A DNA stretch of 64,000 bases. It comes from Burkholderiales bacterium. GTDB taxonomy: Bacteria > Pseudomonadota > Gammaproteobacteria > Burkholderiales > Burkholderiaceae_C. The notes under the pieces are model-generated. The model was not told the DNA's origin. It searched no databases and saw only the letters and a list, made by a program, of their open reading frames with translations. A program made the position numbers and the translations under genes. Location: the NCBI GenBank assembly GCA_947451035.1, contig CANFXR010000001.1, forward strand, positions 46,123-110,122, given 5' to 3'. This document shows, piece after piece, positions 1 through 64,000 of the stretch; the stretch's first letter is position 1, and each line of letters opens with the position of its first letter.

Positions 1-255
1 GTCGCGCTGCACGTCGGCATCAAGTGTTGACTGAGCCGGCTACGAGAGATCCCAACTCCGTCACGCGGGCACCCGTTGGACGTCTCGGCGCCCCCGTATT
101 GGCAGGCCTCGAATTCACCACCGGCGGCTACACTCCGCCAGCTTTTGTGCCGATAACCCACGGGTCACCTGGGCGTACAAAAAACACCTTGCCTGCTTGG
201 CTGTTCGCCAACTGCGTATTGCGCGCCCCCCTCAGAGAAATTGCGGAGTTTTTGA

Positions 256-1338
256 ATGATTTCAGGATCAAGTTTCATGGTTGAAACCCGCGGTCTTTTT
301 GCCCGAGCGTCGGGGCCCCTAGTGGGTGCCGTCATCGTCATGGGTCTGCTCACCGGGTGTGGGGGGGGTGACAAGAAGGACAAGGCAGCATCTCAGACCG
401 CCGCCAAGGTGAACAAGGAAGAGATCACGGTTCACCAGATCAACAACGTCTTGCAACAGCAAAGGGGCCTGAAGCCTGAAATGGCCGCCTCTGCCAGTGT
501 TCAGGTGCTTGAGCGCTTGATTGACCAGGAACTGGCCATTCAAAAAGCGCAGGAACAAAAGATTGATCGCGATCCAAGGGTGGTTCAGCAAATCGAGACC
601 GCTCGGCGAGAAATAATTGCCCGTGCCTATATCGATAAAGTTGGATCGGGGGCTCCTAAACCCACGCCGGCCGAAATCAAGGCGTATTACGACAGCAAGC
701 CTGCTCTTTTTAGTGAACGAAAAATATATTCCTTTCAGGAATTGAGTATTGATGCGGATGCGGATCAGACCAAGACCTTGCGCGAAGCATTGGCGGCAGC
801 CAAGGACGTCAACGCCTTTGTGGGGTATTTGAAGGCCAATAATTACAAGTTTGGCGGTAACCAATCCAGTCGAGCCGCCGAGCAGTTGCCGCTCTCGAGC
901 CTTGACGAGATCGCTCAAATGAAGAATGGTCAGGCCCTGTTCAGCGTGACCTCCAAGGGCGTGCAGGTTACTGTGCTCGCGGGCACCAAGGATCAGCCGG
1001 TCGATGAGGTTCGCGCGCAACCTGCCATCGAGCAGTTCTTGCTGAATGAGCGCAAGCGCAAACTGGTCGAGGATGACTTGAAGGCGCTTCGCAAGGCCTC
1101 CAAGATCGAATATGTGGGTGACTATGCCAATGGGGCGCCCAAATCGCTCGAGGAAAAACTGAACGTTTCGCCCACCCACTCGCCCTTGGTGGATGCTTCG
1201 GCGTCGGCCGCCGTGTACGTTCCACCCGCGCCGGCTCCACTGGCTTCAGCCCCCGTCGACACGGCTCCTGCAGAGCCATTCACCGCATCCAGCCCCAGCG
1301 GGAAGGCCCTGCAGCAGGGCCTCAAGGGCTTCAAGTGA
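256..1338 (+). CDS. epsD: EpsD-family peptidyl-prolyl cis-trans isomerase (SurA-like lipoprotein)
   Basis: ORF with lipobox-like LLTGCGGG, SurA-like N-domain (KVNKEEITVHQINNVLQQQ), first gene of the EPS operon. Confidence 0.8.
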   Translation: MISGSSFMVETRGLFARASGPLVGAVIVMGLLTGCGGGDKKDKAASQTAAKVNKEEITVHQINNVLQQQRGLKPEMAASASVQVLERLIDQELAIQKAQEQKIDRDPRVVQQIETARREIIARAYIDKVGSGAPKPTPAEIKAYYDSKPALFSERKIYSFQELSIDADADQTKTLREALAAAKDVNAFVGYLKANNYKFGGNQSSRAAEQLPLSSLDEIAQMKNGQALFSVTSKGVQVTVLAGTKDQPVDEVRAQPAIEQFLLNERKRKLVEDDLKALRKASKIEYVGDYANGAPKSLEEKLNVSPTHSPLVDASASAAVYVPPAPAPLASAPVDTAPAEPFTASSPSGKALQQGLKGFK

Positions 1339-1388
1339 CGTGTCAGTTGCCAATTGCCAAACCCGGAAATATCAAGGAAGGCTCAGCC

Positions 1389-2195
1389 ATGATTGCCAGG
1401 CGAATTTTTTCTGTTTTTTTTGCTGCGCTGTTCTGCTTCGGTAGTGCATGGGCTCAAACCCCTGACACCTCTGAGTACATTCTCGGCACTGGAGACGTGA
1501 TCAAGGTCACCGTTTATCAGGTGCCCGATTTGAGCGTGGAGGCTCGTATTTCTGAGTTGGGACAGATCACCTTCCCTTTGCTGGGTAGCGTGACAGTGGG
1601 TGGTAGCACACCCACTGGTGTTCAGGAAAAGATCGCCAAGGCGCTCAGAGAGGGAGGCTTCGTGCTGAAGCCGCAGGTGATCGTTTCTATCCTGCAGGTC
1701 AAGAGCAATCTGGTGTCGATTCTGGGTCAGGTCGGCAAGCCAGGGCGCTACCCGATCGAGACGGTCAACACCAAGGTCTCCGAGATCATCGCGGCGGCCG
1801 GTGGGATCTTGCCGGGAGGCTCAGATGTCGTCACGCTCGTGGGAACTCGTAATGAGAAGTCGGTGCGGCTCGAGATCGACGTGCCCGCCATCCTTCAGGC
1901 CGGCAAAAACGAACTCGACGTGAATGTCATCAACGGCGACATCATCTACGTGGCTGTTGCGCCCACGGCTTACATCTACGGAGAGGTTCAGCGCCCCGGT
2001 GTCTTTCCGATCGAGCGGGGTATGAGCGTGCTTCAGGCGCTCGCGCACTCCGGTGGGCTCACGCCGAGGGGTACCGAACGAGGCATGCGTGTGCATCGCC
2101 GAGACAGCAAAGGAGTCGTTCAGATCCTCGATCTGAAAATGGCTGACATTGTTGAACCAGGCGACGTGATCTACGTTCGCGAATCGGTTTTTTAA
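1389..2195 (+). CDS. epsE: Polysaccharide export protein EpsE (Wza-like, SLBB domains)
   Basis: Signal peptide, YILGTGDVIKVTVYQVPDLSVEARISELGQITFPLLG and SLBB-like VLGQVGKPGRYPIE; ATG at 1389 preferred over upstream start. Confidence 0.88.
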   Translation: MIARRIFSVFFAALFCFGSAWAQTPDTSEYILGTGDVIKVTVYQVPDLSVEARISELGQITFPLLGSVTVGGSTPTGVQEKIAKALREGGFVLKPQVIVSILQVKSNLVSILGQVGKPGRYPIETVNTKVSEIIAAAGGILPGGSDVVTLVGTRNEKSVRLEIDVPAILQAGKNELDVNVINGDIIYVAVAPTAYIYGEVQRPGVFPIERGMSVLQALAHSGGLTPRGTERGMRVHRRDSKGVVQILDLKMADIVEPGDVIYVRESVF

Positions 2196-2206
2196 GGCGA
2201 TTTGGA

Positions 2207-3616
2207 ATGACAGCTGGCCAAGTTTTCCGAATTCTCTGGGCAAGAAAGTGGCTGTTTCTGGCGCTGTTCGTGTTCGTCTCTGTCTCGGGTATTGCCTTCA
2301 CGCTCACTCGCCCGAAGGTCTATGTCGCCAATGCGTCCCTAGTGGTTGATGCACGACCAGATCCCTTGCTGGGGGCACTGGCGGTGCCTGCCAACATGGC
2401 CACCCAGGTGGAGATCGTCAAGAGCGACAAGGTGGCCACTCGGGTCGTGAAGATTCTTGGCGTTGAGCGTTCGCCGGAGGCGGTGCAGCAGTGGCGAGAG
2501 GCGACCCAGGCCAAAATTCCATTGGACCGATATTTCGCTGACCTTCTCGATCGGGGTCTCGTCATTGAGGCAGGTAATGGCAGCAACGTCATCAACCTGA
2601 CATTCAGCGCTCAGGATCCGGCCTTTGCTGCCGCAGCGGCCAACGCATTCGTGCAGGCGGCGATTCAGGTGTCGATCGAACTTCAGATCGACCCTGCAAG
2701 GCAATCAACGCCGTTCGTCGAAGCCCAAGTACAGGCAGCTCGCAAGACGCTGGAAGATGCCCAGGCCAAGCTTTCGCAGTTCCAGCGCACCAAGGGGATC
2801 GTCGTGTCTGACGAGAGGCTCGATGATGAGAATGCAAAACTGAATGCCTTATCGAGCCAGCTGGCCACTGCCCAGGTCCAGAGGGTCGAAACTTCCGGAC
2901 GGCAACGCGACAGCGGGACCGATGTGTCGCCCGACGTTCAGCAGAGCGGCTCAGTCCAGTCGCTCAGGAGCCAGCTCTCCAAGCTCGAACTCAATTTGGC
3001 TGAAATCAGCGATGTCATGGGCGACAACCACCCTCAGCGACAGCAGATCCAGCATCAAATTGTTGACGTCAGGCGCCAAATAGCCGACGAGGTTCGGCGG
3101 GTGTCAGGTGGCGCGGCGGTGACCAGCCGTGCGAGTTCGAAGATGGTTTACGAACTGCAATCTCTGGTTGAAGAGCAAAAGCAGCGCGTACTGTCTCTTC
3201 GGTCTGACAAAGACCAGATCGCCATTCTTGTGCGCGACGTCGAGTCAGCCAATCGCGCCTATGAGGCACTCAGTCAACGCTCAACCCAAGTCAATCTGGA
3301 ATCACAAAACAACAAGTCACCGCTGAGGGTTTTGAGCGTGGCTGTCGAACCCTTTGAACCATCTCTGAAAGTGGTGGCAAAGGGAATCGTGCTGTCGATA
3401 GCTGGGGGTTTGCTGTTGGGGGGGGCAGTCGCCATGGTGCTGGAGTTCTTGAACCGTCGGGTCAGAAGTCCCGAGGATCTGGCGATTTTGCATGGGGTGC
3501 CAGTGATCGGCGTGCTGCGCCCGGCCAACTCGAAGCAGCGCATCTTCCGTCGGCTTGCAAGTGCCAACTCCCCGCCCAACGCGACCCCGCTGTTGTCGGG
3601 CGGAGCGCGCCCATGA
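2207..3616 (+). CDS. epsF: Chain-length determinant protein EpsF (Wzz/GumC-like)
   Basis: Two TM segments flanking coiled coil; order epsE-epsF-epsG; overlaps next ORF by 4 nt. Confidence 0.85.
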   Translation: MTAGQVFRILWARKWLFLALFVFVSVSGIAFTLTRPKVYVANASLVVDARPDPLLGALAVPANMATQVEIVKSDKVATRVVKILGVERSPEAVQQWREATQAKIPLDRYFADLLDRGLVIEAGNGSNVINLTFSAQDPAFAAAAANAFVQAAIQVSIELQIDPARQSTPFVEAQVQAARKTLEDAQAKLSQFQRTKGIVVSDERLDDENAKLNALSSQLATAQVQRVETSGRQRDSGTDVSPDVQQSGSVQSLRSQLSKLELNLAEISDVMGDNHPQRQQIQHQIVDVRRQIADEVRRVSGGAAVTSRASSKMVYELQSLVEEQKQRVLSLRSDKDQIAILVRDVESANRAYEALSQRSTQVNLESQNNKSPLRVLSVAVEPFEPSLKVVAKGIVLSIAGGLLLGGAVAMVLEFLNRRVRSPEDLAILHGVPVIGVLRPANSKQRIFRRLASANSPPNATPLLSGGARP

Positions 3617-4506
3617 AGGTCAATTTCAACAATCTGCCCGCCGTTTCACGAGCCAATCGTTCCATTGGCGCCATCCTGATGGATGCTGGACTGCTCTCTC
3701 CAGAGGACGCCGAACGGATTCTCCTTTTGCAAAAGGAAAAGAACCTTCGGTTTGGTGATGCAGCCATCGCCTTGGGCATCCTCACCGAGGCAGACATTCA
3801 GTTTGCACTGTCTCGGCAGTTTTCTTACCCGTACCTGCGCGCAGCGGACCAGAAAAAGCCTGTGAGCGCTGAACTCGTGGCGGCCTATCAGCCTTTCAGT
3901 CCCTGTGTTGATCAGCTTCGCGCCATTCGCAGTCAGCTGATGATGCGGTGGTTTGACAAGCTCGAGCAGCGTCAGGTCTTGGCGGTGGTCGGCACGGCAA
4001 GAGGCGAGGGGCGCAGTTATTTGGCGGCCAACTTGGCGGTGGTTTTTTCACAGCTCGGTGAGCGCACCCTCCTGATCGACGCCGACTTGCGCCACCCCAG
4101 GCAGCATGAAATGTTCATGCTGGACAACAGCGCGGGGCTGTCGACAGTCCTGTCCGAGCGCTCGCGGGACGAGGCGATTGTTCGCATCACCGATCTGGTG
4201 GGCCTGTTCGTGCTGCCAGCTGGCCCTACGCCGCCCAATCCCCTCGAGCTCCTGTCGCGCCCGCTGTTTGACGACTTCATGAGCCGCATGCGCAGCACCT
4301 TCGATGTGGTCATCCTGGACACGTCAAGCCTTTCTGAGGGGGAAGACGGCGCCATGGTCGCCATCCGTGCCGGTGCGGCTGTCGCGGTTGCGCAAGCCAC
4401 CCAAACCCGTGTTTCAGACTTCAACGATCTGGTGCAGGGGCTGATGAACGCCGGTGTCTCGGTGGTGGGCTCGGTCTTGAACGAAGTTGTCTCAGATAAA
4501 AAGTAA
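3613..4506 (+). CDS. epsG: Chain-length determinant tyrosine-kinase-family protein EpsG with N-terminal MshEN-like domain
   Basis: P-loop region VVGTARGEGRSYLAANLAVVFSQLGERTLLIDADLRHPRQHEMF; N-terminal tandem 24-residue motifs. Confidence 0.85.
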   Translation: MKVNFNNLPAVSRANRSIGAILMDAGLLSPEDAERILLLQKEKNLRFGDAAIALGILTEADIQFALSRQFSYPYLRAADQKKPVSAELVAAYQPFSPCVDQLRAIRSQLMMRWFDKLEQRQVLAVVGTARGEGRSYLAANLAVVFSQLGERTLLIDADLRHPRQHEMFMLDNSAGLSTVLSERSRDEAIVRITDLVGLFVLPAGPTPPNPLELLSRPLFDDFMSRMRSTFDVVILDTSSLSEGEDGAMVAIRAGAAVAVAQATQTRVSDFNDLVQGLMNAGVSVVGSVLNEVVSDKK

Positions 4507-4511
4507 GGCCT

Positions 4512-5402
4512 ATGACCGCCATGTCGTCACCGCCATTGGCTGCCTTGGGCGCCCCACCCGCCCGATACGTTTGGTGGCTGGCGCTCGCGGGTCTTGCGTG
4601 CATGTATCTCCCGGTTTATTGGGCCGCCGCGCACGGTATATGGCAAAGCGATGACCACGCCCACGGGGCGATTGTTTTGGCCGTCGTGCTCTGGCTCTTC
4701 TGGTCACTGAAAGAAGGTATATCCACCACTGAGGTCCAATCATCACCCGTGCTGGGTTGGACGATTTTCTTGTCAGGCCTTGTCGTCTACGTATTCGGGA
4801 GAACGGTCGGCATCAGCGTCCTCGAGTTTGGCTCGCAGCCGCTGGTGCTGACTGGGTTACTTGTGTTAACCATAGGACCTCGCGCACTGCGTGTTGCATG
4901 GTTCCCGATCTTCTACCTGCTCTTTATGGTACCGCTGCCAGGAATTTTCGTGGATGCGGTCACCGGGCCACTGAAGGGCTGGATCTCAAATATCGTGGTG
5001 AATGTTCTTTATGCTGCCGGATACCCAGTCGCACGCAGTGGCGTCACGATCACGATCGGGCAGTATCAAATGTTGGTGGCTGATGCCTGTTCGGGCTTGC
5101 ATTCCATGTTCAGCCTGTTCGCTCTGGGCACACTTTTCATGTACATCATGGCGCGGCGTAGCCTTAGTCATAACGCTTTTATGTTGGCTGCCATTCTCCC
5201 CATTTCGTTCGCAGCGAACATCCTTCGCGTTATGATTTTGGTGCTGATCACTTTCCATCTGGGTGATGAGGCTGGGCAAGGGTTTCTGCACGGCCTGGCT
5301 GGAATAGTGCTGATGCTGGTCGCGCTGGTCAGTTTTTTTGCGCTTGACGCTTTGCTGGCCGCCGCATTCGGCAAGCCCGCGAAAATATCAGCGGCTCGTT
5401 GA
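4512..5402 (+). CDS. xrtB: Exosortase B (XrtB/EpsH-type)
   Basis: Multi-TM protein with exosortase catalytic Cys/Arg/His context: ADACSGLHSM, AANILRVM, FLHGLAG. Confidence 0.88.
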   Translation: MTAMSSPPLAALGAPPARYVWWLALAGLACMYLPVYWAAAHGIWQSDDHAHGAIVLAVVLWLFWSLKEGISTTEVQSSPVLGWTIFLSGLVVYVFGRTVGISVLEFGSQPLVLTGLLVLTIGPRALRVAWFPIFYLLFMVPLPGIFVDAVTGPLKGWISNIVVNVLYAAGYPVARSGVTITIGQYQMLVADACSGLHSMFSLFALGTLFMYIMARRSLSHNAFMLAAILPISFAANILRVMILVLITFHLGDEAGQGFLHGLAGIVLMLVALVSFFALDALLAAAFGKPAKISAAR

Positions 5403-5446
5403 TCGATCGTCGAGCTTCCTTGATGCGCGTCAGCACATGAAAATGC

Positions 5447-7015
5447 TTGAGTTTTCCCATGCCTGAACATTTGCGATCTTTGGTCGTGATTTTGGGCATA
5501 GCTGGCGCAGTGTTTGCCTTCGTCCAAAGGCCTGCGTTTGGCCTCCCTATAGATCCAGTTGACCTGCGCCGACGCCGTAATCTTTGGTTTTTGGTCACGC
5601 TGATTGCGTTCTTGTCGCATAACGTCTGGCTCTACATGGTCGGCGTGGGTGTGGTGGTCTTCTCACAACGGAAGCGTGAGCCCAACCCGCTGGCCATGTA
5701 TCTCATGCTCTTGTTCGCCGTACCGCCGGCATCCGCGATGATTCAGGGGTTTGGGCCGATCGTCCAAATATTCACACTGGACCATTTGCGGTTGATGTCA
5801 ATGATCGTCCTGTTGCCAGCCTGGCTGAGGCTCCGGCAAAACCGAACCCACGGACCGTTTGGCTCCTGCTGGGCAGACCGCTTTCTATTGGCTTACCTGC
5901 TTTATGAGGCCGGGCTTAACTTGGAGGCGGGTAACTTTACGGCTGGGTTCAGGCAGGGGGTGCTCTACGGCTTCACGGACGTGTTTCTGCCGTACTACGT
6001 TGCCAGTCGAGGTTTGCGCAACATGGCCCTTTTCCGTGACGCCATTGCCTCGTTGGCGCTGGCGTCCTTTGTATTGAGTGGTATTGCCTTGTTTGAGTTT
6101 CTGAAGCGCTGGCTTCTATATGCAGCGCTTCCGTCTGCGCTTGGGGCCAACTTCGGTATGGGAGGCTACCTTGGTCGAGGTGACCTCGGCGTCGTTCGAG
6201 CTGTTGCGAGTCTGGGGCACGGCATCGCTCTGGGGTATCTCTTAGCGATTTCCTATTTGCTTTACCTTGCACTCTTGCCGGCACCCGGAAAATCCGGGAC
6301 TAGATGGCTGGGGCCCGGGCTTCTGATGGTTGGTTTAATGGCGGCGTTATCCAGAGGGCCATGGGTCGGCATGGTAGTCGGAGTTTTTGTATTTTCTATA
6401 ATGTCATCTAATCGTGCTCGGGACTTGTCCCGTATTCTTGTCTGGGGTGCTGTCGTATTTTGTATGTTGCTGACATCTCCTTACGGCGAGACTTTGATCA
6501 ATTTGCTGCCGTTCATCGGGGCAACCGATTCTGGCAGCGTTGACTACCGCCACAAACTGTTCGACGCGTCCCTGCTGGTGATTAGGCAGAACCCCTGGTT
6601 CGGCGGAGGTAACTTCATTGGCGAACTGACGGCGCTGGGAATGGTGCAAGGTGAAGGCATTGTCGATCTTGTCAACACGTACCTTGCGGTGGCTTTGTCG
6701 CAGGGGTTAATCGGGCTCGGACTCTTCATGAGTGTTTTCGCTGCATCCGCTTTTGGACTTTTCGTGGCGTGGCGCCGTGTGGGAACAGACTCAGACTTGC
6801 ATCGGTTGGGGCGTGCCTTGCTCGCCGCATTGGCAGCTGCGCTGACAATCATTGCGACCATGAGTCCGATTCTTTGCGTGCCGACCATGTACTGGCTGCT
6901 CGCGGGGCTTTGCGTGGCTTATGTGCGGCTGGCTGGCGCGTCTAACTTGAATCTTTTACGCGGGGCCGATGGGGCGCCTAGATACTCCCCGGTAGGGCAT
7001 ACGGTGCCTGTGTAA
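5447..7015 (+). CDS. O-antigen ligase/polymerase-like membrane protein (Wzy-like)
   Basis: Polytopic membrane protein with late periplasmic loop (NPWFGGGNFIGEL) typical of Wzy_C/O-antigen ligase family; locus context. Confidence 0.7.
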   Translation: MSFPMPEHLRSLVVILGIAGAVFAFVQRPAFGLPIDPVDLRRRRNLWFLVTLIAFLSHNVWLYMVGVGVVVFSQRKREPNPLAMYLMLLFAVPPASAMIQGFGPIVQIFTLDHLRLMSMIVLLPAWLRLRQNRTHGPFGSCWADRFLLAYLLYEAGLNLEAGNFTAGFRQGVLYGFTDVFLPYYVASRGLRNMALFRDAIASLALASFVLSGIALFEFLKRWLLYAALPSALGANFGMGGYLGRGDLGVVRAVASLGHGIALGYLLAISYLLYLALLPAPGKSGTRWLGPGLLMVGLMAALSRGPWVGMVVGVFVFSIMSSNRARDLSRILVWGAVVFCMLLTSPYGETLINLLPFIGATDSGSVDYRHKLFDASLLVIRQNPWFGGGNFIGELTALGMVQGEGIVDLVNTYLAVALSQGLIGLGLFMSVFAASAFGLFVAWRRVGTDSDLHRLGRALLAALAAALTIIATMSPILCVPTMYWLLAGLCVAYVRLAGASNLNLLRGADGAPRYSPVGHTVPV

Positions 7016-7104
7016 GCGATGCGTACCCCACTCCAGAGCGCTTCTACAGCCTGCGGTTCCGCGCCCCTTGATTTTGGCGGCTTGAGTCCCTGGCATTTCT
7101 TACC

Positions 7105-8127
7105 GTGAACAATACGCTCGAGCCTGCCTTTGCCGACGCGATGGGTGCTTGCCGAGCCGACGAGGTTGAGGGCGAGACTTTGGTATCCGTCATCGTGGTG
7201 AACTACAACACTGCCTCGTTGATCCAGCCGATGATGGACTGCCTTCTTGCCTCCGCAGTTGGCCGTGGCCGGGTTCAGATCATCGTCTTGGACAATGCGT
7301 CACGCGACCATTCGTTGGTAGCGCTCAAAACTCTAGCGGGCCAGATTGACCTCATCGTCAACGCGCAGAACGTGGGCTTCGGACGTGCCAACAATCAGTG
7401 CTTTGCCTTAGCCCGCGGCCGCTACGTGCTGCTTTTGAATACGGATGCGTTCGTTGCCCCCGATACGCTAAGAAAAACCCTAGATTACATGGACTCCCAC
7501 CCAAAAACTGGTGTACTTGGCGTGCGTTTAGTGGGCCGAGACGGTGTACTCCAGCCCTCCTGTCGGTACTTCCCGGCCGTAAGTAACGTCTTTCTCTCGC
7601 GAACCGGGCTTGGTCGACTGTTTCCATGGGTTCAAGCCTTAGACGACATGTCATGGGATCACTCCAGCAACCGGCCGTGCGATTGGGTGCCGGGCTGCTA
7701 CTACCTCGTGCGGCGGGAGGTGATTGATCAAGTGGGGTTGTTCGACCCCCGATACTTTCTCTACTACGAAGAAGTGGACCACTGCCGAGCGGTCAAGGCT
7801 GCCGGCTGGGATGTGATCTACTTCCATGACGCGACGGTTGTTCATATCGGTGGCGAGAGCGCCAAGTCCGACGGCGACCTCACCGAGGGGGCGCGTCAGA
7901 TTCCCTCGCTTCAAATCGAGAGTGAACTGCTCTACTTCCGGAAACATTCCGGTCTTTGGGGGCTACTAGCGCATCTATTTCTTACTGTGCTGGCCGCCTT
8001 GATCCTGAATCTGAAATCTGTTTTTAAGGTTCAGGGTGCGGAAGTGTTTAGGGCTCAATGGCAACACGTGTGGCAGGTGTTCGGCCTTGTGATGCAGACT
8101 GATTGGGGCACCCGGCCTACCCGATGA
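7105..8127 (+). CDS. Glycosyltransferase family 2 (rhamnosyltransferase-like)
   Basis: VSVIVVNYNTASLI, NVGFGRANNQ, LLLNTDAFV, VPGCYYLVRREVIDQVGLFDPRYFLYYEEVDHC. Confidence 0.85.
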   Translation: MNNTLEPAFADAMGACRADEVEGETLVSVIVVNYNTASLIQPMMDCLLASAVGRGRVQIIVLDNASRDHSLVALKTLAGQIDLIVNAQNVGFGRANNQCFALARGRYVLLLNTDAFVAPDTLRKTLDYMDSHPKTGVLGVRLVGRDGVLQPSCRYFPAVSNVFLSRTGLGRLFPWVQALDDMSWDHSSNRPCDWVPGCYYLVRREVIDQVGLFDPRYFLYYEEVDHCRAVKAAGWDVIYFHDATVVHIGGESAKSDGDLTEGARQIPSLQIESELLYFRKHSGLWGLLAHLFLTVLAALILNLKSVFKVQGAEVFRAQWQHVWQVFGLVMQTDWGTRPTR

Positions 8128-8651
8128 TCTTTCCACGACACATGTTTCCGAACATCCGCTCAGACCTTGTCGCTTACCGTGGAGACTGGGGCGCACAGGG
8201 GTTTTGGGCGCTCGTGGTGTATCGATTTGGTCGGTGGCGGCGTGGTTTGCGAGTCACCCTATTGCGTAAGGCGCTCTCGCCGGTTTATCGGTTGGCGTAC
8301 AAGCTCATCCAGATCATCACAGGCATTGAGTTGCCCTGCGAAGTCGATATCGGTCGCAACTTCGTCATCGACCACTCGGGCGGGATCGTCATCAGTGGCT
8401 ATGCGAAGTTCGGTGACAACTGCCGTATCCGCAATGGCGTGGTGGTGGGTCTGAGCCGGGTCGATGACCCATGCGCACCGGTCATTGGCAACAATGTCGA
8501 TATCGGCGCAGGAGCGAAGTTGCTGGGCCGAATCAGCATTGGTGACAACTGCCTGATCGGAGCAAACGCTGTCGTCATTCGCGACGTGCCCGCAGATTCG
8601 ATCGCGGTGGGAGTTCCCGCCGTCATCAAACCCCGAAACGGCCCGAGATGA
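8124..8651 (+). CDS. Serine acetyltransferase-like hexapeptide-repeat protein
   Basis: Left-handed beta-helix hexapeptides (GNNVDIGAGAKLLGRISIGDNCLIGANAVVIRDVP). Confidence 0.82.
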   Translation: MIFPRHMFPNIRSDLVAYRGDWGAQGFWALVVYRFGRWRRGLRVTLLRKALSPVYRLAYKLIQIITGIELPCEVDIGRNFVIDHSGGIVISGYAKFGDNCRIRNGVVVGLSRVDDPCAPVIGNNVDIGAGAKLLGRISIGDNCLIGANAVVIRDVPADSIAVGVPAVIKPRNGPR

Positions 8652-9643
8652 GGGATGATCCTCCGTTTGACGATGTGGCACTGATTGCTATCGGACGCAA
8701 CGAAGGCGACCGTCTGCGACGGTGTCTTGAGTCGTCACTGGGGCGGGTTTCATGTGTGGTCTATGTCGATTCAGGCTCAACAGATGGGTCTGCAGAACTT
8801 GCCGTGGGCATGGGCGTTCACGTGGTTGTCCTTGACACAGCCGTGCCGTTCACCGCCGCTCGGGCGCGCAATGAAGGCGCCCGTTTGGCGTTGCGCGCTA
8901 GTCCGGACACACGCTATCTGCAGTTCGTCGACGGAGACTGCGAAGTCGCCACCGGGTGGCTCGGTCATGCCAGGGCGTTCCTGGAGTCCCATCCGGCAGT
9001 GGTGGCTGTCTGTGGACGGCGCCGCGAGCGCTTCCCAGGCCAATCGATCTACAACCGCTTGTGCGACGCCGAGTGGGACACGCCGATTGGCGCCACGCGA
9101 GCCTTTGGTGGCGATGTCATGGTTCGTGCCGATGCGTTCGAGGCCGCGGGTAGATATCGCGACGAACTGATCGCGGGCGAAGACCCGGAGTTCGCCATTC
9201 GACTTCGGCAGGCCGGTGGCCAGTTGTGGCGATTGGACAACGAGATGACCTTGCACGACGCCGCGATGGTCAGCTTCAGTCAGTGGTGGAGACGCTCTGT
9301 GCGTGCGGGCTACGCATTCGCTCTGGGCGCGTCCATCCATGGCGCTCCACCAGAAAGACACTGGGTTCGCGAGTCCCGTCGCGCTTGGCTGTGGGGGCTT
9401 GTGATTCCTCTGATGTGCGTGGCCGCACTTCTTTCGGGGCATCCGATCCTCGCCGGGGTGGTGGCTTTGCTGTATCCGTTTCAGTGGAGTCGACTTTTTC
9501 TCTCGACTGAAGGGCCGGTACCTCTGAAAGTGGTGCGCTCGACGTTCCTTGTTCTTGGAAAGTTTGCCGAGGCTGTAGGGCAAATCAAGTTCTATTGCCA
9601 TCGCATTGTTGGGCGCCAGGCTAGATTGATCGAATACAAGTGA
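8648..9643 (+). CDS. Glycosyltransferase family 2
   Basis: VALIAIGRNEGDRLRRCLES, VYVDSGSTDGS, VDGDCEV; 4-nt overlap with preceding gene. Confidence 0.82.
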   Translation: MRDDPPFDDVALIAIGRNEGDRLRRCLESSLGRVSCVVYVDSGSTDGSAELAVGMGVHVVVLDTAVPFTAARARNEGARLALRASPDTRYLQFVDGDCEVATGWLGHARAFLESHPAVVAVCGRRRERFPGQSIYNRLCDAEWDTPIGATRAFGGDVMVRADAFEAAGRYRDELIAGEDPEFAIRLRQAGGQLWRLDNEMTLHDAAMVSFSQWWRRSVRAGYAFALGASIHGAPPERHWVRESRRAWLWGLVIPLMCVAALLSGHPILAGVVALLYPFQWSRLFLSTEGPVPLKVVRSTFLVLGKFAEAVGQIKFYCHRIVGRQARLIEYK

Positions 9644-9650
9644 TTTTTGT

Positions 9651-10910
9651 ATGACTCGTCCCGCCGTTGCCTATTTGGTTAATCAATACCCGAAGGTCAG
9701 CCACAGTTTTATTCGGCGGGAGATTTTGGCGCTCGAGCGGCTGGGCTTGGTCGTTCACCGCTGGGCATCTCGTGGATGGGATGCCGATTGTCCTGACCCC
9801 GCTGACTTGGCTGAGCAGCGCCGCACACGCTATTTGCTGGCTGCCGGTCGGTTGAGCTTGGTAACCGCTTTGTTGGGCACGCTTTTGACGAACCCCAAAG
9901 CCTTCATTTTCTCCGCAAGGCTGGCCTGGCAGTGCAGCCGTGGCAGTGATCGCCCATGGCCGGTTCACCTCGTCTATCTGGCGCAGGCCTGTGTTGCATT
10001 GAAATGGGCGCGCGAGGTCGGCGTGACCCACGTGCATGCGCACTTTGGCACCAATCCGACCGAGGTGGCCATGTTGTTGACTGCGCTTGGCGGTCCCCCT
10101 TTCAGCTTCACGGTTCATGGCCCCGAAGAGTTCGACAAACCCCAGTCGTTGCATCTGCAGCGCAAGATTCAGCGCTCGGCCTTCGTCGTGGCGATCAGTT
10201 CTTACGGCCGCAGCCAGATTTACCGCTGGGCTGCGCTGGCAGATTGGCCCAAAGTGCAGGTTGTCCATTGCGCCCTTGACGCGCAGTTCACCGATCGGCC
10301 GCTGCAGCCAGCAACGCATTTGCCCCGACTGGTGTGCGTCGGGCGACTTTGTGAGCAAAAAGGTCAGTTGCTGCTGATTCAAGCGGTGCAACTGCTGTTG
10401 AAGCAGGGCGTCGCCTGTGAGCTGGTCCTGGCTGGCGATGGCGAGATGCGAGCCGAGATCGAAGCGCTGATCCGGGAAGGTGGTTTGACCGAGAGGGTGC
10501 GCATCACCGGCTGGATTAGTGGCGAGCAGGTCGCGCGTGAACTTCAAACCGCTCGCGCCCTGGTGCTGCCCAGTTTTGCCGAGGGGTTGCCAGTGGTCAT
10601 CATGGAGGCGATGGCACTTGGCCGGCCAATCATCAGTACGTTTGTGGCCGGCATTCCAGAGTTGGTGCGGCCCGGGGAAAACGGTTGGCTGGTTCCTGCT
10701 GGCGATATCGAGGCGCTCGCGGGCGCGATGCGCGCTTGCCTCGAAGCCGCCCCGGATCGGCTCAATGCAATGGGCGCAGCCGGACGCGAGCGCGTTCTGC
10801 TGCATCACTGCGCTGATGTCGAAGCAGCCAAGCTAGCTGCGTGGTTTCAGCAATCGGCTGCTTCGGCCGATAAGCCGGCCATGTCTTACACCCCCGGACA
10901 ACCACGATGA
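9651..10910 (+). CDS. Glycosyltransferase family 4
   Basis: VAYLVNQYPKVSHSFIRREI, VCVGRLCEQKGQLLLIQAV, PSFAEGLPVVIMEAMALGRPII (GT4 E-x7-E region). Confidence 0.85.
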   Translation: MTRPAVAYLVNQYPKVSHSFIRREILALERLGLVVHRWASRGWDADCPDPADLAEQRRTRYLLAAGRLSLVTALLGTLLTNPKAFIFSARLAWQCSRGSDRPWPVHLVYLAQACVALKWAREVGVTHVHAHFGTNPTEVAMLLTALGGPPFSFTVHGPEEFDKPQSLHLQRKIQRSAFVVAISSYGRSQIYRWAALADWPKVQVVHCALDAQFTDRPLQPATHLPRLVCVGRLCEQKGQLLLIQAVQLLLKQGVACELVLAGDGEMRAEIEALIREGGLTERVRITGWISGEQVARELQTARALVLPSFAEGLPVVIMEAMALGRPIISTFVAGIPELVRPGENGWLVPAGDIEALAGAMRACLEAAPDRLNAMGAAGRERVLLHHCADVEAAKLAAWFQQSAASADKPAMSYTPGQPR

Positions 10911-12142
10911 ACAGCGAACTGCCGACGGCGTTGGGTGCGGTCGCGAGCCTGCTGTTCGGTGTTCTGTGGGTTCCCGTGACCGTGTTTTCTTTACAAGTGT
11001 TCGCGGCGAGACCACATCAGTCCAACCAGGGCGGCCCAGCGGCAAATGGCGGGGGCCTTGATGACTCTGAATCCGAGCCGCGCCCACGGCTTGCCGTGTT
11101 AGTCCCTGCACACAACGAGGCGGTCGGTATCGCCGCGACCTTGATCGACGTGCTCTCGCAGCTGAACGCGGGCGACCGCTTGCTGGTGGTGGCAGATAAC
11201 TGCAGTGACGCGACGGCTGATGTCGCGCGGCACTGCGGCGCAGAGGTGATCGAGCGACAGCACGACACCTTGCGCGGAAAGGGCTACGCACTTGATTTCG
11301 GTTTGCAGCATCTGGCTACCGTGCCACCCGAGGTGCTGATCGTTGTTGATGCCGACTGCTCCTTGGACGCCTGCGCCTTGCAGCGCTTGGCGGTGGCGTG
11401 CGCCAGAACTCAGCGACCGGTTCAGGGCCTGTACCTGATGCACGCCCCCGTAAATGCCCCACTGGGCCGTCGCGTGGCCGCTTTCGCCTGGCGGGTCAAG
11501 AACTGGCTGCGCCCTTTAGGTGCATCCCGCTTGGGGATGCCGTGCCCGCTTATGGGGACCGGTATGGCCTTCCCGTGGATGTTGATCGGCGGCATGTCGC
11601 TGGCCACGGCGCATCTGGTGGAGGACATGAAGCTTGGCATCGAGTTGGCCCGTGCGGGATCTCCCCCACTGTTTGTTCCTGAAGCGAAGGTGAACAGCAT
11701 GTTTCCGCTGGCCCGCGAGGCCGTTCAGGCCCAACGAGCCCGTTGGGAACACGGGCACCTCTCGATGCTACTCACAGAAGGCCCAAGCCTCCTTGGCCGA
11801 GCGCTGGTGGCGTGGGATTTGCGCCTCGCGGCGATGGCGTTGGATCTGATGGTGCCGCCACTGACGCTGTTGCTGGGGTCGGTGCTGTTGGCCGTGGCCA
11901 CCGGTGTGGTGATGTTGTTGGTTGCTTCGGCCTTGCCGGCATGGGTCGCCTGTGGCTGCCTTACGTTGATGTTGGTTGCCATAGCCAGGGCTTGGTGGCT
12001 GGTTGGGCGTGACTTGTTGTCGTGGGGAGACCTACTTCGCGCACCTGCCCATGCCGTGCTGAAAATCCCGCTTTACTTGAAGTTCATCACCAACCGCCAA
12101 AAGGAGTGGGTGCGAACCGAACGACATGACGACAACTCCTGA
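10907..12142 (+). CDS. Membrane glycosyltransferase family 2 (cellulose-synthase-like)
   Basis: LAVLVPAHNEAVGIAAT, VDADCSLD, QRARWEHGH, C-terminal TM helices. Confidence 0.82.
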   Translation: MNSELPTALGAVASLLFGVLWVPVTVFSLQVFAARPHQSNQGGPAANGGGLDDSESEPRPRLAVLVPAHNEAVGIAATLIDVLSQLNAGDRLLVVADNCSDATADVARHCGAEVIERQHDTLRGKGYALDFGLQHLATVPPEVLIVVDADCSLDACALQRLAVACARTQRPVQGLYLMHAPVNAPLGRRVAAFAWRVKNWLRPLGASRLGMPCPLMGTGMAFPWMLIGGMSLATAHLVEDMKLGIELARAGSPPLFVPEAKVNSMFPLAREAVQAQRARWEHGHLSMLLTEGPSLLGRALVAWDLRLAAMALDLMVPPLTLLLGSVLLAVATGVVMLLVASALPAWVACGCLTLMLVAIARAWWLVGRDLLSWGDLLRAPAHAVLKIPLYLKFITNRQKEWVRTERHDDNS

Positions 12143-13256
12143 TCCCGATCCGGTTGCGTCCTTGCGGTCAACACACCAAGCCAGCGGACACACCGTCGAC
12201 TTCGGTCGCCACCTCTGTCTGGTGCTGGGACTGCCGTTTGACCTGATCGACCTAGATGCAGCCGTCGCTCGCATTCGTGCCGCCGTGGACTCGCGAACCC
12301 GGCTGTTCATCTCGACGCCGAACACCAACTTTGTTGTCGCCGCGATGCGTGACTCAGTGTTTCGGGACTCTGTTTTCCACAGCGACATGAGTCTCATGGA
12401 CGGAAAACCCTTGGTCTGGGCAGCCAGACTGATGGGCATTCCCGTACCGGAGCGTGTGAGCGGGGCCGACGTATTTGAAGCCTTGGGTCGACCAGGATCG
12501 GCCCCGATGTCGATCTATCTCTTCGGCGGACAACCAGGTATCTCTGCTAGGGCGGCGGCGAACATCAATGCCTCTCGGGGGCCCTTGAGTTGCGTCGGAT
12601 TCGATGAGGCTGGCTTTGGAAATATCGAAGACATGAGCGACGACGCGACCATTGATCGCATCAATGCCAGCGGAGCAGACTTTCTCGTGGTGTCACTGGG
12701 CGCAGCCAAGGGGCAAGCCTGGATCGAACATAACCTGGCGCGTTTGCAGGTTCCTGTCGTCAGCCACTTGGGCGCTGTCGTGGGTTTCGTTGCCGGTTCT
12801 GTGCGGCGCGCTCCACCATGGATGCGGTGGTCAGGGTTGGAGTGGCTGTGGCGGGTGAAGGAGGAACCGCAACTGTGGAGAAGATACGCCCGCGACGGTT
12901 TCGCCTTCCTTGGCCTGCTGGCGCTCCATGTGGTCCCGAATGCCCTGAGGCGACGCCCGCATGGGCGTACAAGCGAACCAGTTTCGCAGGCATGCCGGAT
13001 CAGCGAGTCAGCAACCAGCATGACGATTACTCTTGCGGGCACGCTAGGTGGCAGTGAACAGCAGGCACTCAAACAAATATGTCACGCCGGTGCCTGTGCA
13101 AGTCGCACGCTCACGATAGACCTGTCGGGCGTGATTGAAATAGACAACTCCTGTTTGGCCGCGCTGATGCTGCTTCAGGCACATCGCAGGCGCTGCGGGT
13201 TGAACGCAAAATTTCTTTACCCCACCTCCAGTCGCATACAGATCCCGAAAGACTAG
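12126..13256 (+). CDS. WecB/TagA/CpsF-family glycosyltransferase with C-terminal STAS-like domain
   Basis: TPNTNFVVAAMRD, SLMDGKPLVWAARLMG, ADFLVVSLGAAKGQAWIEHN, RAPPWMRWSGLEWLWRVKEEPQLWRRY; C-terminus TLTIDLSGVIEIDNSCLAALMLLQ resembles STAS core. Confidence 0.82.
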   Translation: MTTTPDPDPVASLRSTHQASGHTVDFGRHLCLVLGLPFDLIDLDAAVARIRAAVDSRTRLFISTPNTNFVVAAMRDSVFRDSVFHSDMSLMDGKPLVWAARLMGIPVPERVSGADVFEALGRPGSAPMSIYLFGGQPGISARAAANINASRGPLSCVGFDEAGFGNIEDMSDDATIDRINASGADFLVVSLGAAKGQAWIEHNLARLQVPVVSHLGAVVGFVAGSVRRAPPWMRWSGLEWLWRVKEEPQLWRRYARDGFAFLGLLALHVVPNALRRRPHGRTSEPVSQACRISESATSMTITLAGTLGGSEQQALKQICHAGACASRTLTIDLSGVIEIDNSCLAALMLLQAHRRRCGLNAKFLYPTSSRIQIPKD

Positions 13257-13257
13257 T

Positions 13258-14607
13258 TTGACCTCCGAATCTGTCGAGTTACCGAAAACCCTGCGTCAGC
13301 GAGTAATAAGTGCAGGCGGTTGGGCGCTCGGCGGATATGCCATTGGACAAGTTCTGCGCTTGGCAAGCAACTTGATACTTGCCCGACTTTTGTTCCCCGA
13401 AGCTTTCGGGATCATGGCGATCGCTGGTGCGATTTACGTCGGCGTCGTCATGCTGACCGATGTCGGAATAGGCCAGAGCATCATCGTCCACCAAGATGGG
13501 GGTGACGACCTGTTTCTTGATACTGCATGGGTATTGCAGATAATAAAGGGCACCCTCATTGCAGTGATTCTTGCGCTTGGATCAGGGTGGGCTGCCGATT
13601 TCTATGCGGACAAGCGACTTCATGAGATCGTTCTTATCATTGCTGCTACCGCACTGATTGGTGGATTTAATTCAACCAAACTGCAAACAGCCCATCGAAA
13701 CATGCAGGAACGGCAATTTTTCTTGGTTAATCTGGTGTCGCAGGCGGTCAGCATCGTAACGATGGTTGCCTTGGCATTTCTTAATAAAAGCCCTTCCAGC
13801 CTCGCATGGGGGGGCGTCGCAGGCGCTATTTTTACCTGCGCAACAAGTCACTTTTATTATCCTGGCCGCCTCAACCGACTTCGTCTTGACCGGAGTCATA
13901 CGCATCAAATCATGAGGTTCGGGGGAATAGTTCTTGTGAGTTCGACATTAACATTTGCTTGTGGAGAAGGAAGCAAGCTGTTGATGGGCTCCCTCATTGA
14001 CATGAAGACGATGGGGATTATAAGTATCGCGACCTCATTGAGTGGTCTTTGTGTTGGTATGGCAACGATGCTTTCTGGGAGAATACTATTTCCGGCGTAT
14101 GCCGAATTGCACAGGGAGGCGGCCTACTGCAAATTATATTCAGCGGTAAGTAAGGCGAGGGCCGTGCAAATAATATTTATGTGCGCTGTCTCAATAATTA
14201 TTATTTTTATTTCACGTCCGCTGATTGGGTTTTTTTACGACTCAAGATACTCGGAGGTTGCTGCGATTTTGGAAATAATGGCAATTGGCAACTTGGCGGT
14301 TGCATTGAATGTTTCATACGAATGTTTGGACATGGCAATTGGTCGCCCTGACCTCAAAATAAGGGTTGTGATCGTCATGGCTGCTAGTCTATGGGCGGCA
14401 GTTTTCATTGGGCATCACTACTGGGGAAGCATGGGTGTAATTTATGGGATCGCTGCATCGGGGTGGCTGAGTTATCCATTTATTTCTTATATATATTCAA
14501 GGGTTGGATTCTGGTATCCTAAAATTGACTTCCCTGTAATTGTTATGTCTATAGTAGCCGTAATTATTGCTGTGCGACTTGGGCATGGGCTGCCGGAATT
14601 TATCTGA
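13258..14607 (+). CDS. Oligosaccharide flippase (Wzx/PST family)
   Basis: GGWALGGYAIGQVLRLASNLILARLLFPEAFGIMAIA, polytopic; locus context. Confidence 0.82.
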   Translation: MTSESVELPKTLRQRVISAGGWALGGYAIGQVLRLASNLILARLLFPEAFGIMAIAGAIYVGVVMLTDVGIGQSIIVHQDGGDDLFLDTAWVLQIIKGTLIAVILALGSGWAADFYADKRLHEIVLIIAATALIGGFNSTKLQTAHRNMQERQFFLVNLVSQAVSIVTMVALAFLNKSPSSLAWGGVAGAIFTCATSHFYYPGRLNRLRLDRSHTHQIMRFGGIVLVSSTLTFACGEGSKLLMGSLIDMKTMGIISIATSLSGLCVGMATMLSGRILFPAYAELHREAAYCKLYSAVSKARAVQIIFMCAVSIIIIFISRPLIGFFYDSRYSEVAAILEIMAIGNLAVALNVSYECLDMAIGRPDLKIRVVIVMAASLWAAVFIGHHYWGSMGVIYGIAASGWLSYPFISYIYSRVGFWYPKIDFPVIVMSIVAVIIAVRLGHGLPEFI

Positions 14608-14889
14608 TCAAGTCCGAAGCAATTTTTCTTGTCGGGAGTCTGGGCGGTAGAGAGTCGTCTGGGGCATCGGGGCGCTTCTTCGCGCCTGCTGCAGACTGCG
14701 CTAGCAAAAAACGCTAGACCGACAAAGCCCCCGCACCCATTCGAGCCCATAGCGTCGGTTGGTCACCTTGTCGCCATGATCGGTCGCGATGCCGAAACGT
14801 CCTAGCTCGCGCAATCTGGATTTGCCAAGGCCGACACCCTAAACGCTACACAGGCCATTCGGAAAATTCGATATTACCCTTCACAGACT

Positions 14890-16263
14890 TCAAGCCAAGA
14901 ACCCCAAATTTGGTTTCGAAAATCTTCCAATGTTTGGCACGACGGTAGACAAGTCTGATGCTGGCACGCCAAACCAGGATGCGAGGGTGGCCGCATACTC
15001 ATCCACGGATGTGGTGGGGATCAATCGACCCTGCCCGGCGTCGTCCGGACTTCCCAGCGACACCGTCGGAAAGCGCCCGTAAATCCGATTGCCCAAGACC
15101 GCATCGCCCATGACGAAGTGGTGTCCGCCCCAACCGTGATCGGCACCTTGGCCGTTGCTTTGCAGGGCTCGGCCAAAATCGGAGGCCGTAAAGCTGGTCA
15201 CGTTGCCAGAAACGCCCATCGCAACCGTCGCCTGATAAAACGCGGTCATGGCGTCGGAAAGGTCTTTCAGTTTGGCCGCTTGGCCATTCACCAGATCTGC
15301 ATGGAAGTCGTAACCCCCCATCTGCACATAAAAAATCTGCCGCTTTTGTGCCAATCCACCTCGTGCTCCGATCAAACGGGCCACCATTTGCAGTTGTTTG
15401 CCGATGTCTGTGGTGGGGAAGGGCGTGCTCAGCGATACACCAGACAGAGCGGTGGTGACCAAAGACTCAGTTGCGATGGCACGGGATGAAACCTTGTTCA
15501 ACTCGCCTTCCATCAGTGTGCCGGTTCGTTGCTCCGTCATCAGTCTGCGTAACGCAGTGGCACCTGCGGCCGAGTAGTTGAACAGGCCACCCAATGCGTT
15601 CACCTTGACCGCACCATTGGTCGTGACTTGGTACTGGATCGTGTCGTTTCCAACCTGTGTGAGATTGTTGCCAGCCACTGACATCGCGATCGACACTCCA
15701 CTGCCGGTGTTGAATGCGCTGTTGGTTAGGTCGCCAATACGGCCCATCCAACCCGTGCTTGAGGCACGGTCTGGCAAGCCCGTTTGCCAGGCGCCCGCCT
15801 GGTCCGAGTGGGAGAACAGTTGGAAGGGCAAGGTGGCGCTGCCGTTCTTGTACTGCGCCTGGGTCGTAGGCGCACACAGAGTGCCCACATTAGCAAGCAC
15901 GGCGAGCTTCCCCTGATCAAAAACCGATTTCAAGCCACTCAGCGATCCGTGCATCGCCAAGGTGGGCCCGGTCCAACCCGTGGGACTGATCTGCTGGAGC
16001 GCAGAGATGGGCAAGGCGAGCGAACCTCTCCCTTTGGCGTAGAGGTCGTACTCCGCTGCGCTGATGGGAACGATCGTGTTTGACTGATCATTGCCCCCAC
16101 TGAGGTAGATGCAAACCAGAGCCTTGTAGTCGCTGGCTTGCTGTGCGCCGGCTGCCCCCATGGCGAGCAGGTTGGCTGCGAAGGGCGCCCCGGCCAAAGC
16201 CCCGAGCTTGGATGCCTGCCGAAGGAAGTTGCGGCGGCTTGATGAATCGTTGAGATTTTTCAT
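14890..16263 (-). CDS. DUF1501 domain-containing protein (Tat-exported)
   Basis: SSRRNFLRQASKLGALAGAPF Tat-like signal; LVCIYLSGGNDQSNTIVP; VQMGGYDFHADLVNGQAAKLKDLSDAMTAFY; paired with DUF1800 gene. Confidence 0.88.
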   Translation of the reverse strand: MKNLNDSSSRRNFLRQASKLGALAGAPFAANLLAMGAAGAQQASDYKALVCIYLSGGNDQSNTIVPISAAEYDLYAKGRGSLALPISALQQISPTGWTGPTLAMHGSLSGLKSVFDQGKLAVLANVGTLCAPTTQAQYKNGSATLPFQLFSHSDQAGAWQTGLPDRASSTGWMGRIGDLTNSAFNTGSGVSIAMSVAGNNLTQVGNDTIQYQVTTNGAVKVNALGGLFNYSAAGATALRRLMTEQRTGTLMEGELNKVSSRAIATESLVTTALSGVSLSTPFPTTDIGKQLQMVARLIGARGGLAQKRQIFYVQMGGYDFHADLVNGQAAKLKDLSDAMTAFYQATVAMGVSGNVTSFTASDFGRALQSNGQGADHGWGGHHFVMGDAVLGNRIYGRFPTVSLGSPDDAGQGRLIPTTSVDEYAATLASWFGVPASDLSTVVPNIGRFSKPNLGFLA

Positions 16264-16272
16264 GAATGCCCC

Positions 16273-18375
<2,103 letters not shown>

Positions 18376-18805
18376 TGTTTCTCCCACTGCTTAGGGTTGT
18401 CGATCCCGACAGGTTGCCTGTGGTTCGAGAGTTCTGATAGCCGGAAAAGGTATTCTTTTGACGAGGATCAAATGGACTGACAAGCAGCCCGGCTCTACGC
18501 CCAAATCAGAAAGCCCTCACGCCCCCATCTTGATCTCCGAAGTTCCAGCCGGCGACTGTTTGACCATCATTGAAGGCTCACCGACAGGGTCGGTATGGCT
18601 GGGAGCAGTGCCAGCAATGATGCATCCGTTCGCCGTTGCCCGACAGAGGAGTCGGGGCGTGGTTCGGTGAACATAGCTGACTCATCGGCAGCTTTCGGTG
18701 GCGCTTGAGGCATTCGCTGTAAGCGAGCACTGCCAGATGAAAGCAAATGTTTCCGAGCTCAGGCCCCACGTAAACTTCAATCGATTGATGCCACCGACGA
18801 GCCCC

Positions 18806-19501
18806 ATGAAGCCACTGACAGTTTCCATCATTCTGGCGATCCTCATGGGATCGGCCTCTGTGGCTGGCTTCGTGGCACGGCCGTCGACCAAAGCCGCTCA
18901 GGTCGGACCGCGCTTCGTGCTGGAAGACACCGTTCCCCATCAGTTTGGTGACTGGCACGAACTCGCTGAGCGTGGGGCCCGCGTCGTGGACCCGGGGACC
19001 AAGCAGTTGCTCGACAAGCTCTACAGCCAGATGCTCACCCGAACCTACGTGAACTCACGGGGCTATCAGGTGATGTTGTCGCTGGCGTATGGTGATGATC
19101 AACGTGGCGGGCTCGCGGCGCACAAGCCGGAGGTCTGCTACCCGGCTCAGGGCTTCACCTTGCTCGGATTGAATGAGGTGCAACTCGCCACACCGTTCGG
19201 GGATATTGCGGCCAAGCGGCTCTCGACCAGCATGGGTGTGCGCAAGGAGCCGGTGACCTACTGGTTCGCGGTGGGCGACACCGCCATCAAGAACAAGGTT
19301 CAGCAGCGGCTGGTTGAAATCAAGCTGAGCCTGACCGGCCAGATTCCCGACGGGCTGCTGTTTCGGGTCTCATCGATTGATGAGAACACCGCTGGCGCCT
19401 TCGCGGCCCAGGATCAATTCATTGCAGACTTGTTGGCCGCCGTCCCGGTCGATGAGCGCAAGCGCTTGAGCGGGCTGGGGAACAAGCCCGCCGGGGGCTG
19501 A
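18806..19501 (+). CDS. epsI: Exosortase-associated protein EpsI
   Basis: N-terminal TM; VMLSLAYGDDQRGGLAAHKPEVCYPAQGFTLLG (EpsI hallmark HxPExCYPaxG). Confidence 0.87.
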   Translation: MKPLTVSIILAILMGSASVAGFVARPSTKAAQVGPRFVLEDTVPHQFGDWHELAERGARVVDPGTKQLLDKLYSQMLTRTYVNSRGYQVMLSLAYGDDQRGGLAAHKPEVCYPAQGFTLLGLNEVQLATPFGDIAAKRLSTSMGVRKEPVTYWFAVGDTAIKNKVQQRLVEIKLSLTGQIPDGLLFRVSSIDENTAGAFAAQDQFIADLLAAVPVDERKRLSGLGNKPAGG

Positions 19502-19522
19502 CGGGCGTCACCCCCGGCGGGC
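19486..19522. terminator. Strong hairpin between convergent epsI and ugd
   Basis: GCCCGCCGGGGG / CCCCCGGCGGGC, 12-bp perfect stem; spans epsI stop codon; no clear U-tract. Confidence 0.5.
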
Positions 19523-19525
19523 ATT

Positions 19526-20863
19526 TCAATGGACTGGGTGAGTGGAGCGCCCGATCCCGCTGTACTCGATGCCCAGTTCAGCCATCAGCGAGGGCTCGTA
19601 GAGGTTGCGGCCATCGATCACCACGGGCTGCTTGAGCGCGGCCTTCATGGCATCGAAATCGGGGCTCTTGAATTCTTTCCACTCGGTGATGATGACCAGA
19701 GCGTCAGCCCCCTCAAGCGCTTGAGCCTGGCTGGTGGCGTAGGTCAGCCGAGGCACGCCCTCCAGCGAGCGTTGGGCCTCGGGCATCGCCACGGGGTCAT
19801 AGGCGCAGATGCTGGCGCCTCGACGAACCAGCTCGGTGATGATCACGCGGCTCGGGGCTTCACGCATGTCGTCGGTGTTGGGCTTGAATGCAAGGCCCCA
19901 CACGCCGAAGCGTCGACCAGTCAGGTCTTCACCGAACCGGGCGACCACCTTGTCGACCAGCACATGTTTTTGCCGCTCGTTGGCTGACTCCACGGCTTGA
20001 AGCACCTGAAGCTCGACGCCGGCGCCTCGCGCCGTCTTGACCAAGGCCTTGACGTCCTTCGGGAAGCATGACCCGCCATAGCCCGCTCCCGCATACAGGA
20101 AGTGGTAGCCGATGCGGGGGTCACTGCCGATGCCCTTGCGCACCAGTTCGATGTCGACACCCACCTTGTCGGCCAGCAGAGCCAGTTCGTTCATGAAACT
20201 GATGCGGGTGGCCAGCATCGAGTTGGCCGCGTACTTGGTGAACTCTGCGCTCTTGAGGTCCATGACCAGCAGGCGATCGTGATTGCGGATGAACGGCGAA
20301 TACAGCGCACGCATCAGCAGGATCGCCCGGTCATCTTCGGCGCCGACCACGATGCGGTCTGGCTTCATGAAGTCTTCGATCGCCGCGCCCTCTTTCAGGA
20401 ACTCGGGGTTCGAGACCACCGAAAAATCGACGTTCACCCCGCGCTTTGCCAGTTCTTCGGCCACGGCCGCCTTGACGCGCGAGCCCGTGCCCACCGGCAC
20501 GGTGCTCTTGTCGATGATGACCTTGTAGTCGGTCATGTGGCGCCCGACGTTGCGGGCGGCTTCCAGCACGTACTGCAGGTCGGCCGATCCGTCTTCGTCG
20601 GGCGGCGTGCCCACGCCGATGAACTGCAGCGTGCCGTGGTTGACGGCGGCGACGATGTCGGTGGTGAACTGCAATCGACCGGCGGCGCGGTTGCGCGTGA
20701 CCATTTCCTGCAGGCCGGGTTCATGGATCGGAATGCCGCCCTCCTGCAGGATGCGGATCTTGGCGGCGTCGACGTCGAGGCACACCACGTGGTTGCCCAT
20801 TTCCGCGAGGCAGGTGCCGCTGACCAAGCCGACGTAACCCGTTCCGATGACGGTGATCTTCAT
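19526..20863 (-). CDS. ugd: UDP-glucose 6-dehydrogenase
   Basis: [59 protein letters not shown]. Confidence 0.95.
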
Positions 20864-20905
20864 GCGTTTTTCCTGGGGGTTTGAATTGAGCTGAAAGGGG
20901 GATCG

Positions 20906-22363
20906 TTACTTGACGCGGCCGTAGGTGTCATCGAAACGCACGATGTCGTCTTCGCCGAGATAGCTGCCTGACTGCACCTCGATGATTTCGAGCGGCACTT
21001 TCCCGGGGTTGGACAGACGATGCACCGTGCCCAACGGGATGTACGTGCTCTGATTTTCCGTGAGCAATATGACTTGATCACCATTGGTGACCTCTGCCGT
21101 GCCCCGCACCACGATCCAGTGCTCGGCGCGGTGGTGGTGCTTTTGGAGGCTGAGCGACGCGCCGGGTTTGACCAGGATGCGCTTGACCTGAAACCTCGAG
21201 CCCGCGTCGATGCCGTCGTACCAGCCCCAGGGGCGGTGTACCAGCCGGTGCACGTGGTGTTCGCTGCGACCCGCGCTTTGGAGTTGCGCCACGATGTGCT
21301 TCACGTCCTGCCCGCGGCTTCGGTCCACGACCAGAACCGCATCCGGGGTCTCGACCACGATCACGTTGTCCAGCCCCACCACGCTGACCAGGCGGCTGGT
21401 GGCGTGCACGAGCGTGTTGCTGCTGTCGCGCACGATCGTGTCGCCCACCGCAGCGTTGCCCGCAGCGTCTTTGCCGCTGACTTGCCACACGGCATCCCAG
21501 GCGCCCAGATCAGACCAGCCTGCGCGCAGCGGAACCATCAGCACGGGAAATTGAGCGGACCCCGCGCATTTTTCCATCACTGCGTAGTCGATGGACTCGC
21601 TGGGGATCTGGCCGAACAGCGATTTGTCGGGGCGCACAAAGGATGCATCCGTGGCCCGCCCCACCCAGGCGCAGCGCGTGGCGGTTTCAATGTCCGGTCG
21701 GTGCTGCTGCAACGCTGCCAGCCAGGTCGATGCACGCACCACGAAGATGCCGCTATTCCAGAAAAATCGACCGTCCTCCACATAGCGCTGCGCCGTGGCC
21801 AGATCCGGCTTTTCGACAAAACCGGCCACCTCGACGGCCGTCAACTCGGCGCTGCCTGCCGCCTGGATGTAGCCAAAGCCGGTCTCGGGGCGGTCCGGCG
21901 GCACGCCCAGGATCACAAAGGCGCCACCCGCTGCCGCGCGCACCGCGGCTTGCAGCGCTGACTTGAACGCGGGCTCGTCGGTCACCGTCTGGTCGGCAGG
22001 CGTGACGACCAGCACCGGATCACCACCGCTTTCGATGGCTTGCAGCGCGGCCAGCGTCATCGCCGGCGCTGTGTTGCGCCCGGCCGGCTCGAGCAGCAAG
22101 GTGGGCGCCGCGATGCCGGTCTCACGCCACTGGTCGAGAGCGACAAAGCGGTGTTCTTCATTGCCGACCACGCAGGCCGGTGCCAGGGCAATGTCATGGG
22201 CGGCCAGGTCGGTGATGCGGCTGGCAGCCTGCTGAAACAGGCTGCGGTTGCCCTGCAGCACCAGAAACTGCTTGGGGTGCTGAGCACGCGACAGCGGCCA
22301 CAGCCGCGTGCCGCTGCCGCCGGCCATCACGACCGGCAAGACCTTGATTTGTGAGTCGCTCAT
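20906..22363 (-). CDS. manC: Mannose-1-phosphate guanylyltransferase/mannose-6-phosphate isomerase
   Basis: VMAGGSGTRLWPLSRAQHPKQFL; C-terminal cupin HRPWGWYDGIDAG, HHHRAEHWIVVRGTAEV. Confidence 0.95.
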   Translation of the reverse strand: MSDSQIKVLPVVMAGGSGTRLWPLSRAQHPKQFLVLQGNRSLFQQAASRITDLAAHDIALAPACVVGNEEHRFVALDQWRETGIAAPTLLLEPAGRNTAPAMTLAALQAIESGGDPVLVVTPADQTVTDEPAFKSALQAAVRAAAGGAFVILGVPPDRPETGFGYIQAAGSAELTAVEVAGFVEKPDLATAQRYVEDGRFFWNSGIFVVRASTWLAALQQHRPDIETATRCAWVGRATDASFVRPDKSLFGQIPSESIDYAVMEKCAGSAQFPVLMVPLRAGWSDLGAWDAVWQVSGKDAAGNAAVGDTIVRDSSNTLVHATSRLVSVVGLDNVIVVETPDAVLVVDRSRGQDVKHIVAQLQSAGRSEHHVHRLVHRPWGWYDGIDAGSRFQVKRILVKPGASLSLQKHHHRAEHWIVVRGTAEVTNGDQVILLTENQSTYIPLGTVHRLSNPGKVPLEIIEVQSGSYLGEDDIVRFDDTYGRVK

Positions 22364-22367
22364 GGTG

Positions 22368-23390
22368 TCAGTTCGTGTATCCGTTCGGGTTCAGTCGCTG
22401 CCATCGCCAACTGTCTTCGCACATGGTGGCCAGGTCACGTCGGCTTTGCCAGCCCAGCAATTCGCGTGCAAGGCTGGCGTCGGCGTAGCAGGCCGCCACA
22501 TCGCCGGGGCGCCTGGCGGCAATGTCGTAGGGGATGGCGCGCCCGCTGGCTTTCTCGAAGGCGGCAATCAACTCAAGCACGCTGTGTCCGCGACCTGTGC
22601 CCAGATTAACCGTGGCAGATGACTGTTTGTCGATGAGGTGGCGCAGCGCAGCCACGTGGCCCTCGGCCAGATCCTGCACGTGGATGTAGTCGCGCACGCC
22701 GGTGCCATCCGGCGTCGGGTAGTCGTTGCCGAAGACGGTCAGTCGCTCGCGCAGGCCCACGGCCACCTGAGTGATGTAGGGCATCAGGTTGTTCGGGGTG
22801 CCGCGCGGGTTTTCGCCGATCTCGCCGCTTTCGTGGGCGCCCACGGGATTGAAGTAGCGCAGGGTGGCCACGCTCCAATCCGGTCTGGCGCGGGCCACAT
22901 CACGCAGGATCGCCTCGCCCATCAGCTTGGTTGCACCGTAGGGGCTGGTACTCGACAAAGGGGAGCTTTCGGTCAACGGCAGTTGCTCAGGCGTGCCGTA
23001 GACCGTGGCGCTGGAGCTGAAAACCAGTTTGGACACGGCGTGCTCGCCCATCGCTCGAGCCAGCGACATCAGCGAGCCGAGGTTGTTCTGGTAATAGTCC
23101 AGCGGTTTGGCGGTGCTTTCGCCCACCGCCTTCAGCGCGGCAAAGTGGATGACCGCTTCGATGTCGTGGCGCCGGAACACCCCATCGAGAGCCGCTTGAT
23201 CGAGCACGTCGATCTGCTCAAAGACCGGTTTGACACCGCCGAGCCGGTGCAGGCGCGGCAACACTTGGGGGGAACTGTTGACGAAGTTGTCGACGCCCAC
23301 CACCTCGAAGCCGGCCGCCTGCAAGGCCAGCCAGGTGTGCGACGCGATGTAGCCCGTGGCGCCCGTCAGCAGAACCCGCCCCGCCGTCAT
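22368..23390 (-). CDS. galE: UDP-glucose 4-epimerase
   Basis: VLLTGATGYIASHTWLALQAAGFEVVGVDNF; SSSATVYG; SPYGATKLMGE. Confidence 0.95.
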   Translation of the reverse strand: MTAGRVLLTGATGYIASHTWLALQAAGFEVVGVDNFVNSSPQVLPRLHRLGGVKPVFEQIDVLDQAALDGVFRRHDIEAVIHFAALKAVGESTAKPLDYYQNNLGSLMSLARAMGEHAVSKLVFSSSATVYGTPEQLPLTESSPLSSTSPYGATKLMGEAILRDVARARPDWSVATLRYFNPVGAHESGEIGENPRGTPNNLMPYITQVAVGLRERLTVFGNDYPTPDGTGVRDYIHVQDLAEGHVAALRHLIDKQSSATVNLGTGRGHSVLELIAAFEKASGRAIPYDIAARRPGDVAACYADASLARELLGWQSRRDLATMCEDSWRWQRLNPNGYTN

Positions 23391-24613
23391 TTCAGCGTGT
23401 AGCGCACGGAGCAGTTTGCGCTGTTGGCCGAGTAGGCGCGCACGGTCAGGGACGTGCCGCTGCGGCTTTCCCGCTGCACACCGCAGCCCAGTGACAGGTT
23501 GCGAGCCACCTCGTATTGAGCGCCCAGCGCATAGCGGTTGATGGTGTTGTCGCTGTTCGAACCGCTCAGCGTCTGGTACGAACCGTCCGACCGGCTGTAG
23601 TTGCCCGTCAGGCTGATCTTGGGCGTCAGCAAGTAGGTGACGCCAAGCCGTGTTGACTCTGTCACCCGGTTGCTGTCCACGTAAGCGCCGCTGCCCGATG
23701 CGCTGGCTGCGTTGAGAAACGTGGTTTCCGTGCCAGTGTCACGGCTGAACGACCCATCGAAACTCAGGCGGCCCGTAGGCGAATACTTGGCTCCGAGCGA
23801 GCCTGTCACCGTGGAGGACGAACCGCGGCCCGACTGGGAACTGCTGCCGTTGCCCACGCTGATTCGGGCGTTCACCGAGGTCAAGGCGGTAGGGGTCCAG
23901 TCCGTCGTCAGGTCCAGATCCCTGCGGGTGCTCGAACGCCTGAAGGTCAGTGATTCCGGGCGCTTGTCTCGAGTAAAGCGAGCGCCAGTACCGACGCTCA
24001 CCGAACCGCCCAGTTTGTAGCGCAGGCCCAGGCGCGCGACATCGCTGGTCACGTCAGATGACGCCGACAGCTGGTTCGAGGACTGCACCTTGCGATGCTC
24101 CACCCCTCCGTTGAGGCCGAGGTCAGTGATCAATTCATAGTTGACACCGGCGGCGATCTGCTCGGTTGTCTCGACAAATTTCCCGCTGGTGATGGCCGCC
24201 GCTTCGGGTCGGGAGAAATCGCCCTGGCCTTCGTGTCGTGAATAAGTCAGCGACCCCGTCAGGCGCTCGATCGTCGCCCAGTCGAAGCCTGCCATGACGT
24301 CATAGCCGATGAAGTCGAGCCGTGACAGCCGGTTGTAGCTGTTGTTTTGCAGTGAAGCGTTGGCGTACACGCGCTGCCTGCCGATGGACTGGTCCACACC
24401 ACCAAAAATGGCCGTCCCGAAGATCACATCGCTCTCGGGGTGCTGCTGATCGGGCACCTTGAACACGTTGGATTCACGCGTGAACGTCTGGCTGGCTCCG
24501 ATGGAGTACGGATTGGTCTCGCCGCACGCAGAGCCACTGATCAAGGCTCCCAGCAGCGACAACAGGCACGGCAGCACGACGGGCTTGCCGCCGGCAGATT
24601 TCAGGCTCGACAT
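23387..24613 (-). CDS. EpsL-like outer-membrane beta-barrel protein of EPS locus
   Basis: Signal peptide, alternating beta-strand pattern, aromatic-poor C-term RYTLK; locus position. Confidence 0.65.
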   Translation of the reverse strand: MSSLKSAGGKPVVLPCLLSLLGALISGSACGETNPYSIGASQTFTRESNVFKVPDQQHPESDVIFGTAIFGGVDQSIGRQRVYANASLQNNSYNRLSRLDFIGYDVMAGFDWATIERLTGSLTYSRHEGQGDFSRPEAAAITSGKFVETTEQIAAGVNYELITDLGLNGGVEHRKVQSSNQLSASSDVTSDVARLGLRYKLGGSVSVGTGARFTRDKRPESLTFRRSSTRRDLDLTTDWTPTALTSVNARISVGNGSSSQSGRGSSSTVTGSLGAKYSPTGRLSFDGSFSRDTGTETTFLNAASASGSGAYVDSNRVTESTRLGVTYLLTPKISLTGNYSRSDGSYQTLSGSNSDNTINRYALGAQYEVARNLSLGCGVQRESRSGTSLTVRAYSANSANCSVRYTLK

Positions 24614-24674
24614 ACCCCGGTCCTTTCGGTCTTGTTTTTCGTTGAACTCAAGCGCCAGGCCTGCGGCCGTCGCA

Positions 24675-26069
24675 CTAATAGGCCTTGCGATCGAAGAATA
24701 CCAATCGCACGGTTCGGGCAATGATCTGCAGATCGAACACGAGAGACCAGTTGCGCAGATATTCCAGGTCGTATTCGACGCGCGCTTGCATCTTCTCGAT
24801 CGTGTCGGTTTCGCCGCGGTGGCCGTTGACCTGGGCCCAACCCGTGATGCCGGGCTTGACCTTGTGGCGAACCATGTAGGCCTTGATCAGCCGCCGGTAC
24901 TCCTCGTTGTGAGCCACCGCATGAGGCCGGGGCCCCACGATGCTCATGCGACCCTGAAGCACGTTGAAGAACTGAGGCAACTCGTCGAGCGACGTGCGGC
25001 GGATGAAGGCGCCAAACGGGGTGATCCGCGGATCGTTCTTGGTCGCCTGTCGCACGACCGGCCCGTTGTCCTGCGCTTTCATCGAGCGGAACTTGTAGAC
25101 CACGATTTCTTCGCCGGCCAGGCCGTTTCGGGTCTGTTTGAACACCACCGGGCCCGCGGAACTCAGCCGCACGCCGATCGCAATCGCCAGCAGCACCGGC
25201 GAGATCAGCACCAGGATCAAACTGGCGAGCACGATGTCGCTGACCCGCTTGATCAGATCATTCGTCCCGGTGAAGGGGGTTTCACAAATGCCGACCACCG
25301 GAATGCCGCTCATGTCCTGCAACCGGCCCTGAATGATGCTGATGCCGAAAACGTCAGGCACGAAAAACAGCGAAGCCGTCGTGCCCTGAACCTGCTCGAG
25401 CAACTCGACGATCCGAGGCTGCGAGCCCAGCGGCAGGGTGATGTACACCTCGCGGATGCCGTGCTCGGACACATAGGACAACACGCTCGACAGGCCACCG
25501 AGGCGCTTCATGACGGCCGAGTCCTGAACGCGGTCATCGGTTCTGTCGTCAAAGAAGCCGACGAACTCCACGCCGTCGTCCTTGCCCGCCACCAGGGCTC
25601 GCGAAACCTTGACGCCCAACGGCCCGGCACCGACCACCACGGCGGACCGGCGTGCCTCGGGGCGGGCGTTGAATCTGCGGTGAACATGCTGGCCGGCCCA
25701 GCAAGCGAGCCACTGCACAACGGGTGTGATCAGCGCCCATTCCAGCAGGGCGCCGTCTTCAAACAGATAGAAGCTGCGTGTGGCGTAGGCGCACAACGCC
25801 AGTATGAACAGCAGCGCGACCCACGACGACACGATGTCCACGGCCGCGCTCAGCAGGTTGTCGCGGAACCGGTTGGGGCCCGGGAATGTCAGCGCGAACA
25901 CCAGCAGGCACAAGGTGAGTTGCGGCCGCCCGATGGGCTCGTTGACGAACTGGTTGGCGATGATGAACACCAGCACCGTGATCGTCGGCTCGAGAAATGC
26001 AGCCACCAGCGACGTGACCGATTGCGGCGCGCTGTAGAACGTTCGTTTGTGGGTGCGGTCTTCGAACAT
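24675..26069 (-). CDS. Undecaprenyl-phosphate glucose phosphotransferase (WcaJ/PssY-type sugar transferase)
   Basis: KRVSDIVLASLILVLISPVLLAIAIGVRLSSAGPVVFKQTRNGLAGEEIVVYKFRSM; RRTSLDELPQFFNVLQGRMSIVGPRPHAVAHN. Confidence 0.92.
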   Translation of the reverse strand: MFEDRTHKRTFYSAPQSVTSLVAAFLEPTITVLVFIIANQFVNEPIGRPQLTLCLLVFALTFPGPNRFRDNLLSAAVDIVSSWVALLFILALCAYATRSFYLFEDGALLEWALITPVVQWLACWAGQHVHRRFNARPEARRSAVVVGAGPLGVKVSRALVAGKDDGVEFVGFFDDRTDDRVQDSAVMKRLGGLSSVLSYVSEHGIREVYITLPLGSQPRIVELLEQVQGTTASLFFVPDVFGISIIQGRLQDMSGIPVVGICETPFTGTNDLIKRVSDIVLASLILVLISPVLLAIAIGVRLSSAGPVVFKQTRNGLAGEEIVVYKFRSMKAQDNGPVVRQATKNDPRITPFGAFIRRTSLDELPQFFNVLQGRMSIVGPRPHAVAHNEEYRRLIKAYMVRHKVKPGITGWAQVNGHRGETDTIEKMQARVEYDLEYLRNWSLVFDLQIIARTVRLVFFDRKAY

Positions 26070-26314
26070 CGTTTCTGGGTGGGTTCTGTCGGGCGGACTG
26101 CTGTGGATTGCCGAAACAGGCCAAGTCATCCTAAGCCCGCATCGCGTGATCGGACTCGGAAAGGCGCCCCCCATTTGGGGGGTGGCACCCGCCGAGGCGC
26201 CAGACCACTGGCCCGAGGCGAAAGCGACGGGGACGATTGTGTCTCACGTGACCTGCCACGCTGAGCAGTGCCACCAGCGTCAGTCTGAACGAACTGCGTG
26301 CCTACAATCTGTCG

Positions 26315-26875
26315 ATGATCAAGGCGATTCACAGGCATTTGGGTGCCGCGGTGATGGAGCGGGTCGCCTTGCTGGTCAACCATGTCCTGCAAGGCGAGGC
26401 GTCTGCCGTCGAACGGCTGCGGCGGCACGCTGGCAAGCGCGTGCAGTTTCACTTCAGTTCTTCGCCTCTTACGGGGTGGTTGCCTGACGAGTTGACGGTC
26501 GAAATCACGCCCGCCGGGCTCATCGATTTGCCGCTCGAAGATTCCGGGGCTCCCGACCTGCGGGTGAGCGTCGACGCGTCGCAGCCGGCAAAGACCATCG
26601 CCAACGCCTTGAGCGGGCAGCGCCCGGCGGTTGAAGTGTCTGGTGATGCCAGCCTGGCGGCAGATGTGGCCTGGCTGGTCGACAACCTGCGCTGGGATGT
26701 GCAGGACGATCTGGCGCGCGTGGTCGGCGAGGCTGCTGCTGCGGCCATCGGACAGTTCGCCGCGGCGGCGTCCTCGGCCTTGCGCACCGCGCTGGCTGCG
26801 CTGGTCGAATCCGCCCAGCGCCTTCGTCGCATGGCGACAGGCGAGGGCACCGGATCGGAGCCGCCGGTGCGATGA
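26315..26875 (+). CDS. ubiJ: UbiJ-like SCP2-domain ubiquinone biosynthesis accessory protein
   Basis: SCP2-like domain, directly upstream of ubiB with 4-nt overlap. Confidence 0.7.
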
Positions 26876-28425
26876 GGCACATCGCGCGGCTCCTCTTCAT
26901 CGTTTTCACGGTTTACCGCTTCGGACTTGACGAGCTGGCGCTGTCGAATTTCCGTCAGCGCTGGGTCAAGGCGGTGGTGCGGGTGATCACCGCCGGCCGC
27001 CGGCTCGACGCACCCCGCGGGCAGCGCTTGCGTCAGGCCCTCGAGCGGCTCGGTCCCATCTTCGTGAAGTTCGGGCAGGTGTTGTCCACGCGCCGCGATC
27101 TGATCCCGGCCGACATCGCTGACGAACTCGCTCAGCTGCAAGACAACGTGCCGCCATTTCCGGCCGCTCAGGCGCGCGAGCTGATCGAGAAGGCCTTCGG
27201 CCAGACGATCGAGGCGATGTTCGCCAGTTTCGAGGCCGAGCCAGTGGCCAGTGCGTCTATCGCGCAAGTGCACTTCGCCACCTTGCAGGACGGCCGCGAG
27301 GTCGCCGTCAAGGTGCTGCGGCCGAACATGCTGTCGGTGATCGACGACGACCTCTCGCTGATGCGCACGCTGGCACGCTGGATCGAGCGGCTGTCGGCCG
27401 ATGGCAAGCGACTCAAGCCGCGCGAGGTGGTGGCTGAATTCGACAATTACCTGCACGACGAACTCGACTTGGTGCGCGAAGCCGCCAATGCCGCCCAGCT
27501 GCGCCGCAACATGCAAGGCCTCAACCTGATCATGGTGCCGGAGATGCACTGGGATCTGTGCACGCAGACCGTGATCGTGATGGAGCGCATGAACGGCGTG
27601 CCGATCAGCCAGACCCAGCGGCTGCGCGATGCGGGGGTGGACATCCCGAAACTCGCGCGCGATGGCGTCACGATCTTCTTCACTCAGGTGTTTCGCGACG
27701 GTTTCTTTCACGCCGACATGCACCCCGGCAACATCCAGGTGAGCATCGCGCCCGCGACGTTCGGGCGTTACATCGCGCTCGATTTCGGCATCGTGGGCAC
27801 GCTCACCGAGTTCGACAAGGAATACCTCGCGCAAAACTTCATTGCCTTTTTCCGGCGCGACTACAAGCGCGTGGCCGAGTTGCACATCGAAAGCGGCTGG
27901 GTGCCGGCAGGCACCCGCGTTGACGAACTCGAAGGCGCGATCCGTGCGGTGTGCGAGCCCCACTTCGACCGGCCGCTGAAAGACATCTCGCTGGGGCAGG
28001 TGCTGCTGCGGCTGTTCCAGACCTCGCGCCGGTTCAATGTCGAGATCCAGCCGCAACTGGTGTTGCTGCAAAAGACGCTGCTCAATGTCGAGGGCCTGGG
28101 CCGTCAGCTCGATCCCGAACTGGATCTGTGGGCGACGGCCAAACCCTTCCTCGAGCGCTGGATGAACGACCAGGTCGGCTGGCGGGGTCTGGTCGCGCGA
28201 CTCAAGAACGAGGCACCGCGCTACGTGCAACTGCTGCCGGAGTTGCCGCGTTTGCTGCATCAGGCGTTGCAGCCGAGGTCCGACGTCGATCAGAAGGCGA
28301 TCAGCGCGTTGCTGTTCGAGCAGCAGCGAACCAACCGACTGCTGCAGGCGATCGTGTGTGTGGCCTTCGGGTTCTTGTTCGGTGTGGTGGTGATGCAAGC
28401 GCTGGGCTATCTGGCGCCTCGCTGA
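26872..28425 (+). CDS. ubiB: Ubiquinone biosynthesis kinase-like protein UbiB
   Basis: [56 protein letters not shown]. Confidence 0.95.
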
Positions 28426-28497
28426 TCAGACCCTCTGCAACGGCATTCCGTACGCCCTTATAATTAAAAATTAACCATATAAATCAAAGGCTTAGCC

Positions 28498-28878
28498 ATG
28501 CCGATCTACGCCTATCGCTGTGATGCATGCGGCCACGCGAAAGACGTGCTGCAGAAGATGTCCGATCCGCTGCTCACGGTGTGCCCCGAGTGCGGCGCCG
28601 ACAGTTTCAAGAAGCAGGTGACGGCCGCCGGCTTCCAGCTCAAGGGCTCGGGCTGGTACGTCACCGATTTCCGCGGCTCGGCTCAGGGCGCCCCAGCCGA
28701 GGCGACTGCGGCCGCACCCAAGTCATCGGGCGATGCACCGGCCGCCAAGAACACGGCGTCGGGTACGGCTGCGGCTGCGGCATCGACCAGCACGCCGGCT
28801 GCGGCTGCGGTGGCAGCGACGCCATCGTCATCGTCTGGCGGCACCTCGGGCGCACCGACCAGTTCCACTTCGACATGA
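28498..28878 (+). CDS. FmdB-family zinc ribbon protein
   Basis: MPIYAYRCDACGHAKDVLQKMSDPLLTVCPECG; low-complexity Ala/Thr/Ser tail. Confidence 0.92.
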   Translation: MPIYAYRCDACGHAKDVLQKMSDPLLTVCPECGADSFKKQVTAAGFQLKGSGWYVTDFRGSAQGAPAEATAAAPKSSGDAPAAKNTASGTAAAAASTSTPAAAAVAATPSSSSGGTSGAPTSSTST

Positions 28879-28921
28879 GTGCTCTGAGGCGCTGCATGTG
28901 GCCGTTGGGTCAAGGATCCCT

Positions 28922-29575
28922 GTGAAGAAATACCTGCTCGCCGGTTTGCTCGTGTGGCTGCCTCTGGCCATCACGTTCTGGGTGCTGCATTCGGTGCTCG
29001 GCATGCTCGATGGGCTGTTCGCCTGGGCGCTCAGCGCTTCTCAGACGGTGCTGCCCGTGGCGGCGCATTCGACGCTCGAGATGCTCAAGCAGATCCCGGG
29101 GCTGGGCGTCATGTTCATGGTGGTCGGTTTGCTGCTGACCGGCGTTTTCGCCACCAACATCGCCGGCCAGTGGGCACTGACCCAAGGCAGCCGTCTGCTC
29201 AACAAGATCCCGATCGTCAAGTCGATCTACAGCTCGGTCCAGCAGGTCTCGGACACGCTGTTTTCGAGCAGCGGCAACGCCTTTCGCGAGGCGGTGCTGG
29301 TGCAGTATCCGCGTCAGGGGTCCTGGGCCATCGCCTTCGTGACCGGGCGGCCCGGCGGCGAGGCGGCCACGCATCTTTCGGGCGACTACCTGAGCCTGTA
29401 CGTGCCCACCACGCCCAACCCGACCTCGGGCTTTTTCCTGATGGTGCCGCGTGCCGATGTGATCGAGCTCGCCATGAGCGTGGACGAGGCCTTGAAGTAC
29501 GTCATCTCGATGGGCGTGGTGGCGCCGCCGCTGGTTGACCCCTCCCGGGAAACCGCACCCCCACAGATCGGTTGA
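28922..29575 (+). CDS. DUF502 membrane protein (GTG start)
   Basis: [47 protein letters not shown]. Confidence 0.9.
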
Positions 29576-29622
29576 GGCGATCGCCGCACTCAACCCACCG
29601 AATTCGTTTCCGGAGCAACACG

Positions 29623-31437
29623 ATGAGAACAACATACTGCGGGCTGGTCAGCGAGGCCCTGCTGGGTCAGACCGTGACCCTCATGGGCTGGGCCCACCGC
29701 CGCCGCGACCATGGTGGCGTGATCTTCATCGACCTGCGCGATCGCGAAGGCCTGGTGCAAATCGTGTGCGACCCCGACCGCGCAGACATGTTCAAGACCG
29801 CCGAGGTGGTGCGCAACGAGTTCTGCCTGAAGATCACCGGCAAGGTGCGCGCACGACCTGCGGGCACTGAAAACGCCAACCTCACCAGCGGCAAGATCGA
29901 AGTGCTGTGCCTCGAGCTCGAGGTGCTCAACCCGAGCGTCACGCCGCCATTCCAGATCGACGACGAGAACCTGTCCGAGACCACCCGCCTCACGCACCGC
30001 GTGCTCGATCTGCGCCGCCCGGCGATGCAAAAGAACCTGATCCTGCGCTACCGCGTGGCAATGGAGGTGCGCAAGTTCCTCGACGAACTCGGGTTCATCG
30101 ACATCGAAACCCCGATGCTCACCAAGAGCACGCCCGAAGGTGCGCGCGACTACCTGGTGCCCAGCCGCGTCAACGAAGGGATGTTCTTCGCGCTGCCGCA
30201 AAGCCCGCAGCTGTTCAAGCAGTTGCTGATGGTGGCCGGCTTCGACCGCTACTACCAGATCACCAAGTGCTTCCGTGACGAAGACCTGCGCGCCGATCGC
30301 CAGCCCGAATTCACCCAGATCGACATCGAGACCAGCTTCCTTGGCGAGGAAGAAATCCGCCCGATGTTCGAAGGCATGATCCGCAAGGTCTTCAAGCAGA
30401 CCATCGGCGTCGACCTGCCCGAATACCCGGTGATGAAGTACGCCGAGGCGATGCACCGCTTCGGCTCCGACAAGCCCGACCTGCGCGTCAAGCTCGAGTT
30501 CACCGAGCTCACCGAGGTGATGGCCGACGTCGACTTCAAGGTGTTCAGCACGCCGGCGACCACCGTGGGCGGCCGCGTGGTCGCGCTGCGCGTGCCCAAG
30601 GGCGGCGAGATGAGCCGCGGCGAAATCGACGCCTACACCGAGTTCGTCAAGATCTACGGCGCCAAGGGTCTGGCGTGGATCAAGGTCAATGACGCGGCCA
30701 AGGGTCGCGAGGGCCTGCAAAGCCCGATCGTGAAGAACCTGCACGACCGCGCCGTGGCGCAGATCATGGAGCGCACCGGCGCGCAGACCGGCGACTTGCT
30801 GTTCTTCGGCGCCGACAAGGAAAAGGTCGTCAACGACGCCATCGGCGCGTTGCGCGTGAAGATCGGCCACAGCGATTTCGGCCGCAGCCATGGGCTGTTC
30901 GACGACGTGTGGGCGCCACTGTGGGTGGTTGACTTCCCGATGTTCGAGTACGACGAGGACGGCCAGCGCTGGAACGCCACGCATCACCCGTTCACCGCGC
31001 CCAAGGACGGCCACGAGGACTACATGGACACCGACCCCGGCAAGTGCATCGCCAAGGCCTACGACATGGTGCTCAACGGCTGGGAACTCGGCGGCGGTTC
31101 GGTGCGCATCCACCGCGCCGAGGTGCAAAGCAAGGTGTTCAACGCGCTCAAGATCGGACCCGAGGAGGCCCAGCTCAAGTTCGGCTTCCTGCTCGACGCG
31201 CTGCAGTACGGCGCGCCGCCGCACGGCGGGCTGGCGTTCGGCCTCGATCGTCTGGTCACGCTGATGACCCGCGCCGAAAGCATTCGCGACGTGATCGCCT
31301 TCCCGAAGACGCAGCGCGCGCAGTGCTTGTTGACCGGTGCGCCGAGCGCGGTCGACGAAAAGCAGATGCGCGAGTTGCACATCCGGCTGCGCAATGCCCA
31401 AACCGCCGCGCAAACGGCAGCCAACGGCGCAGCCTGA
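29623..31437 (+). CDS. aspS: Aspartyl-tRNA synthetase
   Basis: [76 protein letters not shown]. Confidence 0.97.
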
Positions 31438-31443
31438 GCGGCC

Positions 31444-32223
31444 ATGGTGTCCCGATCCAAGGACCGCGCGCCTGAGGTTTTCGAGTTGCGCAGCGCTTCG
31501 ATGACGCTGGTGGTCGTCGCGCTGCAGACCACCGACATGGCCGCCATCGAGCGTGAGTTGACCGCGCGCTTTGCCGGCACGCCCGACATGTTCAACCACG
31601 ACCCGGTGGTGATCGACGTGTCGCAGGCCGAAGGCGATCCGCTGGCGCTCGACTACGCCCAACTCGCCGCCTTGCTGCGCCGCTTCAACATGGTGGCTGC
31701 GGCCGTGCGCGGCGGCTCGCCCACGCAGATGGCCGCCGCGCTCGCAGCCGGTCTGGGCGAGGCGCCCGAGGCGGTGGTGCATGCGGCGCGGGCCCCAGCG
31801 GCCGCGCCGCCGGAGACTCCCGCACCGACCGCACCGCCTGCCGAAGCCACTCCGGCTGACGCTGCGGCGGCTGGCGCGCCCGCCGAGAACGTCGCCACGA
31901 TGATCATCGACAAGCCGCTGCGCTCGGGCCAGCAGGTCTACGCCCGTGGCGGCGATCTGGTGGTGCTGGCCGCCGTCAACTTCGGTGCCGAGGTGATTGC
32001 CGACGGCAGCATCCACGTCTATGCGCCGCTGCGCGGCAAGGCCATTGCAGGCGCGCGCGGCAACACCGCCGCACGCATCTTCAGCACCTGCATGGAGCCC
32101 GAACTGATCTCGATCGCCGGCACCTACCGCACCACCGAGCACCCGTTGCCCGCCGAGGTGATCGGCCAGCCCGCGCAGATCCGCCTCGATGGCGAGCGGC
32201 TGGTCTACGAGCCGCTCACCTGA
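31444..32223 (+). CDS. minC: Septum site-determining protein MinC
   Basis: Upstream of minD; C-terminal GDLVVLAAVNFGAEVIADGSIHVYAPLRGKAIAGARGN. Confidence 0.95.
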   Translation: MVSRSKDRAPEVFELRSASMTLVVVALQTTDMAAIERELTARFAGTPDMFNHDPVVIDVSQAEGDPLALDYAQLAALLRRFNMVAAAVRGGSPTQMAAALAAGLGEAPEAVVHAARAPAAAPPETPAPTAPPAEATPADAAAAGAPAENVATMIIDKPLRSGQQVYARGGDLVVLAAVNFGAEVIADGSIHVYAPLRGKAIAGARGNTAARIFSTCMEPELISIAGTYRTTEHPLPAEVIGQPAQIRLDGERLVYEPLT

Positions 32224-32260
32224 ACCCCCCTTCATTTTTTCGCATCAAGGATCCCAGCCC

Positions 32261-33076
32261 ATGTCCAGAATCATCGTCGTGACCTCCGGCAAAGGAGGCG
32301 TCGGCAAGACCACCACCAGCGCCAGCTTCGCCGCCGGCCTCGCCCTGCGCGGCCACAAGACCGCGGTCATCGACTTCGACGTCGGCCTGCGCAACCTCGA
32401 CCTCATCATGGGCTGCGAGCGCCGCGTGGTGTACGACCTGATCAACGTCATCCACGGCGAGGCCGGGCTGAACCAGGCGCTGATCCGCGACAAGCAGTGC
32501 GACAACCTGTACGTGCTGGCCGCTTCGCAAACGCGCGACAAGGACGCGCTCACGCTGGAAGGCGTCGAGCGGGTGCTCGAGGAACTCGCGGGCATGGACT
32601 TCGAGTACATCGTGTGCGACTCGCCGGCTGGCATCGAGACCGGTGCGCTGATGGCCATGCACTTTGCCGACGAGGCGCTGGTGGTGACCAACCCCGAGGT
32701 GTCGTCGGTGCGAGACTCCGACCGCATCCTGGGCATGCTCAACAGCAAGACCCGGCGCGCGATCGAAAAGAAGGAGCCCATCAAGGAGCACCTGCTGATC
32801 ACCCGCTACAACCCGACCCGTGTCGAAGAAGGCCACATGCTCAGCCTCAAGGACATTCACGACATCTTGCGCGTGCGCATGATCGGCGTGATTCCCGAGT
32901 CCGAGTCCGTGCTCGATGCGTCCAATCAGGGCGTGCCGGCCATCCACCTCAAGGGCAGCGACGTGTCCGAGGCCTATCAGGACGTGATCACCCGTTTCCT
33001 GGGCGAAGAAACCCCGCTGCGCTTTGTCGATGCGGTCAAGCCCGGTTTCTTCAAGCGTCTGTTCGGGGGGAAGTGA
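32261..33076 (+). CDS. minD: Septum site-determining ATPase MinD
   Basis: MSRIIVVTSGKGGVGKTTTSASFAAGLA; C-terminal amphipathic helix GFFKRLFGGK. Confidence 0.98.
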   Translation: MSRIIVVTSGKGGVGKTTTSASFAAGLALRGHKTAVIDFDVGLRNLDLIMGCERRVVYDLINVIHGEAGLNQALIRDKQCDNLYVLAASQTRDKDALTLEGVERVLEELAGMDFEYIVCDSPAGIETGALMAMHFADEALVVTNPEVSSVRDSDRILGMLNSKTRRAIEKKEPIKEHLLITRYNPTRVEEGHMLSLKDIHDILRVRMIGVIPESESVLDASNQGVPAIHLKGSDVSEAYQDVITRFLGEETPLRFVDAVKPGFFKRLFGGK

Positions 33077-33079
33077 GCG

Positions 33080-33340
33080 ATGGGTTTCCTGTCTTTCTTT
33101 CTGGGCGAAAAGACCAAGACCGCCAATGTGGCCAAGGAGCGGCTGCAGATCATCCTGGCCCACGAGCGCAACGGCCGCACCCGAGCGCCTGACTACCTCG
33201 CCGACCTGCAGCGCGAGCTGCTCGCGGTGATCTCGAAGTACGTCTCGGTGAGCCCCGGCGACATCAAGGTCGAAGTCGAGCGTCAGGGCGATCTGGAGGT
33301 GCTGCAGGTGAAGATTGAGTTGCCTGAGGCGGTGCGCTGA
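33080..33340 (+). CDS. minE: Cell division topological specificity factor MinE
   Basis: [33 protein letters not shown]. Confidence 0.97.
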
Positions 33341-33372
33341 GGCGGGGCGTCTCCGACAGCTCAGCTGCCGCC

Positions 33373-33849
33373 ATGACCCAGGCAGATCGCTTGCACAAAA
33401 TCCCCGAATCGGTCCTGGTCGTCATCCACACCGCCGATTTGCAGGTGCTGCTCATCGAGCGCGCCGATCGCCCCGGGTTCTGGCAAAGCGTGACCGGCTC
33501 GAAGGACTTCCTGGATGAGCCCGGCGACGAGGCTGCCGTGCGCGAGGTGGCCGAGGAAACCGGCATCGTTGTCGGATCGCAGGGCGTGCCGAGCTCCCAT
33601 CTGCGAGACTGGGGCATGCGCAACGTGTACGAGATTTATCCGGTGTGGCGGCACCGTTATGCGCCCGGGGTGACGCACAACACCGAGCAGGTGTTCGGGT
33701 TGCAGGTGCCGCGCGACATCGCCATCACGCTGGCGCCGCGCGAGCATGTGCGCTACGAGTGGCTGCCGTGGCGCGAAGCCGCCGATCGCTGCTTTTCGCC
33801 GTCCAACGCTGAAGCGGTGCTGCAGCTGCCGCGGTTCGTGCTGGCGTGA
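33373..33849 (+). CDS. nudB: Dihydroneopterin triphosphate diphosphatase (Nudix)
   Basis: Nudix box GSKDFLDEPGDEAAVREVAEETGI; KIPESVLVVIHTADLQVLLIERAD. Confidence 0.9.
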   Translation: MTQADRLHKIPESVLVVIHTADLQVLLIERADRPGFWQSVTGSKDFLDEPGDEAAVREVAEETGIVVGSQGVPSSHLRDWGMRNVYEIYPVWRHRYAPGVTHNTEQVFGLQVPRDIAITLAPREHVRYEWLPWREAADRCFSPSNAEAVLQLPRFVLA

Positions 33850-34646
33850 TGCGCTCCCATCTGGCGCACTCGGTCGCGCCGGCGCACACCGGCGACGATG
33901 TGTTGCGCGTGGCCACGTACAACATCCACAAGGGCGTGCGTGGCGTGGGTCCGCGGCGCCGGCTCGAGATCCACAACCTGGCGCTGGGCATCGAAGCGCT
34001 CGATGCCGATCTGGTGTTTTTGCAGGAAGTGCGCAGCTCCAACCGGCAAGAAGCCTTGCAGTTTCCCGACACGCAGGTCGGCTGGCCGCGCATGCCGCAG
34101 GCCGACTACGTGGCGCCTGAAGGCTACGAGGTCGCCTACCGCACCAACGCCTACACGCGCCACGGCGAGCACGGCAACGCGCTGCTGTCGCGCTGGCCGC
34201 TGGGCGAGATCCGGCACCACGACATGTCCGATCACCGCTTCGAGCAGCGCGGTTTGCTGCACGTGCCGGTGCAGTGGAAGGGCACGCCGGTGCACGCCAT
34301 CGTGGCGCACCTGGGGCTGATGCACGCCGGGCGCGTGCGCCAGGTCGATCGCATCGCCGCGTTCATCGCCGCGCATGTGCCGAGCGATGAGTGCCTGGTG
34401 CTGGCGGGCGACTTCAACGACTGGGGCGAAAAGCTCGACGCGCCGATCCGCCAGATGGGCCTCGCGCCGGCGCGCCCGGCGGGCCATGCGCCGCCGCGCA
34501 CGTTTCCGTCGCGGGTGCCGTTCTTCTCGCTCGACCGCATCTACACGCGCGGCCTGGGTTGCGTGTCGACCCACGTGCCTCGGGGTTCGGCCTGGGCGCG
34601 CATGTCCGACCACCTGCCTTTGGTGGCGGAGCTGCGGCGCGCCTGA
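33846..34646 (+). CDS. Endonuclease/exonuclease/phosphatase family protein
   Basis: LRVATYNIHKGVRG; LVFLQEVR; VLAGDFNDW; SDHLPLVAELR. Confidence 0.9.
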   Translation: MMRSHLAHSVAPAHTGDDVLRVATYNIHKGVRGVGPRRRLEIHNLALGIEALDADLVFLQEVRSSNRQEALQFPDTQVGWPRMPQADYVAPEGYEVAYRTNAYTRHGEHGNALLSRWPLGEIRHHDMSDHRFEQRGLLHVPVQWKGTPVHAIVAHLGLMHAGRVRQVDRIAAFIAAHVPSDECLVLAGDFNDWGEKLDAPIRQMGLAPARPAGHAPPRTFPSRVPFFSLDRIYTRGLGCVSTHVPRGSAWARMSDHLPLVAELRRA

Positions 34647-34663
34647 TCGCCCGACGCCCACGC

Positions 34664-35989
34664 ATGCGCACGGCACCAGACCCACGCAACTCGGCTGCCG
34701 AGGCGGATGCCGCCTCACGTTCGGCGTTGCGCCGGTTGTGGGGCCTGGTGCCGCGGCCGGTGTTCAGCGGCGGCAACACGGTGCGGCTGCTGCGCGGCGG
34801 TGATGCGCTGTTTCCGGCGATGGTCGAGGCCATCAAGCACGCCCGCCATGAAGTGTGTGTGGCCACCTACATCTTTCACGACGATCCCGGCGCCAACGTG
34901 GTGGCCGAGGCGCTGGCTGAGGCCGCACGGCGCGGCGTGCTGGTCAAGGTGGTGCTCGACGGCTTTGGCACGCTGGGCCGACTCAATGGGCTGCGCCAGC
35001 GTCTGTGCGAGGCCGGCGTGCAGGTGGCTGTCTACCGGCCCATCGACCGCTGGTGGAACTGGCTGCAGCCGGGCCAGCTGCGTCGCTTGCACCTCAAGCT
35101 GTGCGTGGTCGACGCCGAGGTGGGCTTCGTGGGCGGCATCAACCTCCTCGACGACCGCTTCGACATCAACCAGGGCCCGACCGAGCAACCGCGGCTGGAC
35201 TTCGCGGTGCGCGTGAGCGGGCCGGTGGCCACGCCCATCCACCAGGCTGCGCTGGCGGCCTGGACGCGCGCGCACCTGGGGCACTCGCTCAAGCAAGAGG
35301 CGCTGGCGATCGCTCGGTCGGTGCAGCCGCTGGCCCGGCTGCGCCGGTTGGTGCGCCGCTTGCGCATGGCGAGCGGCCGCGGCCTGCAGGCGATGCCCGG
35401 CGAGCTGACCGCCGTGCGCGCCGCCTTTGTGCTGCGCGACAACCTGCGCCAGCGCCGCACCATCGAGCGCAGCTACATCGATGCGATCCGCCGTGCCGGC
35501 CAGCGGGTCGACCTGATGTCGCCTTACTTCTACCCGGGCCACGCGTTTCGCCGCGCCTTGCAGCAAGCCGCCCGGCGCGGTGTGAGGGTGCGGCTGCTGC
35601 TGCAGGGCAAGCTCGATTACCGCATCGCCGGTCTGGCCGCGCGCGCGCTGTACGACGAGATGCTGGGCGAGGGCGTGCGCATCTACGAGTACACGCCGGC
35701 CTACCTGCATGCCAAGGTGGCGGTGATCGACGACGACTGGGCCACCGTGGGCAGCTCCAACATCGATCCGCTGTCGCTGCTGCTCAACCTCGAGGCCAAC
35801 GTGATCGTGCGCGACACGGACTTCGCCGCCGAGCTGTCAGCGCAGTTCGAAGCCGCCGTGGCCGTCTCGGTCGAAATCGATCCGGCCCAGAAATACCGCC
35901 CGGGCGTGCTCGGCGCGCTGCGCCGCGGCATCGTGGCCTGGATCGCGCATGTGTACTTGCGGGTGGCGGGGTCGACGGGGCGTTATTGA
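34664..35989 (+). CDS. clsB: Cardiolipin synthase ClsB (phospholipase D family)
   Basis: Two HxK motifs: LHLKLCVVDAEVGFVGGIN and LHAKVAVIDDDWATVGSSNIDPLSLLLNLEANV. Confidence 0.92.
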   Translation: MRTAPDPRNSAAEADAASRSALRRLWGLVPRPVFSGGNTVRLLRGGDALFPAMVEAIKHARHEVCVATYIFHDDPGANVVAEALAEAARRGVLVKVVLDGFGTLGRLNGLRQRLCEAGVQVAVYRPIDRWWNWLQPGQLRRLHLKLCVVDAEVGFVGGINLLDDRFDINQGPTEQPRLDFAVRVSGPVATPIHQAALAAWTRAHLGHSLKQEALAIARSVQPLARLRRLVRRLRMASGRGLQAMPGELTAVRAAFVLRDNLRQRRTIERSYIDAIRRAGQRVDLMSPYFYPGHAFRRALQQAARRGVRVRLLLQGKLDYRIAGLAARALYDEMLGEGVRIYEYTPAYLHAKVAVIDDDWATVGSSNIDPLSLLLNLEANVIVRDTDFAAELSAQFEAAVAVSVEIDPAQKYRPGVLGALRRGIVAWIAHVYLRVAGSTGRY

Positions 35990-36121
35990 TTTCCGAGGCC
36001 ACCTGAACTCATGCGGCCGCCGTCACCGGTCGCGCGAAGTGCGGGCGATGCGTGAGCGACCACCGGCCCCAGCGGGTGGCTAACTCCGGGCGCAGCACCG
36101 CCAGACCGGCGGCGCCTTGAA

Positions 36122-36643
36122 TCAGCGCAGCGTGTAGCCGCGCGCGTCCATGCAGGCTTCGGTCGCGCGGTTGAACACGCTGCTGTCGGCCATGGCGTTG
36201 CGTTGCGTGGTTGCCCAGCGGTTGCAGGCCTGACGATCCGCTTCGGTCTGCTCGGGGCCCTGGCCGCTGCGCGGGTAGATGATGGGCTCGGGACGCGATG
36301 GCGCCACCGGCTCGCGGTACTCCACCGCCGGGGGAACCTCGCGATAAACCACCGAAGGCTGGCGGTAGACCACCACGGGTGGTGGCTCGACCCAGCCATA
36401 CGCCGGCGGGTAGCCATACGCTGGCGGGTAGCTGTAGACCGGCGGGCCGTAGACGCGCTGGCTGCTCAGGTAGCCCAGCCCGAAGCCGATGCCCGTGCCC
36501 AGCACCACACCACCCCAGCCCGGGCCGCCACCACCGTGGTAGTGACCGCCGCCGCCGTAGGCCTGTGCATCGGCCAGCGGCAAACCAGCACCCAAGGCCG
36601 CGAAGGCCAACGTGACAGCCAAGCGTAGGGTCATGCGTTTCAT
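36122..36643 (-). CDS. Gly/Tyr/Pro-rich secreted protein with C-terminal YMGG-like Cys motif
   Basis: Signal peptide; HYHGGGGPGWGG; C-term RQACNRWATTQRNAMADSSVFNRATEACMDARGY. Confidence 0.7.
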   Translation of the reverse strand: MKRMTLRLAVTLAFAALGAGLPLADAQAYGGGGHYHGGGGPGWGGVVLGTGIGFGLGYLSSQRVYGPPVYSYPPAYGYPPAYGWVEPPPVVVYRQPSVVYREVPPAVEYREPVAPSRPEPIIYPRSGQGPEQTEADRQACNRWATTQRNAMADSSVFNRATEACMDARGYTLR

Positions 36644-36763
36644 GGTGTTTCCTCTCGGGCAATGCGTGCGGCAGGCCAACCAAGGCACCGCCGACGCGAA
36701 TCAAAGACAACCGGTCAAGTGGGTGGGATGCGGTCCAGCCGCAAAGAGTTCCCCCAACCGCTC

Positions 36764-36801
36764 GCCCTGAGTTGCTTCGCCGTCGGGCGACAACTCAGGG
36801 C
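36764..36801. repeat. Long inverted repeat/hairpin downstream of ompW-like gene
   Basis: GCCCTGAGTTG ... CAACTCAGGGC with an inner TCGCC/GGCGA complement. Confidence 0.8.
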
Positions 36802-36898
36802 AGGTTGTTCCCTCACCCTAACGAAACTCAAGACCCCAGCGTTGACCCATGGCCTTCGATCTTCCCGAGACACCCTGTCGGGCGACTGTGTTGCCCGA

Positions 36899-37522
36899 TC
36901 AGAACCGGTAGCCCACGCCCACGCCGATCAGCCATGGGTCGACCTTGAACTTGCCCACCTTGGCGCCCGACGATTTCACATCGGTCTCGATGTCGACATG
37001 CTTCACGTCAAAGTTGACGTAGACGTTCTTGGCAATCTCGTAGTCGACACCGGCTTGCAGCGCCAGACCGAAACTGCTGTGGTCGAGGCTCGGGTGCAGC
37101 GCGGCCACGACGCCCGGCGTGAAGTGAACCTTGGAGATGTTCGTGTAGTTCAGGCCAAGGCCGACGTAAGGCTTGAGCGCGCCCAGCTGCGTGAAGTGGT
37201 ATTGCGCCAGCAGGGTGGGGGGCAACTGATGCAGCGCGCCGATGTAGGTGTTGCCAGCACGGATGCTGTGCTTTTGCGGGTACGTCAGCACCAATTCGGC
37301 GGCGAGTTCGGGCGTGAAGAAGTACGACACGTCCACCTCCGGCAGCACCTTGTCGCTGACCGACAGATCCAGCCCGGTCGAGTCCTTGTTGTCGCTGATC
37401 AGGCCCACCGCACGGATGCGCACCAGCCAAGGCTCGCTGGGCGTTTGCGCAGCGGCGGGCAGGGTGATGCAGGTGACGAGTGCAGCCGCCAAGGCGACTT
37501 GCTTGAGCGTGGGGGTGTTCAT
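36899..37522 (-). CDS. OmpW-family outer membrane protein
   Basis: WLVRIRAVGLISDNKDSTG; LPEVDVSYFFTPELAAELVLTYPQKH; LPPTLLAQYHF; VGVGYRF. Confidence 0.9.
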   Translation of the reverse strand: MNTPTLKQVALAAALVTCITLPAAAQTPSEPWLVRIRAVGLISDNKDSTGLDLSVSDKVLPEVDVSYFFTPELAAELVLTYPQKHSIRAGNTYIGALHQLPPTLLAQYHFTQLGALKPYVGLGLNYTNISKVHFTPGVVAALHPSLDHSSFGLALQAGVDYEIAKNVYVNFDVKHVDIETDVKSSGAKVGKFKVDPWLIGVGVGYRF

Positions 37523-37671
37523 TTGTGTTTTCCTTTGCTTGGCGAGGACGGACTCCTCAAGCCTGATTGCATGCCCGGCAGCCCGCTCGGATGTTGCGGT
37601 GCATCAAGGTTTTGCCCGCTGCGGCATTTGCGCAACAGGTACAGCGCAGCCCGTTCGCTAGAGTGCGGCCC

Positions 37672-38529
37672 GTGACCAACGCACCCCCCGAAACCATTCG
37701 CCAGATCGATACACCTGCCGGCCCCGGTGCGGTGGTCGGCGTGGACTTCACCAGCCGGCCCACGGCGCGCAAGCCCATCGTGGTCGCGCTCGGCCGCTTC
37801 GATGGCCACGCGGTGCGGCTCGATGCGCTGGTTTCGCACACCGGTTTCGAGGCGTTTGACGGCTGGCTGCGTGCGCCGGGCGACTGGGTGGGCGCGTTCG
37901 ATCTGCCTTTCGGCCTGCCGCGCGAACTCATCACCACGCTGGGTTGGCCCACCGAGTGGCTGGCGCTGATGCGCCACTACGCCGGCTTGTCGCGCACCGA
38001 AATCCGCGACACCTTTGCGGCGTTTTGCGATGCGCGACCGGTGGGCGCGAAGTTCGCGCACCGCGCGTGCGACAAGCCGGCCGGCTCCTCGCCGTCGATG
38101 AAGTGGGTCAACCCGCCGGTGGCCTACATGCTGCACGCCGGTGTGCCGCTGCTCATCGATGCCGGCGTGCACCTGCCGGGGCTGCATGCGGGCGATGCCA
38201 CGCGCGTCGCACTCGAGGGCTACCCGGGCCTGCTCGCCCGCGAGGTGCTGGGCGCGCGCTCGTACAAGAGCGACGATCGCGCCCGGCAAACGCCCGAGCG
38301 GCTGATCGCGCGCAAGGACCTGGTCGATGCGCTCGAGCAGGGCCGCACGCGGCTGGCGCTGCGCTTGCGTTTGAGCCACGCGCAGCGCGATGCGCTGGTG
38401 GCCGATGCCAGCGGCGACCGGCTCGATGCGGTGCTGTGCTTGCTGCAGGCGGCGTGGGCGCGTGCGCAACCGGCGTTCGGCCGGCCGGCGCACGCCGACG
38501 CGCTCGAGGGCTGGATCGTCAGCGCGTGA
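37672..38529 (+). CDS. DUF429 domain-containing protein (GTG start)
   Basis: VVGVDFTSRPTARKPIVVA; GWVGAFDLPFGLP; EGYPGLLAREVLGARSYKSDDR. Confidence 0.85.
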   Translation: MTNAPPETIRQIDTPAGPGAVVGVDFTSRPTARKPIVVALGRFDGHAVRLDALVSHTGFEAFDGWLRAPGDWVGAFDLPFGLPRELITTLGWPTEWLALMRHYAGLSRTEIRDTFAAFCDARPVGAKFAHRACDKPAGSSPSMKWVNPPVAYMLHAGVPLLIDAGVHLPGLHAGDATRVALEGYPGLLAREVLGARSYKSDDRARQTPERLIARKDLVDALEQGRTRLALRLRLSHAQRDALVADASGDRLDAVLCLLQAAWARAQPAFGRPAHADALEGWIVSA

Positions 38530-38671
38530 GCGTGGCGGCGCACCCCGGCGCTGCGGGGCAACTCCGGGTCACAGGCGCGGGCGTAGAGTCCGCAAGATTC
38601 AGGTTTTCCCGCGCAGCGAAGGAACAACGCTCTTCGCTCCCGTTTCACCGCCCCACATCAGGAGACCTTGC

Positions 38672-39565
38672 ATGACCTCTTTCTCCACCCGCTGCCTTGG
38701 CGCGGCGTCTCTGCTTCTGGCCCTGGTGTGCGTGCCCGCGGCCGCCGGCGATCTGGCCGACGTCAAGGCGCGCGGCGAGTTGCGCCATCTGGGCATCAAC
38801 TACGCCAACTTTGTCACCGGTGCGGGCGACGGCTTCGATGTCGAACTGGCGCGGGGCTTTGCCAAGCACCTCGGCGTCAAGTACACGCTGGTGCCCACCG
38901 ACTTCGTCAGCGTGATCCGTGACGTGCTGGGCCAGGAGGTCGTGCGCCAGGGCGATCAAGTCACCTTGCAGGGCGACTTCCCGGTCAAGGGCGACATGAT
39001 CGCCACCGGCTTCACCATGCTGCCGTGGCGCGAGAAGGTGCTGCTGTATTCGGCACCCACCTTCCCGTCGCAAGTGCTGCTGGTCGCGCGCGCCGATTCG
39101 TCTACCGCGCCCATCAAGGGCACGCCCGATCTGGCCGCCGACATCGTCGAGACCAAGGCGCTGATCGGCTCCAAGAGCTTGCTGGTGATGGAGCGCACCT
39201 GCATCGACCCGGGCAACTACGGCCTCAAGGGCAAGGGCATCGACATCCGCCCGTACACCAAGAGCACCAACCTCAACGAGATGGTGCCCGCGCTGCTCAA
39301 CGGCGACGGAGACTTCACGCTGCTCGACGTGCCTGACGCCATCCTCGACTTGCAGCGCTGGGCCGGCAAGATCAAGGTGATCGGACCGATCTCGGGGCAC
39401 CAGGAGCTGGCCGCCGCGTTCCCCAAGACTTCGCCCGAACTGCGCCGCGCCTTCGACGAGTATCTGGTGCGCGTCAAGGCCGATGGCACTTACGACAAGC
39501 TGGTCGACAAGTACTACCCGGGCATCCGGCGCTACTTCCCGGCCTTCTTCGCCAGCAAGGGCTGA
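38672..39565 (+). CDS. Extracellular solute-binding protein (SBP_bac_3-type)
   Basis: Signal peptide; ADVKARGELRHLGINYANFVTGAGDGFDVELARGFAKHLGVKYTLVPTDF. Confidence 0.85.
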   Translation: MTSFSTRCLGAASLLLALVCVPAAAGDLADVKARGELRHLGINYANFVTGAGDGFDVELARGFAKHLGVKYTLVPTDFVSVIRDVLGQEVVRQGDQVTLQGDFPVKGDMIATGFTMLPWREKVLLYSAPTFPSQVLLVARADSSTAPIKGTPDLAADIVETKALIGSKSLLVMERTCIDPGNYGLKGKGIDIRPYTKSTNLNEMVPALLNGDGDFTLLDVPDAILDLQRWAGKIKVIGPISGHQELAAAFPKTSPELRRAFDEYLVRVKADGTYDKLVDKYYPGIRRYFPAFFASKG

Positions 39566-39568
39566 CCC

Positions 39569-42178
39569 ATCGCCCGAAAGCTCGACACCCTGACCACGCG
39601 GTTCGCCGGGCGCTGGGCGCTCGTCGTCGCGGTGGTGTTTTGCGCCTATTCGGCGCTGTTGCTGGTCCATTCCTTCCGCGATCGTGAGCAGTTGCGCGAG
39701 GCCGCCGAGCGTCGGCTGGTGGCCGACAGCCAGCGGCGTGCGTCGTCGCTGGCCGACTTCGCGGGCGATCGCATCCACCTGACCGAAGACCTGGCCGGGC
39801 TCAACGAGCTCAACACCTATCTGAGCAGCAAGGCGCTGGGCATGTCGCCGCTGTACGGGCTGAATGCCAGCCTGGATGCTCTGGAGCGCCGGTTTCGCGC
39901 TCGCACCGCGGTCACGAGTCCGGCGCCGCGCACCACCCACCAGCTGCCGTTCAGCCGCATCGTGTTCTTTGACGAAGCCGGGCAGGTGCTGGCGGATTCG
40001 GGGGGCAACGCCGAATTGCCGCCCATGTCGGGCCAGCCTGGCGCTGGCGCCCGGGCGCCAGCGATCGAACTCAGCCCGCAGCGCCGCCAGCTCGTGGCCA
40101 GCGTGCCGGTGATGTTCAAGGACCGGTTCAGCGGCACGCTGGTTGCGCTGACCGACGTGGGTGAGTTGTACCGCTCGCTGATCCAGGTGGAGGCGGGTGA
40201 CACCTACCGCGAGACCTTGCTCACGCTCGAGGGCCAGGAGATCGTCGCCCCGAACAACCCCGTCGCGTTCGAGCCCACGCTGGCGCGCGCTCTGGCAAAG
40301 CTGCCCGAGAACCAGCCGGTGCCGCTGGCCGATGTGAAGGGCGCCGCCAGCCTGGCCAACGCGGTCGCCATCGTGACGGCGGTTCCCGGCCTGTCGCTGC
40401 GGCTGGTGACCACGCAGCCGCGCGAGGCGCTCGAGGGCTCGCTGACGTCGCCGGCGTTCCTCTATTCGCTGGGGGTGTTGCCGGCGGTGCTGCTGCTGCT
40501 GGCGTTTCGCTTCGACCGGCTGCGCAACCGCACCAACGTGCTCGAGCAAGACGCCGGCCGCGCGGTCGTGCAGCGGCGCTCGCTGGAGGACCGCAATGAG
40601 GCGCTGTCGGTCGAGATCCGCCGCCGCGAAGCGGTCGAAGCCGAGCTGCAAGGCCACCGCGATCACCTCGAAGAGCTGGTCGCCCAACGCACCGCCGAAC
40701 TGGCCCGGCTGTTTCACGCGCTGCCCGACCTGTACTTTCGAACCGAGCGCGACGGCACCATCATCGAGTGCCGCGCCGGGCGCACCGAAGACCTGCTGGT
40801 TCCGGTGGAGCAGTTGCTGGGCCGGCGCATGCAAGACATCGTGCCGCTCGGGGTGGGCGTCAAGTTGCGCGAGGCGCTCAACCGCATCGTGCTCGGCGCC
40901 GATCAGGTCGTCATCGAATACGAGCTGCCGCTCGAGCGTGGCGTGCAGTACTTCGAGGCGCGCATGCTGCCGCTGGCCGACGACCAGGTGGTGCTGGTGG
41001 TGCGCAACGTGACCGACCGCCACGAGATCGAGACGGTGCGCGAGCTCAACCGGCTCGACACCGAACGCCTGGCGCGCTCCAAGAGCGAGTTCATGACGAA
41101 CATGAGCCACGAGATCCGCACGCCGCTCAATGCGGTGCTGGGGCTGGCGCAGGTGGGTGCACGCTCGGCCTCGGACCCCGCCGCGAGGGCGGCGTTCAAG
41201 CCCATCGAGGATGCCGGGCGCCACCTGCTGGCCATCGTGAATGACATCCTGGACTTTTCCAAGCTCGAGGCCGGCAAGCTGTCCGCCGAGCGCCAGCCTT
41301 TCCGTCTGGCGGCCGCCATCGAGTCCGCCTCGGGCATGGTCGGCGGCCGTGTTCTGGGCAAGGGGCTCGTGTTGCGCGTGGACACCGCGCCCGACCTGCC
41401 CGAGTGGGCCCTGGGCGACGAGTTGCGGCTCAAGCAGGTGCTGGTCAATTTGCTGTCCAACGCCGTCAAGTTCACCGAGCACGGCCGCATCACGCTGGCC
41501 GTGACGCGCGACGCCGAGCAGGTGTTGTTCGCCGTCAGCGACACCGGCATCGGCATCTCGCCCGAGCAGCTGACGAAGCTGTTCCAGCCCTTCCAGCAGG
41601 CCGACTTGTCGACCACCCGGCGCTTTGGCGGCACCGGCCTGGGTCTGTCGATCAGCCGCGACCTGGCCGGCCTGATGGGCGGCACCCTCACGGGCGCCAG
41701 CCGTCCGGGCGAGGGCAGCACCTTCACGCTCAGGCTGCCCCTGCCCAGCGCGGCGCCACCATGGACCGCATCGCACGCGCCGGCGCCCGCCGGTCAGCGG
41801 CTGCTCGGCCTGCGCGTGCTGGCCGCTGAAGACAACGAGGTCAACTGCATGGTGCTCGAGAGCATGCTCGAGTTCGAGGGCGCGCAGGTCGTGTTTGCCA
41901 GCAACGGCCTCGAGGCCGTCAACGCCATGGCGCAAGCCGATGCCGGGGCGTATCACGCCGTGCTGATGGACGTGCAAATGCCCGTGATGGACGGCCTCGA
42001 AGCGACCCGCTGCATCCTGGCGGCGAACCCCACGGTCCCCGTCATCGGCCTGACCGCCCACGCCCTCGAAGAAGAGCGCGATCGCTGCCGCGCCGCCGGC
42101 ATGGTCGAACACCTGGCCAAGCCGGTTGAACTGGATGAACTGGTGGCGGTGTTGCAGCGCTGCGCGCCGAGGCCCTAG
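39569..42178 (+). CDS. Hybrid sensor histidine kinase/response regulator; possible ATC start
   Basis: TM-periplasmic-TM-PAS; [23 protein letters not shown]; ATPase [39 protein letters not shown] is open back to the SBP stop codon; first ATG/GTG/TTG lies within TM1. Confidence 0.85.
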
Positions 42179-42201
42179 GGCCGGGCACCTACACTCCCGC
42201 C

Positions 42202-42591
42202 ATGCAAGTGCCCCGCCACCGTCGACGATTTCCAGCCTGGCTGGCGGCATGGGTCATGCTGATCGCGTCGCTCGCACCGACGCTGTCGCAGGCCTTTCAC
42301 GGCAACGCCGGCGGCCTGTGGGTCGAGGTCTGCAGCTCGCTGGGTGCTGGCACGCCGGTGGTGATCGACCTGACCGACACGAATCCCGCGCCACAGTCAT
42401 CGCTGCTGCACAGCCTGGAGCATTGCCCCTACTGCTCGCTGCAGGTCGTGGCGAGCGCTCCGCCGCCAACGCCAGCGGGCGTGTTCCTGCTGCCGTTGAC
42501 CTTCGAGGTGCCGCTGCTGTTCCTGGCCGCGCCGCGCACCTTGCACGCGTGGCGACACGCGCTGTCTCGAGGCCCGCCCTCGATCGCTTGA
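42202..42591 (+). CDS. DUF2946-like protein
   Basis: Short protein with TM, HSLEHCPYCSLQ motif, upstream of TonB receptor. Confidence 0.7.
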   Translation: MQVPRHRRRFPAWLAAWVMLIASLAPTLSQAFHGNAGGLWVEVCSSLGAGTPVVIDLTDTNPAPQSSLLHSLEHCPYCSLQVVASAPPPTPAGVFLLPLTFEVPLLFLAAPRTLHAWRHALSRGPPSIA

Positions 42592-42789
42592 GTTCCGGTC
42601 GTCTTCGAGCCGTGGCGCTGACTTGCGCAGCGGCCCGGGGTGACCCCAAGCACTGACGCTTGAGCCCGCTTCGGGTCAGGCGTCGTTTGCCGATGCGACG
42701 CGCGCTGCCCTGGTCAGCGCACGCCCCATCGGCTCAGGCCGGCTCGCCCTCGCTGCCGCCGGCCGCCGGAACCCTCAAGGCCTTTCGAC

Positions 42790-45048
42790 ATGACCACCCA
42801 TTTGCGGCGCCACGCGCCATCGACCCCTCTTTTCACCGCTTCATTCCTGGCAGCACTTGCTGCGTGCACGACGCCCGCCGGCGCACAAGATGCGGCATCA
42901 GCCACCCAGCTCGACACAGTCGTCGTGACCGCCAGCCGCTCTGACACCCGCTTGCAGGACATGCCCTTGCACACCACGGTGCTCACGCAAGACGACATCC
43001 GCCGCTCGCCCGCGCAGACCCTGGACCAGCTGCTGCGCAATGTGTCGGGTCTGCTGGTGCCGGGTTCGCCCGCCTACACGACCGACCCGACGGGACACAA
43101 CATCAAGTTCCGCGGCATGGACAAGAAGGTGCTGGTGCTCGTCGACGGCGTGCCCATGCTCGATCCGTTCTACACCACCATTCAGTGGTTCAAGGTGCCG
43201 TTGAGCGCCATCGAACGCGTCGAGATCGTGCGCGGCGGTGGCTCGAGCCTGTGGGGCAATCTTGCGGTGGGTGGCGTGATCAACGTCATCACCCGACGGC
43301 CCACCAGCAACTCCGGCGAAGCCTCGCTGAGCATCGGCAGCCACGGCAGCAAGACCGTGGCGTTGAGTAAGAACTTCGTGCTGTCGGACGCGCTGAGCTT
43401 GAGCTTGTCGGCCGACCGGTTCGAGACCGATGGCTACAACAACACGCCCGGGCGGCTGCGCGCGGCCTACTGGCCCGGCCGGGGCAAGTCGTCGGCCACC
43501 GCGGACAACTTCCGGCTGGGCGTGAATTACCAGCCGTCGAGCGACCTCGGCGGCTTTGTGCGCGTGGGCTATCACCAGCAAAACGAGCGCATCGGCGGCT
43601 ACGCGTTCGGCGACAACCAGCAACGCAGCCCCGACGTTCAGCTCGGCGTGACCCAGCAACTCGATGCGACGAGCAGCGTGATGGCCACGGCCTACATGCA
43701 GCAGGTGAACTTCGACAAGTACAACGGCGCGGGCTGCTATGCGGCGGCCACCTTCGCCTGCGGCGCGTCGGTGTCGGGCTCGGGCGCTTCGACGGCGCAG
43801 CAAGCGGCGGCGACGCTGCAGTACGCGTCATCGAACGACTTGCTCAGCTACCGCGAGCGCGGTGGCTCGGTGGTCTATTCGAGCCGCTGGCAGTCGCTGC
43901 TCAAGGAACTGCAAGTCGGCCTGGACTACCGGTACATCTCGGGTGAGGACGCCCAGCAAAGCTACCGCACCCCCACGGCCGCCCGCCCCGAAGCGCTGCG
44001 CATCCAGCGCACCAACGACGGTGCGGGCACGCAGGAATTCACCGGCGTGTTCTCGCAGTTCAAGCTGCGCCCGCTCGAGCCGCTCGAATTCACGCTGGGC
44101 TTGCGCGTCGACCACTTCAGCAGCTTTGGCGGCCGTGCGGTGCAGACCAACTACTCGAACGTGGCGAACCCGCTGGCCGCCGCTCCCACGGGCGGGGCGG
44201 TGCCCAACAGCCACAAGACGGCGTTCGACCCCAGCCTGTCGGCACGCTACGAGCTCACCGACGACATCGACCTTCGCGGCTCTATCTACAAGGCGTTCCG
44301 CGCGCCGGGGCTGAACAACCTGTACCGCAGCTTCGGCAGCAGCGCGATTTCCATCGCCAATCCGCTGCTCGCACCCGAGACCATGGTCGGCAAGGAAATC
44401 GGGCTCGACTGGAAGCTGGGCTCATCGGCCTTCGGCATCACGGTGTTCGAAGCCAAGGTGAAGGACATGGTGGCCAGCTACGGCATCACCTCGGGCACCC
44501 CGGTGCCTGATGCGGTGAAAAACATCTGCGGCAGTGGCTATGCGGGTGTGTCCAACACGGCGTGCCCGGGCACGGTCAGCTTCTATTCGAACGGCCAGGA
44601 CCAAAAGGCCTGGGGTGTCGAGATCGACGGCAAGTGGGCGCTGTCGCGCGACCTCAGCCTGAGCGCCTACGCCACCCGCACGCAGTCGTACTACACGCAC
44701 ACGACCACCGGCGACCCGGTGGACACGCAGCTGTCGCTGGTGCCGCGGCTGGTGAGCGGCGCGAGCCTGGCGTGGCGCACCACCGAGCGCTGGAGCCAGT
44801 ACGCGGATGTGCGTTACAACAGTTCGATGACCCTGAGCAGCCTGACCGCAGCACCGCCCATCCGGCAAGGCGGCTACGCCGTGTTCAACCTGGGCACGAC
44901 GTACCGCATCAACGAACGGTTCGAAGTGGCGGGCGCACTCACCAACGTGTTCGACAAGCGCTACACCGACAGCAGCGCGAGCAATCCGCAGGGCATCAGC
45001 TACGCGATGCCACGCGCCGGGAGGGTGAGCCTGCATGTCAATTTCTGA
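42790..45048 (+). CDS. TonB-dependent outer membrane receptor
   Basis: TQLDTVVVTASRSDTRLQDMPLHTTVLTQDDI; plug and barrel, C-term RVSLHVNF. Confidence 0.93.
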   Translation: MTTHLRRHAPSTPLFTASFLAALAACTTPAGAQDAASATQLDTVVVTASRSDTRLQDMPLHTTVLTQDDIRRSPAQTLDQLLRNVSGLLVPGSPAYTTDPTGHNIKFRGMDKKVLVLVDGVPMLDPFYTTIQWFKVPLSAIERVEIVRGGGSSLWGNLAVGGVINVITRRPTSNSGEASLSIGSHGSKTVALSKNFVLSDALSLSLSADRFETDGYNNTPGRLRAAYWPGRGKSSATADNFRLGVNYQPSSDLGGFVRVGYHQQNERIGGYAFGDNQQRSPDVQLGVTQQLDATSSVMATAYMQQVNFDKYNGAGCYAAATFACGASVSGSGASTAQQAAATLQYASSNDLLSYRERGGSVVYSSRWQSLLKELQVGLDYRYISGEDAQQSYRTPTAARPEALRIQRTNDGAGTQEFTGVFSQFKLRPLEPLEFTLGLRVDHFSSFGGRAVQTNYSNVANPLAAAPTGGAVPNSHKTAFDPSLSARYELTDDIDLRGSIYKAFRAPGLNNLYRSFGSSAISIANPLLAPETMVGKEIGLDWKLGSSAFGITVFEAKVKDMVASYGITSGTPVPDAVKNICGSGYAGVSNTACPGTVSFYSNGQDQKAWGVEIDGKWALSRDLSLSAYATRTQSYYTHTTTGDPVDTQLSLVPRLVSGASLAWRTTERWSQYADVRYNSSMTLSSLTAAPPIRQGGYAVFNLGTTYRINERFEVAGALTNVFDKRYTDSSASNPQGISYAMPRAGRVSLHVNF

Positions 45049-46276
45049 GCGGATCGCCGCAGCCGTCGGCGCGCTGCTGCTCGCCGGCAGCGCGCTGGCA
45101 CAACCGGTGCCCGCCGCGCCCGCCAGCGCAGCCATGCACCACGAGGGCCACCGCGCAGCGGCTTGCGCGGGCCCGGCGCTGGCCTGTGCCAACGCAGCGA
45201 GCGCCGTGTTCGACGCGCGTGGCGCGCTGTGGGTGGTGTGGGCTGCGGCAGGGTCGGTGTCGGTGGCCCGCTCCACCGACGCGGGCGTGACGTTCGGCCC
45301 CGCGTCGGTGGTCGGCAGCCCCGGCGCGGCACTCGATGCAGGATCGGACGCGCGGCCGCAGATCGTGGTCGACGCGCGCGGCCGCATCGTGGTCGCCTAC
45401 GCGGCGTTCAAGGACCAGGCCTGGAACGCGCAGGTGCTGGTGGCCGCCTCGACCGATGGCGGCGCCAGCTTCTCGGTGCCGCGGTCGCTGTCGCGCGATG
45501 CCGCCAGCCAGCGCTTTCCGGTGCTGGCGCTGCGCTCCGACGGGCGGGTGTACGCGATGTGGATCGACAAGCGCACCGCCGCGGCGGCCCGCCGCAAGGG
45601 CGTGCCGCAGGCTGGCGCGGCGCTGGCTTACGCGTGGTCGGACGATGGCGGCGAGTCGTTCAGCGGTGAGCGCGTCGTGCAAGACCACAGCTGCGAATGC
45701 TGCCGGCTGGCCGTGGCGTTCGATGCGCAGCGCCACCCCGTGGTGCTGTACCGCAGCCTGTTTGGCGATGGCGAGCGCGACCATGCGCTGCTGACCATTG
45801 CCGAGGAGGGCGAAGCCCAGGCGCCGTCGCGTGTGGCCGAAGACCACTGGGTCATCGACGGTTGCCCGCACCACGGCCCGAGCCTGGCGGTCTCGCCTGA
45901 CGGCACGCTGCACGCGGCGTGGTTCACGCTCGGTCGATCGCGTCAGGGCTTGTTTCAGGCGCGCTCGACCGATGGCGGCGCCACGTTCTCGAGCCCGCAG
46001 CGCGTGGGCGATGCCGCTCAGCAGCCCGGCCGCCCGGCGATGCATGCGCAGGGTCGTGCGGTGTGGCTGGTCTGGAAGGAATTCGACGGCCAGCGCATCT
46101 TCATCAAGGAGCGCCGCTCGGCCGATGCCGGCCAGACCTGGTCGCCCGATCGCGTGCTCGTGGCCACGGCCAACAGCGCCGATCACCCGCAGCTGGTGGG
46201 CGACGGCCGGCGCGTTTACCTGTCGTGGCTGACGCGCGACGAAGGCTATCGGCTCATGCCGCTGGAGGCTCCATGA
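45035..46276 (+). CDS. BNR-repeat/sialidase-fold secreted protein with Cys/His motifs
   Basis: Repeated Asp-box-like SxDGGxxF/STDGGATFSSP; HSCECCRLAV and GCPHHGPSL; 14-nt overlap with TonB gene. Confidence 0.75.
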   Translation: MSISERIAAAVGALLLAGSALAQPVPAAPASAAMHHEGHRAAACAGPALACANAASAVFDARGALWVVWAAAGSVSVARSTDAGVTFGPASVVGSPGAALDAGSDARPQIVVDARGRIVVAYAAFKDQAWNAQVLVAASTDGGASFSVPRSLSRDAASQRFPVLALRSDGRVYAMWIDKRTAAAARRKGVPQAGAALAYAWSDDGGESFSGERVVQDHSCECCRLAVAFDAQRHPVVLYRSLFGDGERDHALLTIAEEGEAQAPSRVAEDHWVIDGCPHHGPSLAVSPDGTLHAAWFTLGRSRQGLFQARSTDGGATFSSPQRVGDAAQQPGRPAMHAQGRAVWLVWKEFDGQRIFIKERRSADAGQTWSPDRVLVATANSADHPQLVGDGRRVYLSWLTRDEGYRLMPLEAP

Positions 46277-46767
46277 ATCCGATTTGCACCTTGCTGCGCG
46301 CTGGCGCTTTCGTGCTGCTCGTGGCGCTCACCGGGGCGGCTGACGCGGCGCCTGAACGCATCTTTGAGCGCGACAGCTATGCGCAGATCCGCGCCAGCCA
46401 TGCCGGACGTGCGCTCGTCGTGCACCTGTGGGGCATGACGTGCGGCCCGTGCCTGGTCGAACTGCCGCAGTGGGGCGCGCTGTTGCGCAAGCGCCCGCAG
46501 CTGCCACTGGTGTTGATCCAGGTCGACCCGTCGGCGCCCGCCGCCCGCACCCAACGGCTCGCCGCCGCCGGCCTGTCCCGTGCCGAAAACTGGTCTGCGG
46601 CCTCGGAGTTCGACGAGTTCCTGCGCGCCAGCATCGACCCGCTATGGCCCGGCGACATGCCCCGCACGCTGCTCATCTCGCCGAGTGGCGAGGTCAAGAC
46701 GGTCCGCGGCGCGGCCAGTCCGGCCGAGGTGGAGCGGTGGCTGGACGGGGTGGGTGCGGGACGCTGA
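46273..46767 (+). CDS. Thioredoxin-like (TlpA/ResA-type) protein
   Basis: VVHLWGMTCGPCLVELPQWGALL; overlaps preceding gene. Confidence 0.85.
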   Translation: MNPICTLLRAGAFVLLVALTGAADAAPERIFERDSYAQIRASHAGRALVVHLWGMTCGPCLVELPQWGALLRKRPQLPLVLIQVDPSAPAARTQRLAAAGLSRAENWSAASEFDEFLRASIDPLWPGDMPRTLLISPSGEVKTVRGAASPAEVERWLDGVGAGR

Positions 46768-46822
46768 TTGGCGGGCGGTTGAGCCTCGGCATGGTTTAGG
46801 CCATCAGGAAGCGCTTAGGCTC

Positions 46823-48709
46823 GTTTCAATCCACGCGCGCCTCGTGAGAGGCGCGCGACCAGCGTCTCCGAGTGCCGCACCCCGTCCAGGGTGTTTCAAT
46901 CCACGCGCGCCTCGTGAGAGGCGCGCGACGATCGAGCGGCGGGATGCCGCGGAAATTACCGCTGTTTCAATCCACGCGCGCCTCGTGAGAGGCGCGCGAC
47001 CGTCTGTTCCGGTACGGTGGTAAGGGACACGGAGGTTTCAATCCACGCGCGCCTCGTGAGAGGCGCGCGACTCCCTGCGTTTACGCCACCCGCTCAGTTT
47101 GCGCTGTTTCAATCCACGCGCGCCTCGTGAGAGGCGCGCGACGGCTGAATGGGTCTACTCGCAACTGGTGCTTGACGTTTCAATCCACGCGCGCCTCGTG
47201 AGAGGCGCGCGACGCTGGTACTCCTCGAGGTTCCACCAGTGCCCGAAGTTTCAATCCACGCGCGCCTCGTGAGAGGCGCGCGACACGCACTGGGCCGATA
47301 TGCCGCAGGGGGCTCGATGTTTCAATCCACGCGCGCCTCGTGAGAGGCGCGCGACTTGGCACGGTCGTCGTAGTGACGATGCCCAACAGGTTTCAATCCA
47401 CGCGCGCCTCGTGAGAGGCGCGCGACGGGGTGAATCTGGTTCATGTTGAAAGCTCCAAGGGGTTTCAATCCACGCGCGCCTCGTGAGAGGCGCGCGACCT
47501 GCGGGCTACTGGCATCCTCGTCGCCGATGGTTTGTTTCAATCCACGCGCGCCTCGTGAGAGGCGCGCGACGGGTGATGGTCATGCCAAGTGCAATGTGAG
47601 TCACAGTTTCAATCCACGCGCGCCTCGTGAGAGGCGCGCGACCGCGCCGGCAGTGCTCGTGCCACGTTTCCGCATCGTTTCAATCCACGCGCGCCTCGTG
47701 AGAGGCGCGCGACGACCACCGACGCCGAACCCGGTGACCAACTGGTCGTTTCAATCCACGCGCGCCTCGTGAGAGGCGCGCGACGACGCGACGGGCGGCA
47801 CAGGCGCGCGCTGTCATAGTTTCAATCCACGCGCGCCTCGTGAGAGGCGCGCGACGCCAGCGTTTGGATCAGCTCAGCGTGGTGCTCGCAGTTTCAATCC
47901 ACGCGCGCCTCGTGAGAGGCGCGCGACTCGACGGCCTGGTGGCGGACGAATATGGCGACTGGTTTCAATCCACGCGCGCCTCGTGAGAGGCGCGCGACGG
48001 CTTATCAGTTGGCTATCGAGGCGGCGAAACATCGTTTCAATCCACGCGCGCCTCGTGAGAGGCGCGCGACCGCATTGGGCTGAGATCAAGGGGCCGCCAT
48101 GCACGTTTCAATCCACGCGCGCCTCGTGAGAGGCGCGCGACCGACGACGCGGAGCACGAAGAGCTTGCAGATCTGGTTTCAATCCACGCGCGCCTCGTGA
48201 GAGGCGCGCGACTCTCGCTCAGCATCGCGCTGATCGTTGGCAGCTTGTTTCAATCCACGCGCGCCTCGTGAGAGGCGCGCGACCCCCAGCGAGGGGCAAG
48301 CGGCTGAGATCAGCAGCCGTTTCAATCCACGCGCGCCTCGTGAGAGGCGCGCGACCTCCATCACTACGGGGAGATGGAAGACCATATGGTTTCAATCCAC
48401 GCGCGCCTCGTGAGAGGCGCGCGACGGCCGAATACAGCCCATGCGAGCCCGTCTGTTTTGTTTCAATCCACGCGCGCCTCGTGAGAGGCGCGCGACGCCC
48501 AGGTGTGAGCATTTGCCACATCTCCAAATCGTTTCAATCCACGCGCGCCTCGTGAGAGGCGCGCGACGCTCCATCACTCCGAGGGGACGGGAGACCATAT
48601 GGTTTCAATCCACGCGCGCCTCGTGAGAGGCGCGCGACACCCGTTGCAATCAGCACAGATTTCGTAATCGTAGTTTCAATCCACGCGCGCCTCGTGAGAG
48701 GCGCGCGAC
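46823..48709 (-). CRISPR. Type I-C CRISPR array: 27 repeats of 37 bp, 26 spacers of 33-35/36 bp
   Basis: Repeat GTTTCAATCCACGCGCGCCTCGTGAGAGGCGCGCGAC (+ strand), no variant seen; crRNA sense is the - strand (GTCGCGCGCCTCTCACGAGGCGCGCGTGGATTGAAAC). Confidence 0.99.
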
Positions 48710-48892
48710 TCCGCCCAAGTAACTTGTTGATTCCACATGTCGGCCTGCTCACGTTGCGCGAACCGGTTGCCCGGCTGCTTGCAGGGCGGTGACAGGTCGC
48801 ACAACACAACCCGGTTTATCAGTTGCATCAAGCACTTGGGTGGCGCGCGAACGTGAGGCAACTTTGCCGGTCACTCCAAGTTCGCGAAACGA
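48710..48892 (-). promoter_or_regulatory. CRISPR leader region between cas2 and the array
   Basis: Non-coding gap between cas2 stop and the cas-proximal repeat. Confidence 0.8.
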
Positions 48893-49183
48893 TCATAGAA
48901 CCAGCGGCCCGTCGAAGTCCGTGGCTTTGAACTTGCCGTATTCGCGCACTTCGCAGCCGCGTGTGTCGGCCATCCGGTAAAGGCGCAGGCAATCTTCGTC
49001 CAGGCTGATTTCTGCCAGCAGCCTGCGCTCGAGTGCCTCCAGTTCTGCCAGCGTCACCTTGCACTCGAACACAGACTTTTGCACGCGCTGGCCGGTGCTC
49101 TCACACACCTTGGCGACACGGCGCAGCCGCCGTCGGCCTTCGCGCGTTTCGGTGTTGACGTCGTAGCAGGCGATGACCAGCAC
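48893..49183 (-). CDS. cas2: CRISPR endonuclease Cas2 (GTG start)
   Basis: (M)[40 protein letters not shown]. Confidence 0.95.
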
Positions 49184-49199
49184 AGCAGCCCTTCTGGTG

Positions 49200-50228
49200 C
49201 TACTTGACGGCGAAAGGCAGATAGCCTGGTGCCTCGCCACGCACATGGCGGGCCAGCAATCGCGCTTGCACCAGCGGCACGACTCCGAGCGGCAGGCTTT
49301 CGGCCAGCAGCGGGTGGGTCAGCAGTTCCTGCTTGCGCTCCTGGTACGCCACCACCACGGCCTTACGTGCATCGGCCACCAGGTTCACCGCGCCCCCATC
49401 GCGCAGCTCAAAGTCGCCAGCGCGAAGCTGCCCGCGGTTGACCAGTGTCAGTGCCAGCCGGTCTGCGAGAGGGCGAAATTCTTCGATCAGGTCCAGCGCC
49501 AGCGCTGCTCGGCCAGGGCGTATGGCGTGCAGAAACCCCAGCTGCGGGTCGAGCCCCGCCGCTTCACAGGCCGATCGGCAATCGTTCATCCACATTGCAT
49601 AGAGAAACGACAGCAGCGCGTTCATGCGGTCACGCGGTGGGCGTCGGCTACGGCCGTCCATGCTGAAGTCGCCGCGCAGGTCGGGGCGCACGATCAGGTT
49701 GATGGCCGCAAAGTAGGTACGAGCCGCTTCACCTTCGACGCCGCGCAGCACGTCAAGCGCGGTGGCCTGTGGCAGGGCCCTGACGCTGGCCGCTAGGTCT
49801 TGCGCGGCGCGCGTGAGCAGTTCCTCTTCGTCAGCCGCCCTCGCTTCGCGTGCCCCGCGTAGCAGCACCTGTCGCTGGTTTTTCAGTTTGCCGGCAACCA
49901 CCGCGCGGGCTGCTTCCAGCGTGAAGCTGGCGTTATCGACCGCCCGGTGCTGGGCCTGCCGCAAAAGCACATTGCCCGACACTGCTCCTTCCAGTCGCGC
50001 CTTGAATCGGCCATTGGTGTCGAGCAGTACCAGCGCGATGGCATCCTCGGCCAGCCGGTGCATCAGCGGTGCGCTGAGGTTCACGTGGCCGAAGCACACC
50101 ACGGCTTGCAGGTGGTGCAGCGGCACGCGCAACTTGCTCTCGTCGCCAACCTGGATGCGCAAGGTGTCGTTGTCCAGCCGCAGGTAACTGTCGGGCAGCG
50201 TGACGTAAAGCGTGTTGAGCAGTTGCAT
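49200..50228 (-). CDS. cas1: CRISPR integrase Cas1 (type I-C)
   Basis: [77 protein letters not shown]. Confidence 0.97.
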
Positions 50229-50248
50229 GCATTGCACCCCTTGTTGTG

Positions 50249-50881
50249 TCAGGCATCCGGGTCGAACAAGGTCGAATATGCGCCGCGATCAAGTAGGCGG
50301 CCCATGGCCTCCGGCTGGCAGCGGTCGCGCAGTGAACAGCCCTTGCACCGCTGCGTGTCGGCGGTCGGCGGCGGTAGCACGCCACTGGTCAGCATGTCGC
50401 GCACAGCCGCGGCAATGGCCATGACCTGCCGCCGCAAGTGCTCGTCAATTTGCACAATCCGCCGGCGCTTCGAGCTCGCGTAATACAGCGCACCCTCGGC
50501 CACGGCATGCCCGGTCATCTGCTCGAGGCACATGGCCTGTGCTGCCAGCTGCACCTCGTCGCACGCGGCGATCGCCGCCGCCTTGTGGCGTGTGCCGTGC
50601 TTGTATTCCACGGGGTAGGCCGTGCCATCGGGCCCGAACTCCACGACGTCGGCCTTGCCGATCAGTCCGAGCCTGTCGTGCCAAAGCGGCAGCGCGCGTG
50701 CGACGCGCAGCCCCTTGCGCAACTCCATGCCCGGCTGGTCAACAATGGCATGGACGGCTTGGCCGCGCAACGTGTGCAAGTTGTCGTCGAAAGCCTGCTC
50801 GAGATGAATCAAGCCACACTGGCGTGGGCAATAAGCCCAGTGCTGCAGCGCGGACAGCGTCAGCGGGTCAAGGTCTTCCAT
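50249..50881 (-). CDS. cas4: CRISPR-associated exonuclease Cas4
   Basis: LSALQHWAYCPRQCGLIHLEQAF; VEYKHGTRHK; C-terminal RCKGCSLRDRCQP. Confidence 0.95.
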   Translation of the reverse strand: MEDLDPLTLSALQHWAYCPRQCGLIHLEQAFDDNLHTLRGQAVHAIVDQPGMELRKGLRVARALPLWHDRLGLIGKADVVEFGPDGTAYPVEYKHGTRHKAAAIAACDEVQLAAQAMCLEQMTGHAVAEGALYYASSKRRRIVQIDEHLRRQVMAIAAAVRDMLTSGVLPPPTADTQRCKGCSLRDRCQPEAMGRLLDRGAYSTLFDPDA

Positions 50882-50948
50882 GCGAGGTGGTGCGTTGAGT
50901 CACCTGTCCGGCGGCACTTGGCTCGCCCAGCGGTCGCCCGCACAGCCG

Positions 50949-51848
50949 TCAGCCCAACCGCCTGATCATGAGGATGTCCTCCGGTATCTCAGCCGCGTTG
51001 ATCGCCACGTCGTAGTCGGTAAAGTCGCGCGCCACCAGCACATCAGGCTTGCGTGTCACGCTCACGAGGTCGAACAGGTCATGGGCATGGGCGTTGCCGA
51101 GTGCTGTTTTGTGTTCGAAGACGTAGAGGCCGCGTGTCGCCATCTCGCCGCGCGCGGCAGATCGATCGTGCTCGAACATGTCTTCCAGCGCGCGGAAGAA
51201 CAACTCAAGGTCGGCTTGGCCGAAGCCGGTTTGCTTGGCCAGAAAAGCGGATACAAAGCCATGCGCCCGGTACAGGCCGTACGGCACGGTGTGCTTGCGT
51301 CCCATGGTGCGGTTGTCGCCATCCTGCTTTTCGGATTCAGCCTCTGTGGCCACGGCCATGCGGGTGATCGAGTGCTCGGTGGCCACGATGGGGTCTGCAG
51401 ATCGGCCGAAGGTCATCTGGACCGGCCCGCGCACCTGCCCGCAGTTCACGCCCGTGGACATGACTGCGCCAAATGTGCGGACATCGAAGAAGTTCTTGCA
51501 GATCCAGTCGCGCGCGGCCTTGACGCTGTCTTCGCTGCCCTTGCGCTTTTTCTTGCCGCCTTTGCCGTCGTCGGCCAGCTCATCGGTGGCGCCGATGGCG
51601 TCATAGGCGGCACGGTGTGTGCGCTCCAGCACGCCCTTTTCCTTGATGTAGATGTCGTGCGGCTTCGCGTAGTCGTTGACCATGCCCACGTAGTTGCGAA
51701 CCTTTCGCTTCAAGGCAACGTCGGTGACCAGCCCGTGGCCGGTCTCGGCATCGATGCGGGGCATGTTGCCCGCATCGGGGTCGCCGTTGGGGTTGCCGTC
51801 TTTCACGTCGAACAGCAGCACGAAGTCATAGCGGGTGGTGAGCGTCAT
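50949..51848 (-). CDS. cas7c: Type I-C Cas7 (Csd2)
   Basis: RYDFVLLFDVKDGNPNGDPDAGNMPRIDAETGHGLVTDVALKRKVRNYV. Confidence 0.96.
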   Translation of the reverse strand: MTLTTRYDFVLLFDVKDGNPNGDPDAGNMPRIDAETGHGLVTDVALKRKVRNYVGMVNDYAKPHDIYIKEKGVLERTHRAAYDAIGATDELADDGKGGKKKRKGSEDSVKAARDWICKNFFDVRTFGAVMSTGVNCGQVRGPVQMTFGRSADPIVATEHSITRMAVATEAESEKQDGDNRTMGRKHTVPYGLYRAHGFVSAFLAKQTGFGQADLELFFRALEDMFEHDRSAARGEMATRGLYVFEHKTALGNAHAHDLFDLVSVTRKPDVLVARDFTDYDVAINAAEIPEDILMIRRLG

Positions 51849-51850
51849 GG

Positions 51851-52222
51851 TCAGATCTCCTGGGTGGGTTCGTCGACGTGGCCTTCTTGCTTGCGCGCGT
51901 AGAAGGCTTGGCGTTGGTGGTAGTAGCCAAGCGCAAAGGTGGCTTGCTGGGGCAGCGTGAGCTGGCGCGGAAACTCGGTGATCGGCAGCATGATTTCGCC
52001 GATCAGCCGTTCGAAATAGGCGGTCTGCCCGTCGCTAAGTTTCTTTAGGTGCGCGTTCTTGAGCCGCAACAGCGTGGTGAACACCAGCACGGGCGTGGTC
52101 GATGCGCCGCCGTAGTACCGGTCGCGGATCGTGGCGTTGATCCCGGGCTGTGCCTGTTGCTGGATTCGCTCCAGCACGGCGAACAGCCTGCCCAGCAGAT
52201 AAGGCGCATCGGTTTGGAGCAT
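51851..52222 (-). CDS. cas11c: Putative internally initiated Cas11c small subunit (123 aa, C-terminal part of cas8c)
   Basis: In-frame ATG (MLQTDAPYLLGRLFAVLERI...) preceded by AAGGAGG 8 nt upstream inside cas8c. Confidence 0.75.
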   Translation of the reverse strand: MLQTDAPYLLGRLFAVLERIQQQAQPGINATIRDRYYGGASTTPVLVFTTLLRLKNAHLKKLSDGQTAYFERLIGEIMLPITEFPRQLTLPQQATFALGYYHQRQAFYARKQEGHVDEPTQEI

Positions 52223-53617
52223 GTCCAGTTCCTCCTTGAAGTGTTGATGAGATGGCGCGACAGCGCCGTGTCTGCGGCGGTGATCGCGGTTAAGCCAGGC
52301 CTTGAGCACAGCGGCCCGCAATGTGGTGACCTCCTGCTCGGCCTTGCAGCGCATGACCGCGGCGTTCAGCAGCGTTGCAGGGTAGGGCTGGCCCTCAAGA
52401 ATGGCCCGCATCCATTCGCCTGCCAGCCGTGGTGGCATGTTGTCGAGCTTGCCCAGCAAGGCCACGCTCGCGAGCAGCCGAAACAGCGAGGGCGTGACGG
52501 GGTCGTTGTCGTACCGGCGTATCACCGCCAGGTCAGCAAAGTGCTGAAGGATGCGCGGCGCGAGTTCGGCCAGTGGCGCGCGCAGCCAGAAGCGCACGCT
52601 GATGCGTGCCGCGTTCGGGGCCAACCCGAGGACGAAGAACTGGGTGTCTTCTTCGCCTGCGGGCAACCGGCCGCTGACCACCGCCTCGTGCAGCGCCAGT
52701 ACCGCACGCACGCCACGATCCGGGTCGTCCTTGTTTTCACCAAAAAAATCGGCGAGAGTGAATTCGCCGTCGAACTGCGTTGCCCTGTCTGCCCAGAACA
52801 CGGTGGAGGCATCGCCGACCTGCACGCGGTTTCGCGAGCCTTGTGACAGAAGGTGGTTGAGTGCTGTGGTGTAGGCAAAGGCACCGCGCTCTCCCACAGG
52901 CGCGTTCTCACCCTGCCGCTCTGTCTTGCCGTAAGACTCGAACGCACGCGCATTGAACGACACGATGTTGGCGCCTGATGATTGCGCGCCCCACACGCCC
53001 TTGATCGATGAATGCAGCCGCTGAATCGGTGCCTGCACACCTTCAATGAGGCACAGGCCCACCGCCGCATCCTCGGCTGCCGCTGGGCGGCTTGCTGCCA
53101 CCACAGCCGGGCGCTGGCACACCAGATCCACATCCCCGCTCAGCTGGAAGGTCATGACCGGGTTGGTCTCGCAGATCTCGCCCCACGCCGCGTGGGCCTG
53201 GAGCGCGCTCCAGTCGGCGCGGTCGATCGCTGCCAGCACGGCCTGTACGCCGGCATCCGCCTGGGCTGTGTCGGGCAGGGCCGCGATGCGTGCGCGAAAC
53301 GCCGCATGCGGGGTGATCTCGGAATGCCCCTTGCGCGCCCTGTCAGTGCCGATGGCGTAAGCCGCGCTGTCCCACAGCAGATTGGCTGCTACGCCCGAAG
53401 TCTTCTTGACACCTTGGGGAACAAGGAAAGACTGGGCACGCAGTTTCTTGCCGTCGAGGCTGCGGGTGTCGCGCAGTTGCACCACCCGGCCTTCGGACGT
53501 GAGTTCGATGACGAAGGGGATGTCCTTGTCCTCAAAACCGAGGCTGGGCAGCCGCTTTGCAGGATTCGGGTCGCACGCCTTGCGGTCGTAGTACCGCACC
53601 AGCTCTTGCAGGATCAT
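51851..53617 (-). CDS. cas8c: Type I-C Cas8c (Csd1)
   Basis: MILQELVRYYDRKACDPNPAKRLPSLGFEDKDIPFVIELTSEGRVVQLRDTR. Confidence 0.96.
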   Translation of the reverse strand: MILQELVRYYDRKACDPNPAKRLPSLGFEDKDIPFVIELTSEGRVVQLRDTRSLDGKKLRAQSFLVPQGVKKTSGVAANLLWDSAAYAIGTDRARKGHSEITPHAAFRARIAALPDTAQADAGVQAVLAAIDRADWSALQAHAAWGEICETNPVMTFQLSGDVDLVCQRPAVVAASRPAAAEDAAVGLCLIEGVQAPIQRLHSSIKGVWGAQSSGANIVSFNARAFESYGKTERQGENAPVGERGAFAYTTALNHLLSQGSRNRVQVGDASTVFWADRATQFDGEFTLADFFGENKDDPDRGVRAVLALHEAVVSGRLPAGEEDTQFFVLGLAPNAARISVRFWLRAPLAELAPRILQHFADLAVIRRYDNDPVTPSLFRLLASVALLGKLDNMPPRLAGEWMRAILEGQPYPATLLNAAVMRCKAEQEVTTLRAAVLKAWLNRDHRRRHGAVAPSHQHFKEELDMLQTDAPYLLGRLFAVLERIQQQAQPGINATIRDRYYGGASTTPVLVFTTLLRLKNAHLKKLSDGQTAYFERLIGEIMLPITEFPRQLTLPQQATFALGYYHQRQAFYARKQEGHVDEPTQEI

Positions 53618-54276
53618 CGCGCGGCCCCCTGTGTGCCGACCGCGATGACACCTGCGTTCATCTGCGCCCGGAAAAACACAGGCTGTGGGTCCTGGGGGTC
53701 AGTGAAATCCAGGTCGTGCAGCATCCATCCGAGGTCACGCGTGTCCGGGATAGGCGCGGGCTCGCTGTCCGCGCTGGTCACCAACCGCACGCGCGCAGCA
53801 AACTCCCTGCAGCCCAGATAGGGCTGGTTGACGCATTGGCCGTTCGTGGCACGGCGCTCGAACATGGCGTGGTACTTCTGCGGCGGCTCTGGATCTTGGC
53901 GATCGGTACGCACTTCCAGTTCGGCGTGCACGCGATAGGCCACATCGCGCAGCAACAAACTGGCACGCTGGGCGCGCTCACTTGGGTCGTCGGCGTAGAT
54001 CGACAGGTCGACGTCGGCGCCGTTCATGACTCTGGCGACATTGCTGAGCGATACCTTGCTTCCTACCTCATTGCGCCGCAGGTTGACGAAGCGAACAGGG
54101 CGCAAAACCTCGATGCGCCGCACGTGCCAGCGGATGGCTGGCTTCCACAGAATCGACTCAAACACCGCCCGCGCAGCCGACGGGGTGATCACGTCGTAGG
54201 ACACGCGCTCGACCTTCATTTCGGGGCGGGTGAAACAGGCCAACTCACCTGAGATCTCTAGGCAGTAACTTTTCAT
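53614..54276 (-). CDS. cas5c: Type I-C Cas5 (Cas5c/Cas5d) pre-crRNA processing subunit
   Basis: YCLEISGELACFTRPEMKVERVSYDVITPSAARAVFESILWKPAIRW. Confidence 0.96.
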   Translation of the reverse strand: MKSYCLEISGELACFTRPEMKVERVSYDVITPSAARAVFESILWKPAIRWHVRRIEVLRPVRFVNLRRNEVGSKVSLSNVARVMNGADVDLSIYADDPSERAQRASLLLRDVAYRVHAELEVRTDRQDPEPPQKYHAMFERRATNGQCVNQPYLGCREFAARVRLVTSADSEPAPIPDTRDLGWMLHDLDFTDPQDPQPVFFRAQMNAGVIAVGTQGAAR

Positions 54277-54302
54277 TGGTGCTCATCCCCCCTACGTTTC
54301 GT

Positions 54303-56639
54303 TCATTGAACAAGGCTGGCCACGTCCAGCGCCTGTCCCTCGGGCAGCAGTCCGAGCCGCGGGTCATAGCGCAGTTGATCGACCAGTAAAAACATGCCGG
54401 GTACGAGTTCCTGGACGTCTCCGCGAGCCTGCCATGCGGTGACCTGCTTGCGCCGCACTGTGACCGTGTAGCGCTGCAACTTGCGCAGCAGCCAGCGGTC
54501 TGTGGCGCCGCTGCGCAACTGCGATATGAGCGGTTGGATTGAAGGCTTCCCGACGCTCTGGTAATCGACGATGACGGTGGCCTGGTCCTCATCGTCGATG
54601 AGCCGAAACCGCTCGGCAGCGGTCTTGAAATTGAATTCGAAGCGGGAGTTCTTGGCCAGCTCATCGCAGATCTGGTGTTTGTCGCGGCTCGCAAAGCCCG
54701 CGTAGTACAGCGGGAAGTAGCGCTCAAAGGCAGCGGGCGACAGGGCGTTGCCGCCGGCCTGCAATACCGTGCGAGTGGCTTGTGCGGCAACGCGAATCTG
54801 ATGCAAGGGCTTGGGGACGTCCCGCACGAAGACCACGACCAGGCCTTTCCCGCCGTCAGGCAATCGCCCCTCACGGTTGCACCTGCCTGCCGCTTGGGCC
54901 ACCGAATCCAGCCCCGCGAGTGCACGAAATACAACTGGGAAGTCGATGTCCACACCGGCTTCCACCAGTTGTGTGCTGACCACCCGCAATGGGCGCGCAT
55001 CGCGGCCTTCACGACGGGCCTGCAGGCGCTCGCGGATCTCGGAGATGACGTCAGCACGGTGTTGTCCGCACAACGAGGCCGACAGGTGCAGCGTGACGTC
55101 GCCAGTGATCTGGTCCAGTGCGCTCGTGATTTCGGCGGCATCGCGGCGTGTGTTGACGATGGTCAACACACAGTCAAAGGTCGCCAACCGGTCCACCAGT
55201 TCGGCCGTGCCCATTGATGTGTGCAGGTCAGTCGGCCATTCGATATCGACGCGTTCAAGCGCCGCAAAAAGTTCAACTTCATCGTCAATGACGGGGGTGG
55301 CGGTGGGCAGACCGCGTATGCTTTTCCGCGGATCGAAGCGCTGGCTGTCGCCGAGCGTTGGCTGTGTGGCGGTGCACAGCAGCAGCGTGACGCCGAAATG
55401 TGTAACCAGCACGTTCAACGCATCGAGGATCGGCTGAAGGAATTCAGGCGGCAGCAACTGGGCTTCGTCAAGCACGATCACGCTGCCGGCGATGTTGTGC
55501 AACTTTCGACAACGCGATGTGCGCGCGGCGAACAGCGACTCGAACAGTTGAACGTTGGTGGTCACGACCAGTGGCGCGTCCCAGTTTTCGCACGAAAGGC
55601 GGCTTCGAAGGCTTTCTTGCCGGTCGTCCGTGTCGGCCTGGCTGTGGTGTTCCATGACTTGGTTCACACCAAAGATATGGCTGAATACATCGGCCGTCTG
55701 CTCGATGATGCTGGTGTAGGGGATGGCATAGATGACGCGTCGTTTGCCGTGGGTCTCGGCGTGCTGCAGGGCGAAGGCGAGGGATGACAGAGTCTTGCCG
55801 CCACCGGTTGGCACCGTCAGCGTGAATACCCCCGGTGGAAGTTTGGCCTTGGCTCGGCACTGCGCGAGCACGCTGGCACGGGCGCGCATGACTTTGTCGG
55901 CCGCCAGTCCTGCCCGGTCAGTTTGTTCGGCGATGGTTGCAAGATGCCCAGCGAGTTGCGTTGCATACGCCGCCAACGGCTGGTATCCCGACCGCGCGCG
56001 CCCATGCTTCGCGTTGAGAAAGTTTTCGGTGTCCAGGAAGTCAGCGTCAACCAATGCCGAAAACAACATGCGAATCCAGCAAGACACGGTCAATGGTTGA
56101 CCCCCGGCGGGGTCAGGAATGGCCGCCAGCGCCGCTTTGAATGTGAAGGCGCCGGGCAGGGCCAGCAGATCGCCGTCGAGCGGTGCGCAAGTGGACACCG
56201 CCTCCGCGAACTCACGCTCACTGTCCGAAGCGCCTGTCCCAGAGAGCCGACGATCGAGCCCCGCCACCCAGTCGCCAAGCCCGGCGTGGTGGCCTGCGAT
56301 CACATAGCTCAGCACTCTGGACAGAACCGCACCGTTTGGGCCGAATTGCGCTGCGAAGGTTTGCCGCGCATGCAGCGCTCCAGCGGCTGAGTGCGTTTTG
56401 TCACTGTTGCTTGGCAGCTTGCCCTCAATATGGGCCTCGTGGCCGTTTACCTGACGGATGTAGCGCTGAAACCCCGGCCGGTACTTGCCCAGGTCGTGCC
56501 AGAGACCTGCAAGGTGGGCCCATGTCTCGGAGCCGAATGGCTCTGCAAAGCAATGCGCTGCCGCCGCGACGGCCAACAAGTGCTCTCGCAGCAGATGCGG
56601 CGTGCCGTCTGTGCTGACGTGGGCGAGTTTGGTGTCCAT
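54303..56639 (-). CDS. cas3: CRISPR-associated HD nuclease-helicase Cas3
   Basis: LWHDLGKYRPGFQ HD motif; TVPTGGGKTLSSLAFALQHA; IVLDEAQLLPPEF; STQLVEAGVDIDFPVVFR. Confidence 0.97.
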   Translation of the reverse strand: MDTKLAHVSTDGTPHLLREHLLAVAAAAHCFAEPFGSETWAHLAGLWHDLGKYRPGFQRYIRQVNGHEAHIEGKLPSNSDKTHSAAGALHARQTFAAQFGPNGAVLSRVLSYVIAGHHAGLGDWVAGLDRRLSGTGASDSEREFAEAVSTCAPLDGDLLALPGAFTFKAALAAIPDPAGGQPLTVSCWIRMLFSALVDADFLDTENFLNAKHGRARSGYQPLAAYATQLAGHLATIAEQTDRAGLAADKVMRARASVLAQCRAKAKLPPGVFTLTVPTGGGKTLSSLAFALQHAETHGKRRVIYAIPYTSIIEQTADVFSHIFGVNQVMEHHSQADTDDRQESLRSRLSCENWDAPLVVTTNVQLFESLFAARTSRCRKLHNIAGSVIVLDEAQLLPPEFLQPILDALNVLVTHFGVTLLLCTATQPTLGDSQRFDPRKSIRGLPTATPVIDDEVELFAALERVDIEWPTDLHTSMGTAELVDRLATFDCVLTIVNTRRDAAEITSALDQITGDVTLHLSASLCGQHRADVISEIRERLQARREGRDARPLRVVSTQLVEAGVDIDFPVVFRALAGLDSVAQAAGRCNREGRLPDGGKGLVVVFVRDVPKPLHQIRVAAQATRTVLQAGGNALSPAAFERYFPLYYAGFASRDKHQICDELAKNSRFEFNFKTAAERFRLIDDEDQATVIVDYQSVGKPSIQPLISQLRSGATDRWLLRKLQRYTVTVRRKQVTAWQARGDVQELVPGMFLLVDQLRYDPRLGLLPEGQALDVASLVQ

Positions 56640-56709
56640 GGCTGCTAAGGCTATCTCGACGCAGGCTCATGGCATGAGCCAGTTGAAATGGGCCTCGGCC
56701 CCAAGCGCG

Positions 56710-57858
56710 TCACACTGCCAGCCCAGCCAGCCACGGCGCTGCGCTGACCACCTCGACACGCCCGTGCTGCGCGGGCTGGCGCAATTCCTCGACCACCTGC
56801 AGCGCACGCGCCGGAGTAAAGCGTTCGGCCATGCGGTGCAGGTAGGCGCTGGGCACCGGGTCGGCGCGCTTGACTTCGATCAGGTCGGTCACCGTGTCGC
56901 CCTCGGCGAGCACGAAGTCGATTTCGTGGCGCTCCTTGTCGCGGATGGTGTGCAGGGCGATCGCCTTGCCTTCGGCGTCCTGCCGGTGATGACAGTGCTT
57001 GAGCAGCATGGCAGCCACGGCGTTTTCGAGCTTGGCGCCGGCGTCTCCGATCACCAGCCCGGTGTCAAGAAAGTAGACCTTGGCCTCCTTGAGCAGGCTG
57101 CGCGCGACGTCACGGTGCCAGGGCGTGACGCGAAAGACGATGTACAGCGCCTCCAGGATGTCGAGGTAGCGCGCTGCGGTCGAGGGAGACACCTGTAGCG
57201 ACTGCGCCAGCGCCGACACCTTGATCGGCGAGCCCACCCGCTCGCGCAGCATGGTGAACAAGAGCTGCAGCGTGCGCACTTCGTGCACACGCGAAAAATC
57301 GAGCACGTCCTCGCGGATCAGGTCGGTGGCGTACTGCGCCCGCCAGCGATCGGCCTCGGTGGCGCTGCTGGCCAGGCATGGTTCCGGGAAGCCGCCACGC
57401 TCGAGCAACAGCGCCAGCGCCTCGGTCGGGCTGATGCCTTGTTTTTCGACCAGCTCGCGCACCGAAAACGGATGCAGCCGCCAGTTGAAGTAGCGCCCGG
57501 CCAGCGACTCGCCGCCCTGGCGGAAGGTGTCCATGCGGGCGCTGCCGGTGACCAGCATGGCCTGTCCTGGGCTGCGCCCGTCCCACGCGCCTTTGAGGAA
57601 GCCTTTCCAGTCCTTCATCTTGTGGATTTCGTCAAAGACGACCAGCCTGGCCTTGGGCGACCAGGCATGGCCAGCGATCAGCGTGCGATCGGCGGGCACG
57701 TCCCAGTTGAGGTACTGCGCCGGCTCGAAGTCGGCCATCAGTTGCCGCGCCAGCGTGGTCTTGCCGGCCTGCCGCGCGCCGGTGATCACCACGAGCTTGC
57801 GGCCAAGGTCGTGGCGAATGCTTTCGGCGAGCTGCCGTGCTGACGAATTGATGTCCAT
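56710..57858 (-). CDS. AAA+ ATPase with DUF4143 C-terminal region
   Basis: VVITGARQAGKTTLARQLM; RLVVFDEIHKMKDWKGFLKGAWD; LVTGSARMDTFRQGGESLAGR. Confidence 0.88.
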   Translation of the reverse strand: MDINSSARQLAESIRHDLGRKLVVITGARQAGKTTLARQLMADFEPAQYLNWDVPADRTLIAGHAWSPKARLVVFDEIHKMKDWKGFLKGAWDGRSPGQAMLVTGSARMDTFRQGGESLAGRYFNWRLHPFSVRELVEKQGISPTEALALLLERGGFPEPCLASSATEADRWRAQYATDLIREDVLDFSRVHEVRTLQLLFTMLRERVGSPIKVSALAQSLQVSPSTAARYLDILEALYIVFRVTPWHRDVARSLLKEAKVYFLDTGLVIGDAGAKLENAVAAMLLKHCHHRQDAEGKAIALHTIRDKERHEIDFVLAEGDTVTDLIEVKRADPVPSAYLHRMAERFTPARALQVVEELRQPAQHGRVEVVSAAPWLAGLAV

Positions 57859-57939
57859 TGACGTAAAAGTCTAGACTAGTTGTTCAGTGACTACAAAAAA
57901 GTCATGTTTAGCGCACACAAAGGCCGCTTCACCTCACGG

Positions 57940-58860
57940 TCACCGCCGCATCAACGTGCTCTTGCCGAACAGGCTTTCGATCAGGTCCACCGCCATGTCG
58001 GCGGTCTGGTTGCGCACGTCGAGTGCGGGGTTGAGCTCCATCACGTCGAGGCTGGCCAGACGGCCGGTGTCGGCGATCATTTCCATGCACAGCTGCGCTT
58101 CGCGGTAGGTCGGGCCACCGGCCACGGTGGTGCCCACGCCGGGGGCGATGGCGGGGTCGAGGAAATCGACGTCGAAGCTCACGTGCAAGTGGGTGTGCTC
58201 ATCCAGCGTGGCCAGCGCCAGCTCCATCGCGTGGCGCATGCCCATCTCGTCGATGTAGCGCATGTCGAACACCTCGAGCCCCTGCTCGTGAACGAAGCGC
58301 TTCTCGCCGGCGTCGACGCTGCGTATGCCGATCTGGCGCACCCACTTCGCGCTGATCGCCGGTGTCTGGCCGCTGAGTTCGATCAGCTCTTGCGGGCCGT
58401 GCCCGCACAGGCATGCCATGGGCATGCCGTGCAGGTTGCCGCTGGGCGTGAGCACGTGGGTGTTGAAGTCGGCGTGGGCGTCGAGCCACAGCACGCGCAG
58501 CCGTTTGCCTTGGTCACGGCAGTGGCGCGCCACCGCGCTGATCGAGCCGATGGCGAGCGCGTGGTCGCCGCCCAGCAGCACGGGCAAGCGCTGCTGCCGC
58601 AGCTCGGACAGCACCGCGTCGTGCACCGTGCGGTTCCAGGCGACCACCTCGGCGAGGTGGCGGTAGCCGTCGACCGGCGGCAGCCACGGGTTTGCCGGGC
58701 CGGCGAGGTTGCCGCGGTCGATCACTTCGAGCCCCTGGCCTTGCAGCACCTGCAGGAGGCGCGCCACGCGCAGCGCCTCGGGCCCCATGCCCGCGCCGCG
58801 GCTGCCCGCACCGATGTCGGTGGGCGCAGCGATCAGGCTCAGGTGGCGTTTCATTGGCAT
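57940..58860 (-). CDS. rocF: Arginase/ureohydrolase family protein
   Basis: LLGGDHALAIGSI; LWLDAHADFNTH; HVSFDVDFLDPAIAPGVGT. Confidence 0.92.
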   Translation of the reverse strand: MPMKRHLSLIAAPTDIGAGSRGAGMGPEALRVARLLQVLQGQGLEVIDRGNLAGPANPWLPPVDGYRHLAEVVAWNRTVHDAVLSELRQQRLPVLLGGDHALAIGSISAVARHCRDQGKRLRVLWLDAHADFNTHVLTPSGNLHGMPMACLCGHGPQELIELSGQTPAISAKWVRQIGIRSVDAGEKRFVHEQGLEVFDMRYIDEMGMRHAMELALATLDEHTHLHVSFDVDFLDPAIAPGVGTTVAGGPTYREAQLCMEMIADTGRLASLDVMELNPALDVRNQTADMAVDLIESLFGKSTLMRR

Positions 58861-58895
58861 CCCGGGTGAGCGCTGGGAGTGGGCAGGCGTGGGCG

Positions 58896-59804
58896 TCAGA
58901 TGTCGGCTGAGAACTCGCCGGGCTGCGCTTCCCAGTGTTCGAAGTCGTATTCGCCATCGAGCACCGCCCAGGCTTCCTCGGCGGTCTCGACGTAGTGGAA
59001 CAGCGAGATGTCGTCAGCCGAGATCATGCCGCTGTCAATGAGCAGGTCGAAGTCGATCAGCTTCGCCCAGAACTCGCGCCCGAACAGCAGGATCGGGCGC
59101 TTGCGGCACTTGCCGGTTTGCACCAGCGTCATCGTCTCGAACAGCTCGTCGAGCGTGCCGAAGCCGCCCGGAAAGCACACCAGCGCGATGCTGCGCATCA
59201 GGAAGTGCATCTTGCGCAGCGCGAAGTAGTGGAACTGGAAGCACAGCTCGGGCGTGATGTACGGGTTGGGCGCTTGCTCGTGCGGCAGCACGATGTTCAT
59301 GGCGATGCTCTTGCCGCCCACATCGAAAGCACCGCGGTTGCCCGCTTCCATGATGCCGGGGCCGCCGCCGGTGACCACGTACACCGGCACTTCGAGCAAG
59401 GCCGTGCGGCTGGTCACCAGCGCGGCGAAGCGGCGCGCTTCTTCGTAGTAGCGCGACATCTGCAAGCCGGTTTCGGCGCGGCGGATCCGCGCGGCGTCGG
59501 CGGCGGCATGCGCCACAGCCAGCTCGGCGTGCGCCACCTCGGGCGCGACGATGCGCGCGCTGCCAAAGATCACGATGGTCGACTCGATGCCGGCTTCTTG
59601 CTGCACCAGCTCGGGCTTGAGCAGCTCGAGTTGCAGCCGCACCGGGCGCAACTCGTCGCGCAGCAGGAAATCGTGGTCGGCGTAGGCCAGGCGGAACGAA
59701 CTCTCCGGGCCCTGATAGCGCGACGGCGGTGCTGCGCTGGCGGCGTCTTCCTTGGCGGAGGGAAAGTTTCTGGCGGTCAGCCGCTGGCGTTTCTTCATGC
59801 GCAT
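58896..59804 (-). CDS. LOG-family (TIGR00730-type) Rossmann-fold protein
   Basis: VIFGSARI; VVTGGGPGIMEAGNRGAFDVGGKSIAMNI; CFPGGFGTLDELFETMTLVQTGK. Confidence 0.92.
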   Translation of the reverse strand: MRMKKRQRLTARNFPSAKEDAASAAPPSRYQGPESSFRLAYADHDFLLRDELRPVRLQLELLKPELVQQEAGIESTIVIFGSARIVAPEVAHAELAVAHAAADAARIRRAETGLQMSRYYEEARRFAALVTSRTALLEVPVYVVTGGGPGIMEAGNRGAFDVGGKSIAMNIVLPHEQAPNPYITPELCFQFHYFALRKMHFLMRSIALVCFPGGFGTLDELFETMTLVQTGKCRKRPILLFGREFWAKLIDFDLLIDSGMISADDISLFHYVETAEEAWAVLDGEYDFEHWEAQPGEFSADI

Positions 59805-59825
59805 CAGCTTAGCGCGGTCGAGGGC

Positions 59826-60581
59826 TCAGGCGGGCCGTGTGCCGCACACCGTGCACGCGGGATTGCGAGGCACGCTGATTTCACTCCATGCCATGGAGCG
59901 CGCATCGAGCATTTGCAGCCGCCCGGCCAGCGGGCTGCCCACGCCGGCCAGCAGCTTGAGTGCTTCTGCCGCCTGCATGCTGCCGACGATGCCCACCAGC
60001 GGTGCGAACACGCCCATGCTGGCGCAGTGCGCTTCTTCAAAGCCCGCCTCGGGCGCAAAGACGCAGGCATAGCAAGGCAGGGTGGCATCGCGCGTGTCGT
60101 AGACGGCGATCTGCCCGTCAAAGCCGATGGCCGCGCCCGACACCAGCGGCCGGGCGTGCTTCACGCAAGCCGCATTGACGGCGTGGCGGGTGGCGAAGTT
60201 GTCGCTGCAGTCGATCACCACATCGGCGGCGGCGACCAGCACACCCAGCCGCTCGGCGTCGGCGCGTTCGTGCAGCGCGACCACCCGCACCTCGGGGTTG
60301 AGCGCGGCGATCGCCTCGGCGGCCGAATCGACCTTGGGGTGCCCCACGCGCGCCAGGCTGTGCGCGATCTGCCGCTGCAAGTTGGTGAGCTCGACGGTGT
60401 CGCCATCGACCAGCGTGAGTGTGCCGATGCCGGCGGTGGCCAGGTACAGCGCCACCGGCGAGCCCAGACCGCCCGCACCGATCACCAGCACGTGCGCGGC
60501 CAGCCAGCGCCGCTGGCCTTCGATGCCGATGTCATCGAGCAGGATGTGGCGCGAGTAGCGCAGCAGCTGGTCGTCGTTCAT
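59826..60581 (-). CDS. moeB: HesA/MoeB/ThiF-family adenylyltransferase
   Basis: RYSRHILLDDIGIEGQRRWLAAHVLVIGAGGLGSPVALYLATAGIGTLTLVDGD. Confidence 0.93.
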   Translation of the reverse strand: MNDDQLLRYSRHILLDDIGIEGQRRWLAAHVLVIGAGGLGSPVALYLATAGIGTLTLVDGDTVELTNLQRQIAHSLARVGHPKVDSAAEAIAALNPEVRVVALHERADAERLGVLVAAADVVIDCSDNFATRHAVNAACVKHARPLVSGAAIGFDGQIAVYDTRDATLPCYACVFAPEAGFEEAHCASMGVFAPLVGIVGSMQAAEALKLLAGVGSPLAGRLQMLDARSMAWSEISVPRNPACTVCGTRPA

Positions 60582-60618
60582 GCGCGGGCTCGGCGGTGGG
60601 TGGTGAGGAGGCCGCCCG

Positions 60619-60643
60619 AAAAAACGCCCGCAATCAGCGGGCG
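60619..60643 (-). terminator. Intrinsic terminator downstream of ctpA-type gene
   Basis: On - strand CGCCCGC TGATT GCGGGCG TTTTTT. Confidence 0.9.
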
Positions 60644-60668
60644 TCGGGGTGAACTCAGCGCCAAGGCC

Positions 60669-62108
60669 TCAATTGGTTTCGGCGTCTGGCTTGCGCTCGG
60701 CCAGCGTCTTGCTGATCAGCACCGGCTTGCCCTTGAGCTGGTTGATGGCCTGGGCGAGCTGGAAGTCGTCGGTGCTGCCGAATTCGGGCAGCGGCTTGGC
60801 CGGCACGTTCTTCTTGGCCTGTTCGGCTTCGAGCTTTTCGCGGGCGAGTTCGCGGGCTTTTTCGCGGGCTTCGTCCTTCTTCTCGGCGCCCTGGCCGCTT
60901 TGCAGGTGTTTCTCGAGGTCGGCTTCGCGCAAGCGCAGCGAGGCGAACAAGTTGCCTTCGGCGGTTTCGTCGAGCATCACGTCGGGCACGATGCCCTTGG
61001 CCTGGATCGAGCGGCCGCTGGGCGTGTAGTAGCGCGCCGTGGTGATCTTGAGCGCAGTGTCGGGCGACAGCTGACGCACGGTTTGCACCGAGCCCTTGCC
61101 GAAACTCTGCGCACCCATCACCAGCGCGCGCTTGTTGTCTTGCAAGGCGCCGGCCACGATCTCGCTGGCCGAGGCCGAGCCTTCATTGACCAGCACCACC
61201 ATCGGCACCGACTTCAGCGCTTCGGGAAGACGCTTGAGCGGGTCAGCACCGCCGCGGCGCAGATAGAACTCGGGCGAGGCCTTGAACACGGCCTTCGACT
61301 CGGGAATCTGGCCGTTGGTCGACACCACCGTGGCCTCGCTGGGCAGGAACGCCGCCGACACCGCCACCGACGCTTCGAGCAGGCCGCCCGGATCGTTGCG
61401 CAGATCGAGCACGATGCCCTTGATGTTGGGGTCTTGCTTGTAGAGGTCTTCAAGCCGATGCGCGAAGTCCTCGACCGTGCGGTCCTGGAACTGGTTGATG
61501 CGCAGCCAGGCGTAGCCCGGCTCGATCAGCTTGGCGCGCACGCTCACCGTGTGGATCTCTTCGCGCACGATGGTCACCGGGAAGTTGCGGCTTTCCGACT
61601 TGCGAAAGATCATCAACTGCACCTTGGTGCCCGGCTCGCCGCGCATGCGCTTGACGGCCTGATCGATCGACAGGCCCTTGACCACGGCTTCGTCGATCTT
61701 GGTGATGAGGTCGCCGCTTTTCAGCCCTGCACGAAACGCCGGCGAGCCTTCGATGGGCGAGACCACCTTGACCAGGCCGTCTTCCATGCCGATCTCGATG
61801 CCCACGCCGACGAAGCGCCCGGTGGTGCCTTCGCGGAATTCCTTGAACGACTTCTTGTCGAAGTACTGCGAGTGCGGATCAAGCCCCGCCACCATGCCGC
61901 CGATGGCGTCGGTGATGAGCTTTTTCTCATCGACGGTTTCGACGTAGTCGCTCTTGACCATGCCGAAGACGGCGGCGAGTTGCTGCAACTCCTCGATCGG
62001 CAACGCGCTCACGGTGCTGCGCGCCGAGGCCTGCAACTGCATGGTGGCCAGCGCGCCGGCGACCGCGCCGATGCCGACCCAACCCCAAATCTTCAACTTG
62101 CTGCCCAT
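60669..62108 (-). CDS. S41-family C-terminal processing peptidase (CtpA)
   Basis: FVGVGIEIGMEDGLVKVVSPIEGSPAFRAGLKSGDLITKID PDZ; VLVNEGSASASEIVAGALQDNKRALVMGAQSFGKGSVQT. Confidence 0.95.
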   Translation of the reverse strand: MGSKLKIWGWVGIGAVAGALATMQLQASARSTVSALPIEELQQLAAVFGMVKSDYVETVDEKKLITDAIGGMVAGLDPHSQYFDKKSFKEFREGTTGRFVGVGIEIGMEDGLVKVVSPIEGSPAFRAGLKSGDLITKIDEAVVKGLSIDQAVKRMRGEPGTKVQLMIFRKSESRNFPVTIVREEIHTVSVRAKLIEPGYAWLRINQFQDRTVEDFAHRLEDLYKQDPNIKGIVLDLRNDPGGLLEASVAVSAAFLPSEATVVSTNGQIPESKAVFKASPEFYLRRGGADPLKRLPEALKSVPMVVLVNEGSASASEIVAGALQDNKRALVMGAQSFGKGSVQTVRQLSPDTALKITTARYYTPSGRSIQAKGIVPDVMLDETAEGNLFASLRLREADLEKHLQSGQGAEKKDEAREKARELAREKLEAEQAKKNVPAKPLPEFGSTDDFQLAQAINQLKGKPVLISKTLAERKPDAETN

Positions 62109-62285
62109 CTCCGAACCTCTCGCTGGTGTGTTCATCCGTGTCTCGAATCAGTATAGGACTCAGGATCCGTATGGATCGCTCGAGAAGCGGTTTGGTTCAA
62201 TGCTTGAGGACAGCTTGACGGCCTCAGGGCTGGCGATGTCGGGCCACGGCGCACCGCGTCAGGAGCGAACCCCATGCCATCGGAG

Positions 62286-63284
62286 TCAAAAGCCCCATGC
62301 CAGCGCCAGTCCGAGGCTGTCCGAATCATTGTTGAACAACGTTGCACGCGAGCGGAAGTTCGAGGAATTCCATTCGATGCGAGCCTCCAGATTGTCCGTA
62401 ATGTGCCGCGACAGCGACAGGTCGATGCCGGTGTACCGGTCGGATCGCCGCACACGCAAAAGCGGGTCGAACTCGGCGAACTGCACGCGCTGTGCGATCA
62501 CGCTGGCCCGCAGTTCCCAGCCAGGCGCCGGGGTGGCCTCCCAGGCCAGCCGCAACATCAGTTCCCGGTTGTCGAAGGCATGCTCGTTTCGCAGGTTTCG
62601 CTCGCGCGCGAGCGTGACCTGGGTGGTCCACACGGATTGCCAGGCCCAGTCGGTAGCCCAGCGCAGATTGGCCGTGACGGATTGATAGTGCGCGTCAAGC
62701 AAGGCACTGTCACCGGGATGGCGACGCATCGCCAGGTTGACGAGGGCATAGGCAGAGATCTTGTCGTTGACCGCCACGGCAGCGTCGGCAGCCAGTCCCT
62801 GCACGTTCATGTAGACCTTGTTCGCCACGCGCCACTGTTCGCGTTGGTAGCGAGCCCCCATCGTCGCCGAACCGAGCCGCCATTGCAGACCGGCGTCGGC
62901 CTGTGCGGTGCCGGTGTCGGCGTCGCTGCTGCTCTGGCCGGTGCGCGAATCGACCCCTGCGCTTGCGGTGCAGTAGACGCTGGTGCCGCAGGCCATGACC
63001 GCGCTGAGCGACCCCGAAAGGTGGCGAAACGTCTCCGTGCTGCGGGCGCCACCGTCAGACACCAGCACCGCCGCTTCGTCGATGCGAATCACGTTGAACT
63101 TCGAACGTTCGCGAACCAGTTCGAACTCCAGCGTGCCGGACAGCGGTGACTCTGGTGGGTGGCCGGTGTCCTGGGCGCAGACCAAACCTGGCGCCCACAG
63201 CACCGCCAGACACAACACACCGCTGTGCCAGAAGCGCCGGGGCCTGGAAGTCAACAACCAGCTTACGGACGTACGCGTGAGCAC
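62286..63284 (-). CDS. Putative outer-membrane beta-barrel protein (GTG start)
   Basis: Signal-like segment; alternating beta pattern; C-terminal LGLALAWGF with terminal Phe. Confidence 0.6.
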   Translation of the reverse strand: MLTRTSVSWLLTSRPRRFWHSGVLCLAVLWAPGLVCAQDTGHPPESPLSGTLEFELVRERSKFNVIRIDEAAVLVSDGGARSTETFRHLSGSLSAVMACGTSVYCTASAGVDSRTGQSSSDADTGTAQADAGLQWRLGSATMGARYQREQWRVANKVYMNVQGLAADAAVAVNDKISAYALVNLAMRRHPGDSALLDAHYQSVTANLRWATDWAWQSVWTTQVTLARERNLRNEHAFDNRELMLRLAWEATPAPGWELRASVIAQRVQFAEFDPLLRVRRSDRYTGIDLSLSRHITDNLEARIEWNSSNFRSRATLFNNDSDSLGLALAWGF

Positions 63285-63430
63285 ACCACGATGAAGTGGC
63301 CCGGCTGACCTGGCACGGGCACCGCAGAGCAATGGGCGCTCTTGGCCTGAACAGGGGCGGCGACGAAAAGGCCGGCAACGGTGGCGATCACGGCAAGCGT
63401 GGCGGAAATGGTGCGAATCGAGGTCTTCAT
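63263..63430 (-). CDS. Small secreted protein (55 aa)
   Basis: MKTSIRTISATLAVIATVAGLFVAAPVQAKS signal peptide; 22-nt overlap with downstream barrel gene. Confidence 0.55.
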   Translation of the reverse strand: MKTSIRTISATLAVIATVAGLFVAAPVQAKSAHCSAVPVPGQPGHFIVVCSRVRP

Positions 63431-64000
63431 GGTCAATCTCCTGATGGTCGGCCTCAGGATTGAGGCGAGCAGTAAGCGCAAAGCCCGTGCCAGACCCACA
63501 AACCATTTGAAATCAACAACTTGCATGAATTCACTGCATCGACTTGGGCGCAATCACCCAGGGCTAACTTCAATCAGTGGGTGATTTCCCCCAGCTACCA
63601 GGGAGCCGGGACTGATGCCCCCGTGAAAGATGTGCAGAGCGATCCCGCTCCGGTCGCTGTGAGCCAGCCTCCGCCCGGAGCTTTCCGTGTGCACCACGTC
63701 GAATACCCCGACTTAAGTGGCGCAAGCCTCGGGGGAAGGTACCGGGACCAGCCATAAATCAAATGCTGCTGCATCGTTTTTTTGGGAGGGCAGCACGCGG
63801 GATTCACCTCTTCCACGAAGGCGTTCAAACGGGTTCACTCAACGTACGGGCCCGGCCTTTGCGTCGCCTGACTCATGGCCGAAACGGCGAAGCGTCGGCC
63901 AGCATCAAAGCAAATGTTCAGAAACGCGGGTTCGTCGAGGTTCCCCGGTGGCCGTGCCCAGGAAGCGAGAAAATTTAGGAATAGCGTAATGCTGTATCTA

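What the first reader, a model, noticed from the sequence alone, without database searches (positions are those of the whole stretch)
48356..48601. Two CRISPR spacers are homologous and differ only at every third base, all synonymous
Spacer 48356-48388 (ctccatcactacggggagatggaagaccatatg) and spacer 48568-48601 (gctccatcactccgaggggacgggagaccatatg) align end to end apart from one extra g. Differences fall at positions 11, 14, 17, 20 and 23, an exact 3-bp period. Both encode YGLPSPRSDG on one strand and PSLRGDGRPY on the other, in a frame where every change is synonymous. This implies two acquisitions, from the same PAM-defined site, of a conserved gene in two diverged invaders. The leader-proximal copy (48568) is the later one if integration is at the leader end.
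Basis: seen in the sequence. Interest (0 to 1): 0.75.

Follow-up and report, generated by a model that had tools for sequence, protein, structure and literature searches.

The report
Twice-sampled viral site in CRISPR array
A bacterium's CRISPR immune memory holds two versions of the same short stretch of what is almost certainly a virus gene, differing only at silent codon positions, which means it captured the same spot from two related but diverged invaders; related bacteria show the same pattern, so it is real and recurrent rather than a new mechanism.

Summary
Spacers 2 and 5 of a 26-spacer type I-C array (27 identical repeats, 46823-48709; complete cas3-cas5c-cas8c-cas7-cas4-cas1-cas2 operon) share 28/33 positions, start at the same base on the PAM side, and differ only at positions 11, 14, 17, 20 and 23. 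All five differences are synonymous in one frame on each strand. Random 5-substitution variants are all-synonymous in some frame 0.14% of the time. Chance similarity and duplication-plus-drift are both disfavoured. The best reading is two independent acquisitions of one PAM-anchored site in a conserved coding sequence of two diverged invaders, spacer 2 being the later. The source gene was not found: neither peptide occurs in IMG/VR, and INPHARED phages, PLSDB plasmids and GTDB genomes also gave nothing. The PAM is therefore inferred only. New here: among 1645 spacers from 55 Burkholderiales I-C loci I found about a dozen further same-edge homologous pairs. Their differences are codon-phased (32 of 42 in the dominant phase, 23.6 expected, p about 5e-5 without the window pair). 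One sister pair maps to the conserved EISFVPVPAD motif of a phage prohead-protease/capsid protein. This is ordinary CRISPR biology, well documented by sequence.

The parts
48568..48601 (-). Spacer 2 (newer of the pair), CATATGGTCTCCCGTCCCCTCGGAGTGATGGAGC
48356..48388 (-). Spacer 5 (older of the pair), CATATGGTCTTCCATCTCCCCGTAGTGATGGAG
46823..48709 (-). CRISPR array: 27 identical 37-nt repeats (GTCGCGCGCCTCTCACGAGGCGCGCGTGGATTGAAAC on the crRNA strand), 26 spacers of 33-35 nt
48710..48892 (-). Leader between cas2 and the array, with two GTTCGCG boxes conserved in relatives L036, L038, L043, L078
48893..49246 (-). cas2 (TIGR01573)
49200..50237 (-). cas1, type I-C (TIGR03640, above cut-off)
50249..50881 (-). 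cas4 (TIGR00372)
50949..51848 (-). cas7/csd2 (TIGR02589)
51851..53617 (-). cas8c/csd1 (TIGR01863), the type I-C signature
53614..54276 (-). cas5c/cas5d (TIGR01876)
54303..56639 (-). cas3 helicase plus HD nuclease (TIGR01587, TIGR01596)
47214..47247 (-). Spacer 21: 31/34 match to the SNF2/DEAD helicase gene of Burkholderia phage BcepC6B (FGHWWNLEEYQ versus FGHWWNLEEYL); upstream triplet there is GTC

Best explanation
The array is an apparently intact type I-C CRISPR-Cas memory in a Burkholderiales bacterium. Its Cas4-Cas1-Cas2 machinery took up the same PAM-anchored protospacer on two occasions. First came S5; later, after at least S4 and S3 (the surviving spacers between them), came S2. The two donors were related mobile elements (most likely tailed phages) carrying a gene whose amino-acid sequence at this spot is conserved but whose silent positions have diverged. 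Shown: the sequence relation, codon-phased differences, shared PAM-side edge, different lengths, leader orientation, and recurrence in relatives. Inferred: the donor is a phage gene, the PAM is TTC, and the older S5 guide would pair poorly with the newer donor (five mismatches outside the seed), which would make the second uptake useful.
For: Only codon-third positions differ and all changes are silent. The PAM-side edge is identical while the distal end differs by one base (33 versus 34 nt), as expected of separate integrations measured from one PAM. All 27 repeats are identical, so there is no sign of 15% drift in the locus. In 55 I-C loci (1645 spacers) other same-edge homologous pairs occur with the same codon phasing: L061 12/32 (0,3,6), L061 40/46 (0,15,18,21,27), L048 2/42 (24,27,30), L061 1/31 (5 of 6 in phase), L070 9/11 (4 of 5). 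Pooled without the window: 32 of 42 differences in the dominant phase, 23.6 expected, p about 5e-5. Sister pair L061 40/46 encodes FVPVPADPGAG and matches Synechococcus phage MinM1 30/35 in a Peptidase_S78 plus capsid protein (EISFVPVPADAGAG). For that pair a TTC PAM plus the first spacer base (C or A) spells TCC/TCA = Ser, the residue found there in MinM1. Spacer 21 of this array resembles a phage helicase gene. Precedent: in type I-C Legionella two independently acquired spacers hit the same protospacer (PMC5071653).
Against: No protospacer was found for S2 or S5 in any collection searched, nor either peptide in any coding form in IMG/VR, so the coding origin rests on the substitution pattern alone. 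The MinM1 match is weak on its own (E 0.5; the triplet upstream there is CAG). The I-C PAM was not verified for this host.
Confidence: 0.87

Rival explanations
1. Duplication within the array followed by mutation of one copy.
For: Duplication-plus-drift does occur in this family: the L083 array holds runs of near-identical adjacent spacers, and L051 holds a repeated block of spacers.
Against: Those copies are mostly adjacent or in block order, of equal length, and differ at positions without codon phase (5, 7, 16, 27). S2 and S5 are not adjacent, differ in length, and differ only at codon-third positions, while 27 repeats have not changed at all.
Confidence: 0.03
2. One invader carrying two diverged copies (paralogs) of the gene, or one mixed population of a single virus species, sampled twice.
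For: The spacers alone cannot tell two invaders from two copies in one; only two spacers separate them in the array.
Against: About half of the synonymous sites in the stretch differ, so the copies diverged well beyond strain-level noise; no evidence for a duplicated gene was found.
Confidence: 0.07
3. Assembly chimera: the two spacers come from arrays of different strains joined in this metagenome assembly.
For: The genome looks metagenome-assembled (164 contigs, 87.85% complete), and identical repeats invite misjoining.
Against: A misjoin can put two real spacers side by side but cannot create silent differences; the two acquisitions would still be real, only in different cells.
Confidence: 0.02
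4. Chance similarity of unrelated spacers.
For: None beyond the missing protospacer.
Against: No comparably similar pair arose in 80,000 random between-locus comparisons.
Confidence: 0.001

Closest known systems
Redundant spacers in type I-C experiments (Legionella pneumophila Toronto-2005, PMC5071653)
   Same: Two independently acquired I-C spacers target the same protospacer.
   Different: There it was one plasmid with identical sequence; here two diverged versions, with silent changes only.
Spacer and protospacer divergence under phage coevolution (e.g. Sulfolobus islandicus SIRVs, PMC6452263)
   Same: Older spacers mismatch current virus versions; the host needs updated ones.
   Different: There mismatches crowd the seed; here the first ten bases from the PAM side are identical in both spacers and all changes lie at positions 11-23.
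Similar spacers of uncertain origin discussed for CRISPRStudio (PMC6267562)
   Same: That paper raises exactly the question of diverged spacers versus independent acquisitions and calls the likelihood of the latter unknown.
   Different: Here codon phasing and edge/length differences give a sequence-only way to tell the two apart.

Membership tests
Type I-C CRISPR-Cas | cas8c (csd1), cas5c, cas7 (csd2) effector genes with cas3 | tested here: met
   NCBIfam models TIGR01863, TIGR01876, TIGR02589, TIGR01587 and TIGR01596 above cut-off
Type I-C CRISPR-Cas | cas4-cas1-cas2 adaptation module with I-C-type Cas1 | tested here: met
   TIGR00372, TIGR03640 and TIGR01573 above cut-off
Type I-C CRISPR-Cas | I-C repeat ending ATTGAAAC with a G+C-rich stem, spacers of about 33-36 nt, leader next to cas2 | tested here: met
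Type I-C CRISPR-Cas | 5'-TTC PAM | tested here: inconclusive
   No exact protospacer found. Spacer 21's diverged match has GTC; MinM1 has CAG for the sister pair. TTC is the literature value (PMC7913775); TTN is reported for Acidovorax I-C (PMC8482600)
Independent acquisitions from one protospacer site in diverged donors | Same PAM-side edge, independent length | tested here: met
   Offset 0; 33 versus 34 nt
Independent acquisitions from one protospacer site in diverged donors | Differences follow the codon pattern of a conserved protein | tested here: met
   5 of 5 in one phase, all synonymous; pooled test in relatives
Independent acquisitions from one protospacer site in diverged donors | Each spacer matches its own donor element exactly | tested here: inconclusive
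   No donor in any collection searched

The most novel reading that the evidence does not exclude
Re-sampling of the same site is not random but favoured: an outdated, partly matching spacer steers the adaptation machinery back to the very site it matches, so the array updates an obsolete memory. In the related arrays, non-identical homologous pairs share the same edge (within 1 nt) in 18 cases and are staggered or on the opposite strand in only 3. My rough expectation for PAM-limited random sampling is 0.4 to 1 staggered pair per same-site pair before allowing for poorer detection of short overlaps, so the excess is suggestive only.
Probability: 0.08. Interest if true: 0.7.

Novelty: new member of a known kind. 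Interest (0 to 1): 0.36.

Why it matters
It offers a sequence-only signature (same PAM-side edge, codon-phased silent differences, unequal length) that separates genuine repeated encounters with related viruses from spacer duplication, without needing the virus genome. Applied to 55 loci it already shows that repeated capture of one site from diverged invaders is recurrent in Burkholderiales type I-C arrays. It also recovers conserved peptide motifs of unknown viruses from the host's memory.

Tried and rejected
Protospacer search: fully degenerate peptide patterns in both coding directions in IMG/VR (0 hits) and a third-position-degenerate pattern in GTDB genomes (0). Half patterns gave L003-L006. 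They lack the rest of the peptide and fit the few chance hits expected. L003 encodes RGDGRPY in a SNF2-like helicase but diverges on both sides, so I treat it as chance. A pattern with up to 3 mismatches in about 500 genomes of the order, family and genus found only the array itself, as did peptide searches in 300 family genomes apart from weak matches; the 1218-aa G197 frame with ALPSPRSDGA looks like chance. Padded peptides against Pfam, PHROGs, INPHARED tblastn and the PDB gave nothing useful. blastn of all spacers against phages, plasmids and family genomes gave only S21 versus BcepC6B as a convincing match. A DLPYG DNA-methyltransferase motif for the minus-strand peptide is a thought from memory, not tested.

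Full report
Observation. The window holds a complete type I-C CRISPR-Cas locus on the minus strand: cas3, cas5c, cas8c, cas7, cas4, cas1, cas2, followed by an array of 27 identical 37-nt repeats and 26 spacers at 46823-48709. Counting from the cas2 side, the two spacers of the finding are S2 (48568-48601, 34 nt) and S5 (48356-48388, 33 nt). On the crRNA strand they start with the same ten bases (CATATGGTCT), end with the same ten (AGTGATGGAG), and differ at 11, 14, 17, 20 and 23 only, with one extra base at the far end of S2. Both encode YGLPSPRSDG on the minus strand and PSLRGDGRPY on the plus strand, and every change is silent in both readings.

Chance. Five differences in an exact period-3 run have probability 8.8e-5 among all placements; being in one codon phase, 0.6%. 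Of random 5-substitution variants of S5, 0.14% are all-synonymous in some frame and 0.004% in two frames. These tests were chosen after seeing the pattern, so the independent test below matters more.

Context. The leader lies between cas2 and the array (48710-48892). In an alignment with four relatives, two GTTCGCG boxes and the leader-repeat junction are conserved, so new spacers are expected to enter at the high-coordinate end and S2 is the newer. The closest genomes carrying the locus are metagenome-assembled genomes of Burkholderiales; three of the 14 genus mates have the system. The relatives' arrays share no spacer with the window.

Independent test in relatives. From 80 Cas1 relatives I extracted arrays at 54 loci plus the window: 1645 spacers and 44,173 within-locus pairs. 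Among pairs that are homologous but not identical, nearly all start at the same PAM-side base. Most of those with three or more differences show the same codon phasing: L061 12/32 (0,3,6), L048 2/42 (24,27,30), L061 40/46 (0,15,18,21,27 and the last base), L061 1/31 (five of six), L070 9/11 (four of five), L061 13/19 (three of four). Leaving the window pair out, 32 of 42 differences fall in the dominant phase where 23.6 are expected, p about 5e-5. Many pairs also differ in length. In contrast, apparent duplications in the same set (L083 runs, L051 block) are mostly adjacent or in block order, of equal length, and differ without codon phase. The window pair therefore belongs to the first class.

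A sister case with a gene. L061 spacers 40 and 46 both encode FVPVPADPGAG. Spacer 40 matches Synechococcus phage MinM1 at 30 of 35 positions (E 0.5 by itself), inside a protein with Peptidase_S78 (prohead protease) and Phage_capsid_4 domains, in the motif EISFVPVPADAGAG. The weak nucleotide score is offset by the frame: the codon phase of the two spacers predicts this frame, and a TTC PAM plus the first spacer base (C or A) would encode Ser (TCC/TCA), the residue present in MinM1 (AGC there). Here the pattern most likely does come from a conserved phage gene.

Targets of this array. Spacer 21 matches Burkholderia phage BcepC6B at 31/34 in a SNF2/DEAD helicase gene; two of its three differences are silent. 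So at least one spacer points to a tailed phage. For S2 and S5 no target was found: no DNA or peptide match in IMG/VR, INPHARED phages, PLSDB plasmids, GTDB genome contigs, E. coli genomes or several hundred relatives. The public record holds neither exact peptide as far as these searches reach, so the gene and the PAM remain unknown.

Mechanism. Best reading: two separate uptakes of one PAM-anchored site from two diverged relatives of one invader lineage. The older guide (S5) has its seed intact against the newer donor but five mismatches at 11-23. From general knowledge of type I systems this would weaken interference and might favour priming; not tested here. The same-edge excess over staggered overlaps (18 versus 3) is roughly what PAM-limited sampling gives once short overlaps are under-detected (my estimate), so no steering mechanism is claimed.

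Verdict. Real, correctly read, and shown here to be recurrent; the central claim about a particular gene and PAM is unproven. Ordinary adaptive immunity with an unusually clean signature. The literature search found precedent for two I-C spacers on one protospacer (PMC5071653) and a statement that the likelihood of independent similar acquisitions is unknown (PMC6267562), but no paper using codon phase within an array; that search was small.

Noticed in passing
L083 (Tepidicella baoligensis), array from 11614: Runs of identical and near-identical spacers (4-8, 12-19) that seem to be serial duplications with stepwise substitutions; differences are not codon-phased. A natural contrast to independent acquisition.
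   Followed up: partly
L051, array spacers 10-17 and 18-25: A block of eight spacers is duplicated in tandem in this Comamonadaceae MAG array.
   Followed up: no
L061 (Comamonas sp. MAG), array 11599-18110: Four separate clusters of same-site homologous spacers in one 91-spacer array (12/32, 13/19/43, 1/31, 40/46), the richest case seen.
   Followed up: partly
window 47214-47247: Spacer 21 matches the SNF2 helicase gene of Burkholderia phage BcepC6B 31/34 (FGHWWNLEEY).
   Followed up: yes
window 48710-48892 and relatives: The leader carries two copies of a GTTCGCG box about 90 bp apart, conserved in relatives with cas1 identity down to about 75%; possibly an adaptation signal.
   Followed up: partly
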